A stretch of DNA of 64,000 bases from Gluconobacter sp. Dm-62. Its GTDB lineage: Bacteria > Pseudomonadota > Alphaproteobacteria > Acetobacterales > Acetobacteraceae. The stretch spans positions 62,001 through 126,000 of the forward strand of contig NZ_JAERLY010000003.1 in assembly GCF_018256155.1 (NCBI RefSeq). Direction: 5' to 3'. Positions 1 through 64,000 of the stretch are shown in pieces. Position 1 is the first letter of the stretch. Each line of letters starts with the position of its first letter. The notes beneath the pieces were generated by a model. The model was not told where the DNA came from. It searched no databases and was given only the letters and a program-made list of their open reading frames with translations. The translations under genes were made by a program, and so were the position numbers.

Positions 1-2
1 CG

Positions 3-293
3 ATCCTGCTGTATCTCAATCCGCGCGGTGAGGACTGGGCGTCACGCGATGGCTGTCTGCGGCTGCTGAACGGGCCGGATGATGTCGAGGATTTCGATGT
101 TGAGGTGACGCCGGCGGAAGGGACGCTGCTGGTGTTTCCGAACGGTCCGGCAACCTGGCACGGGCACCGGCAGTTCGTGGGAACACGCTATGCCATCCAG
201 CTCAACTATATGGCGACGGGGCGCAAGGCCCGCTACGAACTGCGGCGGCACCGTCTGTCGGCGCTTTTAAAGCGTCTGCCCTTTTCGGGCTGA
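3..293 (+). CDS. 2OG-Fe(II) oxygenase family protein, C-terminal fragment
   Basis: Only the last 96 codons are inside the window; the gene begins upstream of base 1. The visible part has the layout of the C-terminal half of a double-stranded beta-helix 2-oxoglutarate/Fe(II) dioxygenase: LLYLNPRG, then GTLLVFPNG, the distal metal histidine in TWHGH, and an arginine in TRYAIQLNY that would bind 2-oxoglutarate. This resembles the prolyl/lysyl hydroxylase-like branch, in which the enzyme oxidises a protein or small-molecule substrate. The proximal HxD motif is not visible, so the substrate cannot be guessed. It ends 23 bases before asd and could share its transcript. Confidence 0.6.
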   Translation: MLLYLNPRGEDWASRDGCLRLLNGPDDVEDFDVEVTPAEGTLLVFPNGPATWHGHRQFVGTRYAIQLNYMATGRKARYELRRHRLSALLKRLPFSG

Positions 294-316
294 TTTTCAG
301 GAAACGGGAAAAGATC

Positions 317-1381
317 ATGGGTTATCGGGTTGCGGTTGTTGGCGCTACGGGTGCGGTCGGGCGTGAACTGCTGCGAATTCTGGCGGAGCGGGAGTTTCCG
401 GTCGATGAAGTTGTGGCGCTGGCATCGCCGCGCTCCACGGGACGCGAGATTTCCTTCGGGGACAAGAAAGTCCTGAAGGTCCAGAATCTCGAGACGTTCG
501 ATTTCAAGGGCTGGGACATTGCACTGTTCTCGCCGGGTGGTTCGGTTTCGGCCGTTTATGCGCCGAAGGCTGCGGCTGCGGGATGTGTGGTGATCGACAA
601 CACGTCGCATTTCCGCATGGAGCCGGGCGTGCCCCTGATCGTGCCGGAAGTGAATGCGGCGGCGATTGGCAAGGCGAGCCGTGGCATCATCGCCAACCCG
701 AACTGCTCGACCGCGCAGATGCTCGTGGCGCTCAAGCCGCTGCATGACCTATTCCGGATCAAGCGCATCGTGGTCTCGACCTATCAGGCGGTGTCGGGCG
801 CCGGCAAGGACGGGATGGACGAGCTGTTTTCTCAGACCAAGGGCACGTTCGTTAACGATCAGCCGACGGTGGCGCAGTTCACCAAGCAGATTGCCTTCAA
901 TGTCATTCCCCATATCGACCGTTTCATGGACGACGGTGCGACCAAGGAAGAATGGAAGATGGCTGTCGAAACCCGCAAGATCATGGACCCGGACATCAAG
1001 GTTCTGGCGACCTGCGTGCGCGTTCCGGTGTTCATCGGGCATTCGGAAGCAATCAGCATCGAGTGTGAGAAGCCGGTTGATCTGAAGAAGGCGCGTGAGG
1101 CGCTGCGCAAGGCGCCGGGCGTGATCCTACGCGATGAGCGCGAAGACGGTGGCTATGTGACGCCGATCGAATGTGTGGGCGAGGATGCGACGTATGTGTC
1201 CCGTCTGCGGATTGATCCGTCGGTCGAGAACGGTCTGGCGCTGTGGTGTGTGTCTGACAATCTGCGCAAGGGTGCGGCCCTCAATGCGGTTCAGATTGCG
1301 GAAAGCATCGTGAAGCAGGGACTTCTGAAGGACGGGCAGCTTTTCCGTCGTAATGAAGTGCCGGATGAAGACGAAGACTGA
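317..1381 (+). CDS. asd: aspartate-semialdehyde dehydrogenase
   Basis: Catalyses NADPH-dependent conversion of L-aspartyl-4-phosphate to aspartate semialdehyde, the branch point to lysine/diaminopimelate, threonine and methionine. The product is 354 residues. It has an N-terminal Rossmann motif (VVGATGAVG, residues 7-15), the catalytic cysteine in NPNCSTAQM (Cys130), the AVSGAGKDG loop (about 158-166) and the histidine in FIGHSEA (His242). Length and motifs fit the proteobacterial enzyme. It overlaps no neighbour; murQ starts 25 bases downstream, so the two may be co-transcribed. dapB, a later step of the same pathway, lies about 13 kb away on the other strand. Confidence 0.97.
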   Translation: MGYRVAVVGATGAVGRELLRILAEREFPVDEVVALASPRSTGREISFGDKKVLKVQNLETFDFKGWDIALFSPGGSVSAVYAPKAAAAGCVVIDNTSHFRMEPGVPLIVPEVNAAAIGKASRGIIANPNCSTAQMLVALKPLHDLFRIKRIVVSTYQAVSGAGKDGMDELFSQTKGTFVNDQPTVAQFTKQIAFNVIPHIDRFMDDGATKEEWKMAVETRKIMDPDIKVLATCVRVPVFIGHSEAISIECEKPVDLKKAREALRKAPGVILRDEREDGGYVTPIECVGEDATYVSRLRIDPSVENGLALWCVSDNLRKGAALNAVQIAESIVKQGLLKDGQLFRRNEVPDEDED

Positions 1382-1406
1382 GCGATCAACAGAGAAGGGT
1401 GGTGTC

Positions 1407-2294
1407 ATGACGGCGTCCCGAACGGAGACGGTTCTTGCGGCCAATGAGGACATCGAGCGCCTGCCGCTCGATGCTCTGCTGGGTCGGCTTCTGACGTCGC
1501 AGAAGGCGGCTCTGGATCGGGTCGGGGAGGCATTGCCGTCCATCGAACGGGCCGTCGAGGCTGCTGTGCCCCGGCTTCAGGCCGGGGGGCGGCTGGTCTA
1601 TGCGGGGGCCGGGACGTCCGGGCGGATCGGATTGCAGGACGGTGTTGAACTGACGCCGACCTTTGGTGTGGCGCCGGAAAAGCTGGTTCTGCTGCTGGCC
1701 GGTGGAGCCGGGGCGACGACCCAGGCCGCGGAAGGCGCAGAAGACCGGGAAGATCAGGCGCGGCTTGATCTGATGGACTATCACCCGACTGCGCAGGACG
1801 TGGTGATCGGCGTCGCGGCGAGCGGCAATACGCCTTACACATGTGCGGTCGTTCAGCTCGGACGGGAGGTCGGGGCGCTGACGATCGGTGTCAGCGGTAA
1901 TCCGGAATCGCGTCTGCTGCGGGAAGCTGAATTCGGGATCTGTATTCCAACCGGGGCCGAGGTTCTGGCGGGTTCGACGCGGATGGCAGCGGGAACTGCA
2001 CAGAAAGTCACGCTGAACCTGTTTTCCACAGCCCTGATGACGCGTCTTGGGCATGTCTATCGCGGACGTATGGTGGACATGCGTATCAGCAACGACAAGC
2101 TTCAGATTCGTGCGGAACGCATGGTCATGGAACTGGCTGGCGGAACGGCCGAAGAGGCGCGCGATGCACTGAGCCTTGTGCAGGGGAATACGAAGCGGGC
2201 CGTTCTGTTGCGGCGAGGTGTGGCTCTGGCGGAGATCGAGCCGCTTCTGGAGCGGTGTCAGGGCAACCTGCATCTGGCGCTCGCCCGGCTTTGA
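1407..2294 (+). CDS. murQ: N-acetylmuramic acid 6-phosphate etherase
   Basis: Cleaves the D-lactyl ether of MurNAc-6-phosphate to GlcNAc-6-phosphate in cytoplasmic peptidoglycan recycling. It is a 295-residue SIS-fold protein with the sugar-phosphate-binding AGAGTSGRIG and the glutamate-rich segment GAEDRED typical of MurQ. The ATG at 1407, six bases after a GAAGGGTGG purine tract, is preferred over an upstream in-frame ATG at 1353 that would overlap the end of asd and add 18 residues the family lacks. The stop codon overlaps the start of anmK, which supplies its substrate, so the pair forms a recycling operon. Confidence 0.95.
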   Translation: MTASRTETVLAANEDIERLPLDALLGRLLTSQKAALDRVGEALPSIERAVEAAVPRLQAGGRLVYAGAGTSGRIGLQDGVELTPTFGVAPEKLVLLLAGGAGATTQAAEGAEDREDQARLDLMDYHPTAQDVVIGVAASGNTPYTCAVVQLGREVGALTIGVSGNPESRLLREAEFGICIPTGAEVLAGSTRMAAGTAQKVTLNLFSTALMTRLGHVYRGRMVDMRISNDKLQIRAERMVMELAGGTAEEARDALSLVQGNTKRAVLLRRGVALAEIEPLLERCQGNLHLALARL

Positions 2295-3409
2295 GTGCGG
2301 TGAAGCCTGCAGATGCGCCCGGGATGGTCTGGGCGCTCGGGTTGATGAGCGGGACGTCTCTGGACGGGGTGGATGCCGCCCTGATCGAGACGGATGGCGT
2401 GCGGATCGGGCGTATGGGGCCATCCCTGACGCTGCCGTATAGTCCGGAACTTCGTGCCCGCACGCGGGCTTTGCTGGATCGTGCAGCTGGTTTGCCGGAC
2501 GATGACAACGAAGTTCAGGCAGTCGCCCGCGATCTGACACTGCGGCATGTGGAGGCGGTGCGTCTGTTGCGGGAGCAGGCGCCGGATCTGGAGCCTGCTG
2601 TCATCGGGTTTCACGGTCAGACCATTCTGCACCAGCCTGAACGGGGTTGGAGCTGGCAGATCGGGGATGCCCGACTGCTTCAGGACCTTTGCGATGTGCC
2701 GGTCGTGTATGATTTCAGGACGCGGGATCTGGAAAACGGGGGCGAAGGCGCACCGCTCGTGCCGGTGTTTCATGCTGCCCTGCTTCAGCGCGATCCGCGT
2801 TCCGTCGCTATGCTCAACATTGGTGGCGTGGCGAATGTGACGGTGCTGGGGCCACAGGACGCGCAGGGGGAGCGGGGCGTCTGGGCCTGTGATACAGGGC
2901 CGGGCAATGCCCTTCTGGACGACTGGGCGTTACAGCATACGGGCCAGCCCTGTGATTTTGGGGGTGCACTGGCAGCGTCAGGGACGGTCTGTCAGGACGT
3001 TCTGGAAGATCTTCTGGCGATTCCGTATTTCGCGCGGCCTATGCCCAAGTCGCTCGACAGGCTGAGCTTTCACCCTGAGGCGATGGCGCGTGTGCGGGAT
3101 CTGTCTGCGGAAGACGGGGCTGCGACGCTGGCGGCTTTTACGGTTGAATCCGTCGCACGGACGCCGTTTCCGGTACGGCCGGAGATGTGGTTTGTCGCGG
3201 GCGGAGGCCGTCACAATCCGGTGCTGATGGATAGACTGAACCAGCGTTTGGGGAATGTGGCATCCGTGGATGTCCTTGGCTGGGACGGGGATGCCCTGGA
3301 AGCGCAGTGTTTCGGGCTTCTGGCCGTGCGCTGCCTGCGCGGGCTGCCGTCATCCTGGCCGGGAACGACCGGGGTGAGGCAGGCCTGCATTGCGGGAAAG
3401 GCCGTCTGA
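2291..3409 (+). CDS. anmK: anhydro-N-acetylmuramic acid kinase
   Basis: Phosphorylates 1,6-anhydro-MurNAc, released by lytic transglycosylases, to MurNAc-6-phosphate, the MurQ substrate. The phosphate-binding GLMSGTSLDGVDAA stands near the N-terminus and ACDTGPGNALLDDW in the middle; both are family hallmarks. I place the start at TTG 2291, which overlaps the murQ stop as TTGA and gives 372 residues, the usual family size. The alternative ATG at 2324 would leave only five residues before the glycine loop. The overlap implies translational coupling with murQ. Confidence 0.94.
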   Translation: MSAVKPADAPGMVWALGLMSGTSLDGVDAALIETDGVRIGRMGPSLTLPYSPELRARTRALLDRAAGLPDDDNEVQAVARDLTLRHVEAVRLLREQAPDLEPAVIGFHGQTILHQPERGWSWQIGDARLLQDLCDVPVVYDFRTRDLENGGEGAPLVPVFHAALLQRDPRSVAMLNIGGVANVTVLGPQDAQGERGVWACDTGPGNALLDDWALQHTGQPCDFGGALAASGTVCQDVLEDLLAIPYFARPMPKSLDRLSFHPEAMARVRDLSAEDGAATLAAFTVESVARTPFPVRPEMWFVAGGGRHNPVLMDRLNQRLGNVASVDVLGWDGDALEAQCFGLLAVRCLRGLPSSWPGTTGVRQACIAGKAV

Positions 3410-3435
3410 GGATCTTCCCGCAAGTCTGATTGAAC

Positions 3436-3858
3436 TCAGACGGAAGCGAGTTCGGACCAGCCGGTTTCCGGACGGTCGAGATGCTTCAGCAGATCATGGT
3501 CCGGCGTATTGACCAGATCCTTGACCAGCGTCTTAAACAGCTTCTTGCTCGTCGGCTTGTCGAGGTGTTCGCGGATTTCGTGAGATGCCTGAGCCGGCGC
3601 GATCAGCAGGATGCCTTCGACGTCGCTGCTCTGTGCGGCCTTGTTGATATGGCCAGCCAGATCGCGGGTGAAGTGTTCCTTGAGCTGCTCATGCGGATTT
3701 TCGCGCGGTGCCTTGATGGATGCGACGTCCTTTTCCGCGCTGGAACCCTTGTGCAGGTCGAAGCTTGCGATGGTGCGGAGCTGCGCGCCTTCAAGACGCA
3801 GGAAACGGGCTTTTTCGCCGTCGGCGACAACGTAAATGACGGGATCCTGTGTAGCCAT
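3436..3858 (-). CDS. host attachment family protein (Host_attach domain)
   Basis: A 140-residue protein matching the family annotated as 'protein required for attachment to host cells' (first named in Agrobacterium). Visible landmarks are the N-terminal strand VIYVVADGEKARFL, a central FTRDLAGHINKAA segment, and LLIAPAQASHEIREHL near the middle. There is no signal peptide or membrane segment, so it should be cytoplasmic. The fold is related to the eRF1/baeRF-like group, but the biochemical role is not settled and 'attachment' is inherited from one study. It converges on anmK with a 26-base gap. Confidence 0.8.
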   Translation of the reverse strand: MATQDPVIYVVADGEKARFLRLEGAQLRTIASFDLHKGSSAEKDVASIKAPRENPHEQLKEHFTRDLAGHINKAAQSSDVEGILLIAPAQASHEIREHLDKPTSKKLFKTLVKDLVNTPDHDLLKHLDRPETGWSELASV

Positions 3859-4062
3859 GTCGGGAAATCCTTAAATTTGAAATCGGATGATGTGTCTGTA
3901 ACAACATTGAGATGGGATGGTTGCCTGAAGTCGGCAAGGTGACGCAGAGTCGTATTCGCCTAAGGCATTGAAAATAGGAAAATATTTCATTTCCTTGAAT
4001 GTTTTTTGAAGAATTCCGAATTTTTTTGTTGAAACGAGCTGAAGATGTGCTCACTCTCTGAA

Positions 4063-4103
4063 TTGAGCCTGCCAGAAAATCTTTTCCAAAGGCTCAAAGG
4101 AGG
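4063..4103 (+). promoter_or_regulatory. stem-loop abutting the Shine-Dalgarno of the 43-residue ORF
   Basis: TTGAGCCT (4063-4070) is the exact reverse complement of AGGCTCAA (4090-4097). The second arm runs directly into AAAGGAGG (4096-4103), a near-perfect ribosome binding site six bases before the ATG at 4109. Folding would partly bury the site. This is seen in the sequence; any regulatory effect is inference. Confidence 0.4.
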
Positions 4104-4108
4104 CAAGT

Positions 4109-4240
4109 ATGGCTCTGACGAATACTCTTCTGCCGTATGTTGGTCCCATGACCGTCGCCGTTGCGGTGTTTGCCTATACTTTGCTGCAAGGGACGCGGAA
4201 ACCGGATGTTTCCTATGCGAAAGTAAGACACCGACGATAG
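4109..4240 (+). CDS. small single-span membrane peptide, 43 residues
   Basis: A short gene not recognisable by family. Its support is a very strong Shine-Dalgarno (AAAGGAGG, six-base spacing) and a coherent product: a short N-terminus, one hydrophobic segment (about residues 9-26, rich in Val/Ala/Leu/Phe) and a basic tail ending VRHRR, which the positive-inside rule would leave in the cytoplasm. It precedes hemH by 78 bases on the same strand and may share its transcript, suggesting a link to haem or respiratory membranes. That link is inference. A GCGTCCC/GGGACGC stem (4240-4257) follows the stop. Confidence 0.55.
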   Translation: MALTNTLLPYVGPMTVAVAVFAYTLLQGTRKPDVSYAKVRHRR

Positions 4241-4318
4241 CGTCCCGTAAGGGACGCGTATCCCCAGGCGTTTTCCCTCTTTCCTAAGTCCGTGCCTGGT
4301 TCCACAGTAGAGGGTACC

Positions 4319-5350
4319 ATGGCATTTTTACACAAAACTCCCCGTATTGCCCCTCCGCCAGAAGGCCGGACAGGCGTTCTTCTTATCAATCTGGGAACGC
4401 CTGATGACACAGGCTACTTCTCGGTAAGAAGATACCTCAGCGAGTTTCTCTCTGACCGTCGCGTCATCGAGAGTTCTCCCCTGTTCTGGCAACCGATCCT
4501 TCAGGGCATCATCCTCACAAAGCGTCCTTTTGCCAGCGGCGCAAATTATGCGCGGATCTGGCACAAGGAAGAAAATGCCTCGCCATTGCGCGTCTATACG
4601 CGCAGGCAGGCTGAAGGACTGGCCGAGCGGCTTCGTGCTGATGGTGTGCCGGTCGAATGGGGGATGCGCTACGGGCGCCCCTCTGTTGCGAAATCCCTTG
4701 AAAGTCTGATGGATCAGGGCTGTGACCGGATCGTCAGCATTGCGCTTTATCCGCAATATTCCGCAACCACGACCGCAACTGCCAATGACCAGCTTTTCCG
4801 CGTGCTTATGCGTCTGCGTCGTCAGCCAGCGGTTCTGACGGTTCCGTCATTCCCGGATCACCCTGCTTTCATACGCGCGCTTGAGACGTCCGTTCAGGAT
4901 ACGTTGGCGGGTCTGAGCTTCAAGCCGCAGCAGATCGTTGCGTCGTTTCATGGTCTCCCCAAAACCTGTATCGAAAAGGGCGACACATATCGGGACGAGT
5001 GTGAGCGCACGATTGCCGGGCTTCGGGTGGCTCTGGGGCTGAGCGAAGAGCAGATGCCCCTGACGTTCCAGTCCCGCTTTGGGCCGCTGGAATGGATTCA
5101 GCCCTACACGGCGCCTTTCGTCAAAGCTCTTCCGGCGCAGGGAATCACGAAGATTGCCGTCATCATGCCCGGCTTCATGACGGACTGCATTGAGACGCTG
5201 GATGAAATCGGCAACGAGCTTCGGGAAGAATTCGTGGAAGCGGGGGGCGAGGAGTTTGCCCTGGTGCCCTGTCTGAACGACTCGAAAGAAGCGATTGATC
5301 TTCTGGAAGAGCTCTCACGCTCCGCGCTGGCTGGCTTTCAGCGCGGCTGA
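4319..5350 (+). CDS. hemH: ferrochelatase
   Basis: Inserts Fe2+ into protoporphyrin IX, the last step of protohaem synthesis, at the cytoplasmic face of the membrane. The 343-residue product has LLINLGTPDD near the N-terminus, the metal-binding histidine in ASFHGLPKTC (mid-protein) and the acidic GFMTDCIETLDEI segment with the conserved glutamate. I use ATG 4319 (AGAGGGTACC upstream) rather than GTG 4292, which would add nine residues without a ribosome site. A strong terminator follows at once. Haem demand is high in Gluconobacter because of its cytochrome-linked dehydrogenases. Confidence 0.95.
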   Translation: MAFLHKTPRIAPPPEGRTGVLLINLGTPDDTGYFSVRRYLSEFLSDRRVIESSPLFWQPILQGIILTKRPFASGANYARIWHKEENASPLRVYTRRQAEGLAERLRADGVPVEWGMRYGRPSVAKSLESLMDQGCDRIVSIALYPQYSATTTATANDQLFRVLMRLRRQPAVLTVPSFPDHPAFIRALETSVQDTLAGLSFKPQQIVASFHGLPKTCIEKGDTYRDECERTIAGLRVALGLSEEQMPLTFQSRFGPLEWIQPYTAPFVKALPAQGITKIAVIMPGFMTDCIETLDEIGNELREEFVEAGGEEFALVPCLNDSKEAIDLLEELSRSALAGFQRG

Positions 5351-5376
5351 GCACTGCAGCCTTTAAAGCCTGCTCA

Positions 5377-5405
5377 AAACCCACCCGGCGACGGGTGGGT
5401 TTCTT
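5377..5405 (+). terminator. rho-independent terminator after hemH
   Basis: Perfect 11-bp stem AAACCCACCCG / CGGGTGGGTTT (5377-5387 and 5392-5402) with a GCGA loop and a T-rich tail. It ends the hemH transcript and isolates the candidate small RNA that follows. Confidence 0.85.
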
Positions 5406-5445
5406 TGTGGATGGACCCGTCAAAAGATAAGCGGAAATTTTCTGC

Positions 5446-5474
5446 TTGCATTGCGCGCATGTTTTTCCTATAAC
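5446..5474 (+). promoter_or_regulatory. sigma-70 type promoter of the candidate small RNA
   Basis: TTGCAT (5446-5451), a 17-base spacer, then TATAAC (5469-5474). Hexamers and spacing are close to the housekeeping consensus, and there is no gene start in the next 180 bases. A start point near 5481 is predicted by distance only. Confidence 0.6.
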
Positions 5475-5480
5475 TGTGGC

Positions 5481-5575
5481 ACTGAGCCATAAAACATAAT
5501 TAATAAATGGTTCGAAGCACCATTTCAGATCAAGAAATTTTCAAAAGGCCGTTTCCGAAAGGATCGGCCTTTTTT
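5481..5575 (+). ncRNA. candidate small RNA, about 95 nt
   Basis: The stretch between a good promoter (5446-5474) and a terminator hairpin carries no convincing reading frame. The predicted transcript has a first hairpin AAATGGT / ACCATTT (5505-5511 and 5519-5525, seven-base loop), a single-stranded A/T-rich linker (about 5526-5542), then the terminator stem ending in a run of T. That order (stem, A/U-rich linker, terminator with U-tail) is typical of Hfq-type trans-acting RNAs. I do not recognise the family. Alternatively it could be a terminated leader for levansucrase, but a separate 3' promoter would then be needed. Confidence 0.5.
5543..5575 (+). terminator. rho-independent terminator of the candidate small RNA
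   Basis: AAAAGGCCG (5543-5551) pairs perfectly with CGGCCTTTT (5565-5573) around a 13-base loop, followed by further T residues to 5575. Confidence 0.75.
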
Positions 5576-5662
5576 GTTGCTCAATTTTAGAAGCAAGACA
5601 TGTTTCTCGGTATGGAAATTACGGCTCAGTACAGGATTTAATCCTTTTGTTCAGACGTTAAT

Positions 5663-5698
5663 CCAGTAACCGGAAATGAAAAATATTCCGGTTACTGG
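5663..5698 (+). promoter_or_regulatory. 13-bp perfect inverted repeat in the levansucrase leader
   Basis: CCAGTAACCGGAA (5663-5675) is matched exactly by TTCCGGTTACTGG (5686-5698), with a ten-base A-rich loop. It sits 40 bases ahead of the chosen levansucrase ATG. As DNA it could be an operator; as RNA it would form a very stable stem. No T-tract follows directly, although a pyrimidine-rich stretch (TTCTTCTCTTTT) lies just downstream. An alternative levansucrase start (5676) would lie inside its loop, which argues against that start. Confidence 0.5.
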
Positions 5699-5738
5699 GA
5701 TGCGTCAGGTTCTTCTCTTTTCAGCTACAGGAAAAATC

Positions 5739-7049
5739 ATGAACGCTGTTTCCAGCATGCAGAGCGCTACCCAGTCGGGTTCGCGCTGGACGATCGCTGA
5801 CGCGATGAAGATCCGTACCGATGATCCGACGACGACCATGCCGGTCATCGACTATGCATTCCCGGTCATCGATTCCGATGTATGGCAGTGGGACACCTGG
5901 CTGCTGCGCGACATCCACGGCAAGACCGTAACTTTCAAGGGCTGGTACATCATGTTCGCCCTTGTCGCCGATCGTTCCGCAACGGGCGATACGGTCGATG
6001 GCTGGCACAGCCGCAACAACTATTCTTATATCGGTTACTACTATAGCCGCACCGGCAACGGTGCAGACTGGAAGTTCGGTGGCCGCGTCATCAAGGAAGG
6101 CGCCAATTCCCGCAGCTGGGAATGGTCCGGTTGTGCCGTCATGCGCGAAAACAGCGCCAACACGGTCGATCTGTTCTACACGTCCGTCAACGATTCCCCG
6201 TCCGAGTCCGTTCCGTCCTACACGACGGGCCAGGTCATGGCAGATGCGACCGGCGTGTGGTTCGAAGGTTTCGATGTCTGCACGGATATGTTCCAGGCGG
6301 ACGGCGTGAACTACGCCAATATCGTCGAAGACGCCTACTGGGACTTCCGCGATCCGCACATCTTCCGCAATCCGGACGACAACGAGATCTATGCGCTGTT
6401 CGAGGGCAATGTGCCCGGCATGCGTGGCGACTTCACCATTGATTCCGACGAGATGGGCTTTGTTCCGCCTGCCACGACCGTACCGGCCGGTGCGCAGTAT
6501 GGTGCCGCCGCCATCGGCATTGCCCGCCTGACATCCGACGCCAAGAAAGGCGATTTCTCGCAGTGGGAAATGCTGCCTGCGCTGGTGACGGCTCTGGGCG
6601 TGAATGACCAGACGGAACGTCCGCATGTCGTGTTCCAGGATGGTCTGACCTATCTGTTCACGATCTCCCATCACTCCACCTTCACCGGCAACAGCACGGG
6701 TCCGGACGGTGTGTATGGCTTTGTTTCGCGCAACGGCATCTTCGGTCCGTATGTTCCGCTGAACGGATCGGGTCTCGTGCTCGGCAATCCGTCCGCCGCT
6801 CCGTACGAAACCTATTCGCACTTCGTCGATCCTGCCGGTTACGTGCAGTCCTTCATCGATACCCTGCCGCAGCCGGGTTCGGCTGATCCGCAGGATCCGG
6901 CGACCTATCGCATCGGCGGCACGCTGGCCCCGACTGTGAAGATCGTTCTTGAAGGCGAGCGGACCTTCCTGACGGAAGTCCATGCTTATGGTCAGGTCTA
7001 CGCCCAAGGCGTCTGGCCGATCTCTTCGGCCTGGGACAAGCGTTCCTGA
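5739..7049 (+). CDS. levansucrase, glycoside hydrolase family 68
   Basis: Splits sucrose and transfers fructosyl units to make beta-2,6-levan. The 436-residue protein shows the GH68 catalytic triad: nucleophile Asp52 in VWQWDTW, transition-state stabiliser Asp205 in FRDPH, and acid/base Glu293 in QTERPH. From ATG 5739 (CAGGAAAA upstream) there is no signal peptide or membrane segment, as in the Zymomonas enzyme and reported Gluconobacter levansucrases, so export must use an unusual route or cell lysis. An upstream in-frame ATG (5676) would add 21 residues but lies in a stem-loop. The gene is monocistronic, closed by a terminator. Confidence 0.95.
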   Translation: MNAVSSMQSATQSGSRWTIADAMKIRTDDPTTTMPVIDYAFPVIDSDVWQWDTWLLRDIHGKTVTFKGWYIMFALVADRSATGDTVDGWHSRNNYSYIGYYYSRTGNGADWKFGGRVIKEGANSRSWEWSGCAVMRENSANTVDLFYTSVNDSPSESVPSYTTGQVMADATGVWFEGFDVCTDMFQADGVNYANIVEDAYWDFRDPHIFRNPDDNEIYALFEGNVPGMRGDFTIDSDEMGFVPPATTVPAGAQYGAAAIGIARLTSDAKKGDFSQWEMLPALVTALGVNDQTERPHVVFQDGLTYLFTISHHSTFTGNSTGPDGVYGFVSRNGIFGPYVPLNGSGLVLGNPSAAPYETYSHFVDPAGYVQSFIDTLPQPGSADPQDPATYRIGGTLAPTVKIVLEGERTFLTEVHAYGQVYAQGVWPISSAWDKRS

Positions 7050-7057
7050 AGCCATTT

Positions 7058-7085
7058 TGCCCTCTCCCGAGGGGAGGGCATTTTT
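7058..7085 (+). terminator. rho-independent terminator after levansucrase
   Basis: TGCCCTCTCC and GGGGAGGGCA form a 10-bp stem with one G-T pair (7058-7080 overall), followed by TTTTT at 7081-7085. Confidence 0.85.
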
Positions 7086-7161
7086 CTGCGTTTAAGGCGC
7101 AGTCATGCTCTGGCCTAAGGCCCGAAAACTGCTTTAGCGATTTCTGGAAAAATTAGTCGGC

Positions 7162-7238
7162 TGGTCGGAGTGAGAGGATTCGAACCTCCGGCCCCTGCGT
7201 CCCGAACACAGTGCTCTACCAGGCTGAGCTACACTCCG
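7162..7238 (-). tRNA. tRNA-Pro (anticodon CGG)
   Basis: On the minus strand the 77-nt sequence folds as a full cloverleaf: acceptor CGGAGTG / CACTCCG, D-arm with AGCTCAGCCTGGTAGAGC, anticodon stem CTGTG / CGCAG around loop TTCGGGA (anticodon CGG, reading CCG proline codons), a T-arm with GGTTCGAATCC, and an encoded 3' CCA. It lies between levansucrase and lepB, transcribed in the lepB direction. Confidence 0.96.
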
Positions 7239-7298
7239 GCCGACGGCGCTTCTCCTACAGGTGTTAACGTTTTACCGCAAGAGGGGCTGGGCGAAAAA

Positions 7299-8006
7299 TC
7301 AAAGAACGAGAGCTGTTCTGCAGATATCCCGCCACGACCACAGGACGGCACGGGCCTGTCCCTGAAGGTTCCAGAGCGGCAGAAGTCCGACGCCTCCATC
7401 CGCAACGCTCACCCGCGAGTCGGCGGAGTTGTCGCGGTTGTCGCCCATGACGAACAGGTGGTTTGCGGGAACGGTGAACGGGGCAACCGTGTCGAGTTCC
7501 CCGTCCTGCGACATTTTGAGAATGTCATGATGCACGTTTCCCGGCAGGATTTCTTCATAGCGTTCTGCGGGGTGCCAGACATTTTTGCGGCTTTCCTCGC
7601 GCGCAGGCCCCATGTCTTTCCATGGAAGCTCGGCTCCATTCAGGATAACGCGGCCGTGCACCAGTGCGACCGTGTCTCCGGGAAGGCCGATCACGCGTTT
7701 GACCCAGGTTTGTTGAAGATTGGCGGGTGCGCGGAACACGACCACGTCGCCGCGATGGGGGAGGCGCCCGAAGACGCGGGTGCCCGTTTCGGATGTGGGT
7801 TTCAGCAAAGTCCCGAACGGCAGATTGGCTGTGCTGAGACCATAGGACGGCACAACCACCCCAATCTGGTCGCCAATCATCAGCGTGGGCTCCATCGAAG
7901 CTGAGGGCACGATGTAAGCAGCCGCAAGGGCGGTGTGAATGGTCAGGGCGCCCAGAATGATGGGCAGGCAGGACAGGATGTCCCGGATGAACTTGCGCAG
8001 GGTCAT
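7299..8006 (-). CDS. lepB: signal peptidase I
   Basis: Removes signal peptides from exported pre-proteins on the outer face of the cytoplasmic membrane. The 235-residue product has one N-terminal membrane anchor (about residues 10-32), the catalytic serine in VPSASMEPTL (Ser37), the lysine base in WVKRVIGLPGD (Lys103) and the box E motif MGDNRDNSADSR. All catalytic elements are present. There is a single membrane segment rather than the two of E. coli, which is common in alphaproteobacteria. A GGAG element precedes the ATG. Confidence 0.95.
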   Translation of the reverse strand: MTLRKFIRDILSCLPIILGALTIHTALAAAYIVPSASMEPTLMIGDQIGVVVPSYGLSTANLPFGTLLKPTSETGTRVFGRLPHRGDVVVFRAPANLQQTWVKRVIGLPGDTVALVHGRVILNGAELPWKDMGPAREESRKNVWHPAERYEEILPGNVHHDILKMSQDGELDTVAPFTVPANHLFVMGDNRDNSADSRVSVADGGVGLLPLWNLQGQARAVLWSWRDICRTALVL

Positions 8007-8083
8007 GATGAGGGTCTCCGTGTCCTGAAGAGTGCCTCATGGGGCTCACAGAGCCAGTTAAACCTGCGTCAGGTCCTGTCATG

Positions 8084-8120
8084 AAAAAAGGGGCGTCCCG
8101 TCATGGGGCGCCCCTTTTTT
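8084..8120 (-). terminator. terminator of the etfB-etfA operon
   Basis: AAAAAAGGGGCG (8084-8095) pairs exactly with CGCCCCTTTTTT (8109-8120). It lies 22 bases past the etfA stop and could also act on plus-strand transcripts because both sides carry A/T runs. Confidence 0.85.
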
Positions 8121-8142
8121 GTCGTTTCAGCGAAAGAGCGCC

Positions 8143-9048
8143 TTACAGCGCTTTTTCGAGTTCCGGCAGGACTTCAAACAGATCGCCCACGATGCCGTAA
8201 TCGGCGACCTTGAAGATCGGCGCTTCGGGATCGGCGTTGATCGCCACGATCACGCGGCTGTCCTTCATGCCGGCCAGATGCTGGATCGCACCCGACAGGC
8301 CCACGGCGATATAGAGTTCCGGCGCCACGATCTTGCCGGTCTGGCCGACCTGCATCTCGTTGGGGGCAAAGCCGGAATCCACGGCCGCACGCGAGGCGCC
8401 GATAGCGGCGTTCAGCTTGTCGGCGATGGGCTCGAGCAGCTTGAAGTTCGCTGCATCCTTCATGCCCTTGCCGCCGGAAATCACCACGCGGGCAGATTCC
8501 AGTTCCGGACGATCGGATGCGGAAAGCTCGACCTTCACAAAGACGGATTTTTCGCTGGCCGGAGCCTCGATTGTCTCAATGGCGGCCGAGCCACCTTCAG
8601 CGGCGACCGGTTCGAAATTGGAGCCGCGGACCGTCAGTACCTTGATGCTGTCAGCAGAGCGGACCGTTGCCAGCGCATTACCGGCATAGATCGGGCGCAC
8701 GAACGTGTCGGCGTCCTTGATCTCGACCACATCCGGAATGGGCTGCACGTCCAGCAGGCCCGCCAGACGCGGCAGGATGTTCTTGCCGGTGGCGGAAGCT
8801 GCGGCCACGATGTGGCTGTAGTCCTTTGCGCGAGCGGCCAGCAGATCGGCAGCAGGCTCGGCCAGATCATTGACCAGACCCGGCACGCTGAGAACGCGCG
8901 TCACACCCGGCAGGGCGGCAGCGGCCTGTGCGCCGTCTCCGAACACGATGGCGTCGACGGCACCGAAGCGCGAGGCCGCGGCAACAGCCGAACGGGAAGC
9001 CTGACGGACTGCGCCGTTCTCGACTTCAACCAGAACAAGAGCGGTCAT
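8143..9048 (-). CDS. etfA: electron transfer flavoprotein, alpha subunit
   Basis: The FAD-carrying subunit of the ETF heterodimer, which takes electrons from acyl-CoA and other flavoprotein dehydrogenases. The 301-residue product has an N-terminal alpha/beta domain and a C-terminal FAD domain recognised by [26 protein letters not shown] and a terminal [15 protein letters not shown]. Its ATG overlaps the etfB stop by one base (TGATG), so the subunits are coupled. The gene order etfB-etfA with the ETF-quinone oxidoreductase just upstream gives the whole route to the ubiquinone pool in one place. Confidence 0.96.
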
Positions 9049-9797
9049 CAGATCACCTTCGCTTCTGTCTTGAGCTTCTCGACCAGTTCGGCCGCGCTGT
9101 TCACTTTCACGCCTTCCTTGCGCTCCAGCGGTTCGGCCACGGAGACCACCGTCAGGCGCGACGCCGTATCGACGCCAAGGCTGTCGATCTCGACCGTCTC
9201 AAGCGGCTTCTTGCGGGCCTTCATGATGTTCGGCAGGGAGGCATAGCGCGGTTCGTTGAGGCGCAGATCCGCCGTCACTACGGCCGGGAGCGTGAGGGAC
9301 ACGACTTCCGTGCCGCCATCGATTTCGCGGGCAACTTCGATACGGCCATCGGCAACCGTCACAGCGCTGGCGAACGTGCCCTGCGGCCAGCCGAGCTTCG
9401 CGGCCAGGATCTGGCCCGTGGCGTTCATGTCGTCGTCGATCGCCTGCTTGCCCATGCAGATCAGGCCGGCTTCCTCGCGCGTGGCGATGGCCTTGAGCAC
9501 ATTGGCCACGGCGCGCGGCTCAAGCGTGTCGTCCGTCCGCACGAGAATGGCGCGATCCGCACCCATGGCCATGGCCGTGCGCAGTACGTCCTGCGCGGCC
9601 TGTGCGCCGACGGTCACGACCACGACTTCCTTGGCAGCGCCTTTTTCACGCAGGCGCACTGCTTCTTCGACTGCGATTTCGTCGAACGGATTCATGGACA
9701 TTTTCACGCCCTGCGTTTCGACACCGCTGCCATCGGCCGCTACACGTACCTTGACGTTGTAATCGACCACCCGTTTGACTGGGACCAGAACTTTCAT
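9048..9797 (-). CDS. etfB: electron transfer flavoprotein, beta subunit
   Basis: Partner of EtfA, binding AMP and docking donor dehydrogenases. The 249-residue product starts [16 protein letters not shown], the standard EtfB N-terminus, and carries [14 protein letters not shown] and the recognition-loop region with ALEPR-type residues. The ATG at 9797 follows GAAAG at a six-base distance; two upstream in-frame ATGs (9803, 9827) would add residues atypical of the family. About 100 bases separate it from the end of the ETF-quinone oxidoreductase gene on the same strand. Confidence 0.95.
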
Positions 9798-9903
9798 CGT
9801 CATCTTTCGCTGCTGTCGACGCCACAAAAACGGGCGTCACCGTAGCGGGACTGCCCGGAAAAGTCACATCCCGCTCCGGATGATCCCGTCTGCGGGAAGA
9901 AAT

Positions 9904-11544
9904 TCACATCCCGACGGGATAGTTCGGACCGCCGCCACCTTCAGGCGTGCACCAGTCGATGTTCTGCGTCGGGTCCTTGATGTCGCAGGTCTTGCAGTGC
10001 ACGCAGTTCTGGGCGTTGATCCGGAGCTGCCAGGCGTTTTCGCCCGTCTGTTCCTGTTCATAGACGCCAGCGGGGCAGTAACGGCTTTCGGGCGAATCGA
10101 ACACGTCGTGATTGACGGTCTGCCAGATCGCCTCGTTGCGCAGCTTGAGGTGAACCGGCTGGTTTTCCTCGTGATTCGTGCTGCTCAGGAAGACCGAACT
10201 GACGCGATCGAAAGTGATCTTTCCGTCAGGCTTGGGATACTCGATTTTCGTGCACAGCGAAGCCGGGCGCAGCGTCTCGTTATCGGCATGCGGGTGATGC
10301 AGCGTCCAGGGCGCACGGCCGCGCAGGATCATGCTGTCGATGCCAGCATAGATCGCGCCGAGCTTCATGCCCCATTTCGCGAAAGCCGGGCGGATATTGC
10401 GGACGTCACGCAGTTCGGACCACAGCCAGGACTGGCGGACGCGCGCCGTCATGCTGGCGGCTTCCTTCTTGTCTTTTTCCAGAGCCTCGGCCACGGCTTC
10501 AGCCGCGATCATGCCGGACTTCATGGCCGTATGCGTGCCCTTGATCTTGGGGACGTTCAGGAAGCCCGCGGAATCGCCAGCCAGAACGCCGCCGGGGAAG
10601 GTCAGGCGCGGAATGGACTGGAAGCCACCCTCGGACAGGGCGCGTGCGCCGTAGATCAGGCGCTTGCCGCCCTCGAAATGTTCCCGGAACGCCGGGTGCA
10701 GCTTGGTGCGCTGCATTTCCTCGAAAGGCGACAGATAGGTGTTGGCGTAATCGAGGCCGGTCACGAACCCAAAGCTGACCAGATTTTCCCCGAAATGATA
10801 GAGCCACGCCCCGCCATAGGTGTGATCGTCGAGCGGCCAGCCGAAGCTGTGCTGCACGAGGCCCGGGCGATGCTTTTCCGCCGGGATTTCCCAGACTTCC
10901 TTGACGCCGAGACCATAGGTCTGCGGATCGACGCCCTTGCGCAGGCCGAAACGCTTCATGGCGTGCCCCGTGAGGGAGCCGCGTGCGCCCTCGGTCAGGA
11001 TGGTCTGCTTCGCGCGCAGGATCATGCCGGGCGTGAAGTTCGGCCCGTGTTCGCCGTCGCGCTCGATGCCCATGTCGCCCGTAATCACACCGGCGACACG
11101 GTCGTTCTCGATGAACAGTTCCGCGCCCGAAAAGCCTGGATAGATTTCCACGCCCAGAGCCTCGGCCTGCTCGCCAAGCCAGCGGCAGACTTCCCCGAGC
11201 GAGACGACATAGTTCCCGTGATTGGCCATCTGCGGCATCACACGGTCCAGATACGGAACCTCGAAAGAACGCGTTTCGGTGAGGAACAGCATCCGCTCTT
11301 CCGTCACCTGTGTGCGCAGCGGGGCATCCAGATCGCGCCAGTTCGGTAGAAGCTCGTCGAGCGTGCGCGGCTCGATGACGGCGCCCGAGACGATATGGGC
11401 GCCGATCTCGCTGCCCTTTTCGATCAGGCAGATGCCCGCGTCCGGCATCAGCTGTTTCAGGCGGATCGCGGCGGACAGACCGGCGGGACCGCCACCGACC
11501 ACCACGACATCGAATTCCATTTCTTCGCGTTCGATCTGGGTCAT
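9904..11544 (-). CDS. electron transfer flavoprotein-ubiquinone oxidoreductase
   Basis: A monotopic membrane enzyme that passes electrons from reduced ETF to ubiquinone through FAD and a 4Fe-4S cluster. The 546-residue product opens with the dinucleotide-binding VVVVGGGPAGLSAAI (about residues 13-27), has the second FAD motif GDSAGFLNVPKIKG, and ends with a ferredoxin-like domain whose cysteines are in YCPAGVY and NCVHCKTCDIKDP. Length and cluster ligands match the family. It is 38 bases downstream of trmB and probably belongs to a metK-trmB-etf-QO transcription unit. Confidence 0.96.
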   Translation of the reverse strand: MTQIEREEMEFDVVVVGGGPAGLSAAIRLKQLMPDAGICLIEKGSEIGAHIVSGAVIEPRTLDELLPNWRDLDAPLRTQVTEERMLFLTETRSFEVPYLDRVMPQMANHGNYVVSLGEVCRWLGEQAEALGVEIYPGFSGAELFIENDRVAGVITGDMGIERDGEHGPNFTPGMILRAKQTILTEGARGSLTGHAMKRFGLRKGVDPQTYGLGVKEVWEIPAEKHRPGLVQHSFGWPLDDHTYGGAWLYHFGENLVSFGFVTGLDYANTYLSPFEEMQRTKLHPAFREHFEGGKRLIYGARALSEGGFQSIPRLTFPGGVLAGDSAGFLNVPKIKGTHTAMKSGMIAAEAVAEALEKDKKEAASMTARVRQSWLWSELRDVRNIRPAFAKWGMKLGAIYAGIDSMILRGRAPWTLHHPHADNETLRPASLCTKIEYPKPDGKITFDRVSSVFLSSTNHEENQPVHLKLRNEAIWQTVNHDVFDSPESRYCPAGVYEQEQTGENAWQLRINAQNCVHCKTCDIKDPTQNIDWCTPEGGGGPNYPVGM

Positions 11545-11582
11545 GATGTCAGGAAACTCGCTGAATAACTGAGATAAGGGTT

Positions 11583-12278
11583 TCAGGGACGGCGCGTGAA
11601 AGTCCAGTAGAACGGCACGCGCCCTTCGCGGAAGGCCTTGGCCTCATAGCGCGTGGGCGACCAGCCTTCGGGACGTTCTTTCGCCGGGGGCGGCGCATCG
11701 AACAGGTCCTGCTTGCCCATCACGTCCGTGACCCACTCCTGATAGACGGGATGGTCACTGGCGACGCGCCAGATGGCGCCGGGTTTCAGGACACGATGCA
11801 TCTGTTTGATATTTTCCGGATGCACGAAGCGGCGCTTGGCGTGCCGGGCCTTGGGCCACGGATCCGGGAACATCAGATACGCCCGGTCCAGGCATGCATC
11901 AGGCATGTCCTTGAGCAGCAGGCGGGCGTCTTCGGCCCAGATGCGGAAATGGGGAGGCGGCGTTGCCGTGTCTTCCTCGCCTTCGGGCACGAGGCGCGAA
12001 AGCAGCGAGCACAGGCCGTTCTCGAAAACCTCGGAGGCGATATAGCCGACATCCGGGTTCAGTTCGGACTGGCCGATGGCATGTTCGCCACCGCCGAAAC
12101 CGATTTCGAGAAAGACGCGCGAGACCGCATCGGAGAATCCCGCAGCGGGATTTTCCGGTGAAGTAAAGGAAAGCCGGGGCAGCGCCTTCTCAAGAAGGTG
12201 CTGCTGCCGGGCCCGGAGCGGATGGCCGCGTTGACGGCCATAAAGCCGCTCCGGCTGGGGTTTGAGAGACTCGACCAG
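11583..12278 (-). CDS. trmB: tRNA (guanine-N7)-methyltransferase, probable CTG start
   Basis: Methylates G46 of tRNAs using S-adenosylmethionine. In this frame the protein reads ERLYGRQRGHPLR, then the SAM-binding EIGFGGGEH, then FPDPWPKARHAKRRFV and the C-terminal SPTRYEAKAF, all diagnostic of TrmB. Between the metK stop (12294-12296, same frame) and ERLYGRQRG there is no ATG, GTG or TTG. The only plausible initiator is CTG at 12276-12278, giving 231 residues, the normal length. The next standard start (GTG 11990) would remove the SAM site. Translation may be coupled to metK termination 15 bases upstream. Product call firm; start uncertain. Confidence 0.85.
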   Translation of the reverse strand: MVESLKPQPERLYGRQRGHPLRARQQHLLEKALPRLSFTSPENPAAGFSDAVSRVFLEIGFGGGEHAIGQSELNPDVGYIASEVFENGLCSLLSRLVPEGEEDTATPPPHFRIWAEDARLLLKDMPDACLDRAYLMFPDPWPKARHAKRRFVHPENIKQMHRVLKPGAIWRVASDHPVYQEWVTDVMGKQDLFDAPPPAKERPEGWSPTRYEAKAFREGRVPFYWTFTRRP

Positions 12279-12293
12279 GGGTTTTCTGCCAGA

Positions 12294-13478
12294 TTACCGG
12301 TTCAGGGCGCCACGCAGCGTGGTGACCAGATCGGTCTGTTCCCAGGTGAAGTTGTCCAGAACCGGGTCCGGCGCACGGCCGAAATGGCCGTAAGCGGAGG
12401 TCGGAACATAGATCGGACGGTTCAGACGCAGATGCTTGCGGATGCCGCGCGGGGACAGGTCCACAACCTCGTTGAGGATTGCACCCAGACGGGCTTCGTC
12501 CACGTCCTTGCCCGTGCCGTCGAGGTCAACATAGACCGAGAGCGGCTTGGACACGCCGATGGCGTAGCTGAGCTGGATCGTGCAGCGGTCGGCAAGGCCG
12601 GCGGCCACGACGTTCTTGGCGAGGTAACGTGCGGCATAGGCTGCCGAACGGTCCACCTTCGTGGGATCCTTGCCGGAGAATGCGCCACCACCATGCGGGG
12701 CTGCGCCACCATAGGTGTCGACGATGATCTTGCGACCCGTCAGGCCGGCGTCGCCGTCCGGTCCACCGATGACGAAGTTGCCGGTCGGGTTCACGTAGAA
12801 CTCGTCTTCCGGGCAGGTCCAGCCTTCCGGCAGGATGCCGTTGACCACGTCGCGAAGCGTCTCGCGGATCGTGTTCTGGCTCATGCCTTCGACATGCTGC
12901 GTGGAAATCACGACGGACGTGACGCCAACGGGCTTGCCATCGACATAACGCAGCGTGACCTGGCTCTTGGCATCCGGCAGAAGGCCGACGCCACGGGCGT
13001 CACCGTTCTTGCGGTAGTCGCGGATGCGCTCGAGGATCGTCTGCGCATAGAACAGTGGCGCAGGCATCAGGTGTTCGGTTTCGCGCGTGGCGTAGCCGAA
13101 CATGATGCCCTGGTCACCAGCGCCCTCGTCCTTGTCGCTGCCGCTGTCAACGCCCTGGGCGATGTCGGCGGACTGTGCGTGCAGGTAAGAGGTGATTTCG
13201 GCCTTCTTCCAGGAAAAACCTTCCTGGTCGTAGCCGATGTCCTTGATGGCTTCACGGGCGCGGTCGATCAGCGTGTCTTCGACCTCTTTGGGGCCGCGGA
13301 CTTCACCGGCCAGGATGACGCGGTTGGTGGTGACCAGCGTCTCACAAGCAACACGCGCTTCCGGATCGGCCTGCAGATAGGCGTCCAGAACGGTATCGGA
13401 AATGCGGTCCGCCACCTTGTCGGGATGGCCCTCGGAAACGGACTCGGACGTGAAAAGGAAATCGCCGTGATTGCGCAC
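12294..13478 (-). CDS. metK: S-adenosylmethionine synthase
   Basis: Makes S-adenosylmethionine from methionine and ATP. The 394-residue product has the ATP-binding [10 protein letters not shown] near the N-terminus, the hexapeptide GAGDQG, and the P-loop-like [16 protein letters not shown] in the C-terminal half. The start is GTG 13478, seven bases after CGAGG. The gene precedes trmB, a SAM consumer, and the leader on its 5' side has two inverted repeats (13513-13640) that may be regulatory. Residues and length are normal. Confidence 0.96.
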
Positions 13479-13512
13479 TCAGGGACCTCGCAGGGAATGA
13501 GTGGTGAGAAGG

Positions 13513-13640
13513 GCCACAGCGTGCCTTGGCAGGCGGACTGTGGCATTCAGGGAGGGGACGGCTTGGCGGAATTGGGCGCAAGGGTCAAGGGGCTGTATGG
13601 GGTCCGAACGCGGTTTTCTGCGGAAAAGTGCGGAAAACCG
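13513..13640 (-). promoter_or_regulatory. structured metK leader / divergent promoter region
   Basis: The 302 bases between metK and the divergent xylitol dehydrogenase hold no gene. Two inverted repeats stand on the metK side: GCCACAG / CTGTGGC (13513-13519 and 13538-13544), enclosing a smaller TGCC-TT-GGCA hairpin, and CGGTTTTC / GAAAACCG (13611-13618 and 13633-13640). In RNA from the minus strand the first stem lies 34 bases before the metK start. SAM riboswitches are known before metK in some alphaproteobacteria; I cannot match this to a known class. Confidence 0.35.
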
Positions 13641-13780
13641 GCCTCAGATCACAAAAAAGAGAGCGTGGCCACCCGTTTCATTTTTCAACGACACCGTCCA
13701 TGCTGCGTTCGTATTCCCGGAACCATCAGTGCCCGCCATGAGGGCACCTCAGGAAAAACAGAGAGTTTGAGGCATTCGCA

Positions 13781-14569
13781 ATGTCGAATCAGTTTAGCGG
13801 TAAAGTCTGTCTGGTCACCGGCGCAGGTGGCAATATCGGTCTCGCGACCGCCCTCCGTCTGGCCGGGGAAGGGACGGCCATCGCCCTGCTGGACATGAAC
13901 CGCGAGGCTCTGGAAAAGGCGGAAGCCGCCGTCCGGGCAAAGGACGTCGAAGCCCGCTCCTATGTCTGTGACGTCACGTCCGAAGACGCCGTGACTGAAA
14001 CCGTGGACGCCGTGGTCCGGGACTTCGGCAGGATCGACTTCCTGTTCAACAATGCCGGTTATCAGGGCGCCTTCGCCCCGGTGCAGGACTACCCGTCCGA
14101 GGATTTCGCGCGCGTGCTGACGATCAACGTCACCGGCGCGTTCCACGTCCTCAAGGCCGTCACGCGCCAGATGATCACGCAGAACTACGGTCGCGTCGTC
14201 AACACTGCCAGCATGGCCGGTGTTAAGGGGCCGCCGAACATGGCCGCCTATGGTGCCTCCAAGGGCGCCATTATCGCCCTGACCGAAACGGCCGCGCTCG
14301 ATCTTGCCCCCTACAACATCCGCGTAAACGCCATCAGCCCCGGCTACATGGGCCCCGGCTTCATGTGGGAGCGTCAGGTCGAGCTTCAGGCCAAGGTCGG
14401 AAGCCAGTATTTCTCCACCGACCCCAAGGTGGTGTCCGAGCAGATGATCGGCAGTGTCCCGATGCGCCGCTATGGCGACATCAACGAGATCCCCGGCGTG
14501 GTGGCGTTCCTGCTTGGGGATGATTCCAGCTTCATGACGGGTGTGAACCTGCCTATTGCTGGCGGTTGA
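13781..14569 (+). CDS. xdh: NAD-dependent xylitol dehydrogenase (short-chain dehydrogenase)
   Basis: Interconverts xylitol and D-xylulose in the cytoplasm. The 262-residue SDR has the cofactor motif VTGAGGNIG (about residues 12-20), Asp38 after the second strand (LLDMN), which selects NAD over NADP, the NNAG motif, and the catalytic Ser144-Tyr157-Lys161. The sequence closely resembles the structurally studied Gluconobacter oxydans xylitol dehydrogenase, down to the GFMWERQVELQAKVGSQYF loop and the C-terminal GVNLPIAGG. It is divergent from metK and followed by a terminator. SDRs accept several polyols, so the in vivo substrate is not proven. Confidence 0.92.
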   Translation: MSNQFSGKVCLVTGAGGNIGLATALRLAGEGTAIALLDMNREALEKAEAAVRAKDVEARSYVCDVTSEDAVTETVDAVVRDFGRIDFLFNNAGYQGAFAPVQDYPSEDFARVLTINVTGAFHVLKAVTRQMITQNYGRVVNTASMAGVKGPPNMAAYGASKGAIIALTETAALDLAPYNIRVNAISPGYMGPGFMWERQVELQAKVGSQYFSTDPKVVSEQMIGSVPMRRYGDINEIPGVVAFLLGDDSSFMTGVNLPIAGG

Positions 14570-14600
14570 TCGGGGGAGTCCGGGCTCTGCCCGGGCCCGG

Positions 14601-14630
14601 CAGGGATCTTGATCCCCGCACCCTGTTTTT
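14601..14630 (+). terminator. terminator after xylitol dehydrogenase
   Basis: CAGGG (14601-14605) pairs with CCCTG (14621-14625), with an inner GGGATC-TT-GATCCC hairpin as an alternative fold, followed by TTTTT (14626-14630). It ends three bases before the convergent dapB. Confidence 0.65.
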
Positions 14631-14632
14631 GG

Positions 14633-15379
14633 TTAGCGTTTTAAGGCGTCGGCCATTGTGTAAAGGCCGGGCTGGCGGCTTGCGAGCCATTTTGCGGCCA
14701 GTAGCGCGCCTCTTGCGAAAACCCTGCGGTCCAGTGCGCGGTGGGACAGGGTGATCTGTTCGTCCGCGGCCATCAGAACAAGGTCATGCTCGCCCACGAT
14801 CTGTCCGCCGCGCAGCGAGGCGAATCCGATCGCCCCGTCCGGTCTGAGACCGTTCTGATCGGTCCGTGCCACGTCTTCCAGACTGACCCCACGTCCTTCC
14901 GCTACAGCCCGGCCAATCGCCAGCGCCGTGCCGGACGGGGCATCTAGCTTCTGGCGGTGATGAACCTCAAGGATTTCCGCATCGTAATCCGGCAGGCCCG
15001 CGCCAAGCTGTCGCGCGAGTTCCAGAAACAGCGTCAGCGCCGGTGAGAAATTGGCGGCCTGAAGGACGGGAATGTGCTGCGCCGCCGCATTCACGGCATC
15101 CTGCGCGCCCTGATCAAGCCCCGTCGTTCCCAGAACCCAGGCGCATCCGGCTTGCGCGAAGGCCGCCGCGTGAGCCGGGACGGTCGCGGCGTGGCTGACA
15201 TCAATCACCACATCGCAGCTTTTCGCGAGCGTGGCAGGATCGGTTGTGATGTTGCGCTGGGCATCTGCAGTGCGCGAAAGTCCGCCAACGAGGGCGTTGC
15301 CTGCTTCTTCGGCGCAGAGCGTTCCAAGCCGGCCCGTAATGCCGGCGATACCAATGCGGGGAGCGGAAATCAGGGTCAT
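14633..15379 (-). CDS. dapB: 4-hydroxy-tetrahydrodipicolinate reductase
   Basis: NAD(P)H reductase in lysine and meso-diaminopimelate synthesis. The 248-residue product has the N-terminal GIAGITGRLG nucleotide motif, the GTTGL turn, and the family signature EVHHRQKLDAPSGTA with the catalytic histidine pair and lysine. It is slightly shorter than the E. coli protein (273 residues), as in other acetic acid bacteria. It follows the HxlR-type regulator by 24 bases on the same strand, though a functional link between the two is not evident. Confidence 0.95.
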   Translation of the reverse strand: MTLISAPRIGIAGITGRLGTLCAEEAGNALVGGLSRTADAQRNITTDPATLAKSCDVVIDVSHAATVPAHAAAFAQAGCAWVLGTTGLDQGAQDAVNAAAQHIPVLQAANFSPALTLFLELARQLGAGLPDYDAEILEVHHRQKLDAPSGTALAIGRAVAEGRGVSLEDVARTDQNGLRPDGAIGFASLRGGQIVGEHDLVLMAADEQITLSHRALDRRVFARGALLAAKWLASRQPGLYTMADALKR

Positions 15380-15403
15380 AGTCGGTCCATCAGAACGGAA
15401 AAA

Positions 15404-15841
15404 TCAGGTGTTGGCGTCAAGCCGGGCGTCAAAACGGGTGCGGGCCGCCTCGATTTCGGGACGGTTGGACAGCGCCCACTGACCGAAGGCCTCCGTCAGC
15501 GTCCACAGCGACTCCCCGAGCGTCGTGAGTTCATAATCGACGCGCGGCGGAGTCGTCGGGGTGACGGTCCGCAAAACGAGGCCGTCGCGTTCCAGATTGC
15601 GCAGGGTGAGCGTCAGCATCCGCTGTGAAATTCCGTCGATCGCGCGGCGCAGTTCGCTGAACCGGTGCGGCCCGCGTCCGAGCGATTTGACGATCAGGAT
15701 GCTCCACTTGTCCGTCGTGCGCGCCAGAATAGAGCGGATAACCGCGCAGGCGTCGCTGCTATGTGTGTCGTCAGTCGGGGCCGCAGCCTGCACTGTGGCC
15801 GGCTTAGGGAGAGGGGCGGTTTCACTGACGCGAACATCCAT
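15404..15841 (-). CDS. HxlR-family transcriptional regulator
   Basis: A 145-residue winged-helix regulator. The HxlR domain spans about residues 30-130: CAVIRSILARTTDKWSILIV, then RFSELRRAIDGISQRMLTLTLRNLERDGL, then DYELTTLGESL. Cys32 sits at the conserved N-terminal position used as a thiol switch in YodB/HypR-type members. It is divergent from an FMN azoreductase, an arrangement that recalls YodB control of azoR1 in Bacillus, so a quinone- or electrophile-sensing repressor is a reasonable inference. The first 25 residues are proline- and threonine-rich and not conserved. Confidence 0.88.
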   Translation of the reverse strand: MDVRVSETAPLPKPATVQAAAPTDDTHSSDACAVIRSILARTTDKWSILIVKSLGRGPHRFSELRRAIDGISQRMLTLTLRNLERDGLVLRTVTPTTPPRVDYELTTLGESLWTLTEAFGQWALSNRPEIEAARTRFDARLDANT

Positions 15842-15885
15842 GTGCCTATGGCTCCGGAATGTGCCTTCTTGCGGCGGGGTTCAAA

Positions 15886-15920
15886 GGTTCCTTATCTGGT
15901 GCTGGTTACGATCAGGAACC
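15886..15920. promoter_or_regulatory. inverted repeat between HxlR gene and azoR
   Basis: GGTTCCT (15886-15892) and AGGAACC (15914-15920) form a perfect 7-bp inverted repeat with a 21-base centre, ending 12 bases before the azoR ATG. It is in the right place for the divergent HxlR protein to bind, but it resembles no HxlR operator that I know. Confidence 0.35.
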
Positions 15921-15932
15921 GGAAAGATCAAA

Positions 15933-16538
15933 ATGAAACTTCTCCACATCGATTCCAGCATCCTCGGTGACAGCTCCGCCAGCCGTCAGGTCAGTGCCGC
16001 CGCTGTCGCCCAGTTCCGCAAGAAAGACCCGTCCGTCGAGGTCATTTCCCTCGATCTCGCCAGCGATCCGCTGCCGCATCTGGACGTTGAAGCCCTGTCC
16101 TGGCTCGGCAAGGAGCTGACGCCGGACGTCTCCGGCCGTCCCGAACTGATTGCTGGCGCAAATGCCCTGAAGACCTTCCAGGCCGCTGACGTCGTCGTCA
16201 TCGGCGTGCCGATGTACAATCTGTCGATTCCCAGCCAGCTTAAATCCTGGATCGACCGCATCATGGTGGCGGGCCAGACCTTCCGCTACGGCGCAAACGG
16301 GATCGAAGGTCTCGCCAAGGGCAAGAAGGTCGTGCTCGCCGTGGCGCGTGGCGGTCTCTATGGCGAGGGCTCTCCGGCAGCATCCTTCGAGCATCAGCTC
16401 AGCTATCTGAAGTCCGTTTTCGCCATGATCGGCATCACGGACCTCACCGTGATCGAGGCCGAGGGCCTCGCCACGAATGGTGGCGCCGACCGTGCCCGTA
16501 TCCTGTCGGACGCGGAACAGAAGGCCAGCGCGCTTTAA
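15933..16538 (+). CDS. azoR: FMN-dependent NADH-azoreductase
   Basis: A flavodoxin-fold quinone reductase/azoreductase, homodimeric, carrying out two-electron reduction of quinones and azo dyes in the cytoplasm. The 201-residue product starts MKLLHIDSSI with the FMN phosphate loop (SILGDSSASRQ), followed by PMYNLSIPSQLKSWIDRI and ARGGLYGEG, all characteristic. The ATG at 15933 follows GGAAAGATCAAA. Its stop codon directly abuts the stop of the convergent hmp gene. The divergent HxlR regulator probably controls it. Confidence 0.93.
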   Translation: MKLLHIDSSILGDSSASRQVSAAAVAQFRKKDPSVEVISLDLASDPLPHLDVEALSWLGKELTPDVSGRPELIAGANALKTFQAADVVVIGVPMYNLSIPSQLKSWIDRIMVAGQTFRYGANGIEGLAKGKKVVLAVARGGLYGEGSPAASFEHQLSYLKSVFAMIGITDLTVIEAEGLATNGGADRARILSDAEQKASAL

Positions 16539-17720
16539 TCAGTCCGTTACCCCGGTATCCGGTCCGAACGTCTCGTAACGCAGGCGCTCGGCTGGAATCC
16601 CGGCGTCCGGCAGGCTGTGCACCATGTCACGCATGAAGCCTGTCGGACCACACAGATAGGTCGAGACGCCGACGGGGAGATGCCCGGCAACCCACGCGGC
16701 GGTCGGGCGACCCTCCGTGGCCGTCAGGCATGTCGCGATCCGGATGCGCCCCGCTGAACTGCGGGAGAGTTCCGCGAGACGCTCCGCAAATGGCGCGGTC
16801 TCTGCGGAATGGGCAATCTGTACGACATGTACGGGTGTTGTGACGCCGGGCTGGGCCAGCGCTTCCAGCATCCCGATCATCGGCGTGATCCCGATTCCGG
16901 CGCAGACGAACGCCAGCGGTCCTTCGACCCTCTCCGGCAGCACGAAGTTGCCAGCAGGCGGAGACAGCAGAACCTCCGTGCCCTCAGAGTTTCCGCTGTT
17001 CAGCCAGCCTGAAACAGTACCGTTCGGCACATGACGAACACTGATGCGATAGCCCTTCTGGTTCGGGCGGGAGGTGATGCTGTAATTGCGGCGCGTCCGC
17101 CCATGACCCGGAATGTCCAGATCCACACCCAGATACTGCCCCGGAACGGCGCTGATGACCGGCTTTCCGTCCACTGGTTCCAGCTCGAGGGACGTGACAT
17201 TCGCACATTCCGGCACGGCACGGACAATGCGGAACAGACGCCAACCGGTCCAGCCGCCTTCAGCATGGGCACTGCTATCGTAAAGCTGATGCTCACGGCC
17301 GATCAGGATATCGGCCAGCGCCCAGTAGGCTTTGCCCCAGGCGTCAAGGATTTCCGGCGTTGCGGCATCCCCCAGAACGGCCGAAATCGCGCCGAGCAGG
17401 GCCGTGGCGACATGTGGATAATGCTCGGGCTGGATTTCGAGGCTGGCATGTTTCTGCGCGATCCGTTCGACCGCACCACCCATCACACCCAGATTGTCGA
17501 TGTTCTTCGCATAGGCCAGCACGGCCATCGCCAGCGCCCGGGGCTGCGTCCCGGTGGACTGGTGCGTGGGGTCGAACATTTCCGCAATCGCGTGATCGGC
17601 CAGAAGGCGGCGGTACATTTCGGACGTGATCGTCACGCCATGGGCTTCGAGCGCCGGGATGGTCGCCTTGATGATGGCGATGGTCTCGGGCGTGAGGCTG
17701 CGGTCGGCTGAAGTGGACAT
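16539..17720 (-). CDS. hmp: flavohaemoprotein, nitric oxide dioxygenase
   Basis: Oxidises NO to nitrate with O2 and NAD(P)H. Three domains are visible in the 393 residues: a globin (about 10-145) with proximal His91 in AQKHASL, an FAD domain with RRNYSITS, and an NAD domain with CAGIGITPMIGML and the C-terminal YLCGPTGFM and YETFGP. All cofactor motifs are intact. It is divergent from nsrR and its start is 15 bases from a palindrome matching the NsrR consensus, so it should be derepressed by NO. It converges on azoR with no bases between the two stop codons. Confidence 0.96.
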   Translation of the reverse strand: MSTSADRSLTPETIAIIKATIPALEAHGVTITSEMYRRLLADHAIAEMFDPTHQSTGTQPRALAMAVLAYAKNIDNLGVMGGAVERIAQKHASLEIQPEHYPHVATALLGAISAVLGDAATPEILDAWGKAYWALADILIGREHQLYDSSAHAEGGWTGWRLFRIVRAVPECANVTSLELEPVDGKPVISAVPGQYLGVDLDIPGHGRTRRNYSITSRPNQKGYRISVRHVPNGTVSGWLNSGNSEGTEVLLSPPAGNFVLPERVEGPLAFVCAGIGITPMIGMLEALAQPGVTTPVHVVQIAHSAETAPFAERLAELSRSSAGRIRIATCLTATEGRPTAAWVAGHLPVGVSTYLCGPTGFMRDMVHSLPDAGIPAERLRYETFGPDTGVTD

Positions 17721-17734
17721 GAGTGGTCCCTTTA

Positions 17735-17757
17735 AAGGTGCATTTAAAATACATCTT
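17735..17757. promoter_or_regulatory. NsrR operator between hmp and nsrR
   Basis: AAGGTGCATTT (17735-17745) faces AAATACATCTT (17747-17757) around one central base, an almost perfect 23-bp palindrome. It matches the published NsrR pattern (AAGATGCATTT and its inverse). It lies in the divergent promoter region and should serve both genes. Confidence 0.85.
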
Positions 17758-17800
17758 TAAAAACGTGACCTGCGCCTGTCAATCTGGCAGAGGAGTCGCC

Positions 17801-18268
17801 ATGCGCCTGACACTGCACACCGATTACGCCCTGCGCGTGTTGATCCATCTTGGAGTTCACCATCTGGGGCCCTGTTCGACACGCCGCATCTCCATCCGCG
17901 AGATCGCGCAGGCTTATCGCATTTCCGAAAACCATCTGGTGAAGGTCGTGCACCGTCTGGGGCAGGGTGGTTTCGTCACCACCGTTCGCGGACGTGGTGG
18001 CGGGCTGGAACTCGCGCGCCCGGCTTCAGAGATCAATGTGGGCGCAGTCGTCCGCTTCACGGAAGACGATATGGCGCTGGTGGACTGCGAAGGCCGCAAC
18101 AGCACGGACGGACGGCCCTGCGTTCTCTCCCCGGCCTGCGTATTGCGCGGTGTGCTGGGTGATGCACTGAGCGCGTTTCTGGCGGTGCTGGACGGCTATA
18201 CGCTGGCCGATCTGCTGACGGGGCGTGAGGCAGCGCTTCTGGGCCTGACCGCTCCTCCCGGAGACTGA
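17801..18268 (+). CDS. nsrR: Rrf2-family NO-sensing repressor
   Basis: A 155-residue Rrf2 winged-helix protein (MRLTLHTDYALRVLIHLG, GGFVTTVRGRGGGLELARP). Three cysteines for an NO-sensitive Fe-S cluster are at 96, 107 and 113; the last two are in RPCVLSPACVLR. The end GYTLADLL matches the NsrR subgroup. The first cysteine spacing is longer than in E. coli NsrR by about five residues, so the cluster loop is extended. I use the ATG at 17801; an upstream in-frame GTG (17723) would run through the operator. Divergent from hmp. Confidence 0.92.
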   Translation: MRLTLHTDYALRVLIHLGVHHLGPCSTRRISIREIAQAYRISENHLVKVVHRLGQGGFVTTVRGRGGGLELARPASEINVGAVVRFTEDDMALVDCEGRNSTDGRPCVLSPACVLRGVLGDALSAFLAVLDGYTLADLLTGREAALLGLTAPPGD

Positions 18269-18367
18269 GCCAGAAAACCGAGATTTCCGGAATGTGAATG
18301 GACCTTCTGCGCTCCCGTGCGTCATCTCGGATGAGCCTACGACACGCAGAAATCCGAAGAGCCTCAC

Positions 18368-18752
18368 ATGTGCCAGCAGAATTTCCGCAGCACCCTGACC
18401 GGATCGTTCTCGACGCCATGCGATGACAATCCCACTGTCGCCATGATCGAGGCCGCATACCAGCACCATGACATCGATGCGCGTTACACCAAATGTGACG
18501 TCAAAGCAGACGGCCTGAAAGATCCTGTGGCAGGTGCGGGGGCCGTGGAATGAGTCGGGGTCAACTGTTCCTTGCTGCTCAAGGTCGAGACCCTGCGACA
18601 AAGAAGGATTGATCGTTGCCAATGCCATTCCGAAGCAGCCCAGAACGTGGCTGCGCCGTGAAGCGGAAGGCAAGGGCTGCACCGTGCTGGACAAGACGCT
18701 GGATGCCGGGGTTATGGAAAAGATCCCAAAGGATATTTTCGACGCGGCCTGA
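18368..18752 (+). pseudogene. decayed shikimate dehydrogenase-like gene
   Basis: Two adjacent pieces in different frames look like the ends of one AroE-family gene. The first (18368-18553) reads LTGSFSTPCDDNPTVAMIE and AAYQHHDIDARY, the N-terminal substrate-binding part. The second (in the frame of 18534-18752) reads VANAIPKQPRTWLRREAE and KGCTVLD, then jumps to AGVMEKIPKDIFDAA, the C-terminal part with the usual GMLVNQ segment missing. The central nucleotide-binding domain is absent. The gene therefore carries at least one frameshift and two deletions. The 99 bases before it hold nothing I can recognise. Confidence 0.7.
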
Positions 18753-18755
18753 CAT

Positions 18756-18788
18756 AAAAAACCCGGTGGCTCCGAAGAGGCCACCGGG
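18756..18788 (-). terminator. terminator after dnaJ
   Basis: CCCGGTGGC (18762-18770) and GCCACCGGG (18780-18788) form a perfect 9-bp stem. A run of six A (18756-18761) gives the T-tract on the minus strand; T residues at 18790-18794 make it usable in both directions. Confidence 0.85.
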
Positions 18789-18809
18789 CTTTTTGTAATC
18801 CTGAAAAGA

Positions 18810-19952
18810 TCAGCGTCCGTCGAAGAAGTCGCGGACCTTGGCAAAGAAGCCGCTGTTTTCGGGGCTGCCCTTGGCGTGGTCGTCCCCGGCTTCCTTCTCG
18901 AATTCTTCAAGAAGCTCGCGCTGGCGCTTCGTCAGATGGCTCGGCGTCTCAACCGAGACCTGAATATACATGTCGCCGCGGGCCGAAGAGCGCAGGACCG
19001 AGAAACCCTTGCCGCGCAGACGGAACGTCTCGCCCGTCTGTGTGCCCGCAGGGATGCGGACCTTGGTGCGGCCACCATCCACAACCGGAACTTCGACTTC
19101 CGTCCCAAGTGCGGCCTGCGTCATGCGCAGCGGAACGCGGCAATAGATGTTCGCCCCGTCGCGCTGGAAAATGTCATGCGACAGGACGGAGATGTGCACA
19201 TACAGATCGCCCGGCTGCACACCTTCGCCACCGGCCTCACCCTTGCCCGCCATGCGGATGCGCGTGCCATCCTCGACGCCGGCCGGGATGTCGATGCTGA
19301 TGGTTTCCGTTTTCGCTTCCGTGCCCGTCCCATGACAGACCTTGCACGGATTGCTGACGGTGCGTCCCGAACCATGGCAGGTCGGGCAGGGGCGCTCCAC
19401 GAGGAAGAAGCCCTGCTGCGCCCGGACCTTGCCCGCACCATGACAGGTCGGACACGTGCTGCTGCCGGCATTGGGATCGGCCGAGCCTGAACCATGACAG
19501 GAGCTGCACGCCACGCGGGTGCGGACCTCAACGTCCTTCTTCACGCCCGTGAAGGCTTCCATCAGCGTGATTTCGACCTGAACCTGAACATCCGCCCCGG
19601 TCCGGCGTCCACCACCCCGACGGCCACCCATCATGTCCCCGAACATCTGGTCGAAGATGTCGCCCAGACCGCCAGCACCGGCAAAACCACCGCCGAAGCC
19701 GCCGCCCATTCCACCCATGCCACCTTCAAAGGCGTCATGGCCGTACTGGTCATAGGCAGCACGCTTCTGCGCGTCCTTCAGGACATCATAGGCTTCGTTG
19801 ATTTCCTTGAATTTCTGCTCGGCAGCGTCATCACCCGGATTGCGATCGGGGTGAAAGCGCATGGCCTGCTTGCGGAAAGCTTTCTTCAGCTCGTCCGGCG
19901 AGGCCGTGCGGGAGACTTCAAGGGATTCGTAATAGTCGATTCTGGTGGCCAT
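18810..19952 (-). CDS. dnaJ: chaperone DnaJ (Hsp40)
   Basis: Co-chaperone that loads substrates on DnaK and stimulates its ATPase. The 380-residue product has the J domain (residues 1-70, HPD in RFHPDRN), a Gly/Phe-rich linker (about 78-115), four zinc-binding repeats ([32 protein letters not shown]) and the two beta-sandwich C-terminal domains. It follows dnaK on the same strand, but 143 bases and two hairpins lie between them, so transcription may be only partly coupled. Confidence 0.97.
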
Positions 19953-20011
19953 GGTCGGTCCTTGGGGCGTTCCGGAAGGCGGTCCCTGTTATGGGCCGGA
20001 AAAACAAGAAT

Positions 20012-20079
20012 GGCGCCCACCCCCTTGCGGGAACGGGCGCCCTCGGAAAACAAGGTCAGACGGGGTGTTCAGCCCCGTC
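20012..20079 (-). terminator. hairpins between dnaK and dnaJ
   Basis: Reading the minus strand after dnaK: GACGGGG / CCCCGTC (20059-20065 and 20073-20079), then GGCGCCC / GGGCGCC (20012-20018 and 20035-20041) followed by ATTCTTGTTTTT. The second looks like an attenuating terminator; it may reduce dnaJ expression relative to dnaK. Confidence 0.55.
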
Positions 20080-20095
20080 CGGGAAAGTCACCCGA

Positions 20096-22000
<1,905 letters not shown>

Positions 22001-22100
22001 GTAAATCAGTCCTCTCAGCGGCCCGTCCCGGCCCTGTGAGGCACCGGATCGAACCCTATTGACGTATCCAGACCCTCACGGGCCTGTGTTCCGACTCATG

Positions 22101-22129
22101 ATCTAGGCAACGCCGCAAGGTCTTTCAAG
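22101..22129 (-). promoter_or_regulatory. sigma-32 (RpoH) promoter of dnaK
   Basis: On the minus strand CTTGAAA (22129-22123), 15 bases, then CCTAGAT (22107-22101). This fits the alphaproteobacterial RpoH pattern of CTTGAAA and CCTATNT, with a G replacing one T. It lies about 100 bases before the dnaK ATG. Confidence 0.7.
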
Positions 22130-22269
22130 CACTTGGACGACACATTTCGTCGAGAATGTTCGCTCTGCGGAGCATGAAGGGGAAGATGGCTGTTTCAGAT
22201 ATGGGCATCCCCCTCTAGTAAGGTTGTGTCTTCCGCTTTGCCTGCCAATGGGACAGTCTTCATACAGCC

Positions 22270-23415
22270 ATGCCGAATCATCCTTACTTTCGTGCCACGC
22301 TGCTGGCTGCCTTGGCCTGTTTTTCCGCAACTGGTCTCTCCGCCTGTGGCCCGATGGGCCCCGGAAAACTGCGGAACGACCAGCTCGAATACTCCCGTGC
22401 GCTGGGCGATACGCAGAAGCACGAGATGCTGCTGAACATTGTCCGTCTGCGTTATGCTGACCCACCAACCTTCCTCGATACGACGCAGGTGATTGCAGGC
22501 TACAGCGTATCCAAGAGCATCAGCGGCGGCTTTTACGCCTATCCGGCGACCGCGGTAGGGAACTACCTGTTCGGCACGGGGACGATGTCTCTCGGGGAAA
22601 ACCCGACCTTTACCTACCAGCCGGTGACGGGCCAGCAATATGCTGAAAACGTGGTCCGTCCGATCTCGCCCACTGTTATCATGCCCCTCAGTCTTGGTGG
22701 CCTGCCGATCGATACATTGCTGCGTCTGACGGCACAGTCGATTGATGGCCTGTCCAATGTCCGCGGGCTTGGTGCGGGCCCGTTCGGGGGCGGGTCCGTG
22801 CGGTTTTATCTGCTTCTGCACGACCTGCGACAGCTTCAGATTGCGGGGGCCATGACCATCCGCATCACTACCGAAAGCGCCACGCCACCCGACCCCAAAA
22901 AGAATGGCGGAAAATCCGACAGCAACGGCGGCAATGGCGGCGGGGCGGAACGGTCCTATCTCGTCCTGACTTCCACGTCGGACAGCAACCTGCTGGCAAT
23001 CCAGGCGGAAGTGCGCCGTCTGCTGCATCTTGATCCGACTGCGGAAGAGGCGGAGATCGTCTACGGCCCTTATCCGAAGCACTCAGGACAGATTGCCATT
23101 CTGACCCGGTCGATGCTCGCGATGCTGACGCAGCTCGCCTACGAAGTCGAAGTCCCGGAAGATGATATCAAGACCGGGCGTACGCCCCCCACGATCGGAC
23201 AGGTCGGGATCGAGAACCGACCGGAAGTGGTGATTCATTCGGGCAAGGAAGAACCCGATGCGCGTTATGCTGCCGTAAGTTACAACGATACCTGGTTCTG
23301 GATCAGTGACAGGGATTTTCAGAGCAAACTGGCCTTTACGATGGTGCAGGTTCTTGCAGCTCTTGCAGCGACCAATCATACAGGCGGTGCTGTCGTGACT
23401 ATCCCGGCCGGGTAA
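22270..23415 (+). CDS. orphan outer-membrane/periplasmic lipoprotein
   Basis: I do not recognise the family. The 381-residue product starts with a lipoprotein signal peptide: a hydrophobic stretch (about 9-24) and a lipobox LSAC with Cys26. The next residues (GPMGPGK) carry no Asp at +2, so outer-membrane sorting is expected. After it comes LLNIVRLRYADPPTFLD, then a predicted alpha/beta body with a low-complexity Gly/Asn insertion at about residues 213-227 (KNGGKSDSNGGNGGG). LNIVRLRYxDxPxF is a pattern I associate with uncharacterised proteobacterial lipoproteins. It precedes sldBA by 151 bases; a functional link is unproven. Confidence 0.7.
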   Translation: MPNHPYFRATLLAALACFSATGLSACGPMGPGKLRNDQLEYSRALGDTQKHEMLLNIVRLRYADPPTFLDTTQVIAGYSVSKSISGGFYAYPATAVGNYLFGTGTMSLGENPTFTYQPVTGQQYAENVVRPISPTVIMPLSLGGLPIDTLLRLTAQSIDGLSNVRGLGAGPFGGGSVRFYLLLHDLRQLQIAGAMTIRITTESATPPDPKKNGGKSDSNGGNGGGAERSYLVLTSTSDSNLLAIQAEVRRLLHLDPTAEEAEIVYGPYPKHSGQIAILTRSMLAMLTQLAYEVEVPEDDIKTGRTPPTIGQVGIENRPEVVIHSGKEEPDARYAAVSYNDTWFWISDRDFQSKLAFTMVQVLAALAATNHTGGAVVTIPAG

Positions 23416-23566
23416 TAAAGATAACGTTCATTTGAATTCACCGAAGTGAAACTGTATTCGAACACGGTTTTGTTAGAGTGGAATTCAACAATATTGGAAA
23501 AGAGCCATAGCTTTCCTGAAAGTCTGGAATTACCGTCCGGGCTATCAGTTCAGGAGGCTTTCACCA

Positions 23567-23947
23567 ATGCCAAATACTTATGGCAACAGGACCCTGACCG
23601 AGTGGCTCACACTGGTCCTTGGGGTCGTTATCATTCTGGTGGGGCTGTTCTTCGTTATCGGCGGGGCTGACCTCGCGATGCTGGGCGGCTCTGTCTATTA
23701 CGTTCTCTGTGGCATCCTGTTGGTCGCCAGTGGTGTTTTCATGGTCATGGGACGCACGCTGGGCGCATTCCTCTATCTGGGTGCGCTGGGCTACACATGG
23801 ATCTGGTCGCTGTGGGAAGTGGGCTTAAGCCCCGTTGATCTTCTCCCGCGTGATTTCGGCCCGACGCTGCTGGGTATCCTTGTCGCCCTCACCATTCCGG
23901 TTCTTCGCCGGATGGAAACCCGTCGTACCCTGAGGGGAGCCGTCTGA
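23567..23947 (+). CDS. sldB: PQQ polyol dehydrogenase small membrane subunit
   Basis: Hydrophobic 126-residue anchor for the PQQ-dependent glycerol/sorbitol/arabitol dehydrogenase, thought to pass electrons to ubiquinone. Four to five membrane segments are visible (about residues 13-34, 38-57, 60-80 and 100-116). It resembles the membrane part of the single-chain glucose dehydrogenase. A strong AGGAGG lies nine bases upstream of the ATG. Its TGA overlaps the sldA ATG by one base, coupling the two. The 151-base leader before it has two GAATTC-containing stretches but no promoter I can assign with confidence. Confidence 0.95.
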   Translation: MPNTYGNRTLTEWLTLVLGVVIILVGLFFVIGGADLAMLGGSVYYVLCGILLVASGVFMVMGRTLGAFLYLGALGYTWIWSLWEVGLSPVDLLPRDFGPTLLGILVALTIPVLRRMETRRTLRGAV

Positions 23948-26172
23948 TGCGCAGATCCCATCTTCTTGCCACCGCCGCCTGTGCCACGCTGGCCTGCGCT
24001 CCGCTGGTCGCCAATGCCCAGTTCGCCCCTGCAGGGAGCGGCGGTTCGCCGACCTCCACAGTGCCTGGCCCCGGCAATGGCAATTCCTTCGAGCCGACCG
24101 AAAACGCTCCGTCTGCGACGAGCCGCTTTTCCGGCCCTTCGCCATATGCGCCTCAGGCCCCTGGTGTGAACGCCGCCAATCTGCCGGATATCGGGTCCAT
24201 GGATCCGAACGAGGTCCCGCAGATGGCCCCGCAGCAGAGTGCCAGTCCGGCCTCTGGTGACTGGGCCGCCTACGGTCATGACGACAGCCAGATGCGCTAT
24301 TCGCCGCTGTCCGAGATCACGCCGCAGAATGCCGATCAGCTCAAGGTCGCCTTCGTTTACCATACCGGCAGTTATCCGCGTCCGGGACAGGTGAACAAAT
24401 GGGCTGCTGAAACCACACCGATCAAGGTGGGTGACGGCCTCTATATGTGTTCGGCTCAGAACGACATCATGAAGCTTGACCCGGCAACGGGTAAGGAAAT
24501 CTGGCGTCACAACATCAACGAGAAATACGAATCCATTCCCTACACCGCCGCGTGTAAGGGCGTGACGTATTTCACGTCGTCGCAGGTGCCTGAAGGCCAG
24601 CCCTGTCATAACCGTATCCTTGAAGGCACGCTCGACATGCGCCTGATCGCGGTTGATGCCGCGACCGGTAATCTGTGCGAGGGCTTCGGCAATGGCGGCC
24701 AGGTCAATCTGATGCAGGGCCTTGGCGAATCCGTTCCAGGTTTCGTGTCCATGACGACGCCGCCGCCGATCGTGAACGGCGTGGCCGTGGTCAACCACGA
24801 AGTTCTCGATGGCCAGCGCCGCTGGGCCCCGTCCGGTGTGATCCGTGGTTATGACGCCGAAAGCGGCAAGTTCCTGTGGGCCTGGGACGTGAATCGTCCC
24901 GACGACCACAGTCAGCCAACCGGCAACAACCACTACAGCCGTGGAACGCCAAACTCCTGGGCTGCGATGACCGGCGATAACGCGCTGGGCCTCGTTTACG
25001 TCCCGACAGGCAACTCGGCCTCTGACTATTACAGTGCGCTGCGCAGCGAAGCGGAGAACAAGGTTTCTTCCGCAGTCGTTGCTCTGGATGTGAAGACGGG
25101 TGCACCGCGCTGGGTCTTCCAGACCGTTCACAAGGACGTCTGGGATTACGATATCGGTTCTCAGGCCACGCTGATGGACATGCCCGGTCCGGATGGTCAG
25201 CCTGTCCCTGCGCTCATTATGCCGACCAAGCGCGGCCAGACCTTCGTGCTCGACCGTCGTGACGGCAAGCCGATCCTGCCGGTCGAGGAGCGTCCCGCTC
25301 CGTCGCCAGGCGTGATCCCGGGCGATCCGCGCTCGCCGACACAGCCCTGGTCCACGGGGTTCCCGGCCCTGCGCGTGCCGGATCTGAAAGAGACGGACAT
25401 GTGGGGTATGTCCCCCCTCGATCAGCTCTTCTGCCGTATCAAGTTCCGCCGCGCGAACTATACGGGCGAGTTCACGCCGCCGAGCGTCGACAAGCCCTGG
25501 ATCGAATATCCGGGCTATAACGGTGGCAGCGACTGGGGCTCCATGTCCTATGACCCGCAGAGCGGCATCCTGATCGCGAACTGGAACATCACCCCGATGT
25601 ACGACCAGCTCGTGACCCGCAAGAAGGCTGACCAGCTTGGCCTGATGCCGATCGACGACCCGAACTACAAGCCGGGTGGTGGCGGAGCCGAGGGTAACGG
25701 CGCCATGGACGGCACGCCTTACGGCATCGTCGTGACCCCGTTCTGGGATCAGTACACGGGTATGATGTGCAACCGTCCGCCCTACGGCATGATCACGGCC
25801 ATCGACATGAAGCACGGTCAGAAGGTGCTTTGGCAGCACCCGCTCGGAACGGCCCGTGCCAACGGTCCGTGGGGTCTGCCGACAGGTCTGCCCTGGGAAA
25901 TCGGCACACCGAACAATGGTGGTTCGGTCGTGACGGCAGGTGGTCTGGTGTTCATCGGTGCGGCTACGGATAACCAGATCCGCGCCATCGACGAGCACAC
26001 CGGCAAGGTAGTCTGGAGCGCGGTCCTTCCGGGCGGCGGACAGGCTAACCCGATGACCTATGAAGCCAATGGTCACCAGTACGTTGCCATCATGGCGGGT
26101 GGACATCACTTCATGATGACGCCGGTCAGCGATCAGCTGGTGGTTTATGCTCTGCCCGATCACAAGGGCTGA
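23947..26172 (+). CDS. sldA: PQQ-dependent polyol (glycerol/D-sorbitol/D-arabitol) dehydrogenase large subunit
   Basis: Periplasmic quinoprotein that oxidises secondary hydroxyls of polyols (sorbitol to sorbose, glycerol to dihydroxyacetone) and also gluconate; the main oxidative-fermentation enzyme of Gluconobacter. The 741-residue product has a signal peptide (cleavage near ANAQF, residue 24), then an eight-bladed propeller with typical tryptophan-docking repeats, for example ATGKEIWRHN, VYVPTGNSA, GAPRWVFQT and HTGKVVWSA. It is near-identical in recall to G. oxydans SldA. Coupled to sldB; needs PQQ and calcium. A G-T-rich hairpin follows the stop. Confidence 0.96.
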   Translation: MRRSHLLATAACATLACAPLVANAQFAPAGSGGSPTSTVPGPGNGNSFEPTENAPSATSRFSGPSPYAPQAPGVNAANLPDIGSMDPNEVPQMAPQQSASPASGDWAAYGHDDSQMRYSPLSEITPQNADQLKVAFVYHTGSYPRPGQVNKWAAETTPIKVGDGLYMCSAQNDIMKLDPATGKEIWRHNINEKYESIPYTAACKGVTYFTSSQVPEGQPCHNRILEGTLDMRLIAVDAATGNLCEGFGNGGQVNLMQGLGESVPGFVSMTTPPPIVNGVAVVNHEVLDGQRRWAPSGVIRGYDAESGKFLWAWDVNRPDDHSQPTGNNHYSRGTPNSWAAMTGDNALGLVYVPTGNSASDYYSALRSEAENKVSSAVVALDVKTGAPRWVFQTVHKDVWDYDIGSQATLMDMPGPDGQPVPALIMPTKRGQTFVLDRRDGKPILPVEERPAPSPGVIPGDPRSPTQPWSTGFPALRVPDLKETDMWGMSPLDQLFCRIKFRRANYTGEFTPPSVDKPWIEYPGYNGGSDWGSMSYDPQSGILIANWNITPMYDQLVTRKKADQLGLMPIDDPNYKPGGGGAEGNGAMDGTPYGIVVTPFWDQYTGMMCNRPPYGMITAIDMKHGQKVLWQHPLGTARANGPWGLPTGLPWEIGTPNNGGSVVTAGGLVFIGAATDNQIRAIDEHTGKVVWSAVLPGGGQANPMTYEANGHQYVAIMAGGHHFMMTPVSDQLVVYALPDHKG

Positions 26173-26219
26173 AAGCAGGGAATGAAAAACCGGGGGCTTA
26201 AAGCTTCCAGCTGACAGGA

Positions 26220-26259
26220 GGGGTGGTTTTCGTGCCGGAAATGGCACGGGAACTGCCCC
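26220..26259 (+). terminator. long wobble-paired hairpin after sldA
   Basis: A 17-bp stem (26220-26236 with 26243-26259, loop GAAAT-type) is continuous only if four G-T pairs are allowed, so it is stable as RNA on the plus strand but not as a perfect DNA palindrome. A weak T-rich tail (TTCGTCGTTT) follows. Probably the sldBA terminator or a 3' stabilising stem. Confidence 0.55.
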
Positions 26260-26375
26260 TTCGTCGTTTATGGCAGCCGTTTTTCCATTTTTCGGCTGGG
26301 AAGGGGATGCAGACCCGGCTACAGGCTGTTTTCGTCTGAAAATGCTTCTTCCGGAACAGGCCCCGCAGAACCACC

Positions 26376-27560
26376 ATGACCGACCGCTCTCCCGTCATTC
26401 TTCAGGTTCTTCCGGCGCTGGGCACCGGCGGTCTGGAGCGCGGGGCTGTCGAGATTGTGGCGGCAATCACGCAAGGCGGCGGCACGGCACTGGTTGCGTC
26501 GCGCCCCGGTCGGCTTCTGGTGCAGCTTCGTCATGCGGGCGGGCGGCATATCGAGCTCGACCTGAAGACAAAATCACCTTTCTCCGTTTTGCGCCGGGCG
26601 CGGGATCTTCAGGCCATCATCCGCCGCGAAGGCGTGGATCTGGTCCATGCGCGCTCCCGGATTCCGGCCTGGGCGGCGTGGATTGCCTGTCGCCGCGAAA
26701 ACATCCCGCTCGTGACGACGTGGCACGGCGTGCATGAGGCGAAATGGCAGGGCAAGAAACTCTATAATTCCGTACTGGCGCGCGGCGCGCGGGTCATCGC
26801 CATTTCGGAGTTCATCGCCCGCCGCCTGCGCAGCGAATACGCCGTACCGGAGAGTCGTCTGCGGGTCATTCCACGCGGGGCGGATCTGCGGGAGTTCACA
26901 CCCGGCGCAATCTCCGGCGAGCGCGTGCAGAAACTGGCCGATGCCTGGCGCGTGCCTGTGGAGGCAAAGATTATCCTCATGCCCGCGCGGCTGACGGCAT
27001 GGAAAGGTCAGGGCGTTCTGCTCGAGGCGCTGGGCCTGCTGCGCTCGAAGATGGGCACGGGATGGATCTGCGTTCTGGCGGGCCCGGAAAACGACCGGAA
27101 GTTTTCCCGCAGGCTGCAACAGCGGGTGCGGGAACTCGGGCTTGAAGACCATGTCCGGTTCGCCGGAACCTGCACCGACATGCCTGCGGCCTGCGAACTG
27201 GCCAGCGTTGTCGTGGCGCCCTCGCTCCGGCCCGAACCGTTCGGACGCACACTGGTGGAAGCGCAGATGATGGGCTGCCCGGTGATCGGCACGGCGCAGG
27301 GCGCGATGATGGAAACGATCCTGCCCGGCGAGACGGGGCTGGTCGTGCCGCCGGATGATGCGGGCGCTCTGGCGGATGCGCTGAAAAGCGTTCTGGAAAC
27401 AGGCGAAGACGCGCTGGACTGGCTGGCTGAAAAGGCGCGTGCCCATGCCATCGCCAACTATACGACGACGCTGATGCAGGCCCGCACGCTGGGCGTTTAC
27501 GACGAGCTTCTGGGCACCCGTCTACGGACGACATTCGAGGAACACAGCTATGACCAGTAA
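26376..27560 (+). CDS. glycosyltransferase family 4
   Basis: A 394-residue GT-B retaining glycosyltransferase. The N-terminal domain carries VLPALGTGGLERG and the C-terminal domain the nucleotide-sugar motifs LMPARLTAWKGQ, the donor-binding EPFGRTLVEAQMMGCPVIGT and GLVVPPDD. No membrane segment is present. This is the layout of enzymes building lipopolysaccharide core or capsule. The acceptor is unknown. The gene overlaps the next small gene by 11 bases, forming an operon with it and an EamA transporter. Confidence 0.9.
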   Translation: MTDRSPVILQVLPALGTGGLERGAVEIVAAITQGGGTALVASRPGRLLVQLRHAGGRHIELDLKTKSPFSVLRRARDLQAIIRREGVDLVHARSRIPAWAAWIACRRENIPLVTTWHGVHEAKWQGKKLYNSVLARGARVIAISEFIARRLRSEYAVPESRLRVIPRGADLREFTPGAISGERVQKLADAWRVPVEAKIILMPARLTAWKGQGVLLEALGLLRSKMGTGWICVLAGPENDRKFSRRLQQRVRELGLEDHVRFAGTCTDMPAACELASVVVAPSLRPEPFGRTLVEAQMMGCPVIGTAQGAMMETILPGETGLVVPPDDAGALADALKSVLETGEDALDWLAEKARAHAIANYTTTLMQARTLGVYDELLGTRLRTTFEEHSYDQ

Positions 27561-27729
27561 GGACGGAAAACCAACCGAGCAGATCATTCGAGACCGCGCT
27601 GCGGCTGCGAAGGAAGATCGCGAAAGCCGGGAGGCCAAGGCGCTCCGGGCCAATCTGATGCGCCGCAAACAGCAGCAGCGCGCCCGCCCCCAGGACGAGC
27701 CGGCCTCATCCTCTACCGATGACCGCTGA
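27550..27729 (+). CDS. small highly charged protein, 59 residues
   Basis: Starts at ATG 27550 inside the last codons of the glycosyltransferase (ATGACCAGTAA) and ends seven bases before the next gene. The product is mostly helical and charged: IIRDRAAAAKEDRESREAKA, then LRANLMRRKQQQRARPQ, then a Ser/Asp-rich tail. No signal or membrane segment. I do not recognise a family, but tight packing between two real genes and consistent codon use support it. The basic central part could bind RNA; that is only inference. Confidence 0.65.
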   Translation: MTSKDGKPTEQIIRDRAAAAKEDRESREAKALRANLMRRKQQQRARPQDEPASSSTDDR

Positions 27730-27735
27730 GATTCT

Positions 27736-28650
27736 GTGAAACGCAGTTTTCCCCTTCCCACGCCGCAGGAACTGGCGCTGACAGGCGTGACGGTTCTGTG
27801 GGGCGGGACGTTCCTGGTGCTGCATATCGCCATGCAGCATTGCGGGCCGCGCTTTTTCGTTTTCGTCCGCTTCATGATGGCGGCGGTGTTCGTCGGGTTG
27901 CTGGCCGGGCGGAAACTGCTGGATTTCAACTGGCGCGAAGTGCGCGCTGGCACACTGATCGGGATTGCGCTGGCGACCGGTTATGTGTTGCAGAGCGCGG
28001 GCCTTCACGACATCACCAGCAGCCGCTCCGCTTTCATCACGGCGCTTTATGTGCCGCTGGTGCCGATCTTCCAGTGGGCGTTCCTGCGCAAACCGCCGCA
28101 TCTGATGAGCTGGCTCGGAATTGGACTGGCCTTTGCGGGTCTGGTCTGTCTGGCGGGTCCGGCGGCGCTGTCATTGTCTTTCGGGCGCGGGGATCTGCTG
28201 ACGCTGTTTGCGGCGATCGCCATTGCGGTCGAGATCGTTCTGATCAGCCTCTATGCGCGGGGCGTGGACAGTCTGCGCGTGACGGTTATGCAGCTTCTGG
28301 CCGGAAGCCTGTTTGCCGGGCTGATGGTCCCGGTTTCGGGGGAGGCGCTTCCGGCGTTCTCATGGGTCTGGTTCGGCTGCGCACTGGCGCTGGGTGGGCT
28401 GAGCGCACTGGTGCAGGTGGTGATGAACTGGGCGCAGAAATCCGTCGCGCCGACCAAGGCGGCGGTGATCTATGCCGGAGAGCCGGTCTGGGGCGGGCTT
28501 GTCGGCTGGCTTGCGGGGGACAGTCTGCCACCGGCGACGCTGCTGGGGGCCATGCTGATCGTGGGTGGCGTGCTGACCAGCGAACTGCGTCCGCAATGGC
28601 TGGAAGCCCTGCTGGGACGTTCGCAACAGACGCTCACGAAAAATGACTGA
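27736..28650 (+). CDS. EamA/DMT-family transporter
   Basis: A ten-span inner-membrane exporter of the drug/metabolite transporter superfamily. The 304-residue product has two EamA halves (about 12-145 and 155-290); recognisable parts are LTGVTVLWGGTFLVLHIAM, ITSSRSAFITALYVPLVPIF and APTKAAVIYAGEPVWGGLVG. The start is GTG 27736, six bases after the previous stop; no ATG is available nearby. The substrate cannot be deduced. Same operon as the GT4 and the 59-residue gene. Confidence 0.88.
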   Translation: MKRSFPLPTPQELALTGVTVLWGGTFLVLHIAMQHCGPRFFVFVRFMMAAVFVGLLAGRKLLDFNWREVRAGTLIGIALATGYVLQSAGLHDITSSRSAFITALYVPLVPIFQWAFLRKPPHLMSWLGIGLAFAGLVCLAGPAALSLSFGRGDLLTLFAAIAIAVEIVLISLYARGVDSLRVTVMQLLAGSLFAGLMVPVSGEALPAFSWVWFGCALALGGLSALVQVVMNWAQKSVAPTKAAVIYAGEPVWGGLVGWLAGDSLPPATLLGAMLIVGGVLTSELRPQWLEALLGRSQQTLTKND

Positions 28651-28742
28651 TCCGACACATTGCGTGATCGCCCATCGCTCGCTAGAGCAGGTGGGTTAGA
28701 CGCACAGGGCGCTTTGTGCCGCCCTCGTTCAGGAGTGCCCTC

Positions 28743-29294
28743 ATGCCCATCATGCCCGACACATGGATCCGCCAGATGGCCCGGGAAAAAGGCATGATCG
28801 AGCCGTTCGTGGAGGCCCAGAAGCGCGAAGGCGTCATTTCCTACGGCCTGTCGTCTTACGGCTATGACGCGCGTGTAGCATCGGACTTCAAGATCTTCAC
28901 CGATGTGGACAGCGCCATCGTCGACCCGAAGAACTTCGCCACCAACAGCTTCGTGACCCGCACCGGCGACATCACCATCCCGCCGAACAGCTTCGCGCTG
29001 GCGCATACGGTCGAATATTTCCGTATCCCGCGTGACACGCTGGTGGTGTGCCTCGGCAAGTCCACCTATGCGCGCTGCGGCATCATCGTGAACGTCACGC
29101 CGCTTGAGCCGGAATGGGAAGGCCAGGTCACGATCGAGATCAGCAACACCACGCCGCTGCCCGCGCGAATCTACGCGAACGAAGGCATCTGCCAGTTCCT
29201 GTTTTTCCAGGGTGCCAGCCCCTGTGAGGTCAGCTACGCCGACCGTGCTGGAAAATACATGCGCCAGTCCGGCGTCACCACGCCCCGCCTCTAA
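28743..29294 (+). CDS. dcd: dCTP deaminase
   Basis: Converts dCTP to dUTP, feeding dTMP synthesis. The 183-residue trimer subunit has [14 protein letters not shown], the catalytic region [23 protein letters not shown] with the active glutamate, and [13 protein letters not shown]. Start at ATG 28743 with AGGAG 9 bases upstream; an upstream GTG at 28716 adds nine unlikely residues. Length is normal. It stands alone ahead of murA. Confidence 0.95.
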
Positions 29295-29332
29295 AGCCCA
29301 GCTCTCAAGGCCCGCTTCTCAAGGATCGCACC

Positions 29333-30589
29333 ATGGACCGTTTCATCATTCGCGGTGGCCGCCGCCTGACAGGCGAAATCGAGATCGGGGGGGCGAAGAA
29401 CTCCGGCCTCAAGCTCATGGTGGCAGGGCTTCTGACGTCCGAGCGGCTGGTCCTGTCCAATGTGCCGGGCATTGCCGACATCAAGACGATGCGCGATCTG
29501 CTGGTGGGTCTGGGCATCACGGTTGAGGATGCTGGGCCGCGCACGCTGTCCATCGGTGGGGAGATCGGCTCTGTTGAGGCGCCGTATGACATCGTCTCCA
29601 AGATGCGCGCCTCCATTCTGGTCCTTGGCCCGCTTCTGGCGCGTGCCCGTGAGGCGAAAGTGTCGCTGCCGGGCGGTTGCGCCATCGGCACGCGCCCCGT
29701 GGACATGCATCTAAAGGGGCTTGAGACGCTGGGTGCCGTGATCCGGCTGGAAAACGGCTATATCAATGCGACCGCGCCGGACGGGCTGAAGGGTGACCGG
29801 ATCATCCTGCCGTTCGCCAGCGTGGGCGCGACCGAGAACCTGCTGATGGCCGCGACGCTGGCGAAGGGGCGCACCCATATCGTCAACGCCGCGCGCGAGC
29901 CGGAAATCAGCGATCTGGTGCACTGCCTTAACGCCATGGGCGCGCAGATCACGGGCGAAGGCTCGGGCACGCTGGTCATTGACGGTGTGGAGAAGCTGCA
30001 CGGCGCGCATTACGCCGTCATGCCGGACCGCATCGAGTGCGGCACCTATGCCTGCGCGGCTGGCATTACGGGCGGCGATCTGCTGCTCGTGGGCGGACGG
30101 GCCGATGATCTGGGCGCCGTGATCCGCACGCTTGAAGAAACGGGCGTCGAGGTTGTGGAAGAGGCGCGCGGTCTGCGCGTCCGTCGCAGCGGGACGTTGC
30201 AGGGCGTGGACATCATGACCGAGCCGTATCCCGGCTTCCCGACGGACATGCAGGCGCAGTTCATGGCGATGCTGTCCGTGGCGGAAGGGGCGTCCATGAT
30301 TACCGAGACGATCTTCGAGAACCGCTTCATGCATGTTCCGGAGCTCAACCGCATGGGCGCGCGCGTGAACGTGCATGGCCGCTCGGCCATCATCCGGGGT
30401 GTGTCGAAGCTGTCGGGTGCGCCAGTCATGGCGACCGATCTGCGGGCGTCCTTCTCGCTGATCCTCGCGGGTCTGGCAGCGGAAGGCGAGACGCAGCTCA
30501 GCCGCATCTATCATCTGGACCGGGGCTATGAAGGCGTTGACCGCAAGCTCGCCGCCTGCGGTGCCGATATCGCCCGCGTTTCAGACTGA
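29333..30589 (+). CDS. murA: UDP-N-acetylglucosamine 1-carboxyvinyltransferase
   Basis: First committed step of peptidoglycan synthesis: transfers enolpyruvate from PEP to UDP-GlcNAc. The 418-residue product has the conserved KN pair in GGAKNSGLK (Lys22), and the active-site cysteine in [13 protein letters not shown] (Cys116). Since Cys is present rather than Asp, the enzyme should be sensitive to fosfomycin. The inside-out alpha/beta barrel repeats are recognisable. A compound inverted repeat follows the stop and separates it from a convergent dehydrogenase. Confidence 0.97.
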
Positions 30590-30592
30590 TAT

Positions 30593-30680
30593 GTCTAAAA
30601 GTTTTTGGTGAAGCTTTTTCCAAAAAGCTTCAGGTCTCTCCGCCTTTTTGAAAAAAGGCGGAACCCAAAAACTTTTAGAC
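30593..30680. repeat. compound inverted repeat with two nested hairpins
   Basis: Outer arms of 16 bp match perfectly: GTCTAAAAGTTTTTGG (30593-30608) and CCAAAAACTTTTAGAC (30665-30680). Between them sit two further perfect hairpins, GAAGCTTTTT / AAAAAGCTTC (30610-30619 and 30622-30631) and CCGCCTTTTT / AAAAAGGCGG (30640-30649 and 30652-30661). The right arm includes the stop codon and last sense codon of the minus-strand dehydrogenase. Symmetric T-runs would end transcription from both sides. The form recalls intergenic repeats seen in acetic acid bacterial genomes. Confidence 0.85.
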
Positions 30681-32150
30681 GTTTGTGACCAGATCCTTCA
30701 GGACGGCAGCCGTGCCGTGCGTTTTCAGGTCTTCGCGGGTCTGGATGAAGCGTGTGAGGAACTCGGCGGAGTCCTCAAGTCCCCATCCGGCGAACACGCT
30801 CATCTCCAGCGCTCTGGCGGGGTTGGCATCCAGCGCCAGCGCGCGGTCATCGGCGCTGAGACGCGGTTCCGTGACGGCGAAACTGGCCTGAAGGTCATCG
30901 CGGCCCACCAGATAGGCGCAATAGCAGGCGAGGACGAAGGCGATCCGGCGCGGGTTTTGAGCCTTTTTCAGCACGTCCTCGGCCGTGGCGCGCAGGAAGA
31001 CCGGCAGCTTGGACGTGCTGTCGGAAGTGATGCGCAGAAGCTGGTCGCTGACGGCATGGTTGCGGAACCGCTCCAGAAGCTGGGCCGCATAATCCGGCAG
31101 GCTGATACCCGGAGGGGCGGTGAGCTGCGGTGAGACATCGTGGCGCAGGAACTGCTCCAGCAGGGCGGCCAGATGCTCGTCGCCCATAGCTTCATCGACA
31201 AGCCGGTACCCCATCAGCACACCCGGCAGGGCCAGTGTGGAATGCGATGCGTTCAGCATCCGCAGCTTGACCTGCTCGTAGGGCTCGACGTCGTCCGTGA
31301 ACAACACGCCGGCCTGCTCCCAGGCGGGACGTCCACCGGAGAAATTGTCTTCCACCACCCACTGGATGAAGTCCTCGCAGAACACGGGCACCCGGTCCTC
31401 TACGCCGCTCTGCGCATCCAGACGCGCCACGTCGGCGGGGTGGACGGCTGGAGTGATGCGATCAACCATGCAGGACGGGAAGGCGACTTCGGCCTCGATC
31501 CATTCCGCCACTTCCGCGTCCCGCAGGCGTGCGAAGGACAGCACGGCATTGCGCGCGACATCACCGTTTGCGGGGACGTTGTCGCAGGACAAGATGGTGA
31601 AGGGCGCAACCCCGGCATCCCGGCGCTGGCGCAGGGCCTCGGTCATCATGCCGAACGCCGTGTGCGGGACCGGGCGATGCAGGTCTTCGGCGATGGTGGG
31701 ATGCTCGGTCATGAAGCGGCCTGCTTCATCCATGTAATAGCCGCCTTCGGTCACCGTCATGCTGACGATACGAATGGCAGGATCCGTCAGGCGCTTCAGC
31801 GCGGCTTCACGATCGGCAGGAGCGTGGATGTATTCGACCAGAGACTTCACGACCCGGACCGTATCGGGGCGGTTCGGCGGACACTCGCGCAGGGTGTAGA
31901 GCCCGTCCTGCGCGTGCAGGGCTTCGGCCTTCGCCACTTCCGCCGGAAGGTCCATCAGACCCATCCCGACAATGCCCCAGCCGGACTGGCCCGGCAGCGC
32001 CAGCGCGCGGTCCGTGTAGACGGCCTGATGGGCACGGTGAAAATTGCCGACGCTGAGATGGACAATACCGGCCGTCACCGAATCCCGGTCATAGGGCGAT
32101 GTCAGGATGGAGTCCGGGAGGGTGGGTAGGGTCTGGGAAGTCAGGATCAT
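30675..32150 (-). CDS. polyol-specific long-chain dehydrogenase (mannitol 2-dehydrogenase / fructuronate reductase family)
   Basis: Cytoplasmic NAD(P)-dependent oxidoreductase for a polyol-ketose pair such as mannitol-fructose. The 491-residue product has the N-terminal IVHLSVGNFHRAHQAVYTD nucleotide motif, the signature VSMTVTEGGYY, and the catalytic K-x4-N-x2-H in VKLRMLNASH. It differs clearly from the well-known G. oxydans sorbitol/mannitol dehydrogenase I can recall, so the substrate is open. The gene stands alone; its last codons lie in the compound repeat. Upstream 220 bases (32151-32370) are AT-rich and contain no gene. Confidence 0.88.
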   Translation of the reverse strand: MILTSQTLPTLPDSILTSPYDRDSVTAGIVHLSVGNFHRAHQAVYTDRALALPGQSGWGIVGMGLMDLPAEVAKAEALHAQDGLYTLRECPPNRPDTVRVVKSLVEYIHAPADREAALKRLTDPAIRIVSMTVTEGGYYMDEAGRFMTEHPTIAEDLHRPVPHTAFGMMTEALRQRRDAGVAPFTILSCDNVPANGDVARNAVLSFARLRDAEVAEWIEAEVAFPSCMVDRITPAVHPADVARLDAQSGVEDRVPVFCEDFIQWVVEDNFSGGRPAWEQAGVLFTDDVEPYEQVKLRMLNASHSTLALPGVLMGYRLVDEAMGDEHLAALLEQFLRHDVSPQLTAPPGISLPDYAAQLLERFRNHAVSDQLLRITSDSTSKLPVFLRATAEDVLKKAQNPRRIAFVLACYCAYLVGRDDLQASFAVTEPRLSADDRALALDANPARALEMSVFAGWGLEDSAEFLTRFIQTREDLKTHGTAAVLKDLVTNV

Positions 32151-32370
32151 GGAAAAGATCTTTCAGACGAAAGGACCGGCTTCTTTTAGAAGTCTCCAAC
32201 GTCGAGGAAACTGTTTTTGTATTTTGTGAATAATTTCTAATAATTCTCCCGGACCCGCGAGCATTACGGAAAACGAACACTTTCCATTAAAAACGGCGCG
32301 CTTTTCCGTTTTTTCCGATCTGCCGTATAATTGACGGACCTATCGCCCGTTTTTGCAGGACTGTTTTTGC

Positions 32371-32847
32371 ATGAGTGCTCCCATCCATCGTCTGAGCGTG
32401 GACGAGCTTGTTCCGATGGTCCGGTCCGTCCTTCAGACCGAGCCGGACATGATCGCCAACATGGCCAATATCGCCGCCCTGCTGTTCGAGGCCCTGCCGC
32501 AGATCAACTGGGCCGGGTTCTATCTGTGGAAAGAGGCGGACGGACAGCTTGTGCTGGGGCCGTTTCAGGGGCGTCTGGCCTGCACGCGGATTCCGCTGGG
32601 TCGCGGCGTCTGCGGGACCGTCGCGCAGAACCGCGAGACGCTCGTGGTGCCAGACGTGCATGCGTTTCCGGGCCATATCGCCTGCGATGCGGCTTCGGAA
32701 TCGGAAATCGTGCTGCCGGTTGTGGCCAAGGGCGCGCTCGTGGGCGTGCTGGATATCGACAGCCCGGTGAAAGACCGGTTTTCCGACGCTGATCGCATAC
32801 GTCTGGAAGAAGTGGTCAGCCTGCTCGTGGCAACGCTGGAAAACTGA
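32371..32847 (+). CDS. free methionine-(R)-sulfoxide reductase (GAF domain)
   Basis: Reduces free methionine-R-sulfoxide with thioredoxin, part of oxidative-damage repair. The 158-residue protein is one GAF domain. The three catalytic cysteines are present at 71, 81 and 105, with spacings of 10 and 24 residues identical to those in E. coli (84, 94 and 118), in RLACTRIPLGRGVCGTVAQ and FPGHIACDAASESEIVLP. The ATG at 32371 is preferred to a TTG at 32353. Divergent from the polyol dehydrogenase and converging on the LOG gene. Confidence 0.93.
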   Translation: MSAPIHRLSVDELVPMVRSVLQTEPDMIANMANIAALLFEALPQINWAGFYLWKEADGQLVLGPFQGRLACTRIPLGRGVCGTVAQNRETLVVPDVHAFPGHIACDAASESEIVLPVVAKGALVGVLDIDSPVKDRFSDADRIRLEEVVSLLVATLEN

Positions 32848-32875
32848 GCGGGGACCAGCCCCGCTCTTTTCAACG

Positions 32876-33430
32876 TCAGGCCGGAACGCTGACGGAGAGC
32901 TGCTGCATCAGGGCCGGGACATCCTCGACGACCGTGAACAGTTTGCGGGCCGACGGGTCTGCAAACCCCTGATCGACGGCATCATTGAGCGTGTTGACCA
33001 GCGACGTGGCCCAGCCGCCGATATTGACGATGTAGATCGGCTCCTGATGCAGGCCGAGCTGCTTCCAGGTCATGATTTCCATCAGCTCGTCGAACGTGCC
33101 GAGGCCGCCGGGAATGATGGCGTATGCGTCGGACAGTTCGAACATGCGGGCCTTGCGGGTGTGCATGTCCGGCGTGACTTCAAGCTGCGTCACACCCTTG
33201 TGCATGACTTCGCGGGCATGGAGGAATTCGGGAATGATGCCGATGACCTTGCCGCCCGCCTGAAGCGCCGCATCCGCCACCGTGCCCATCAGCCCGACAT
33301 GCCCGCCGCCATAGACCAGTGTGATTCCGTGTCGCGCCAGGGCCGTTCCGATTTCTTTTGCACCTTCGGCATAAACGGGGGAGTTGCCGAAGCGGGAGCC
33401 ACAGAAGACGGCGCAGGAACGAATGGTCAT
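32876..33430 (-). CDS. LOG-family (TIGR00730) Rossmann-fold nucleotide hydrolase
   Basis: The 184-residue product has the LOG signatures CGSRFGNSPVY, the central GGGHVGLMG, and the PGGLGTFDELMEIMTWKQLG motif with the catalytic arginine/glutamate set upstream (MHTRKARM). Family members release the base from nucleoside 5'-monophosphates and, in plants and some bacteria, activate cytokinins. The bacterial role here may be nucleotide salvage. ATG 33430 is chosen; the longer reading to 33589 would overlap the MFS gene and adds no homologous sequence. Confidence 0.9.
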   Translation of the reverse strand: MTIRSCAVFCGSRFGNSPVYAEGAKEIGTALARHGITLVYGGGHVGLMGTVADAALQAGGKVIGIIPEFLHAREVMHKGVTQLEVTPDMHTRKARMFELSDAYAIIPGGLGTFDELMEIMTWKQLGLHQEPIYIVNIGGWATSLVNTLNDAVDQGFADPSARKLFTVVEDVPALMQQLSVSVPA

Positions 33431-33462
33431 GTCGGGTCCGTGTATGTTGAAACGAGGATCTG

Positions 33463-34656
33463 TCACGCGGTCCGGCGGCCCAGGGAACGGCTGATCAGCA
33501 CACCGCCCAGACAGCAGATGGCGGTGGTGGCGAACATCGTCCTGTAACCCGCGAACTCGATGACCTGTCCAAGAAACAGCCCCGAGCACGCGATGGCAAG
33601 GTCAATGAAGATGGAATACGCGCCCAGAGCCGCCCCGCGGTTCTCCGGACCTGCACTGTTAACGGCCAGAACGCCGAGCGCCGGGAAGAGCAGCGAGAAG
33701 CCCGCCCCTGTCAGCGCGGCTCCTACGAGGGCCGCGGATGGCGCCTGGAACACGCAGAGCGTGGCGAGTCCGAGCGCTTCCACCAGCAGAGAGACGATTG
33801 CTACGAACACGCCGCCCCGTTTTGCGATCTGTGACGCGAAGAAAAACCGGATGACGACGAAGGTGAAACCAAAAACTGCCAGTGCCGTCGCAGCCCCGTC
33901 CCAATGCAGGACCGAATAATACAGCGCAAGGAACGACGAGATCGCCCCGAAGCCAATGGACCCGGCCGCCAGTGCCGAGCCATGTGGCAGGACGAGTCGG
34001 AGTGCACGGGCGAAGGGAATGGGCTGGTTGGCCGAAGGAATGGGTTTGACGGCCGGATAGAACCCGATGATCGCCAGACCAAACAGCGGCAGAGCGGCCG
34101 AAAGAATGCCCACCGAAACCAGCCCGCCATAAGGCGCAGCCAGCATGGAGAGTTTGGCCCCGATCGGCGCGCCGAGCGCGATCCCGCCATAGGAGCAGAT
34201 GCCGTTCCATGAAATGGCGATGGCGGTGTTTTCCGCACCGGCACGGCGGATGTTCCAGACGATCACACCGGTCGCGGCCCAGCTTTCCGCCCAGCCCAGC
34301 AACAGGCGGCTGAGCAGCAGCACACCCAGCGACAGTAGCGGCGTGGCGGCCAGAAGCCCCGATCCCGCAATCAGAAGACCGGAAAGCAGGCAGGTCACCA
34401 GACCGCCGATGACCACCGGTTTGGGGCCGATCCGGTCCACCAGCCGCCCGGCGGAAGGGCGTGCCGCGAAGGTCGCGAAATACTGCAGTGAGAATGTTAT
34501 GCCCGCGACGGTCGTGCTGTAACCCAGGCCCTGATGGACGAAAATCGTCAGAACGGCGTTGGGCAGGCCGATCACGATATAGACGAGAAGATTGAACAGG
34601 ACGACGGCAAGAACGCGTTTCGTCGGTGAGTCCGCCGGCGTGTCTTGCGCGGTCAT
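33463..34656 (-). CDS. MFS transporter
   Basis: A 397-residue 12-span major facilitator superfamily permease. The loop 2-3 motif appears as GRLVDRIGPKPVVIGG (about residues 74-89), and RLLLGWAESWAATGVIVWNIRRAG marks helix 4-5, resembling the YhhS/arabinose-export subgroup. The substrate is unknown. It lies 32 bases upstream of the LOG gene on the same strand and may be co-transcribed with it. Confidence 0.88.
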   Translation of the reverse strand: MTAQDTPADSPTKRVLAVVLFNLLVYIVIGLPNAVLTIFVHQGLGYSTTVAGITFSLQYFATFAARPSAGRLVDRIGPKPVVIGGLVTCLLSGLLIAGSGLLAATPLLSLGVLLLSRLLLGWAESWAATGVIVWNIRRAGAENTAIAISWNGICSYGGIALGAPIGAKLSMLAAPYGGLVSVGILSAALPLFGLAIIGFYPAVKPIPSANQPIPFARALRLVLPHGSALAAGSIGFGAISSFLALYYSVLHWDGAATALAVFGFTFVVIRFFFASQIAKRGGVFVAIVSLLVEALGLATLCVFQAPSAALVGAALTGAGFSLLFPALGVLAVNSAGPENRGAALGAYSIFIDLAIACSGLFLGQVIEFAGYRTMFATTAICCLGGVLISRSLGRRTA

Positions 34657-34784
34657 GGGTCTGCTCTCCTGAGGCCTGGCTGTAAAAAAGATCCCTCATG
34701 GCATAGGCCAGATGACGGAAGCCGTCACGAGGGCGCGCCTGCCTTTCCTTCACAATCCCGAGTGAAACCGGCCGGAATGAATGC

Positions 34785-35219
34785 CTAGACGGGCTGTCGG
34801 AGACGGGATGCTACGGAGGTGCAGACGGTCTGTCGCAGGGGCTTGGGCATGGACGGCAGGGCATATTGTTCGCGCTCTCCCGTCCGGCGACTGAGAGCCT
34901 GAAGAATGCCCTGTTTCCCGGCATTATAGGCCATGTCGTCTGTGACAGCAGCAACTGGTGGCACGCCACCTGCGTCCTTCAGTGTCATGTTCTGCAGGCA
35001 GTAATGCAGCGTCCCGGCAAGGTTCGCGGGATGGGCTGTGGACAGGTCCGGCTCCCCTTGAAACGCAATAGAATTGCGGGCTCCGGAAAATGGATGCCCC
35101 TGCTGATTGTGGGACAGGGTTTTCTCGAACCCCGGCGACAGCGAGGCTTTGGATGCACAGCCGCCCATTATCAGAAGAGGCGCCAGCAGGGCGGTGGCCG
35201 GGAGTGTGGGGCGGGGCAT
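34785..35219 (-). CDS. small lipoprotein of unknown function
   Basis: From ATG 35219 the product has 144 residues with a signal peptide ending in the lipobox IMGGC (Cys near residue 20) and a mature part with two cysteines, in LHYCLQNM and QTVCTSVASRL, that may form a disulfide. An upstream in-frame ATG (35231) is possible. No family is recognised; the pattern (hydrophilic body, LxxxxxRRTGEREQY, C-terminal SVASRLR) suggests a conserved acetic acid bacterial periplasmic protein. Nothing in the 128 bases downstream toward the MFS gene stands out. Confidence 0.6.
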   Translation of the reverse strand: MPRPTLPATALLAPLLIMGGCASKASLSPGFEKTLSHNQQGHPFSGARNSIAFQGEPDLSTAHPANLAGTLHYCLQNMTLKDAGGVPPVAAVTDDMAYNAGKQGILQALSRRTGEREQYALPSMPKPLRQTVCTSVASRLRQPV

Positions 35220-35317
35220 GCAGCGGTCCATGCGATGAAAGACGACCCGTTCAGGACAGGCTGTCCCCCAACGCATCAGGCAGCGGAAAGAATGCCGGAA
35301 TTTGTTTCAATCCTGCC

Positions 35318-36388
35318 CTAAAAGAGCAGCTCCATCTGATCGCAAGACGCAGTTTCCGCTGCATGAAAGCCCGAGAGCGTGAGCCCCAGCAGGCGTACGC
35401 CGGGCACGAACGGAAACAGGGGCGCCATGAGGCTCTGACCCGTTTCGAGCAGAACGCCTTCGGACGGGACAGGAGCAGGCAGGGTGCGGGCGCGGGTGAT
35501 CTGACGGAAATCGGCGTATTTGACCTTCAGGGTCACGGTCCGGGCCTGAAGCTGTCGGCGTTCCGCGCCTGCCCACAGCTTTGCTGCGATCTGCGTCAGG
35601 GCCAGATGCGCGTCGGCTTCGGAGGTCAGGTCCTGAAGATAGGTCTGTTCGGTGCCGAGGGATTTGCGCTCGCGGTTTACGACGACAGGGCGATGATCGA
35701 TGCCGCGGGAAATGCCGTAATAAAACGCCGCTGCCTTGCCAAAATGCCGAGTCAGCGTCTCGATATCCCGCTCCCGCAGGTCTGCGCCCGTTTCAATGCC
35801 CAGCGCTCGCATTTTCCGGGCCGTGGCCGGGCCGATGCCGTGAAACGCATCCACGGGCAGGGTGGACACGAAGTCCGGCCCCATGGCGGGCGTGATGACG
35901 AACAGTCCGTCCGGCTTGCGGTAATCCGAGGCCAGTTTGGCCAGAAAGCGGTTGTAGGACACGCCGGCGGAGGCGGTCAGCCCGGTTTCGGCGTGGATGT
36001 CCGCGCGGATGCGGTCCGCGACCAGCGTGGCGGACCCATAGGCCCCCAGATGATCCGTCAGGTCCAGATAGGCTTCATCCAGCGACAGCGGCTGGATCAG
36101 GGGTGTGTAGCGCGAAAAGATGTCGTGGATCTGGGCCGAGACGCTGCGATAGACGTCAAAGCGCGCGGGCACGAATACCAGATCCGGACACATGCGTCTG
36201 GCCGTGACCGACGGCATGGCCGAGCGGACACCGAAGCGCCGGGCCTCGTAGCTTGCGGCGGCCACTACGCCCCGTGCCTCGCCCCGTCCGACCGCGAGCG
36301 GACGGCCGCGCAGGAAAGGGTCGTCCCGCTGTTCGACAGACGCGTAAAATGCGTCCATGTCGATATGCACGATCCGGCGTTGCTCCAT
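35318..36388 (-). CDS. dinB: DNA polymerase IV (Y family)
   Basis: Translesion DNA polymerase. The 356-residue product starts MEQRRIVHIDMDAFYASVEQ with the metal-binding aspartate, has the second catalytic motif SLDEAYLDLTD, a helix-hairpin-helix (FHGIGPATARKMRALGI) and the little-finger domain. Unusually, no beta-clamp peptide is obvious at the C-terminus, which ends QMELLF; that QMELLF does resemble the QLxLF clamp motif. The upstream extension to 36493 would overlap the divergent Nudix gene and is rejected. Confidence 0.94.
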   Translation of the reverse strand: MEQRRIVHIDMDAFYASVEQRDDPFLRGRPLAVGRGEARGVVAAASYEARRFGVRSAMPSVTARRMCPDLVFVPARFDVYRSVSAQIHDIFSRYTPLIQPLSLDEAYLDLTDHLGAYGSATLVADRIRADIHAETGLTASAGVSYNRFLAKLASDYRKPDGLFVITPAMGPDFVSTLPVDAFHGIGPATARKMRALGIETGADLRERDIETLTRHFGKAAAFYYGISRGIDHRPVVVNRERKSLGTEQTYLQDLTSEADAHLALTQIAAKLWAGAERRQLQARTVTLKVKYADFRQITRARTLPAPVPSEGVLLETGQSLMAPLFPFVPGVRLLGLTLSGFHAAETASCDQMELLF

Positions 36389-36438
36389 GATGCGAGTTTC
36401 GCCGATTCGGAAGAACGAAACAAGATCAGGATCCGTCC

Positions 36439-37017
36439 ATGAGCTCCGAAAAAACTCTCGAAGACGCCCGCAGGGACGCCGGTTTCCAGACAATTTCGAC
36501 CCGGCTGGCCTACAGCAACCCCTGGACCGCCCTGCGCGAGGACATCATCGTCCATCCCAACGGAAAACAGGGCCTGTATGGCATCGTGGAGCGGGGCGAG
36601 TTCGTCGTGATCCTACCGCTGCATGCTGACGGGAAGGTGACGCTGATCCAGCAGTTCCGCTATCCGGTCGGTGAACGGCTGTGGGAGCTGCCGATGGGCA
36701 TGTGGGAGACGAAAGAGAACGTCGATCCGATCGAACTCGCGCTGGGCGAACTGCGGGAGGAAACCGGACTGCGTGCCGGCGAGATGATCCATGTTGGCAG
36801 CATGTATCAGGGCGCGGGTTATTCGAACCAGAAGGGACATGTCTTTCTGGCCCGCAATCTGAGCCGTGGTGAGACGGATCTGGAAGCCACAGAAGAGGAC
36901 ATCACCTGCCACGACATGACGCTTGAAACATTCGAGACCATGATCCGTGAGGGGGAGCTGAAATGCATGGTGTCATTGGCTGCCTTCGCCCTCATTCGGG
37001 CAAAAGGCCTGATCTGA
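36439..37017 (+). CDS. NUDIX hydrolase, ADP-ribose pyrophosphatase-like
   Basis: The 192-residue product has a Nudix box at about residues 90-115: GMWETKENVDPIE followed by LALGELREETGL, with the REExxEE-type glutamates in place but a spacer about two residues longer than standard. WELPMG before it and YSNQKGHVFLARNL after it match the ADP-sugar pyrophosphatase branch. A likely role is removal of ADP-ribose or similar nucleotides. It is divergent from dinB; 50 bases lie between the two starts. Confidence 0.87.
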   Translation: MSSEKTLEDARRDAGFQTISTRLAYSNPWTALREDIIVHPNGKQGLYGIVERGEFVVILPLHADGKVTLIQQFRYPVGERLWELPMGMWETKENVDPIELALGELREETGLRAGEMIHVGSMYQGAGYSNQKGHVFLARNLSRGETDLEATEEDITCHDMTLETFETMIREGELKCMVSLAAFALIRAKGLI

Positions 37018-37082
37018 CAGGTTTTTCCTGAAAGGACGGAACCTGGGACGTATCCGGGGCGCTATCGCTGATCGAGAACGTC

Positions 37083-37607
37083 ATGAAGGTTCCGATGGTC
37101 AACACCGCATCGCCGTCCCCTGATACCAACCAGATCATCGCGCGCGGGCATCCGACCGATAATGAGCTTCTTGCTTTTTATCGCTCGGAAATCCGGTTTG
37201 AGACCGAAGTCGTGAATGGTCGCCTTCAGGCTCTTCTGGGATCGCAGGCGTTTCTGGTCATCGCTTATGCGACGGCCATGACAGGCTCCACAAAGCGCTG
37301 GGGCGACAGCATGGTGCTTCTGCTGCCGCCCCTGTTTTCACTTCTGGGTTTCGTGCTGGCGCTCATGGCGTTGCCGGGCATCCGCGCCGCCTACGCCGCG
37401 ATCGGAAAGTGGGAGGGCAAACAGCGCCATCTGCACACCCAGAGCCCGGACCTGACCGAGTTTACTCTGGCGCCGAACGAGGACGAAACCCGCGACATGA
37501 TGCGCCGTGCCCAGCGTGGGGCACTGTTCGCCCATCAGGCCCCGTTCATTTTTATGATCGCCTGGGCGATTTTCGGGTTCATCCCGTTTTATCTGTATCT
37601 GAAATAA
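37083..37607 (+). CDS. membrane protein of unknown function
   Basis: A 174-residue protein with three predicted membrane segments (about 52-68, 78-97 and 150-172) and a cytoplasmic helical loop between the second and third (KWEGKQRHLHTQSPD). The N-terminal 45 residues are soluble and helical. No family recognised. ATG 37083 is used; an internal ATG at 37095 is possible. It lies 66 bases after the Nudix gene and is convergent with the monooxygenase-like gene. Confidence 0.65.
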   Translation: MKVPMVNTASPSPDTNQIIARGHPTDNELLAFYRSEIRFETEVVNGRLQALLGSQAFLVIAYATAMTGSTKRWGDSMVLLLPPLFSLLGFVLALMALPGIRAAYAAIGKWEGKQRHLHTQSPDLTEFTLAPNEDETRDMMRRAQRGALFAHQAPFIFMIAWAIFGFIPFYLYLK

Positions 37608-37610
37608 AGA

Positions 37611-37904
37611 TCAGGTCACGACATCCAGAAACACGACCTGCGAGCCACCCCCTTCGACCAGCGGCGTGATCGTCTGGTTGAAGACCCTGCCATGCTCGGT
37701 GGCCATGTGGGCCGCAAAGGCCGCGTCGTCCCGGTAGGTTTCTTCCACATGAAACAGGTCGGGGTCGGAGGCGAGCGTATAGACTTTGAAGCGTTCGCAG
37801 CCAGGTTCGGCGCGGACGTCTTTTGCCAGCGCCGTTAGCAGAACGCGCAGGGTCTCGCGCTGTCCGGGCAGAGCCTTAAGCGTGGCGTAAAGGGTTTTTG
37901 GCAT
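37611..37904 (-). CDS. antibiotic biosynthesis monooxygenase (ABM) domain protein
   Basis: A 97-residue ferredoxin-like alpha/beta domain protein: YATLKALPGQRETLRVLLTAL, then EPGCERFKVYTLASDPDLFHVEETY and AFAAHMATEHG. This is the pattern of small quinol monooxygenase (YgiN-like) proteins that act without a cofactor. The substrate cannot be inferred. It starts 81 bases downstream of the hypothetical gene on the same strand. Confidence 0.85.
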   Translation of the reverse strand: MPKTLYATLKALPGQRETLRVLLTALAKDVRAEPGCERFKVYTLASDPDLFHVEETYRDDAAFAAHMATEHGRVFNQTITPLVEGGGSQVVFLDVVT

Positions 37905-37985
37905 GACGCGGAACCTTGTTCTGGTTGGAGCTGCGTCATCATTGAGCCTCCGAAGCCAGCCCGCAAAGCCACAGCTGCGTGAAGC

Positions 37986-38363
37986 CTACGACTTTTCCAG
38001 CAGCGTTTTGCAGCGCATCCAGGACATGCGGTCCCGGAAGATGAACAGGACATAGTAGTCCAGCTCGCGGCTGCGGGTTTTCGTGGTGCGGGTATAGAAG
38101 GGATAGACGTCGAACGGCCCCTGAAGCCCGGCCGGGACGGGGTCTGACGGCAGGATGCAGGTGACCCGGAACAGCGGCATGTAAACCGCATCGTCTCCGG
38201 GATTGCGCCGCACATGCCACAGGTTCCGTCGGAACTTCTTCAGCCGTTCAGGCAGAAGAAAGACCATCGATTTCTCGATGAATCCTTCTCCGAAATGCTC
38301 CGGCCGGTAATACCGCATATCCTCGGGCATGTTGCAGAAATGGGGATGGTCCTGAACGATCAT
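37986..38363 (-). CDS. hypothetical protein, 125 residues
   Basis: No family recognised. The product is soluble, rich in aromatic and basic residues (MRYYRPEHFGEGF, KFRRNLWHVRRN, YPFYTRTTKTRSREL, YYVLFIFRDRMSWMR), with no signal peptide or membrane segment. Codon use fits the neighbours. It may be in an operon with the ABM protein downstream. The histidines and cysteine near the N-terminus (DHPHFCNM) could bind metal; this is speculative. Confidence 0.6.
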   Translation of the reverse strand: MIVQDHPHFCNMPEDMRYYRPEHFGEGFIEKSMVFLLPERLKKFRRNLWHVRRNPGDDAVYMPLFRVTCILPSDPVPAGLQGPFDVYPFYTRTTKTRSRELDYYVLFIFRDRMSWMRCKTLLEKS

Positions 38364-38422
38364 GGACCATCCTTTACGGCATTGCGCCGGTCCTTGGGAG
38401 AGGTGCCCTGGTGCCCCCGGCC

Positions 38423-39256
38423 TTATTCGGCCGGAGCATTTTCCGAAGACGTTTCACCGGAAGCCGGGCCTGCGATCTCCGCTGCGGCGCGGTTCAGGAT
38501 CGCCACAATCCGGCGCAGTTCGTCCGCATCCGCGCCACGACGGGACTTCAGGGCAGCCTTCAGCGCAAAGCGCGCATCATGGAATGCCTGTCCCAGTGTG
38601 GGGTCGAGGTCGTTGACGCCGCTGAACGCCTCGCGGACATCCGCCATGCGGGCACCGATACGGCTCAGGATGTCGAGGATGCGGGCGGCTTCTTCCTTAT
38701 GGGCGTCGTGATGTGCCTTTCCTTCTTCCGTCAGGCTGTAGAGCTTGCGGTTGCCTTCCTGGGTGACGGCGGCGAGGCCGGTTTCCTCAAGATAGGTGAG
38801 GGACGGATAGATCACGCCGGGGCTGGGCTTGTAGAATCCGCCCGAACGCTCTTCGAGACGCCGGATCAGCTCATAGCCGTGGGCAGGGGCCTCTCCGAGC
38901 AGGGCGAGGATGACGAGCTGAAGCTCATCGGCCGTCAGCTTGCGACCGCGAGAGAAGCCTTCGCTTCCCAGATCGCCGCCAAAACCCTTGCCGAACCGGC
39001 CACCAAAGCGTCCACCGCCCATTCCGCCTCCGGGGCCACCGCGTCCGCCATGTCGACGGCCGAAACCGCCTTCACCACGCTCCATACCCCGATGACGCCC
39101 GCCCCGTCCTTCCTCACGACCCCGACCCTTGTCGGAGTCTTCACCTTCCGCGACGGGACGTCCCATGCCGAAAAAGCCGCGGCGATGGCCGCGATGTGAC
39201 CGGTGTCCGCCATCCGGGAGGTCTGTGTTGAAACGGTCAGTCTTGTGTTTGAACAT
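38423..39256 (-). CDS. PadR-family transcriptional regulator with Gly/Arg-rich N-terminal extension
   Basis: A 277-residue protein in two parts. Residues 1-105 are a low-complexity Gly/Arg/His region (repeats of the type GGRHRG, GGFGRRHGGRGG, GGRFGGRFGKGFGG). From about 108 there is a normal PadR winged helix (LQLVILALLGEAPAHGYELI, GVIYPSLTYLEETGL, RKLYSLTEEG), followed by a long C-terminal helical dimerisation part. The extension triples the usual N-terminus; it may bind DNA, RNA or metal. A clean AGGAG lies before the ATG and three overlapping palindromes just upstream, so it is probably autoregulated. Confidence 0.88.
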   Translation of the reverse strand: MFKHKTDRFNTDLPDGGHRSHRGHRRGFFGMGRPVAEGEDSDKGRGREEGRGGRHRGMERGEGGFGRRHGGRGGPGGGMGGGRFGGRFGKGFGGDLGSEGFSRGRKLTADELQLVILALLGEAPAHGYELIRRLEERSGGFYKPSPGVIYPSLTYLEETGLAAVTQEGNRKLYSLTEEGKAHHDAHKEEAARILDILSRIGARMADVREAFSGVNDLDPTLGQAFHDARFALKAALKSRRGADADELRRIVAILNRAAAEIAGPASGETSSENAPAE

Positions 39257-39268
39257 TATGTTCTCCTA

Positions 39269-39308
39269 TTCGATATATCGAACGATATAGTATCTTAAGA
39301 TATATCTT
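39269..39308. promoter_or_regulatory. stacked palindromes upstream of padR
   Basis: TTCGATATATCGAA (39269-39282) is a perfect 14-bp palindrome; TATCTTAAGATA (39291-39302) and AAGATATATCTT (39297-39308) are perfect 12-bp palindromes that overlap each other. AT-rich ATAT-centred sites are typical PadR operators. They cover the expected padR promoter and face the divergent VTT-family gene. Confidence 0.65.
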
Positions 39309-39434
39309 CAAGAGAAAAATACGGTCGAATGATTTTTTCCCGGGACAGTCGGCCTGCGGCACGGACGCCAGCATGAACTCGTGTTTACGCTCCAGCCCAT
39401 AGCCGCCGCGGCCTGCGGCTGGTATCGGGCAGGG

Positions 39435-40163
39435 ATGGGTAGCCCGATTTCTCTTCCTCCCGATCCGGAACTGCGTCGCACGCTGCGGCAGCTTGTGCCC
39501 TGGCGCGCGGCATTGACGATTGGTGCCATGCTGGTGCTGGTGGCGGCCCTTCAGCGCCTGCCGTTCATTCATCATCTTCTGGAAAATGCGCCGCACTGGC
39601 ACGAAACCCCGGGCGCGCCGCTGTGGTTCCTGCTGCTGGCCATTCCTTACAGCGCGTGTGGACTGCCGCGTCAGGCGCTCTGTGTGGCGGCCGGTCTCGC
39701 ATTTGGTCTGTGTGGCGGCCTTGTTCTGTGTTCGCTGGCTTATATGCTGGGGGCTGCTCTGGCATATGGATGGGCGCGGGTGCTTGCTCCGGCAGCCTTC
39801 AGGGCGCGGCTGCATGACAGGCTGGAAGCGGATTATGCCGCTCTGGCCCGAACGCTCCACGCGAAGCCCTTCCGGGCGGTTCTGACGCTGCGGCTGATGC
39901 CGGTGGGGTCCGCACTGCTGGTCTCGACGGCGGCGGGGCTTTTTGAACTGCCGCTGTTACCGTTTTCGGTTGCAACGTTTCTGGGTGGCCTGCCGCAGAC
40001 ACTGATTTTCGTCCTGGTCGGGTCCGGAACACGGATCGGGCACGTTCTTCAGTTGGGGCTTGCGGGAATCCTGTTCGTCGTGTCGGGTGTGCTGGGGGCC
40101 ATTCTACTCCGGCAGCATGGCCAGACTGCCCCGGATAATAAAACAGACACTCCGGCGCCCTGA
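39435..40163 (+). CDS. VTT-domain (TVP38/TMEM64-like, DedA-related) membrane protein
   Basis: A membrane protein with about six hydrophobic segments. The VTT domain is recognised by PYSACGLPRQALCVAAGLAFG, LGAALAYGWARVL and the re-entrant RLMPVGSALLVSTAAGLFELPLLPF, then FLGGLPQTLIFVLVGSG. Family members may move lipids across membranes. From ATG 39435 the protein has 242 residues; GTG 39381 would give 260. Neither start has a clear ribosome site. Divergent from padR. Confidence 0.83.
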   Translation: MGSPISLPPDPELRRTLRQLVPWRAALTIGAMLVLVAALQRLPFIHHLLENAPHWHETPGAPLWFLLLAIPYSACGLPRQALCVAAGLAFGLCGGLVLCSLAYMLGAALAYGWARVLAPAAFRARLHDRLEADYAALARTLHAKPFRAVLTLRLMPVGSALLVSTAAGLFELPLLPFSVATFLGGLPQTLIFVLVGSGTRIGHVLQLGLAGILFVVSGVLGAILLRQHGQTAPDNKTDTPAP

Positions 40164-40249
40164 AGAGCTTTACACTCCGGAACGACCCGGACCATACCGG
40201 GCCATCAGAGATCATCGATCCGCAACCTGAAGTGAACAGGCAGACGCGC

Positions 40250-41518
40250 ATGACAGACCAGAACATGACATTCAGACGGGGAGATCCCCTGCCCGCATGG
40301 CTGCCGGTTCTGCTGGGGATTTTTACGGCTGTCGGGCCGGTCTCGACGGATGTCTATCTTCCGGCGCTGCCTGAAATGGAGCGTCAGCTCCATACGGCCG
40401 CAGGGTCGGGCAGTGCGACCATGGCGGCCTGGGTGATCGGGCTTGCGATCGGGCAAATCAGTATCGGCCCGATTTCGGACCGGTTTGGCCGCCGCTGGCC
40501 ACTGCTGATCGGGATGCTGGGCTATACGCTGGGCGAGATCGGCTGTGCGCTGGCGCCGAGCATGACGTTCCTGTGCATCTGCCGTGTTTTCTCCGCCATT
40601 ATGGCCTCTGCCGGACTTGTGGTGCCGAACGCGTGCATCCGGGATCTGACAGAGGGGGATGCGTCGTCGAAAATGATGTCCCGTCTGATCGTCATTCAAG
40701 GAACCGTGCCGATTCTGGCGCCGATGCTTGGCGGATTTGCGCTGAAATTCGTGGACTGGCGTGTCATCTTCTGGGTGACGGCCGCCTATGGCGGGATCTG
40801 TACCCTCCTGCTCATGACTATTTTCCCGGAAACACTGGCCCCGCAGGACCGCCGTGACCTGCGGCCCGTCTCCATTATCGAACGCTATGTCTATATTCTG
40901 CGGACCCGCAGTTTCATCACGAATGGTCTGGTCTGGAGTTTCCTAGGCTTTGTCACCTTCACCTATCTGACGGCCGCGCCCATGCTTTTCGAAGAAGTCT
41001 TCGGCATGTCACCCTTTCATTACGGTATGCTGTTCGGGTTGTTTGCGATCTGCATGATTGCGGCGTCTGCCATCAATGGACAGCTCGTGGGCCGGGTGAA
41101 TACGGGTAAGATGCTGTTCTCGGCGCTGGGTGTCAGTCTGGCAGGGTGCGCAATCCTGTTTCTGCTCGCGCTTGTCTCAGGCTATGATGTTGATCCGCAG
41201 GGACACATCAAGGCGATATTTCTGTGGCCACTCATCATTGCACTCATCATTACCCTGGCGCCGACAGGGATTATCGGTCCGAATTCCATGGTGGGTATCC
41301 TGTCCGAACAGTCTGATCGTGCCGGTTCGGCCTCTGCACTGGCGGGGACAATGCAGTATCTTTTCGGAGCAGTTGCCAGCGCCCTTTTCGGACTTGTGCC
41401 ATCAGGGACAGCCGTTCCCATGGCAGTTTTCCTCTCTTTTGCCTTTGTCGCGGCCATGGGCTTCGCCCTGCTCCGTCCAACCCTGCCTGCCGTGGCGGAA
41501 CCGCCGCGTCAGTCGTAA
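40250..41518 (+). CDS. Bcr/CflA-family multidrug efflux MFS transporter
   Basis: A 422-residue 12-span permease. VGPVSTDVYLPALPEME in helix 1, the loop motif GPISDRFGRRWPLLIGM, and RVFSAIMASAGLVVPNACIRDL with the helix 5 antiporter segment place it in the Bcr/CflA drug:H+ antiporter group. ATG 40250 is chosen over GTG 40232. Its substrate is unknown. The next gene, a response regulator, starts 14 bases after its stop. Confidence 0.88.
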   Translation: MTDQNMTFRRGDPLPAWLPVLLGIFTAVGPVSTDVYLPALPEMERQLHTAAGSGSATMAAWVIGLAIGQISIGPISDRFGRRWPLLIGMLGYTLGEIGCALAPSMTFLCICRVFSAIMASAGLVVPNACIRDLTEGDASSKMMSRLIVIQGTVPILAPMLGGFALKFVDWRVIFWVTAAYGGICTLLLMTIFPETLAPQDRRDLRPVSIIERYVYILRTRSFITNGLVWSFLGFVTFTYLTAAPMLFEEVFGMSPFHYGMLFGLFAICMIAASAINGQLVGRVNTGKMLFSALGVSLAGCAILFLLALVSGYDVDPQGHIKAIFLWPLIIALIITLAPTGIIGPNSMVGILSEQSDRAGSASALAGTMQYLFGAVASALFGLVPSGTAVPMAVFLSFAFVAAMGFALLRPTLPAVAEPPRQS

Positions 41519-41531
41519 GGAAATATCCTTC

Positions 41532-41894
41532 ATGAAGGCCCTCCTTGTCGAAGATGACGCCGCCATCGCACTGGTGGTCGAGACGGTGCTCCAGCGTGAA
41601 GGCTGGACGGTCCGGCATGTTCTGGAGGGTGTCTCGGCTCTGGAAGGGGACGAGGCGCCGGATCTTCTAGTGACGGACCTCAACCTGCCCGGCGCTCGGA
41701 ACGGATTGGAAATTGCCCACCTGCTGCGGGAGCGCCGTCCGCAGATGGCGGTGGTGCTCATGTCGGGCGATTATGAAGAGAGCGACATGGCGCCGCAGGG
41801 CATGGCCGTGCTGCCCAAACCGTTCCGCAGGGCAGGGCTTCTGGCAGCCATTGCGCAGGCCCGTAATGAGGCTCCGGGCGCAATCCGGACTTGA
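41532..41894 (+). CDS. single-domain response regulator (receiver only)
   Basis: A 120-residue CheY-like receiver with phosphoacceptor Asp49 in [10 protein letters not shown], the acidic pair at residues 8-9 (EDD), and the conserved lysine in VLPKPFR. There is no output domain, so it must act by binding another protein or as a phosphate shuttle. A conserved Ser follows in LMSGDYEE. It follows the Bcr-type transporter by 14 bases and precedes apt by 78 bases. Confidence 0.9.
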
Positions 41895-41971
41895 GGCCGG
41901 GGGTTGAGTTGGGGGGGAGACTCCCCTACATGCCGCGCTGTTTGCCATGTCCAGATGAAAGCAGTGCCGCC

Positions 41972-42511
41972 ATGTCGTTTCAGGATCCCCACCCGCTCGA
42001 TCTCAAGAGTTACATCCGCGAGATCCCGGATTTTCCGAAACCCGGCATCCTGTTCTATGACATCTCGACCCTGATCCGCTCGCCGGATGCCTGGCAGGTC
42101 GCGACCGCCCGTCTGGCCCGCGCGATCGCCGCCTGGCAGCCGGACATGCTGGCCGGAATCGAGAGCCGCGGCTTTCTGACGGCCGCACCGCTGGCGCTGC
42201 GTCTGGGCTGTGGCTTCACGATGCTGCGCAAGCCGGGCAAGCTGCCGGGCAAAACCATTTCCCTGAAATACGGCCTCGAATATGGCGAGGACGAGCTTCA
42301 CATTCAGGCAGACGCCATCAAGCCGGGTCAGCGCGTTGTGGTGCTGGACGACCTTCTGGCAACGGGTGGTACCCTGGCGGCGTCTGTTGATCTTCTGCGC
42401 AAGGTCGGCGCCGAAGTCGTGGGTGCATCCGTGCTCATCGAACTGGCGGATCTGAAGGGGCGTGAGAAACTGGACGTGCCGCTGAACGCTCTGATGACTT
42501 ACGACGAATAA
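41972..42511 (+). CDS. apt: adenine phosphoribosyltransferase
   Basis: Purine salvage: adenine plus PRPP gives AMP. The 179-residue product has [19 protein letters not shown], the FESRGF-equivalent GIESRGFL, and the PRPP loop [13 protein letters not shown]. Length is normal. ATG 41972 (after GCCGCC; no strong Shine-Dalgarno) is preferred to a start at 41891 that would overlap the response regulator. Eleven bases separate it from the nitroreductase gene, suggesting co-transcription. Confidence 0.95.
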
Positions 42512-42522
42512 GGAAACACCAC

Positions 42523-43353
42523 ATGTCGGGCACCTCTTCCGTCAGTTCTTCCGCGCTATGGCAGACACGGTACCGCACAGCGGCGCCGGAAAACCTGCCG
42601 GATAATGCGGTGCTCGACCTGCTGCTGTCGCATCACTCGGTCCGGGCCTATCTGCCCGACGCCCTGCCCGAAGGTACGCTGGAAGCCGGTATCGCCGCGG
42701 CCTCCTCGGCAGCCACGTCCAGCAATCTTCAGGTCTGGTCCGTCGTGGCCGTCGAAAACCCGGAGACGCGCGCCAGACTTGCGGAGCTGTGCGGGGGCCA
42801 GAAGCATATCGAGGTCGCGCCCCTGTTTCTGGCCTGGATCGTCGATCTGGCCCGGCTGGAGCGGATCGCCGAACGGGCCGGGATGGGGCACGAGGCGCTC
42901 GACTATCAGGAGACGTTCCTCATGGCGACGCTCGATACCGGGATCGCCGCCCAGAACGCCGTCACCGCGTTCGAATCCCTTGGTCTGGGCACGGTCTATA
43001 TTGGCGGCTTGCGCAATCATCCCGAAGAAGTCGCCAGTCTTCTGTCCCTTCCGCCGCGCTCGGTCGCGGTCGTGGGGCTCTGTGTCGGCAAACCTGATCC
43101 GGCGGCCCAGAACGGCCACAAGCCCCGTCTGGGACAGGACGTGGTCCTGCACCACGAGCGTTACAGCACGGAGAACGAGGCCGAAGGCATCGCGGCCTAT
43201 GACCGCATCGCGGACGACTACCAGAAGGAACAGGGCCTGACGTCGCGGGCATGGTCGGAAACGGTCGCCAAGCGGGTGGACAGCTTCAAGGGCCTGAGCG
43301 GGCGACATGTCATGCGTTCGGTCCTGCACAAGCTCGGCTTTGCGCTCCGGTAA
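42523..43353 (+). CDS. NfsA-type nitroreductase / NADPH-dependent FMN oxidoreductase
   Basis: A 276-residue flavin reductase: LLSHHSVRAYLPDALPEGTLE (FMN phosphate site), AAASSAATSSNLQVWSVVAVE, GIAAQNAVTAFESLGLGTVYIGGLR and the C-terminal YDRIADDYQKEQ. This is the NfsA/Frp layout that reduces nitro compounds, quinones or flavin with NADPH. GGAAACACCACATG gives a fair ribosome site. Possibly linked to the upstream apt only by position. Confidence 0.9.
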   Translation: MSGTSSVSSSALWQTRYRTAAPENLPDNAVLDLLLSHHSVRAYLPDALPEGTLEAGIAAASSAATSSNLQVWSVVAVENPETRARLAELCGGQKHIEVAPLFLAWIVDLARLERIAERAGMGHEALDYQETFLMATLDTGIAAQNAVTAFESLGLGTVYIGGLRNHPEEVASLLSLPPRSVAVVGLCVGKPDPAAQNGHKPRLGQDVVLHHERYSTENEAEGIAAYDRIADDYQKEQGLTSRAWSETVAKRVDSFKGLSGRHVMRSVLHKLGFALR

Positions 43354-43676
43354 AAGTGATTTTCGGACTTGCGGAAGAAATTCTTTCCGGTCTGAAAGTC
43401 TTTAAAGAGATTTAAAGCTCTCGTTTTTCAGGGCTTTGACGCGGATACTGGTTCTGAAAAATAAACCTGTCCGATAAAAACTTCCCTGATGAACTCTGCG
43501 GGGTGGGTTTTATTTTGAACTTGCTCCTGCGGGATTTTTGCAGGCATATTCAGGGTGCAGCTGTTTTTCTGGCTGGAGAATATCGCCCTGCGTTGATGCG
43601 CATGGCCTTCCCCCTCTGAAAAAACTGATCACGTGAATGTTTGCGCGTGAAGCTGCGTTATCAAAGGAGACCTGCA
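43354..43676 (+). other. 323-base intergenic region, cspA leader
   Basis: No gene or tRNA is recognised here. Several short A/T-rich tracts and weak hairpins occur, for example CCTGC / GCAGG around 43526-43543. A possible promoter is TTGCTC (43521-43526), 18 bases, CATATT (43545-43550), leaving a leader of more than 110 bases. Long leaders are usual for cold-shock genes, where the RNA folds differently with temperature; whether this one does is not shown. Confidence 0.4.
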
Positions 43677-43883
43677 ATGGCGACAGGTACAGTAAAGTGG
43701 TTCAACGCCACGAAGGGCTTCGGTTTCATCCAGCCCAGCGATGGCACCACAGACGTTTTCGTTCACATTTCTGCTCTCGAAAAAGCCGGGCTGCAGAACC
43801 TGGACGAAGGCCAGCAGGTCTCTTACGAGATTGAAGATGGCCGCAACGGACGCAAGTCCGCAGGGAGCCTCAAGGCGCTCTGA
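43677..43883 (+). CDS. cold-shock domain protein
   Basis: RNA chaperone of the CspA family, 68 residues, with both RNA-binding motifs KGFGFIQ and VFVHISAL. The N-terminal [14 protein letters not shown] is canonical. ATG 43677 follows AAAGGAGACCTGCA, a good ribosome site; an in-frame start at 43641 would add 12 non-homologous residues. A terminator with a UUCG tetraloop follows within two bases. A long 5' leader precedes it. Confidence 0.96.
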
Positions 43884-43885
43884 CG

Positions 43886-43912
43886 AAATGGTGGCTTCGG
43901 CCACCATTTTTC
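43886..43912 (+). terminator. rho-independent terminator after the cold-shock gene
   Basis: AAATGGTGGC (43886-43895) pairs with GCCACCATTT (43900-43909) around a C(UUCG)G tetraloop, followed by TT. Confidence 0.85.
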
Positions 43913-43996
43913 GTTTCAGGGGCTTTTGGCCGCCATCGCTTTCGCGCCTGCTCAGGCTATAACAGGGCATCTGCCCTGCCGTGCCGGAGCCGCGTC

Positions 43997-46483
43997 CTGA
44001 CCTTTATCCTTCCTCCCGAACTTCCCGTCACGGCCATTCTGCCGGAGCTTCTGGCGACGTTGCAGACGCAGCCCAACGCCGTCCTCGTGGCACCTCCGGG
44101 TGCGGGCAAGACGACGCTGACGCCGCTTGCGCTGCTGGACGCGCCCTGGCTCGGGACGCAGCGCCTCATTCTCGTGGAGCCCCGCCGCGTGGCGGTTCGT
44201 GGTGCGGCCTTGCGCATGGCATCCTCGCTGGGTGAAAAGCCGGGTGGCATCGTGGGGTTCCGCACCCGCACCGATTCCGCCATGTCCGCCAGAACGCGCA
44301 TTGAGGTGGTCACGGAAGGGCTGCTCCTGCGTCGCCTGCTGACCGATCCGCTGCTGGATGGCGTGGGCGCGGTGCTGTTCGATGAAGTGCATGAGCGCTC
44401 GCTGGATCTGGACGCGGCGCTGGCGTTCTGTCTGGACATGCAGCGCGAAATGCGGCCGGATCTGCGGATTCTGGCCATGTCCGCCACGCCGGATGGTCGC
44501 GCTTTCACGACGCTGATGAACGCCCCGCTGATTGAGAGCGAAGGCCGACAGTTCCCCATCGACATCCGCCACACCCGCGACATTCCCCATCTGCGCGACC
44601 TCCCCGAAGCCTGCGCCCGCGCGATCCGTCAGGCACTGGCGGAAGAAGACGGCGATATCCTCGCTTTCCTGCCCGGCGTCGGCGAAATCCGTCGCACACA
44701 GGCGCTGCTGGACGGCACGGTCCCGGTTTTTCCACTGCACGGCGAACAGACGACCGAGGATCAGGACCGCGCCATCGCCCCCTCCGACACGCGCCGCGTC
44801 GTGTTGGCAACGTCCATTGCCGAAACCTCCGTCACCGTCTCGGGCGTGCGGATCGTTGTGGATGGCGGCCTGCGCCGGGCCCCGCGCCTTGACCCGAATA
44901 CCGGCCTGTCGCGGCTGGAAACGCTGAAAATCTCCCGCGCCACCGCCACCCAGCGCGCCGGCCGTGCGGGGCGGCAGTCTCCGGGCATTGCCATCCGCCT
45001 GTGGTCGGAGATGACGCAGCGCAGCCTGCGCCCGCAGGACGCGCCGGAAATTCTCGTGGCCGATCTGACGGATTTCGCGCTCGTCACCGCTGCCTGGCAG
45101 GAGGTCATGGGAACGGCTCCGGACAGTCTGCCGCTGCTGGACATGCCCCCTTCCGGCGTTCTGGCGGGCGGGCGCGAATTGCTGCGTGAACTTGGCGCGC
45201 TGGATGATGCCAACCGCATTACGGCGCTTGGTACACGCATGGCGTCTCTTGGCACACATCCGCGTCTGGCGGCGATGCTCTGCGCCGCCCGTACACTGCC
45301 GGAGCGTGTGACGGCGGCCTGTCTGGCGGCGCTTTTGGAAGAGCGTGATCCGCTTCGTCCACGTCCGAACCGTCCGTCCGGCCCTGCGCCAGGAGCCGAT
45401 ATCCGCGTACGCTTCGCCCTGTTCGAGTGTGACGACCCGCGCGCGGACCGCGCCAGCCTGTTCCATATGCGCCAGTCCGCCAAACGCTTCCTGCGCCGCA
45501 TGGGCGAGCGGGATGTGCCACTGATGCCGCTGCCGGATCACGCAGGCGCTCTGCTTGCCGCCGGTTTCCCGGATCGTGTCGCACAGGCGGCGGGTGGACT
45601 TGGGCGCTTCCGCCTCGCAGGCGGGGGGAGTGCCCGCGTTTCAGCCAATGATCCACTGGCGCGCGAGAAGCTGCTGGCTGGGGCGGCGTTCCATACGCGG
45701 ACCTCAACGGAAATTACGCTCGCCGCCCCGCTGGACGCCGAAAACCTGCCCCCAACCCTTCTGGACCGGACCCGTGAGCAGGTCGAGACGACGCTGGACG
45801 GGACATCCGGCCGCATCATCGCCCGTCGCAGGCTCCGTCTGGGGGCGCTGGTCCTGCGGGATCGCAACGGCGAAATCAGCCCCGAGGAAGCACAGGGCCT
45901 TCTCGTGCAACAGATCGCCGCGAATCTGGCGCAGGCCCTCACATGGACGGAGGCGGGGCGCCAGTTTCAGGCCCGCGTGGCCCATGCCCGCGCGACCTTT
46001 GCGCCGCATCTGCCGGATATGTCCGATGAGGGGCTGGCAGCCTCGCTCGACTGGCTGGAGGCGTATCTGGCGGGGTGTGACCGGCTGTCTCAGGTCAAGG
46101 CGCTGGACTTGCTGTCCATCCTCCGTGCCCGTCTGGACTATGTCGATCTCGCCGCGCTGGACCGCAAACTCCCGCCGCGCCTGACGCTCAAGGCCAGCAC
46201 GCACGACATCGACTATACCGGCGCGGTTCCCACGGTCTCGGCCCGGGCGCAGGCTTTCTATGGCACGGCCCAGACGCCGCAGCTCGCGGACGGGCAACTC
46301 GCCCTGCAATGCGCGCTGCTGTCCCCGGCCGGTCGCCCGCAGGCGATCACGGCTGATCTGGCAGGGTTCTGGAAAGGAAGCTGGGCGGACATGCGCCGGG
46401 ATATGCGCGGGCGCTATCCGCGCCATGACTGGCCGGAAGATCCCGCCACCGCAGAGCCTTCCAAACCGCGCCCGAGGCGTTGA
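43997..46483 (+). CDS. hrpB: ATP-dependent RNA helicase HrpB, probable CTG start
   Basis: A DEAH-box helicase. Motif I is APPGAGKT, motif II DEVHERSLD, and motif VI QRAGRAGRQSPG; the HrpB-specific C-terminal domain ends in YPRHDWPEDP. A reading from TTG 44060 omits a clearly homologous N-terminal segment (LPVTAILPELLATL). The frame is open further up but has no ATG, GTG or TTG there. CTG at 43997 sits seven bases after GGAG and would give 828 residues, the E. coli length. I annotate CTG, with TTG 44060 as the alternative. Convergent or divergent partners are absent. Confidence 0.9.
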   Translation: MTFILPPELPVTAILPELLATLQTQPNAVLVAPPGAGKTTLTPLALLDAPWLGTQRLILVEPRRVAVRGAALRMASSLGEKPGGIVGFRTRTDSAMSARTRIEVVTEGLLLRRLLTDPLLDGVGAVLFDEVHERSLDLDAALAFCLDMQREMRPDLRILAMSATPDGRAFTTLMNAPLIESEGRQFPIDIRHTRDIPHLRDLPEACARAIRQALAEEDGDILAFLPGVGEIRRTQALLDGTVPVFPLHGEQTTEDQDRAIAPSDTRRVVLATSIAETSVTVSGVRIVVDGGLRRAPRLDPNTGLSRLETLKISRATATQRAGRAGRQSPGIAIRLWSEMTQRSLRPQDAPEILVADLTDFALVTAAWQEVMGTAPDSLPLLDMPPSGVLAGGRELLRELGALDDANRITALGTRMASLGTHPRLAAMLCAARTLPERVTAACLAALLEERDPLRPRPNRPSGPAPGADIRVRFALFECDDPRADRASLFHMRQSAKRFLRRMGERDVPLMPLPDHAGALLAAGFPDRVAQAAGGLGRFRLAGGGSARVSANDPLAREKLLAGAAFHTRTSTEITLAAPLDAENLPPTLLDRTREQVETTLDGTSGRIIARRRLRLGALVLRDRNGEISPEEAQGLLVQQIAANLAQALTWTEAGRQFQARVAHARATFAPHLPDMSDEGLAASLDWLEAYLAGCDRLSQVKALDLLSILRARLDYVDLAALDRKLPPRLTLKASTHDIDYTGAVPTVSARAQAFYGTAQTPQLADGQLALQCALLSPAGRPQAITADLAGFWKGSWADMRRDMRGRYPRHDWPEDPATAEPSKPRPRR

Positions 46484-46558
46484 AACGCCATGATCTTAGG
46501 ATGTGGAACAATTCTGTGTTAGCAGCTTTGATATGACGATGTTCCTGTCCTGTTTCCC

Positions 46559-47815
46559 ATGAACCGCACCCTGCAGGCTGCTGCGATCGGTGCCGGAACG
46601 GCCACTGTCGTGACGGTGGGGCTGATGCTGGCCTTGCGTGGCCATGGGAATAGTGTGCAGCCCGTCTCGCACGCCGTGGAGCGGCCGCAGCAGCCTCTCG
46701 TCATGCAGGCGCCCGCGCCGAAAATGCTCCCGACCATCATTCCTGATCGCATGATCGCGGGAGAAAATACGGATGCGCAGGGCATTCCCACACAACCCGC
46801 CGTCGTCCCGGCACCCGCGCCCGCCCTGCCGCCGCTTCTAGTCAAATACGGCCCGCTGAGCTTTGCCCCGCTGGTTCGGCAGGTCATCCCGGCCGTCGTC
46901 AACATCGCCATCACCCAGAACAGCCCGGACGGACACGACCACATTCCGCCGCAGATCCGAGGCACACCGCTGGAAAAGCGCTACCGGGACCGGATGAAGC
47001 GTCAGCAGGAAGAAATGGTCGGCGCCGGATCGGGCTTCATCGTTGATCCTTCCGGCATCATCGTCACGAACCGACACGTCGTAGGTGGAGCGGATAAGGT
47101 CGTGGTCTCGCTGTCCAACGGGCATGAAATGCCGGCGCGGCTTCTGGGCGCCGATCCGCTGACGGATATCGCCGTCATCAAGGTTGATAGTCCCGAACCG
47201 CTTCCGCATGTCACGTGGGGCGACAGTCAGCAGACCGATATCGGGGACTGGATTCTCGTTGCGGGCAATCCGTTCGGGTTCGGGTCATCCGTAACGGCAG
47301 GCATTGTCTCGGCAGTCGGGCGCGATCTGGGGATCGGCTCGCTCGACGACTTCATCCAGCTCGACGCCCCGATCAATCCCGGCAATTCGGGCGGTCCGGC
47401 CTTCAATATGCGCGGACAGGTCGTGGCCGTGAACGCCGCCATCGTGACCCCGGCTGGCGGCTCGGTCGGGATCGGCTTCGGTATCCCGTCCGAAATCGTG
47501 GCCCCCATCGTCGCGGAAATCGAGGCGACCGGCCACGCCGAACATGGCTGGCTCGGCATCACGCTCGATGACGGTGACACTGCGATCGGCATTGCCGGTG
47601 TCGATAATGGCGGGCCGGCCCAGAAAGGCGGTCTGCGGCGCGGGGACATCGTGACGCAGGTGGATAATGTGCCCGTCACCAGCGCGCGGATGCTCCTGCG
47701 CAGTATCGCTGCGGCCCGTCCTGGCATGACCCTGTCTTTCCGCATCCAGCGCGGCAAGCAGTCCCTGACGCTCCCCATCCATATCGGCCCGCGTCCGCAG
47801 GATGCGGATGACTGA
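46559..47815 (+). CDS. DegP/HtrA-type periplasmic serine protease with one PDZ domain
   Basis: A 418-residue trypsin-like protease. It has an N-terminal membrane segment (about 6-27) and a proline-rich linker, then the catalytic triad in VTNRHVV (His), LTDIAVIKV (Asp) and GNSGGPAF (Ser), and a single PDZ domain (about 325-410; GWLGITLDDG to DIVTQVDNVPV). A single PDZ puts it near DegS rather than DegP. It is followed by a small lipoprotein and a two-component system, suggesting an envelope-stress locus. Confidence 0.93.
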   Translation: MNRTLQAAAIGAGTATVVTVGLMLALRGHGNSVQPVSHAVERPQQPLVMQAPAPKMLPTIIPDRMIAGENTDAQGIPTQPAVVPAPAPALPPLLVKYGPLSFAPLVRQVIPAVVNIAITQNSPDGHDHIPPQIRGTPLEKRYRDRMKRQQEEMVGAGSGFIVDPSGIIVTNRHVVGGADKVVVSLSNGHEMPARLLGADPLTDIAVIKVDSPEPLPHVTWGDSQQTDIGDWILVAGNPFGFGSSVTAGIVSAVGRDLGIGSLDDFIQLDAPINPGNSGGPAFNMRGQVVAVNAAIVTPAGGSVGIGFGIPSEIVAPIVAEIEATGHAEHGWLGITLDDGDTAIGIAGVDNGGPAQKGGLRRGDIVTQVDNVPVTSARMLLRSIAAARPGMTLSFRIQRGKQSLTLPIHIGPRPQDADD

Positions 47816-48026
47816 GCCCCCGTCCGGCAGAACGATCCGCCTCGGCCTGTGCGGTATTGTCCTGCTGGGCGCTCTTGCAGGATGCAGCCCCGTTCCTCCC
47901 TCGCATTACCGTAGCGGTTACCGGGACGGACTTTCTGAGGCATCTCCGTTCTCATGGGGCCCCATCAGCGCATCCTCCCTGCGTGACGCGCAGCAGGACG
48001 ATTTCGACAACGCAATCCCCCGCTAG
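47808..48026 (+). CDS. small lipoprotein, 72 residues
   Basis: Starts at ATG 47808 overlapping the protease stop; 47802 is an alternative that adds two residues. It has a signal peptide with lipobox LAGC (Cys at about 26) followed by SPVPPSHYRSGYRDGLSE, a short soluble body. No family recognised. Its position between the DegP-type protease and the two-component genes suggests it may be a sensor accessory or stress lipoprotein (inference). Confidence 0.65.
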   Translation: MTEPPSGRTIRLGLCGIVLLGALAGCSPVPPSHYRSGYRDGLSEASPFSWGPISASSLRDAQQDDFDNAIPR

Positions 48027-48126
48027 AGATCCCTTTTTGTAACGGCTGCCTTTGACGGCAACTCTCAAGCCGGTATTCTTCCCAGCAGGAACGGCAAGAC
48101 TGCGTTCGGAAGGAAGAAAGACAACG

Positions 48127-48807
48127 ATGCGTATCCTGCTGGTCGAGGACGATCCTACTGTCCGTGCTTTCGTGCTCAAGGGGCTGCGGGAAGCCGGGCA
48201 TGTCGTGGATGAGGCGGATAACGGCAAGGACGGCCTGTTTCTGGCTGTCAGCGAGAATTATGACGTCGTGATCCTGGACCGGATGTTGCCGGGCGGTATT
48301 GACGGATTGCGGATTCTGGAAACCCTGCGCGGGCAGAAGAACGCAACGCCGGTCCTGCTGCTCTCGGCGCTGGCGGATGTGGACGAGCGTGTGGCTGGCC
48401 TCAAGGCCGGCGGCGACGACTACATGACCAAGCCCTTCGCTTTTTCCGAACTTCTGGCGCGCGTCGAGGCGCTGGGCCGTCGTGGCCGCCCCGAAAGCGC
48501 GCCGCAGACGCGGCTTGTGGTTGGCGATCTGGAAATGGATCTGCTGTCACGCACCGTCAAACGGGGCGGCGAGAAGATCGACCTTCAGCCGCGCGAGTTC
48601 CGTCTGCTGGAGTTCCTGATCCGTCATGCCGGGCAGGTCGTGACCCGCACCATGCTGCTCGAACGCGTGTGGGACTATCATTTCGACCCGCAGACCAACG
48701 TGATCGACGTGCATGTCTCCCGCCTGCGTCAGAAAGTGGACAAACCGTTCGACAAGCCCATGATCCACACGATCCGCAACGCCGGCTACATCCTGCGGGC
48801 GGACTGA
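48127..48807 (+). CDS. OmpR-family response regulator
   Basis: A 226-residue regulator with a receiver domain (phosphoacceptor Asp51 in VVILDRMLPGG; Lys in YMTKPFAF) and a C-terminal winged helix (DLQPREFRLLEFLIRHAGQVV, VIDVHVSRLRQKVD, IRNAGYILRAD). ATG 48127 is chosen over an in-frame start at 48052. It overlaps no gene, and the kinase begins six bases after its stop, so they form a pair. Confidence 0.94.
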   Translation: MRILLVEDDPTVRAFVLKGLREAGHVVDEADNGKDGLFLAVSENYDVVILDRMLPGGIDGLRILETLRGQKNATPVLLLSALADVDERVAGLKAGGDDYMTKPFAFSELLARVEALGRRGRPESAPQTRLVVGDLEMDLLSRTVKRGGEKIDLQPREFRLLEFLIRHAGQVVTRTMLLERVWDYHFDPQTNVIDVHVSRLRQKVDKPFDKPMIHTIRNAGYILRAD

Positions 48808-48813
48808 TTGCGC

Positions 48814-50232
48814 ATGCTGCTGCGTAAGGTCCGCTGTTTCGGGCCGCTCCTGAAACGGCGCCTGCGCTGGCCGATCCGTTCGGCCGGGCTGAATTTCGCG
48901 CTGGCCTATGGGCTGGTGTTCGTGATCTCGGCCGGGGCGTTCCTGTCCTTCATCTGGTGGAATACGACAGGCCAGCTCGACCATCAGGTCGAGGTCGCGG
49001 TGCAGGTCGATGCCCTTGATCTGTCCCATCGCTGGGCGCAGGGGGGACCATCTGCGCTCAGCCTCGCCATTCAGGACCGGCTGGACCAGAACGTCGATGA
49101 TGACGAACTGTATCTCCTGGTAGGCCCGGATGGTCGCAAATTCGCCGGAAACCTGCCCGGCTGGCCCGTCGTCATCACCCGGACGGACGAGTTCTACGAA
49201 CTGGCCATCAAGCGCGACGGCTTCCGCACCAACGCCAAAATGCACGCCTACCCCCTGACGCAGGGATTCCGGATGATCGTCGGGCGCGATGTCCGTGGGC
49301 GACAGCTCGTTCGCCACGTCTTGACCGATACGCTGATCTGGGCCTGGATCATGGTCTCGCTGCTGGCGGCGGGCGGGGCGCTCGCCATCCGGCGCATCTT
49401 CCGGCAGGTCGTCCGCTCCATCGCCCGCACCACAGCGGCCGTAGCGCAGGGCGATCTGAGCCAGCGTATTCCGCTGACCGGCAATGAAACCGATCTGGTG
49501 GGCCAGACCGTCAATACCATGCTCGAGCGGATCAACCGCCTGATGGATGGCGTCAAGCAGGTCTCCAACGCCATCGCCCACGACCTGCGCACGCCAATCG
49601 CCCGGGCCCGCGCGCGTCTGGAAGATGCCAACCGCACCGCTACGTCCGCCGAGGAACTTCACGCCGCCATCGACCGTGCGGTCATGGATCTCGACCGGGT
49701 GACGTCGATTTTCGAGGCCCTGCTGAGAATCGCCCAGCTTGAAGCCGGGGCCAGACGGGCCGCCTTCACGGTTCTGGACATGCGCCCGCTGCTGGAAGGG
49801 CTGAGCGAGCTCTACGAGGCCTCCGTCGAGGATGCTGGCCTGCAACTGGACTTCAGGGCAGGGGCGGTCCAGCCGGTCAATGGCGATCCGCATTTGCTGC
49901 AACAGGCCGTGGCCAATCTGCTGGACAACGCCATCAAGTTCGCCCCCCCCGGAACCACCATTACCCTCTCGGTCGGAATGGAGGGCGAACGTCTGGCCAT
50001 CACCGTCGCGGATCAGGGCCCCGGCATGAGCGAGGACGATCTGAGCCGGGCTTCAGAGCGCTTTTTCCGTGCCGAGACGGCCCGCAACACGCCGGGTGCC
50101 GGGCTGGGTCTTTCGCTGGTTCAGGCCGTGATGAGCCTGCATGGCGGTTCGCTGGAACTGAAAGCCGGGCAGCCGGGCCTGTTCGCGACGCTCCTGCTGC
50201 CGGTCGTGCCTGCTGTTTCACGAAAGGGATGA
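48814..50232 (+). CDS. sensor histidine kinase
   Basis: Partner of the OmpR-type regulator. A 472-residue inner-membrane kinase: two membrane segments (about 26-49 and 172-193) flank a periplasmic sensor of about 120 residues, then a HAMP linker, HisKA with phospho-His256 in NAIAHDLRTPIARA, and a HATPase domain with NLLDNAIKFAPPG and ADQGPGMSEDDL, GAGLGLSLVQAV. ATG 48814 is used; TTG 48808 is an alternative. Likely signal: envelope condition, because of the neighbouring protease. Confidence 0.92.
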   Translation: MLLRKVRCFGPLLKRRLRWPIRSAGLNFALAYGLVFVISAGAFLSFIWWNTTGQLDHQVEVAVQVDALDLSHRWAQGGPSALSLAIQDRLDQNVDDDELYLLVGPDGRKFAGNLPGWPVVITRTDEFYELAIKRDGFRTNAKMHAYPLTQGFRMIVGRDVRGRQLVRHVLTDTLIWAWIMVSLLAAGGALAIRRIFRQVVRSIARTTAAVAQGDLSQRIPLTGNETDLVGQTVNTMLERINRLMDGVKQVSNAIAHDLRTPIARARARLEDANRTATSAEELHAAIDRAVMDLDRVTSIFEALLRIAQLEAGARRAAFTVLDMRPLLEGLSELYEASVEDAGLQLDFRAGAVQPVNGDPHLLQQAVANLLDNAIKFAPPGTTITLSVGMEGERLAITVADQGPGMSEDDLSRASERFFRAETARNTPGAGLGLSLVQAVMSLHGGSLELKAGQPGLFATLLLPVVPAVSRKG

Positions 50233-50290
50233 CGGAAGTTTCATCCAGGCCCCACCCTGCGCTTAGCTGGAATGGGCTACAGAGTCCGTG

Positions 50291-50635
50291 ATGCGCTTCT
50301 CCCTGTCTTCACCGACCGTTCTTCCGGCCTTCTGTTTGCTCGGCTGTCTGGCCGCGGCGCCGGTCCTGCGCCCGGTGCAGCATTTGCCGCCGGGACATTC
50401 GGACGATGCCATTACGGTGACGTCAGAGAACGCGGAATACTGCGCCCGACTGCGCAAAAATGTGGACACGCGACTGGCCGCTCCTCCCGCCGCCATCCCG
50501 CTGGGAACCATGGAAGACGCCCGTCACCTGCGCGCGCAGGGAGACCTGCTCTGCTCGCAGGGGCATGTCCGCGCGGGGATCGAACGCCTGCGCCGGGCGT
50601 TGGTCCTGCTGAAACACGCTCCGGAACCGCGCTGA
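50291..50635 (+). CDS. secreted protein of unknown function
   Basis: A 114-residue product with a signal peptide (MRFSLSSPTVLPAFCLL, cleavage perhaps near GCLAAAP). The mature part has two cysteines (NAEYCARLRKN and GDLLCSQGHV) likely to form a disulfide, plus LRAQGDLLCSQGHVRAGIERLRRAL, a TPR-like helix pair. A GTG at 50288 would add one residue. It lies 58 bases after the kinase and 44 bases before the SIMPL gene, probably one transcript. Confidence 0.65.
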   Translation: MRFSLSSPTVLPAFCLLGCLAAAPVLRPVQHLPPGHSDDAITVTSENAEYCARLRKNVDTRLAAPPAAIPLGTMEDARHLRAQGDLLCSQGHVRAGIERLRRALVLLKHAPEPR

Positions 50636-50679
50636 CCCTATTCCGGACGTCCCCCGACACCTGTTTTTCAGGAGATCCG

Positions 50680-51423
50680 ATGACCCGTTTTTCCCTGACC
50701 CGCTCCATGACGCGCTCTGGCCCGCTTCTGGCCGCCGCTCTGGTCCTTTCACCCGTTGCCCTGTCCGGCACGGGAGCCTTTTCCACCGCACAGGCAGCCG
50801 ACATGCAGCAGGATACGACGACCCAGCTTGATTTCAGCGTCATGGGAACCGCTCATGCGGTCCCAACGGAACTGACGGTCCGTCTCTCCGTCCGCTCCGA
50901 CAGCCCGTCCGCCGCAACGGCCCAGAAGGACGTGAACGCCCGGATGGCTGCTGCAATGAAACTGGCTGGCGGGCAGGATGGAATCGTGGCGAAGGCGGGG
51001 GGATATTCCATCTACGAAAATACGCCCGAACATGGCCCCAAGAGCTGGACGGTCCGGCAGGAGCTGGAACTCAGCGGGCAGGATTCCGTGCGGCTCCTGG
51101 GTCTGGCGGGGCAGCTTCAGTCGCAGTCCCTGATGATGGAAGGTCTCGACTGGTCTTTGGACGACGCCACTCGGGACCGGTTGCTGCAGGAAGCGCGGAC
51201 GGAAGCCCTGAAGAAAGTCCGGCCGCAGGCAGAACAGAGCGCACAGACTCTTGGTCTGCACCTCGCGCGCCTGAAAGAAATCCGGATTTCCTATCAGGAG
51301 CCTGGCCCGCGCCCCATGATGCTCATGGCAGCGCGCATGGCCGACTCCGCGCCGCCACAGCGCAGCCCGGACGAGCAGACCCTCCGTGTGAATGTCTCCG
51401 TGCAGGCTGAACTGTCGCCATGA
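50680..51423 (+). CDS. SIMPL-domain (DUF541) periplasmic protein
   Basis: A 247-residue exported protein: signal peptide (cleavage near AQAAD, about 39), then the SIMPL/DUF541 fold with DFSVMGTAHAVPTELTVRLSV, a central helical segment with multiple Met residues, and LRVNVSVQAEL at the C-terminus. Family members are linked to oxidative stress and cell-envelope functions, but no biochemistry is established. AGGAG stands four bases before the ATG. It overlaps no gene; the DCC protein begins 28 bases later. Confidence 0.88.
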   Translation: MTRFSLTRSMTRSGPLLAAALVLSPVALSGTGAFSTAQAADMQQDTTTQLDFSVMGTAHAVPTELTVRLSVRSDSPSAATAQKDVNARMAAAMKLAGGQDGIVAKAGGYSIYENTPEHGPKSWTVRQELELSGQDSVRLLGLAGQLQSQSLMMEGLDWSLDDATRDRLLQEARTEALKKVRPQAEQSAQTLGLHLARLKEIRISYQEPGPRPMMLMAARMADSAPPQRSPDEQTLRVNVSVQAELSP

Positions 51424-51451
51424 CGCGCTCTCTGCCGGGGCGTTGCCGGAC

Positions 51452-51799
51452 ATGGTGACGGTCTGGTTCGACGGGGGATGCCCATTATGTCGGCGTGAGA
51501 TCGCCCTGATGAGACGTCTTGATCGTCGCGGCGCCATTCGCTTCATCAATCTGGAAACGGCTCAGGCGTGTCCGCTGGATCGGGCCACCCTGCTGGCCCG
51601 GTTCCATGCTGAAGAGGACGGGCAGCTCTATGAAGGTGCTGCCGCATTCGCCGCTATGTGGCGGGCCATTCCCCTGCTGCGGCCGTTGGGTCTGGCCGCG
51701 CGGAATCCGGCTGTGCTGGCCGTACTGCAATGGGGGTACGGAAAATTCCTGCGGATGCGGCCTCTTTTGCAACGGCTGACCCGAAATCTGGAACGTTGA
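51452..51799 (+). CDS. DCC-family (DUF393) thiol-disulfide oxidoreductase-like protein
   Basis: A 115-residue protein starting MVTVWFDGGCPLCRREIALM, the DCC signature (DGxCPxCxxE) in a thioredoxin-like fold. The two cysteines are Cys10 and Cys13. The C-terminal half has a predicted helical segment ending WGYGKFLRMRPLLQRL. Role unknown; redox function is inferred from the CxxC. ATG 51452 is chosen over a start at 51392 inside the previous gene. Confidence 0.85.
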   Translation: MVTVWFDGGCPLCRREIALMRRLDRRGAIRFINLETAQACPLDRATLLARFHAEEDGQLYEGAAAFAAMWRAIPLLRPLGLAARNPAVLAVLQWGYGKFLRMRPLLQRLTRNLER

Positions 51800-51880
51800 G
51801 ACGCAGGTAGGGGCAAAAAAACGGAAGAATTTAAGGGTTTCTTAGGGAGCGTCCGCTACCACGGAAAAAAAGGAGCCTTC

Positions 51881-53395
51881 ATGCCCAACTCTTTCCGTTT
51901 GCTGGCGCAGGATATTCTCGCTCTTGCCGATGCGAATGACATCTCCGGCGCGATTGAAAAGCTGCATGAAGGTGTCCGGGACCTGCCTCAGGATGCTCAT
52001 TCCACGTTTCTGGCGGGATGTCTGTATGAACGTCTCAGGGACTGGGCACAGGCCCGACACTTTTATCTTCAAAGCCTGCATCTGGACGTCAATGCCCCGC
52101 GTATCTGGCACCGTCTGGGTATCGTGAGTCTCGAAAGCGGAGATCTGGACGGCGCGGAACGAGCCCTGAAGGTCGCGACCCAGCAGCAGCCTTCAAACGC
52201 CCATTACCACGTCGATCTCAGTATGGTTCTGGCCAGAAAGGGAGCGTTCGACATGGCTCTTGAGAGCGCCATGACCGGTGAGGCGCTTAGTCCCGATCAT
52301 GTGCCGGCTCTCAACAATATTGGTCATGTCCTTCAGGGCCTGGGGCGCAGTGCAGAATCGCTGCCATATTACGACCGGGCCATAAGCCTTGATCCTGAAA
52401 ATGGTGTCTGTCGTTTCGGGCGGGCCGTCAGTCTGCTGAAGATGGGCGATTTCGAGCCCGGATGGGGTGAATATGAGTGGCGGTGGCGGTGTTCCCAGAC
52501 ACCGCGTACAGATCTTGCCATCCCACAATGGGAAGGTGAGGATCTGCAGGGCAAGACCATTCTGATCCATCACGAGCAGGGCTATGGAGATACGCTTCAG
52601 TTCATTCGTCTCGCCCCCCTGCTCAAAATGCGTGGAGCTACAGTCGTAGTGCAGGTCCCCATTCCTCTTGTCCGCATTCTGGAGCGGGTTGAAGGAATCG
52701 ATCAGGTCGTCTCGACGCTCGACCCAGTGTTACATCTGGATGTGCACTGTCCGATGGTCGGCCTGCCACTGCGACTGAAAATAACGCCGACCACGGCGCC
52801 GGGCTGTCCATATCTGTCCGTTTCCACTGAAGAACAGGAGCGGCAGGGCGGAGCGCTGCGGCGGAGTCTGCTGGAAAACATGCAGCAGCCTGACCTGATT
52901 GTCGGTCTGGTCTGGAGTGGAGATCCACGGCCCCATGACCCTGTTGCTACTCAGGTGGATCGACGCCGGAGTGTGAAGCTGGAAAAGCTCGCACCTCTGA
53001 TGGATGTGGACGGTATTCGGTTCGTCAGCTTCCAGCTTGGCATGCCTCGACATCAGATTGCCGAGACAGGATTACCGGTGATCGAAGTGACGGACGGAAT
53101 CGTGGATTTCGCCGATACGGCCGCACGACTGTATGGCGTGGACCTGTTGATCAGCGTTGATACGTCCATGGTTCATCTGGCGGGAGGGCTTGGTCTGCCG
53201 GTCTGGATGCTCTCGCGTTACGATGCCTGCTGGCGTTGGGGAGAAAACGGTACGACGACTCCCTGGTATCCGAGTATGCGGATTTTCCGTCAGTCGGGTC
53301 TGGGAGACTGGGACACCCCGGTCGCCGAGATCGCGGGTATGCTGAGGCAGTTTGTAGCTCTTTACCGGGCAAACCTTGAAGCTGAAGCGGCCTGA
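51881..53395 (+). CDS. TPR-repeat protein with GT9-like glycosyltransferase domain
   Basis: A 504-residue protein. Residues 1-195 contain about five tetratricopeptide repeats (for example WHRLGIVSLESGDLDGAERAL and NNIGHVLQGLGRSAESLPYYDRA). The rest is a GT-B fold like the ADP-heptose transferase family: ILIHHEQGYGDTLQFIRLAPL, VGLVWSGDP, LLISVDTSMVHLAGGLGLPVWML. This architecture is common in alphaproteobacteria, where it is thought to glycosylate flagellin or cell-surface components. The acceptor is unknown. A bidirectional terminator separates it from infC. Confidence 0.85.
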   Translation: MPNSFRLLAQDILALADANDISGAIEKLHEGVRDLPQDAHSTFLAGCLYERLRDWAQARHFYLQSLHLDVNAPRIWHRLGIVSLESGDLDGAERALKVATQQQPSNAHYHVDLSMVLARKGAFDMALESAMTGEALSPDHVPALNNIGHVLQGLGRSAESLPYYDRAISLDPENGVCRFGRAVSLLKMGDFEPGWGEYEWRWRCSQTPRTDLAIPQWEGEDLQGKTILIHHEQGYGDTLQFIRLAPLLKMRGATVVVQVPIPLVRILERVEGIDQVVSTLDPVLHLDVHCPMVGLPLRLKITPTTAPGCPYLSVSTEEQERQGGALRRSLLENMQQPDLIVGLVWSGDPRPHDPVATQVDRRRSVKLEKLAPLMDVDGIRFVSFQLGMPRHQIAETGLPVIEVTDGIVDFADTAARLYGVDLLISVDTSMVHLAGGLGLPVWMLSRYDACWRWGENGTTTPWYPSMRIFRQSGLGDWDTPVAEIAGMLRQFVALYRANLEAEAA

Positions 53396-53410
53396 GGCAC
53401 AAGCCATAAA

Positions 53411-53450
53411 AAAAACCGGCCGCTTCCCGAAAAGGGGGCGGCCGGTTTTT
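53411..53450. terminator. bidirectional terminator between TPR gene and infC
   Basis: AAAAACCGGCCGC (53411-53423) matches GCGGCCGGTTTTT (53438-53450) exactly, 13 bp, with A/T runs at both ends. It ends both convergent transcripts. Confidence 0.9.
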
Positions 53451-53473
53451 CAGGTGCAAGATGAAAGCACCCC

Positions 53474-54010
53474 TTAGCGGGGAGCAATCACCATCAGCAT
53501 CTGGCGGTTTTCAAGGCGGGGCATCTGCTCCACCTTCGCCTTTTCTTCGACTTCCTGTCGGATACGCTCAAGCATCTTGATACCGAGCTCCTGATGGGCC
53601 ATTTCGCGGCCCTTGAAGCGCAGGGAAATCTTGACCTTGTCGCCTTCGTCAAGAAAGCTGTGAATGGCCTTGAGCTTGGTCTGGAAGTCATGCTCGCCCG
53701 TACCGGGACGAACCTTCACTTCCTTGATCTCAATGACCTTCTGCTTCTTGCGGGCTTCGTTCTTCTTCTTCTGCTGCTCATACTTGAACTTGCCGTAGTC
53801 GAGAATCTTCACGACAGGAGGAACAGCGGTCGGGCTGATTTCCAGAAGGTCGAGACCTACCGAAAAAGCGCGCATCAGGGCATCCCGGGTCGTCATGACG
53901 CCCTGCATTTCGCCTTCTTCGTCAATCAGACGAACCTGCGGAACACGGATTTCCTCGTTGACGCGCGGTCCTTCACGGGTTGGCGCGGCCTGCATCGGCG
54001 GTCTAGCTAT
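53474..54010 (-). CDS. infC: translation initiation factor IF-3, probable ATA start
   Basis: Controls start-codon selection and 30S recycling. The product has the IF-3 N-domain ([21 protein letters not shown]), linker helix ([15 protein letters not shown]) and C-domain ([19 protein letters not shown]). The first in-frame ATG (53995) has no ribosome site. Five codons upstream is ATA (54008-54010), six bases after a clean AGGAG, and the added residues ARPP belong to the family N-terminus; a stop is four codons further up. ATA is therefore the likely initiator, as rare start codons are used for IF-3 autoregulation elsewhere. rpmI and rplT are not next to it. Confidence 0.9.
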
Positions 54011-54148
54011 GGTCAGCTCCTGTCATCAGTTTCGTTCGGGTCCGGCACTCTGTATCCGCCTTCATGAAGAAAGGCGGGATACGGCCATTTCCGATCCCGG
54101 TCCTTCTGCACATAGTCCTGCCTTACGCCCGGTGCAAGGGGATTACGT

Positions 54149-56086
54149 TCAATCCTTTGCAGCACGTGCGATGTCAGGGGCCTGAGCTTCCTTCGTGAGA
54201 GCCGAAACGGCCTCGTCGAGGGACAGGATCTCCTGTGCTGCGCCGCCCAGACGCCGCATGGCAACCTTGCGCTCCTCGGCTTCACGACGACCCAGCACAA
54301 GGATGACCGGAACGCGTGCCAGGCTGTGTTCGCGGATCTTGGCGTTAATCTTGTCGCTGCGGATGTCGGTCTCGACCTGGAGTCCCGCGGCCTTGAGTGT
54401 CGCGGCCACTTCGTTGGCGTAATCGCCGGCATCGGAGACGATGGACGCCACGACAACCTGCGTCGGCGCCAGCCAGAGCGGGAACTTGCCGGCATACTGC
54501 TCGATCAGGATGCCGATGAAGCGCTCGAAACTGCCAAGAATCGCGCGGTGCAGCATGACCGGGCGATGACGGTTGCTGTCCTCACCGATATAGGACGCAT
54601 CCAGACGTTCCGGCAGAACGTAATCCACCTGAAGCGTGCCGCACTGCCAGTCACGGCCGATGGCATCGGTCAGCACGAATTCGAGCTTCGGACCGTAGAA
54701 CGCGCCTTCGCCCGGATTGTACTCGTATTCGACGCCCGCGATCTCGCAGGCCTTCTTGAGCGAACCTTCCGCCCGGTCCCAGACCTCATCCGAGCCCGCA
54801 CGCGTTTCCGGACGGTCGGAGAACTTCACGCGGAAACTCTCAAATCCGAGATCCGTGTAAACTTCGGCCAGCATCTTTACGAACTTCGCGGTTTCGTCTG
54901 CGATCTGCTCGTCCGTGCAGAAGATATGGGCGTCGTCCTGCGTGAAGCCGCGGACGCGCATGATGCCGTGCAGGGCACCAGACGGCTCGTAACGGTGACA
55001 CGCGCCGAACTCAGCCATCCGCAGCGGCAGCTCACGATAGGAGCGCAGGCCATGACGGAAGATCTGCACATGGCACGGGCAGTTCATCGGCTTGAGTGCG
55101 AGGGTCTTGTCCTCGTCCTCGACGGTCGCGATGAACATGTTCTCGCGATACTTGTCCCAGTGGCCAGAAGCTTCCCACAGAGCGCGGTCCACGAGCTGCG
55201 GGGTGCGGACTTCCTCGTAGTTGTTCCGCTCCTGCGCGCGACGCATGTAGTCCTGCAGGACTGTGTAGAGGCGCCAGCCCTTGCGGTGCCAGAAGATCTG
55301 GCCGACGGCTTCTTCCTGAATGTGGAAGAGGTCCATTTCGCGCCCGATGCGACGATGATCGCGCTTTTCGGCTTCCTCAAGGCGCAGGAGATGGGCGTCC
55401 AGCTCCTTCTTGTCGCGCCATGCGGTGCCGTAAATGCGGGTGAGCATGGGGTTGCGGTGATCGCCACGCCAGTAGGCCCCGGCCACGCGCATCAGCTTGA
55501 ACGCCGTGCCGACATCGCCGGTGGTGCGCAGATGCGGGCCACGACACAGGTCGAGCCACTCGCCCTGACGATAGATCGAGATCTGCTCGGTTTCCGGCAG
55601 GTCCTGAATGAGCTGTGCCTTGAAGTCCTCGCCCTTCTCCTCAAAGAAGCGGATGGCCTCGTCCCGGTCCCAGACCTCGCGGACGAACGGCGTGTTGGCC
55701 GCCACGATCTCGCGCATCTTCTCTTCGATGGCTGGGAAGTCTTCAGGCGTGAATGGCTTCTCGCGGGAGAAATCGTAGTAGAACCCGTCCTTGATGCTCG
55801 GCCCGATCGTGACCTGCGTTTCAGGCCACAGGGACTGCACGGCTTCGGCCAGAACATGCGCCGCGTCATGGCGGATCATTTCCAGCGCGTCCTCATCCTT
55901 GCGGGTGACGAACTTTACGGACGCGTCACTGCTGATTTCGGTGCTAATATCGACGGGGTTGCCGTCCACTTCCATCGCCATGGCGGCCTTGGCGAGACCT
56001 GGCCCGATGGAGGCCGCGATCGTCGTGCCCGTCACCGTCCCGTCGAATGTGCGGACGCTTCCGTCGGGGAGTGTGATGGCGGGCAT
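54149..56086 (-). CDS. thrS: threonyl-tRNA synthetase
   Basis: Charges tRNA-Thr. The 645-residue product has an N-terminal TGS domain (1-60), the zinc editing domain with HxxxH (His73 and His77 in [12 protein letters not shown]), and class II catalytic motifs, including [25 protein letters not shown]. The anticodon-binding C-terminal domain ([17 protein letters not shown]) is complete. It lies 138 bases before infC on the same strand; a hairpin (54051-54082) lies between. Confidence 0.97.
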
Positions 56087-56199
56087 GGAGATCGCTCCTG
56101 TGCGAGTGGGAACGGCAGATCGCTCTGCCGAAAAATGAACCGGTAAATGGCCTTAATCCCCGTCAGGCCGCAACCCCCAGACGGGCAGACGGACTGTTT

Positions 56200-57255
56200 T
56201 CAGGTCGCTTTGTCCATCCGAAGCACAAGAGGAGGGGCGTCCTGAGCAGCGGGCGCCCGCCCTTCGTCCCATCCGAGCGTGACATAATGGATGAGGGGCC
56301 AGATCCCGTAATAGGGGTCCTGCGTCACGTCCGGGTTGCTCCGGGCATAATACAGTGGATCGAAAAGCCGATATTCGTGCTGCTGCCCGTCATCGCGTGC
56401 CCGATGCGCCACAAAGCCGGACGGGATGCTGAGGGGAGGGTGCGGAACGCTTTCGCCGGTGCCCAGCAGGATGTCCGGATCGACGCCCAGATCCCGGAAG
56501 CGCTGCGCGATCATGGGCGCATACAGATCCGGCGTCAGGCTGTAGCTGGCGAGGAAGTCCTGATAGCTGGCGTTGAAATAATAATGCAGATGTGTGCCGT
56601 CTTTGGGGTGTTCCGGTTGTGCGCCGGTGTCCGTGGCGGCCAGTTTCTGGTGGGCGAAACGACGGATGTCTTCGTAGTCCGGCCGGTTGTGCAGATGCAG
56701 ATACACGAAAGGCGTGCGGACATAACGGTTGGGGTAAATGCTCTGCGGATTGTGAAATCCGCGGTCCAGACTGACGATCGTCTGTGCCTTGAACAGACCG
56801 CGCCGGACGATCTGGGGTCGGTAATAATCCGGCGCTTCCGGTACGTTCAGCAGCAGGCGTTCGGTGATGAAAGTCGCATTTTCCTGCATCAGATAGTCGA
56901 ACTGCCGCCGGATGACCTCAGGGTCGAGCGAAAGCTGGTCCAGAAAAACCGTCAGGAACTCGTCACAATCCAGCGGGACGGCAAAATCGCAGGCATTTTC
57001 CGCATCCCACTGGCGGATAATGCCCGCGATGACGTCGCCCTTGTGCAGGAAATCATTGTGCGACGCATGATTGCGGACGATCCGCACGCCTTTTTTTTCA
57101 TACCGGGTCTGGATGTCCAGAACGGCGGGATCGGTCGAGCCGTTGTCGATCACCGTCAGGTTTGAGAAGCCGAAAATCGCCGCGTGCCACAGAACCCACG
57201 GCTCCAGCAGGGTCGCCTCGTTCTTCTGCATCATGACGCAACGGATTTGGGTCAT
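56200..57255 (-). CDS. family 2/92-like glycosyltransferase
   Basis: A 351-residue cytoplasmic glycosyltransferase with the alpha/beta GT-A core: MMQKNEATLLEPWVLWHAAIFGF, VIDNGSTDPAV, and the acidic metal site DFAVPLDCDEFLTVF. The substrate is unknown. The C-terminal part is different from common GT2 proteins and contains YLHLHNRPDYEDIRRF with many His residues. It overlaps the GT9-like gene by four bases (ATGA), so the two form an operon. Confidence 0.82.
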   Translation of the reverse strand: MTQIRCVMMQKNEATLLEPWVLWHAAIFGFSNLTVIDNGSTDPAVLDIQTRYEKKGVRIVRNHASHNDFLHKGDVIAGIIRQWDAENACDFAVPLDCDEFLTVFLDQLSLDPEVIRRQFDYLMQENATFITERLLLNVPEAPDYYRPQIVRRGLFKAQTIVSLDRGFHNPQSIYPNRYVRTPFVYLHLHNRPDYEDIRRFAHQKLAATDTGAQPEHPKDGTHLHYYFNASYQDFLASYSLTPDLYAPMIAQRFRDLGVDPDILLGTGESVPHPPLSIPSGFVAHRARDDGQQHEYRLFDPLYYARSNPDVTQDPYYGIWPLIHYVTLGWDEGRAPAAQDAPPLVLRMDKAT

Positions 57256-58172
57256 CGGGTAAGCATGGCCTCGATGCAGGTCTCGACCCGGGACGCGGGC
57301 AGCATCGCCAGATCGGGCACCACGATCAGATCCGTTCGTCCGGCCGTGGGCGTGAGGGGGGCTGTCAGGCGCGGATCGCTGTCCGGGCCGAAAAGTGTGA
57401 GGCAGGGTGTGTCCATTGCGGCGGCGAGATGCATCGGGCCGGTGTCGTTGCCTATCACAAGTGTTGCGCGGTCGAGGACGCCTGCCAGTTCCACCATGGT
57501 GGTCTGGCCCGTTAAATCGAGGGCCGTTGGGCAGGCGTGCAGGATGTTCTGGGCCAGAGGCGCTTCGGCCTGCGTTCCCACGATGACCGGGCGGATGCCT
57601 TTGGCCACGAGGGCCTTGGCGATCTCGGCAAAGCGCGACGAAGGCCAGCGTTTCTGCGGGCGGTGGAACGCCGCACCCGGCACCAGAACGGCATAGGGCG
57701 TCGCAATTTCAGGCCCGTGCCCTTCAAGCCAGTGCGGAACGCTGCGGGGCAGGGGCGTGACCCCGGCGTCATGAAGCTGATCGTCCAGCCGGGCCAGCGT
57801 GTGCATGGCGTTGCGCGAGGGATTGCCGTGTGGATGGCAGCAGCCGTCGGAAATGCCGGACCAGTTCGCGGGCTGTCCGGCGAGACGGAAATAGGTTTTC
57901 GAACGCCCCGAGGTCTGAAGATCGAAAACCCGGTCATAGCCGCGCAGTTTTCGCGACAGGCGCCACAGCCCCGGCAGATTGCCCATCGAGGGGCGATCAT
58001 CCGTCAGGATTTCGTCGAACCACGGCGCAGCGCGCGCCAGATCCACGAAGGGTGCGGTTGTCAGAAGGGTCAGTGTGGTGTGTGGAAACGCGGCCCGGAT
58101 AGACGCGAAAGCTCCGAATGCCTGAACGAAATCGCCCAGGGCGCCGAGCTTTATGACAAGAATGCGACTCAT
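57252..58172 (-). CDS. ADP-heptose:LPS heptosyltransferase-like (GT9)
   Basis: A 306-residue GT-B protein starting MSRILVIKLGALGDFVQAFGAF, the classical N-terminal motif of LPS heptosyltransferases, with YAVLVPGAAFHRPQKRWPS and VIGNDTGPMHLAAAMDTPCLTLFGP at the donor side. Likely acts in lipopolysaccharide core assembly, but the sugar is not certain because no heptose genes are visible here. It overlaps the GT2/92-like gene. Confidence 0.88.
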   Translation of the reverse strand: MSRILVIKLGALGDFVQAFGAFASIRAAFPHTTLTLLTTAPFVDLARAAPWFDEILTDDRPSMGNLPGLWRLSRKLRGYDRVFDLQTSGRSKTYFRLAGQPANWSGISDGCCHPHGNPSRNAMHTLARLDDQLHDAGVTPLPRSVPHWLEGHGPEIATPYAVLVPGAAFHRPQKRWPSSRFAEIAKALVAKGIRPVIVGTQAEAPLAQNILHACPTALDLTGQTTMVELAGVLDRATLVIGNDTGPMHLAAAMDTPCLTLFGPDSDPRLTAPLTPTAGRTDLIVVPDLAMLPASRVETCIEAMLTR

Positions 58173-58250
58173 GAGCCGACTTTAGCAGGGTGTTGCGGAA
58201 CGCCAACCGTTCCCGGTCGCCGTTCCGCAAAGAAAATCCGCCCTGACAGA

Positions 58251-58883
58251 TCAGGCTGTGGTGTTCACGCCCTGCGGTGCCGCAGCCGGCTCGCCCTTGG
58301 CGACCACGACCATGGCTGGCTTCAGCAGGCGGCCCTTGAGCAGCCATGCCGGCGTCCAGGACTGCATGACATGGCCCGACGGGTGCTGGTCGGACGGCTG
58401 TTCCGCCATGGCCTGATGCAGATTGGCGTCGAACGGCTTGCCGGTCGGGTCTTCGCAGGTGATGCCGTGGCGCTCGAGAATGTTGATGAAGGACCGCTCG
58501 GTGCCTTCGATTCCTTCACGCAGCTTGGTGATGAGGACGTCCTCGCCTTCCGTCTTGGCAGGCAGGGAGGCCAGACCGCGCTGGAGGTTCTCGGCCGCCT
58601 CGACCACGTCGCGGGCGAATTTCTGGATGGCGTACTGGCGCGCATCCTCAATGTCGCGCTTGGCGCGGGTGCGGATGTTCTGGCTTTCGGCTTCGGAACG
58701 GACCCAGCGATCCTTCAGTTCGGCAACCTGTGCTTCAAGAGCCTCGATCCGGGCTTCTGGCGTGGTCTCTTCCAGCGTTTCACCGCCGGTTTCGTTCATG
58801 CCCGGCGTTTCGTGGCCAGAGGTCTCGACGCCCTGTTCAGGCACGTCATGGGCCGTTTCCGGCGAGGCGTTGTGGTCTGTCAT
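58251..58883 (-). CDS. grpE: nucleotide exchange factor GrpE
   Basis: Releases ADP from DnaK. The 210-residue product has an acidic N-terminus (residues 1-50), a long coiled coil (IEALEAQVAELKDRWVRSEAESQN), and the C-terminal beta domain with PFDANLHQAM and VMQSWTPAWLLKGRLLKPAMVVVAKG. ATG 58883 is preceded by AGAAGGTCGTGAC. A longer reading to 59024 is rejected. A possible RpoH promoter is CTTGTCT and GTTATCT, 14 bases apart, on the minus strand near 58940-58970. Confidence 0.94.
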   Translation of the reverse strand: MTDHNASPETAHDVPEQGVETSGHETPGMNETGGETLEETTPEARIEALEAQVAELKDRWVRSEAESQNIRTRAKRDIEDARQYAIQKFARDVVEAAENLQRGLASLPAKTEGEDVLITKLREGIEGTERSFINILERHGITCEDPTGKPFDANLHQAMAEQPSDQHPSGHVMQSWTPAWLLKGRLLKPAMVVVAKGEPAAAPQGVNTTA

Positions 58884-59078
58884 GTCACGACCTTCTTTGG
58901 TGGGACGGGCCATCATGCGGCCCCGTTCATCTTCAGGAGATAACGCTGATTGTCTCAAAGACAAGGGTTGCGCTGTCGCATAGCGACGCATCATGTCACT
59001 GAAAAGCCTATTTTCCGCCATCATGGATCATGGGTTATAGGTAAAAAGCCGCAACAGTTCTCAGCAGACGGACCCCTC

Positions 59079-59849
59079 ATGGAGACGCCCCGAACCCCCT
59101 ACGCGCCGCCCGCGCCTGCCTCGCAGACGCCGCCCGGAGCTTCCGCCGCGCCGATCATCGCGCTGGTGGACGATGACCGGAACATTCTTGCGTCCGTCCA
59201 GATGACGCTCGAAGCCGAAGGATTTACCGTCCACACCTATACCGATGGCGAAAGCGCGCTGCAGGGCATCACCTCGCGGCCTGTCAGCCTTGCGGTGCTG
59301 GATGTGAAGATGCCGCGCATGGACGGCATGGAACTGCTTCAGCGCCTGCGCTCGCGCTCCAACCTGCCGGTCATTTTCCTGACGTCCAAGGACGAAGAGC
59401 TGGACCAGCTCATGGGCCTGCGTCTGGGCGCGGATGACTACATCACCAAGCCGTTCTCCCAGCGTCTGCTGATCGAGCGCATCCGTGCCCTGCTGCGCCG
59501 TCAGGATGCCAGCCGGGCCGAGGCCACGGGCGTTGCGGCTGTTGGCTCCGCCATCGTGCGCGGCCAGCTTTCGCTGGACGAGACGCGTCACCAGTGCCTG
59601 TGGGGCGGACAGGACATCGCGCTGACGGTCACGGAGTTCCTGCTGGTCAAGGCACTCGCTTTGCGTCCGGGCATGGTGAAGTCGCGCGATCAGCTCATCG
59701 ATGCGGCTTATGGCGACAATATCTATGTCGACGACCGCACGATCGACAGCCATATCAAGCGCGTCCGCAAGAAGTTCCGGCAGGTGGACGACGAGTTCAA
59801 CCAGATCGAGACGTTGTACGGCATCGGCTACCGTTACCGGGACGAGTAA
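59079..59849 (+). CDS. chvI: response regulator ChvI-like
   Basis: A 256-residue OmpR-type regulator with a proline-rich start (1-25), a receiver domain with Asp75 in [17 protein letters not shown] and Lys in YITKPFS, and a C-terminal winged helix ([47 protein letters not shown]). This is the alphaproteobacterial ChvI regulator of envelope and acid stress. It is followed by the kinase after six bases. Confidence 0.9.
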
Positions 59850-59855
59850 GCACGC

Positions 59856-61694
59856 GTGGACGAGGACTTCGCTTCCTTCCCGACAGGTCAGGCGCTCGAC
59901 GCCGACCGGCTCGAACAGGGCCGGGACCGCCAGCGTGCCGAATCGGCTCGCGCGGGGCTGGGCGAGTCCCTGAGGAACGTCGGGGCAAAAATCCTGAAGC
60001 GTCTGCGGCCCCGTCAGGCATCGGAGATGTCTCTGTCGCGCAGGCGCCTGGCCTCGCCGCTTCTGGTGCGGATCCTGCTGCTCAATGCCTTGCCGCTCGC
60101 CCTTCTGGCGGTCACGCTGCTGTTTCTGGACCAGTTCCAGAACGGCCTGCTGGAAACCGACGTCAACGCCCTGCGCGAGCAGGCCCATATCTACGCCGGA
60201 GCCCTCGGCCAGTCCGCCGTCCGGGTGAGTGCCCATGCCTCCGGCCATCCTGCTCCCGGCGGCAATCTGGAGCTGGATGTCGCGCAGGCCCGCCCGCTGC
60301 TGGCCCGCCTGACCGAGCCGAGTCCCAACGCCCATGCCCTGCTGTTCGACCCCGACGGAAAGCTCGTCGTGGACAGTCGCACAGCCTCGCACGGTAAGCA
60401 GGATCATGCTGGCCCCGATCCGGTGGATGGTGGCTCGTGGCAGCCGCCCCGGAACAATTTCCTTGAAAGCTTCTATGACTGGCTGTTGTCGCTCCTGCCG
60501 CTGACCTCCAGCGAGGAAGTGACACTCGATACCAACGACACCGCCATGGACGGCCCGCATGATGCCCAGCCGTTCCATTCCCAGGCGGAGCTGCCGCCTT
60601 TCATCCGCCGCACCAAAGACCATCAGCTTGTCGTGACGGTCGTGGAGCCGGTTGTGCGCGACGGCGTAACGGTTGGCGAGATCCAGCTCACCCGTCACGC
60701 GCCGGAAGTGGACCGCACGCTCTTTGCCGTCCGGTCCTCGATCCTGTCGCTGGTTCTGGCGGCCCTCGTCGTGACGGTCCTGCTGTCCTGGTATCTGTCG
60801 CTGACGATTGCCCGTCCGCTGCTGACGCTGGCGCGCGCGTCCAACGACATGCGCGAGACGGATGGCCGCAAGGATCTTGTGCCCGAGCGGCTGCTGGCGC
60901 GGCGTGACGAAATCGGCGTGCTGGCCCGCTCGCTTCGCGGCAGTGCGCTGGCGCTCTGGGCGCGGATGGATGACATCGAACGCTTCGCCGCCGATGTCAG
61001 CCACGAGATCAAGAACCCGCTCTCCTCCATCCGCTCCGCAATCGAGACGCTCCCGCGCATCCAGATTGCTGAACGGCGCGAGAGACTGCTCGGCATCATC
61101 AACAGCGATGTCAAACGGCTGGACCGCCTCATTACCGACATTTCCGACGCCAGCCGGATCGACGCGGAGCTTTCCCGCGTGCGCCCCGAACCTGTCTCGG
61201 TTGTGGCACTACTCTCCATTCTCGCGGAAATGCACCAGACGACGCGCCGCGAAAACGATCCCGTGCTCCGGCTGGATGTCCGCGATCAGGACCCACCGCT
61301 GAAGGCGTTGGCCGTGGAAGACCGTCTGGTTCAAGTCCTGCGCAATCTGATCGGCAATGCAGTGTCGTTCTCGCCGCCGAAGGGCATCATCGCCCTGCAT
61401 GCCAGCGCGCGTGACATTGCCGGGAGCGGCCCCGGAACGGGGAGCGTGGTGGAAATCACCATTACCGATCAGGGTCCCGGCATTCCGCCCGGAAAACTCG
61501 ACAGCATTTTTGACCGCTTCTATTCAGAACGACCCCAGACCGAGAACTTCGGCCAGCATTCCGGCCTCGGCCTCGCGATCAGCCGGCAGATCATTCACGC
61601 CCTGCGCGGCAATCTGTTCGCCGAGAATCGGATGGATGCGTCCGGTGCGATCCGGGGTGCCTGTTTCGTGGTGCGTCTCCCCCGCGCGTCCTGA
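59856..61694 (+). CDS. chvG: sensor histidine kinase ChvG-like
   Basis: A 612-residue kinase paired with ChvI. Membrane segments at about 70-91 and 292-315 enclose a large periplasmic domain (about 200 residues). Then HAMP, HisKA with His383 in AADVSHEIKNPLSS, and a HATPase domain (VLRNLIGNAVSFSPP, DQGPGIPPG, GLGLAISRQI). The first 60 residues are polar and soluble. The start is GTG 59856. Known ChvG proteins respond to acidity or envelope signals. Confidence 0.9.
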   Translation: MDEDFASFPTGQALDADRLEQGRDRQRAESARAGLGESLRNVGAKILKRLRPRQASEMSLSRRRLASPLLVRILLLNALPLALLAVTLLFLDQFQNGLLETDVNALREQAHIYAGALGQSAVRVSAHASGHPAPGGNLELDVAQARPLLARLTEPSPNAHALLFDPDGKLVVDSRTASHGKQDHAGPDPVDGGSWQPPRNNFLESFYDWLLSLLPLTSSEEVTLDTNDTAMDGPHDAQPFHSQAELPPFIRRTKDHQLVVTVVEPVVRDGVTVGEIQLTRHAPEVDRTLFAVRSSILSLVLAALVVTVLLSWYLSLTIARPLLTLARASNDMRETDGRKDLVPERLLARRDEIGVLARSLRGSALALWARMDDIERFAADVSHEIKNPLSSIRSAIETLPRIQIAERRERLLGIINSDVKRLDRLITDISDASRIDAELSRVRPEPVSVVALLSILAEMHQTTRRENDPVLRLDVRDQDPPLKALAVEDRLVQVLRNLIGNAVSFSPPKGIIALHASARDIAGSGPGTGSVVEITITDQGPGIPPGKLDSIFDRFYSERPQTENFGQHSGLGLAISRQIIHALRGNLFAENRMDASGAIRGACFVVRLPRAS

Positions 61695-61828
61695 CGCGGG
61701 CATCCGGACCGGTGTCAGAATGGTTATGGACGGCCCCGTTGACAGCCCGTCGATCACGCCTGGCACAAGTGTCGCTGCGAAGGGTAATGCGAGGATCAGA
61801 ACCGGAAAGACATGCCGGGACATGGCCT

Positions 61829-62188
61829 TTACTGTCCCGTGGAAAGGGCGAGGATCACATGTCCACTCTGATGTGCGCCCTTCTGTTCACTGCGCAGTTC
61901 AAAGAGGTTGTCCCGGGCGTTGGTGAACGCATCCTGTTCGCACTCGCTCACGTCGTTTCCCATCTGCCAGCCTTCTCTGGAGAGCTGCTGGCAGAGGGTG
62001 TGTGATGCCAGGGCGACCCGCTGTGTGGCGGTGTGCCAGTCCTGAGTGGAATTGAGATCCAGGGCAGAAAGGTCAATTTTTGTGCTGGCGGTGCCGGTCC
62101 CGGCAGACTGGGCCTGAGCGGCCTGGAACGGAAGAGCGATGCTGGTAACGGAAAATGCGCAGAGCAGAAGGGCAGAAAAACGGATCAT
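61829..62188 (-). CDS. UrcA-like secreted protein
   Basis: A 119-residue product with a signal peptide (MIRFSALLLCAFSVTSIA, cleavage near AQAQS) and a short body resembling UrcA-type proteins (KIDLSALDLNSTQDWHTATQRVALASHTLCQQL). UrcA proteins are small periplasmic proteins of unknown role. Two cysteines, in SHTLCQQL and SECEQDAF, may form a disulfide. ATG 62188 has no strong ribosome site; an upstream start at 62242 is less likely. Confidence 0.7.
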   Translation of the reverse strand: MIRFSALLLCAFSVTSIALPFQAAQAQSAGTGTASTKIDLSALDLNSTQDWHTATQRVALASHTLCQQLSREGWQMGNDVSECEQDAFTNARDNLFELRSEQKGAHQSGHVILALSTGQ

Positions 62189-62357
62189 GGCACGAAGCTC
62201 CTGAAGAAAAATCCGACGCTCCTGGCGTCTGGAAATCTTCAATGCATCAAGCGTGCCAGTTTTGATTTTCTGCGTAAAAAATCTGCTCCTGACGGTCTGT
62301 TAAAGCAGTTTTTCTGGGAAAATGGTATTTCAGGCCACAAATTGGCGTCTGATGCCG

Positions 62358-62708
62358 TTATTCATGTGGTGTGGCGGTCAGACTCAGTGCAATGCGTTGT
62401 TCGGGAAGAGGGAAGCGCTGTACGATCCGCAGGGTCAGTGCAGGTTTTGCCGCGGCGAGAGCTTCATTCAAGGCTGCCTGGCACTGGCTGAAGGTCTGTC
62501 CTTCGCGGATCATGGCGGCAACGTGCCGGGTGTGGCCAAGAGTCAGGCCATGGTCGGCAAGGGCCAGCGAAATGGCCGAAAGGGCCGCCTGACATTCATC
62601 TGCCAGCCGACCGGGGCGTTCCCCTTCGGGGCTGAACCCGCTGAAATCAGTGCAGGTGACCTCGTCTCCATGTACGGTGACGGTTTGGTGAAGGGAGGAT
62701 GCGCCCAT
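62358..62708 (-). CDS. RidA-family-like protein
   Basis: A 116-residue protein with a RidA/YjgF-like pattern: VTCTDFSGFSPEGERP at the start, ECQAALSAISLALADHGLTLGHT in the middle and PALTLRIVQRFPLPEQRIALSL at the end. RidA proteins deaminate reactive enamine intermediates. The conserved catalytic arginine is expected in the C-terminal part; RIVQRF is a candidate. The family call is a plausible reading and not certain. Confidence 0.55.
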   Translation of the reverse strand: MGASSLHQTVTVHGDEVTCTDFSGFSPEGERPGRLADECQAALSAISLALADHGLTLGHTRHVAAMIREGQTFSQCQAALNEALAAAKPALTLRIVQRFPLPEQRIALSLTATPHE

Positions 62709-62800
62709 AGCGGTTCGTAGTCCTGATCCATGTCAGAGGTCCGTCATGCCCCTGTCCGACCCAAGGTCTTAGTCCGCTCCCGTGGAGGTCGCAATCCATC

Positions 62801-63262
62801 ATGTCCGTCCTGTCATGCCCGTCTGAAGGCTCGGTCCATGCCTGCTGTGTGGCGTGGAAGGGGAAGGGGGTTCTGATTTCGGGGCCCCCGGGTTCCGGGA
62901 AATCCGAGCTTGCCCTGAGGCTGATGGATGCGGGTTTTGATCTTGTGGCAGATGACCGGGTTCTGCTGGATGGGACAGTCGCGTCCGCCCCTGACCGCAT
63001 TGCGGGACTGATTGAAATCCGGGGGGTAGGAATTCTTCGGACACCTTTTGTCATAAAGGCCACGGTCCGCCTGAGGGTCTGTTTGGGCGAGGGGCAACCC
63101 CGTCTGCCGGAACCCTGCCGAGACCCCTGGACGGGGGCAGTCATGTTGCATCTGGAGCCCGGTTTTCCGGGAACGGTGGCACGGATCAGGGCGGCCCTCA
63201 AAGCCTGCTGCGGCCCCTATGAATGGATCGCCGGAGCAGGGGGCGATGTTGCAAAAACGTGA
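62801..63262 (+). CDS. hprK: HPr kinase/phosphorylase, short alphaproteobacterial form
   Basis: A 153-residue protein consisting of the C-terminal kinase domain only: Walker A in ISGPPGSGKSELALRLMDAG and the family segment DLVADDRVLLDG. The N-terminal domain of Bacillus HprK is missing, as usual in alphaproteobacteria. It phosphorylates HPr on serine, linking nitrogen or carbon PTS to regulators. GGAGG (62784-62788) is 12 bases from the ATG, slightly long. rapZ follows by 49 bases. Confidence 0.88.
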   Translation: MSVLSCPSEGSVHACCVAWKGKGVLISGPPGSGKSELALRLMDAGFDLVADDRVLLDGTVASAPDRIAGLIEIRGVGILRTPFVIKATVRLRVCLGEGQPRLPEPCRDPWTGAVMLHLEPGFPGTVARIRAALKACCGPYEWIAGAGGDVAKT

Positions 63263-63311
63263 AGGTGCGAAATAGTTCCGCACAAAAAGAAAAACGGCTA
63301 GAGTGTGGCAT

Positions 63312-64000
63312 ATGGCATCGGCGAACCATCCCGAGTCTGGCTCCTTATCCGAATACGGTCATGGCTCCCGTCGGATCCTGATCGTGACGGGTCTGTCCGG
63401 AGCGGGAAAATCATCCATATTGCGGGTTCTGGAAGATCTGGGTCATGAGGTCGTGGATAACCCACCCCTGAACCTGATCCAGGCGCTTGCTTCACGGGCC
63501 GGGCAGAATCTGGCCATCGGGATCGACGTCCGCAGTCGCGGGTTCGAAGCCTCCCGTGTGCTGGAAGAGCTCGAACGCCTGCGGCTCCTGCCTGACTGCT
63601 CGGTGCAGCTTCTTTACGCCACGGCCGAGCCTGAAATTCTCCTGCGTCGCTTTACCGCCACGCGTCGCCGCCATCCACTGGTAACCAGCGGCACCATTCT
63701 TCCCGGAATCGAACAGGAAACCGCCCTTTTGGCCCCTCTGCGGGCCAATGCGGACCTGGTCATCGACACGTCCGACCTGCCATCCCCGGAACTCCGCCAG
63801 CTGATCGAGACGCGCTTTGGCAGCACGGGCGGGGAAGGGCTGACGGTGGCCTTGATGTCCTTCGCCTATCCGTCCGGTCTGCCCCGCGAGGCGGACATGG
63901 TTTTTGATGCGCGCTTCCTGCGCAATCCGCATTATGATCCTGCACTCCAGCCCATGACCGGGCTGGATGAGGCAGTGGTGCAGTACGTGAAGTCAGACCC
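63312..64000 (+). CDS. rapZ: RNase adapter protein RapZ, 5' part
   Basis: The frame is open from ATG 63312 to the end of the window, giving 229 residues of a protein that continues beyond it. Walker A is VTGLSGAGKSSILRVLEDLGH, followed by VDNPPLNLI and, near the end, VFDARFLRNPHYDPALQPMTGLD. These are the signatures of RapZ/YvcJ, which in E. coli binds GlmZ and GlcN6P and steers RNase E. In alphaproteobacteria RapZ is coupled to hprK and ptsI-type PTS genes, as here. Confidence 0.9.
   Translation, partial: MASANHPESGSLSEYGHGSRRILIVTGLSGAGKSSILRVLEDLGHEVVDNPPLNLIQALASRAGQNLAIGIDVRSRGFEASRVLEELERLRLLPDCSVQLLYATAEPEILLRRFTATRRRHPLVTSGTILPGIEQETALLAPLRANADLVIDTSDLPSPELRQLIETRFGSTGGEGLTVALMSFAYPSGLPREADMVFDARFLRNPHYDPALQPMTGLDEAVVQYVKSD

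Follow-up and report, generated by a model that had tools for sequence, protein, structure and literature searches.

A putative AUA start codon of infC in Gluconobacter and its conservation across the Acetobacteraceae

The infC gene of Gluconobacter sp. Dm-62, which encodes initiation factor IF3, almost certainly starts at an AUA codon located at 54010-54008 on the minus strand of the window, the 64,000-nucleotide stretch of DNA analysed here. Considered as a whole, an AUA start combined with autoregulation of infC by IF3 is likely to be the best explanation of the findings described below. The original prediction of an ATA start was supported by conservation of the codon in relatives, by the spacing of the Shine-Dalgarno (SD) sequence and by the lack of a canonical start in some of these relatives.

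The infC start region and its surroundings

The coding region of infC from ATA to the stop codon occupies 53474..54010 (minus strand, stop codon at 53476-53474), as delimited by the reading frame and by IF3 domain, family and structure matches. Read from the ATA, the product comprises 178 residues, the first of which is expected to be fMet. The encoded protein is an ordinary IF3: it carries the Pfam domains IF3_N and IF3_C, scores 234.6 bits against the NCBIfam model infC TIGR00168 (cut-off 60) and also matches solved IF3 chains.

On the minus strand, the predicted arrangement proved exact to the base, with AGGAG at 54021-54017, a spacer of six nucleotides (CTGACC, 54016-54011) and ATA at 54010-54008. 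The in-frame TGA expected 12 bases above the ATA was also present (54025-54023, minus strand) and bounds the N terminus. Five extra codons, ATA GCT AGA CCG CCG, are read in frame ahead of an ATG at 53995-53993 (minus strand), which forms codon 6 of infC. This ATG, the first in-frame canonical codon, is the one that any caller restricted to ATG/GTG/TTG would pick; as had been claimed, it lacks a purine-rich site and lies 21 bases from AGGAG, and it is probably an internal codon of infC. A CTG two codons above the ATA (54016-54014) was rejected as a start, as it abuts AGGAG and is too near to it, and it is lost in relatives. The SD-ATA motif alone provides no evidence, because AGGAG-N5..8-ATA is about as frequent in the window as shuffled sequence would lead one to expect (one occurrence versus 1.5). 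The longer motif ACAGGAGNNGACCATA occurred once in the 3.46-Mb genome, at the infC start, and a control pattern did not occur.

The upstream neighbour is thrS (54149..56086, minus strand), recognized by its frame and the domains tRNA-synt_2b, tRNA_SAD, HGTP_anticodon and TGS, which is separated from the infC ATA by 138 nt and lies on the same strand. Behind infC, a GC-rich terminator-like hairpin with a 9-bp stem, a 14-nt loop and a T run was read from the sequence at 53408..53446 (minus strand); it is missing from the hairpin scan, the loop limit of which was 8. The corresponding cluster of E. coli has the order thrS-infC-rpmI-rplT. This order was not found here, infC being followed by the hairpin instead of rpmI-rplT. 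The sole rplT match in the genome is located on contig C7, adjoined by ORFs which we take from their sequences to be rpmI-like and pheS-like, and infC on contig C33. Since infC lies away from rpmI-rplT, a loop exerted by IF3 could differ in its reach from that of E. coli.

The spacer between thrS and infC contains a hairpin at 54052-54082 (minus strand), GTATCCCGCC...GGCGGATAC, without a T run. A structured leader acting as regulator was rejected, as the spacer together with the first codons folds like its shuffles (z -0.18). A permissive Rfam scan of 50000-58000 yielded no match in this spacer; its three matches were all under the gathering scores and all within 53344-53484. No match to a sigma-70-type promoter was obtained within 53380-54400, where a promoter is still possible.

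Concerning the decoding of AUA, the genome contains a TilS-type lysidine synthetase as well as four tRNA genes with a CAU anticodon, counted among the 30 of 48 genome tRNA matches scanned. Two of these are identical and have an initiator-like C1-A72 mismatch, and one of the other two resembles an Ile tRNA; we assume these types from the features we associate with each tRNA. Within 84 roughly called genes of the genome, ATA represents 87 of 1098 Ile codons. Reassignment of AUA to Met is thus unlikely, in view of the TilS-type enzyme, the CAU tRNAs and the use of ATA inside genes. AUA inside genes is, given TilS and these tRNAs, most likely read as Ile; at the start, it would be the initiator tRNA that decodes the codon.

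Start codon and flanking sequence in the Acetobacteraceae

Matches to infC were obtained in 26/26 genomes of the genus and in 141 of 150 genomes drawn from the family, together 164 distinct genomes. The 113 genomes examined comprise all 26 genus members, another 27 for which loci were returned and 60 that were fetched, mostly one per genus; 51 further matched genomes and the nine without an infC match were left out. Comparison of the infC starts across the family bore out the expectation of a conserved ATA: the codon at the aligned start place was ATA in 107 of the 113 genomes, ATC in three and CTG in three, and ATG, GTG or TTG in none of them. Our first caller, which picks among near-cognate and canonical codons the one having the longest SD match, returned ATA in 103 genomes, CTG in five, ATC in four and TTG in one; four loci that it called at another codon (L047, L135, L156 and L179) have ATA at the aligned place and were counted as ATA. 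Two loci were dropped from the aligned-place counts, L124 due to a contig end and L078 due to an indel near the start. In the latter, a draft contig of Asaia astilbis, the infC frame is broken within the first codons, possibly through an error of assembly. Named loci formed a second, overlapping set (the best 80 of 577, of which 78 were readable), in which ATA was found in 74, ATC in two and CTG in two, with L115, called as ATC by the first caller, included in the 74.

CTG occupies the start place in L182, L184 and L191 and additionally in L112 and L121 (Roseomonas), with AGGAG kept 6 nt upstream; read from the sequence, these loci represent a change of the near-cognate start within the Acetobacteraceae. 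ATC was found in L144, L146, L150, L103 and L110. The last two, belonging to Plastoroseomonas, show the longer SD match AGGAGGT. Inside the infC gene bodies of the 113 genomes, ATA accounts for 26 of 1231 Ile codons (ATC 947, ATT 258); up to two of these 26 may represent the start codon, where the call fell too far upstream.

The 99 distinct start regions were compared with respect to their flanks. The distance between GGAG and the start is 6 nt in 81 of them, 7 nt in seven and 8 nt in nine; in two, GGAG was not found. Conservation is near zero above approximately -21, climbs at ACAGGAG and reaches high values over the ATA and the codons after it. A weakly conserved AAC patch was observed above the SD sequence at about -20 to -18 (A 72, A 68 and C 61 of 99). 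The conservation of codons 1-5 allows for synonymous changes, as is typical of coding sequence. Codon 6 is most commonly ATG (61/99) and is replaced in the remaining 38. Loss of AGGAG and of the ATA-ARPP segment in close relatives would have spoken against the predicted start; both are kept, and it is the rival ATG that is often missing. Moreover, 29 of the 113 genomes lack any ATG, GTG or TTG from the called start to the IF3 domain, and 14 have none even from the upstream in-frame stop to the IF3 domain; the same lack of a canonical start was seen in 21 of the 78 readable named loci (best 80 of 577), several Acetobacter species included. In relatives without a canonical codon, the start has to be either non-canonical or inside the IF3 domain.

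These data bear directly on the possibility that translation truly begins at ATG 53995, which would leave the ATA-ARPP segment as an untranslated leader. The position of this ATG as the first canonical codon in frame and the frequency with which the family carries ATG as codon 6 speak in favour of this reading, but the missing SD sequence ahead of it, the replacement of this codon in more than a third of the distinct relatives, the coding-like conservation of the five codons in front and the relatives devoid of any canonical start make it highly improbable. Somewhat less improbable, though still rather unlikely, is the use of two starts, in which AUA would give the main form and ATG a minor form shorter by five residues. 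The commonness of ATG at codon 6 would fit such an arrangement; no SD sequence precedes ATG 53995, however, and since many relatives have another codon in its place, a short form is not generally needed. We therefore favour AUA as the infC start, which likely defines the true IF3 N terminus for the whole family; callers bound to ATG/GTG/TTG would drop at least five residues.

Conservation around the ATA also includes single nucleotides. CC is present at -2/-1 of the start (54012-54011 in the window) in 94 and 84 of the 99 distinct start regions, respectively, and codon 3 (54004-54002, minus strand) ends in A in 91 of 99, being AGA in 72 and CGA in 15, so that Arg is encoded in 87/99 by these two codons, which make up just 64 of the 1832 Arg codons of the infC gene bodies and are thus rare there. 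A general habit of early codons was rejected as the reason for the A-ending Arg codon: in 84 roughly called genes of the source genome, a control with small numbers, AGA/CGA amounted to only 5/36 at positions 2-6 and to 2 of 9 Arg codons at codon 3 alone, versus 87/99 at codon 3 of infC.

Start codons of infC in other Pseudomonadota

Searches beyond the family matched infC in 182/190 genomes of the class and in 158/160 of the phylum. From these, 175 genomes outside the Acetobacteraceae were read (L194-L369, one of them twice), 110 from the class search and 65 more from the phylum search; the shares given below are not unbiased, because better-scoring matches were favoured. The caller used here takes the codon with the best SD match among seven near-cognate and canonical codons, without weighting the codons.

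Among the 121 other Alphaproteobacteria, the call was ATA in 69, ATC in 19, ATT in 12, TTG in four, GTG in two and ATG in one, and 14 were left uncalled. Counted by family, ATA was the only codon called in 57 of the 92 alphaproteobacterial families with a call. The 54 other Pseudomonadota gave ATC in 23, ATT and ATA in 13 each and GTG in one, with four uncalled. AUA, AUC or AUU was thus called in 100/121 and 49/54 genomes, respectively (149/175 together), and a canonical codon in 7/121 and 1/54. The single ATG call (L243) may be a wrong call, as an ATA with a shorter SD match is located five codons upstream. Considering all in-frame codons 3-9 nt past an SD match of at least 5 in the Alphaproteobacteria, ATA was the commonest (59 of 235), followed by GCC with 18. 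These findings suggest that the self-limiting AUU start of the E. coli type persists in another class mainly in the form of AUA; the natural AUA, AUC, AUU and CUG variants can accordingly be compared as feedback codons.

Probable autoregulation by IF3 and comparison with known systems

For the start at AUA, we infer that the codon is used in this cell, that fMet is incorporated there and that IF3 represses its use. The 30S subunit would pair with AGGAG by the ordinary Shine-Dalgarno route, the initiator tRNA would read AUA with a third-base mismatch, and the IF3 protein would begin with fMet-Ala-Arg-Pro-Pro. As IF3 rejects non-AUG starts, the IF3 level would tune infC translation inversely: high IF3 would lower and low IF3 would raise translation from the AUA, resulting in a self-correcting loop like that proceeding from AUU in E. 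coli. Given an AUA start, we consider such a feedback loop on infC likely by analogy.

Alternatively, AUA might be the start and merely hold IF3 synthesis low, with no useful feedback by IF3. AUA starts are indeed weak as such in reporters of Listeria (PMC13068326) and S. aureus (PMC13009471), but discrimination against near-cognate starts is described as a general property of IF3 (PMC5472188), and most of the genomes read retain a near-cognate start for IF3's own gene. We regard this alternative as unlikely and prefer the feedback loop.

More tentatively, AUA, as opposed to AUU or AUC, might be an infC start retained over long times by most families of the Alphaproteobacteria and be embedded in the Acetobacteraceae in a longer fixed element, ACAGGAG-N3-ACC-AUA-GCN-NGA. 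In this element, CC and the Arg codon 3 with its final A would contribute to the strength with which IF3 can reject the start, and the feedback point would be determined by the element as a whole rather than by the codon by itself; we consider this possible yet doubtful. The conserved flanks may act on the response to IF3, or just on ribosome access.

The mechanism of a near-cognate infC start is known already, as is AUA on infC in S. aureus (PMC13009471); the class-wide preference for AUA and the extra nucleotide conservation around the start in the Acetobacteraceae may be new. IF3 is reported to repress non-canonical starts, with infC starting at ATT in E. coli and at ATC in Streptomyces, where the gene is misannotated in most cases (PMC5472188). 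AUU has been reported for infC of E. coli and B. subtilis (PMC1805508), ATT was indicated by peptide data for Xanthomonas (PMC5559785), and in Yersinia peptides were mapped upstream of the annotated infC (PMC3091656). Listeria infC is described as starting with ATT, and a reporter of another Listeria gene gave the order ATG > ATA > ATT (PMC13068326). In S. aureus, the AUA start of infC was detected by retapamulin initiation profiling and the authors suggest autoregulation; the AUA/AUU sites tested there reached about 10% of AUG, and up to 30% for one gene (PMC13009471). Full-text searches of a partial literature collection returned no paper on AUA for infC in Alphaproteobacteria, and the main text of a Caulobacter ribosome-profiling paper, which gives other near-cognate starts for 0.25% of genes, does not name infC (PMC4117421).

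Like its E. coli counterpart, infC of Gluconobacter is an IF3 gene located below thrS with an SD-led AUN start that departs from AUG in the third base. It differs in carrying AUA instead of AUU and in standing alone before a terminator-like hairpin, with rplT on another contig. With S. aureus it shares both the gene and the AUA codon, although the phylum is distant and the start was profiled there, whereas the evidence presented here is comparative. A near-cognate infC start, frequently annotated wrongly at a canonical codon further downstream, is also shared with Streptomyces (ATC) and with Xanthomonas, Yersinia and Listeria (ATT), from all of which the Gluconobacter gene is set apart by the third base of the codon and by lineage.
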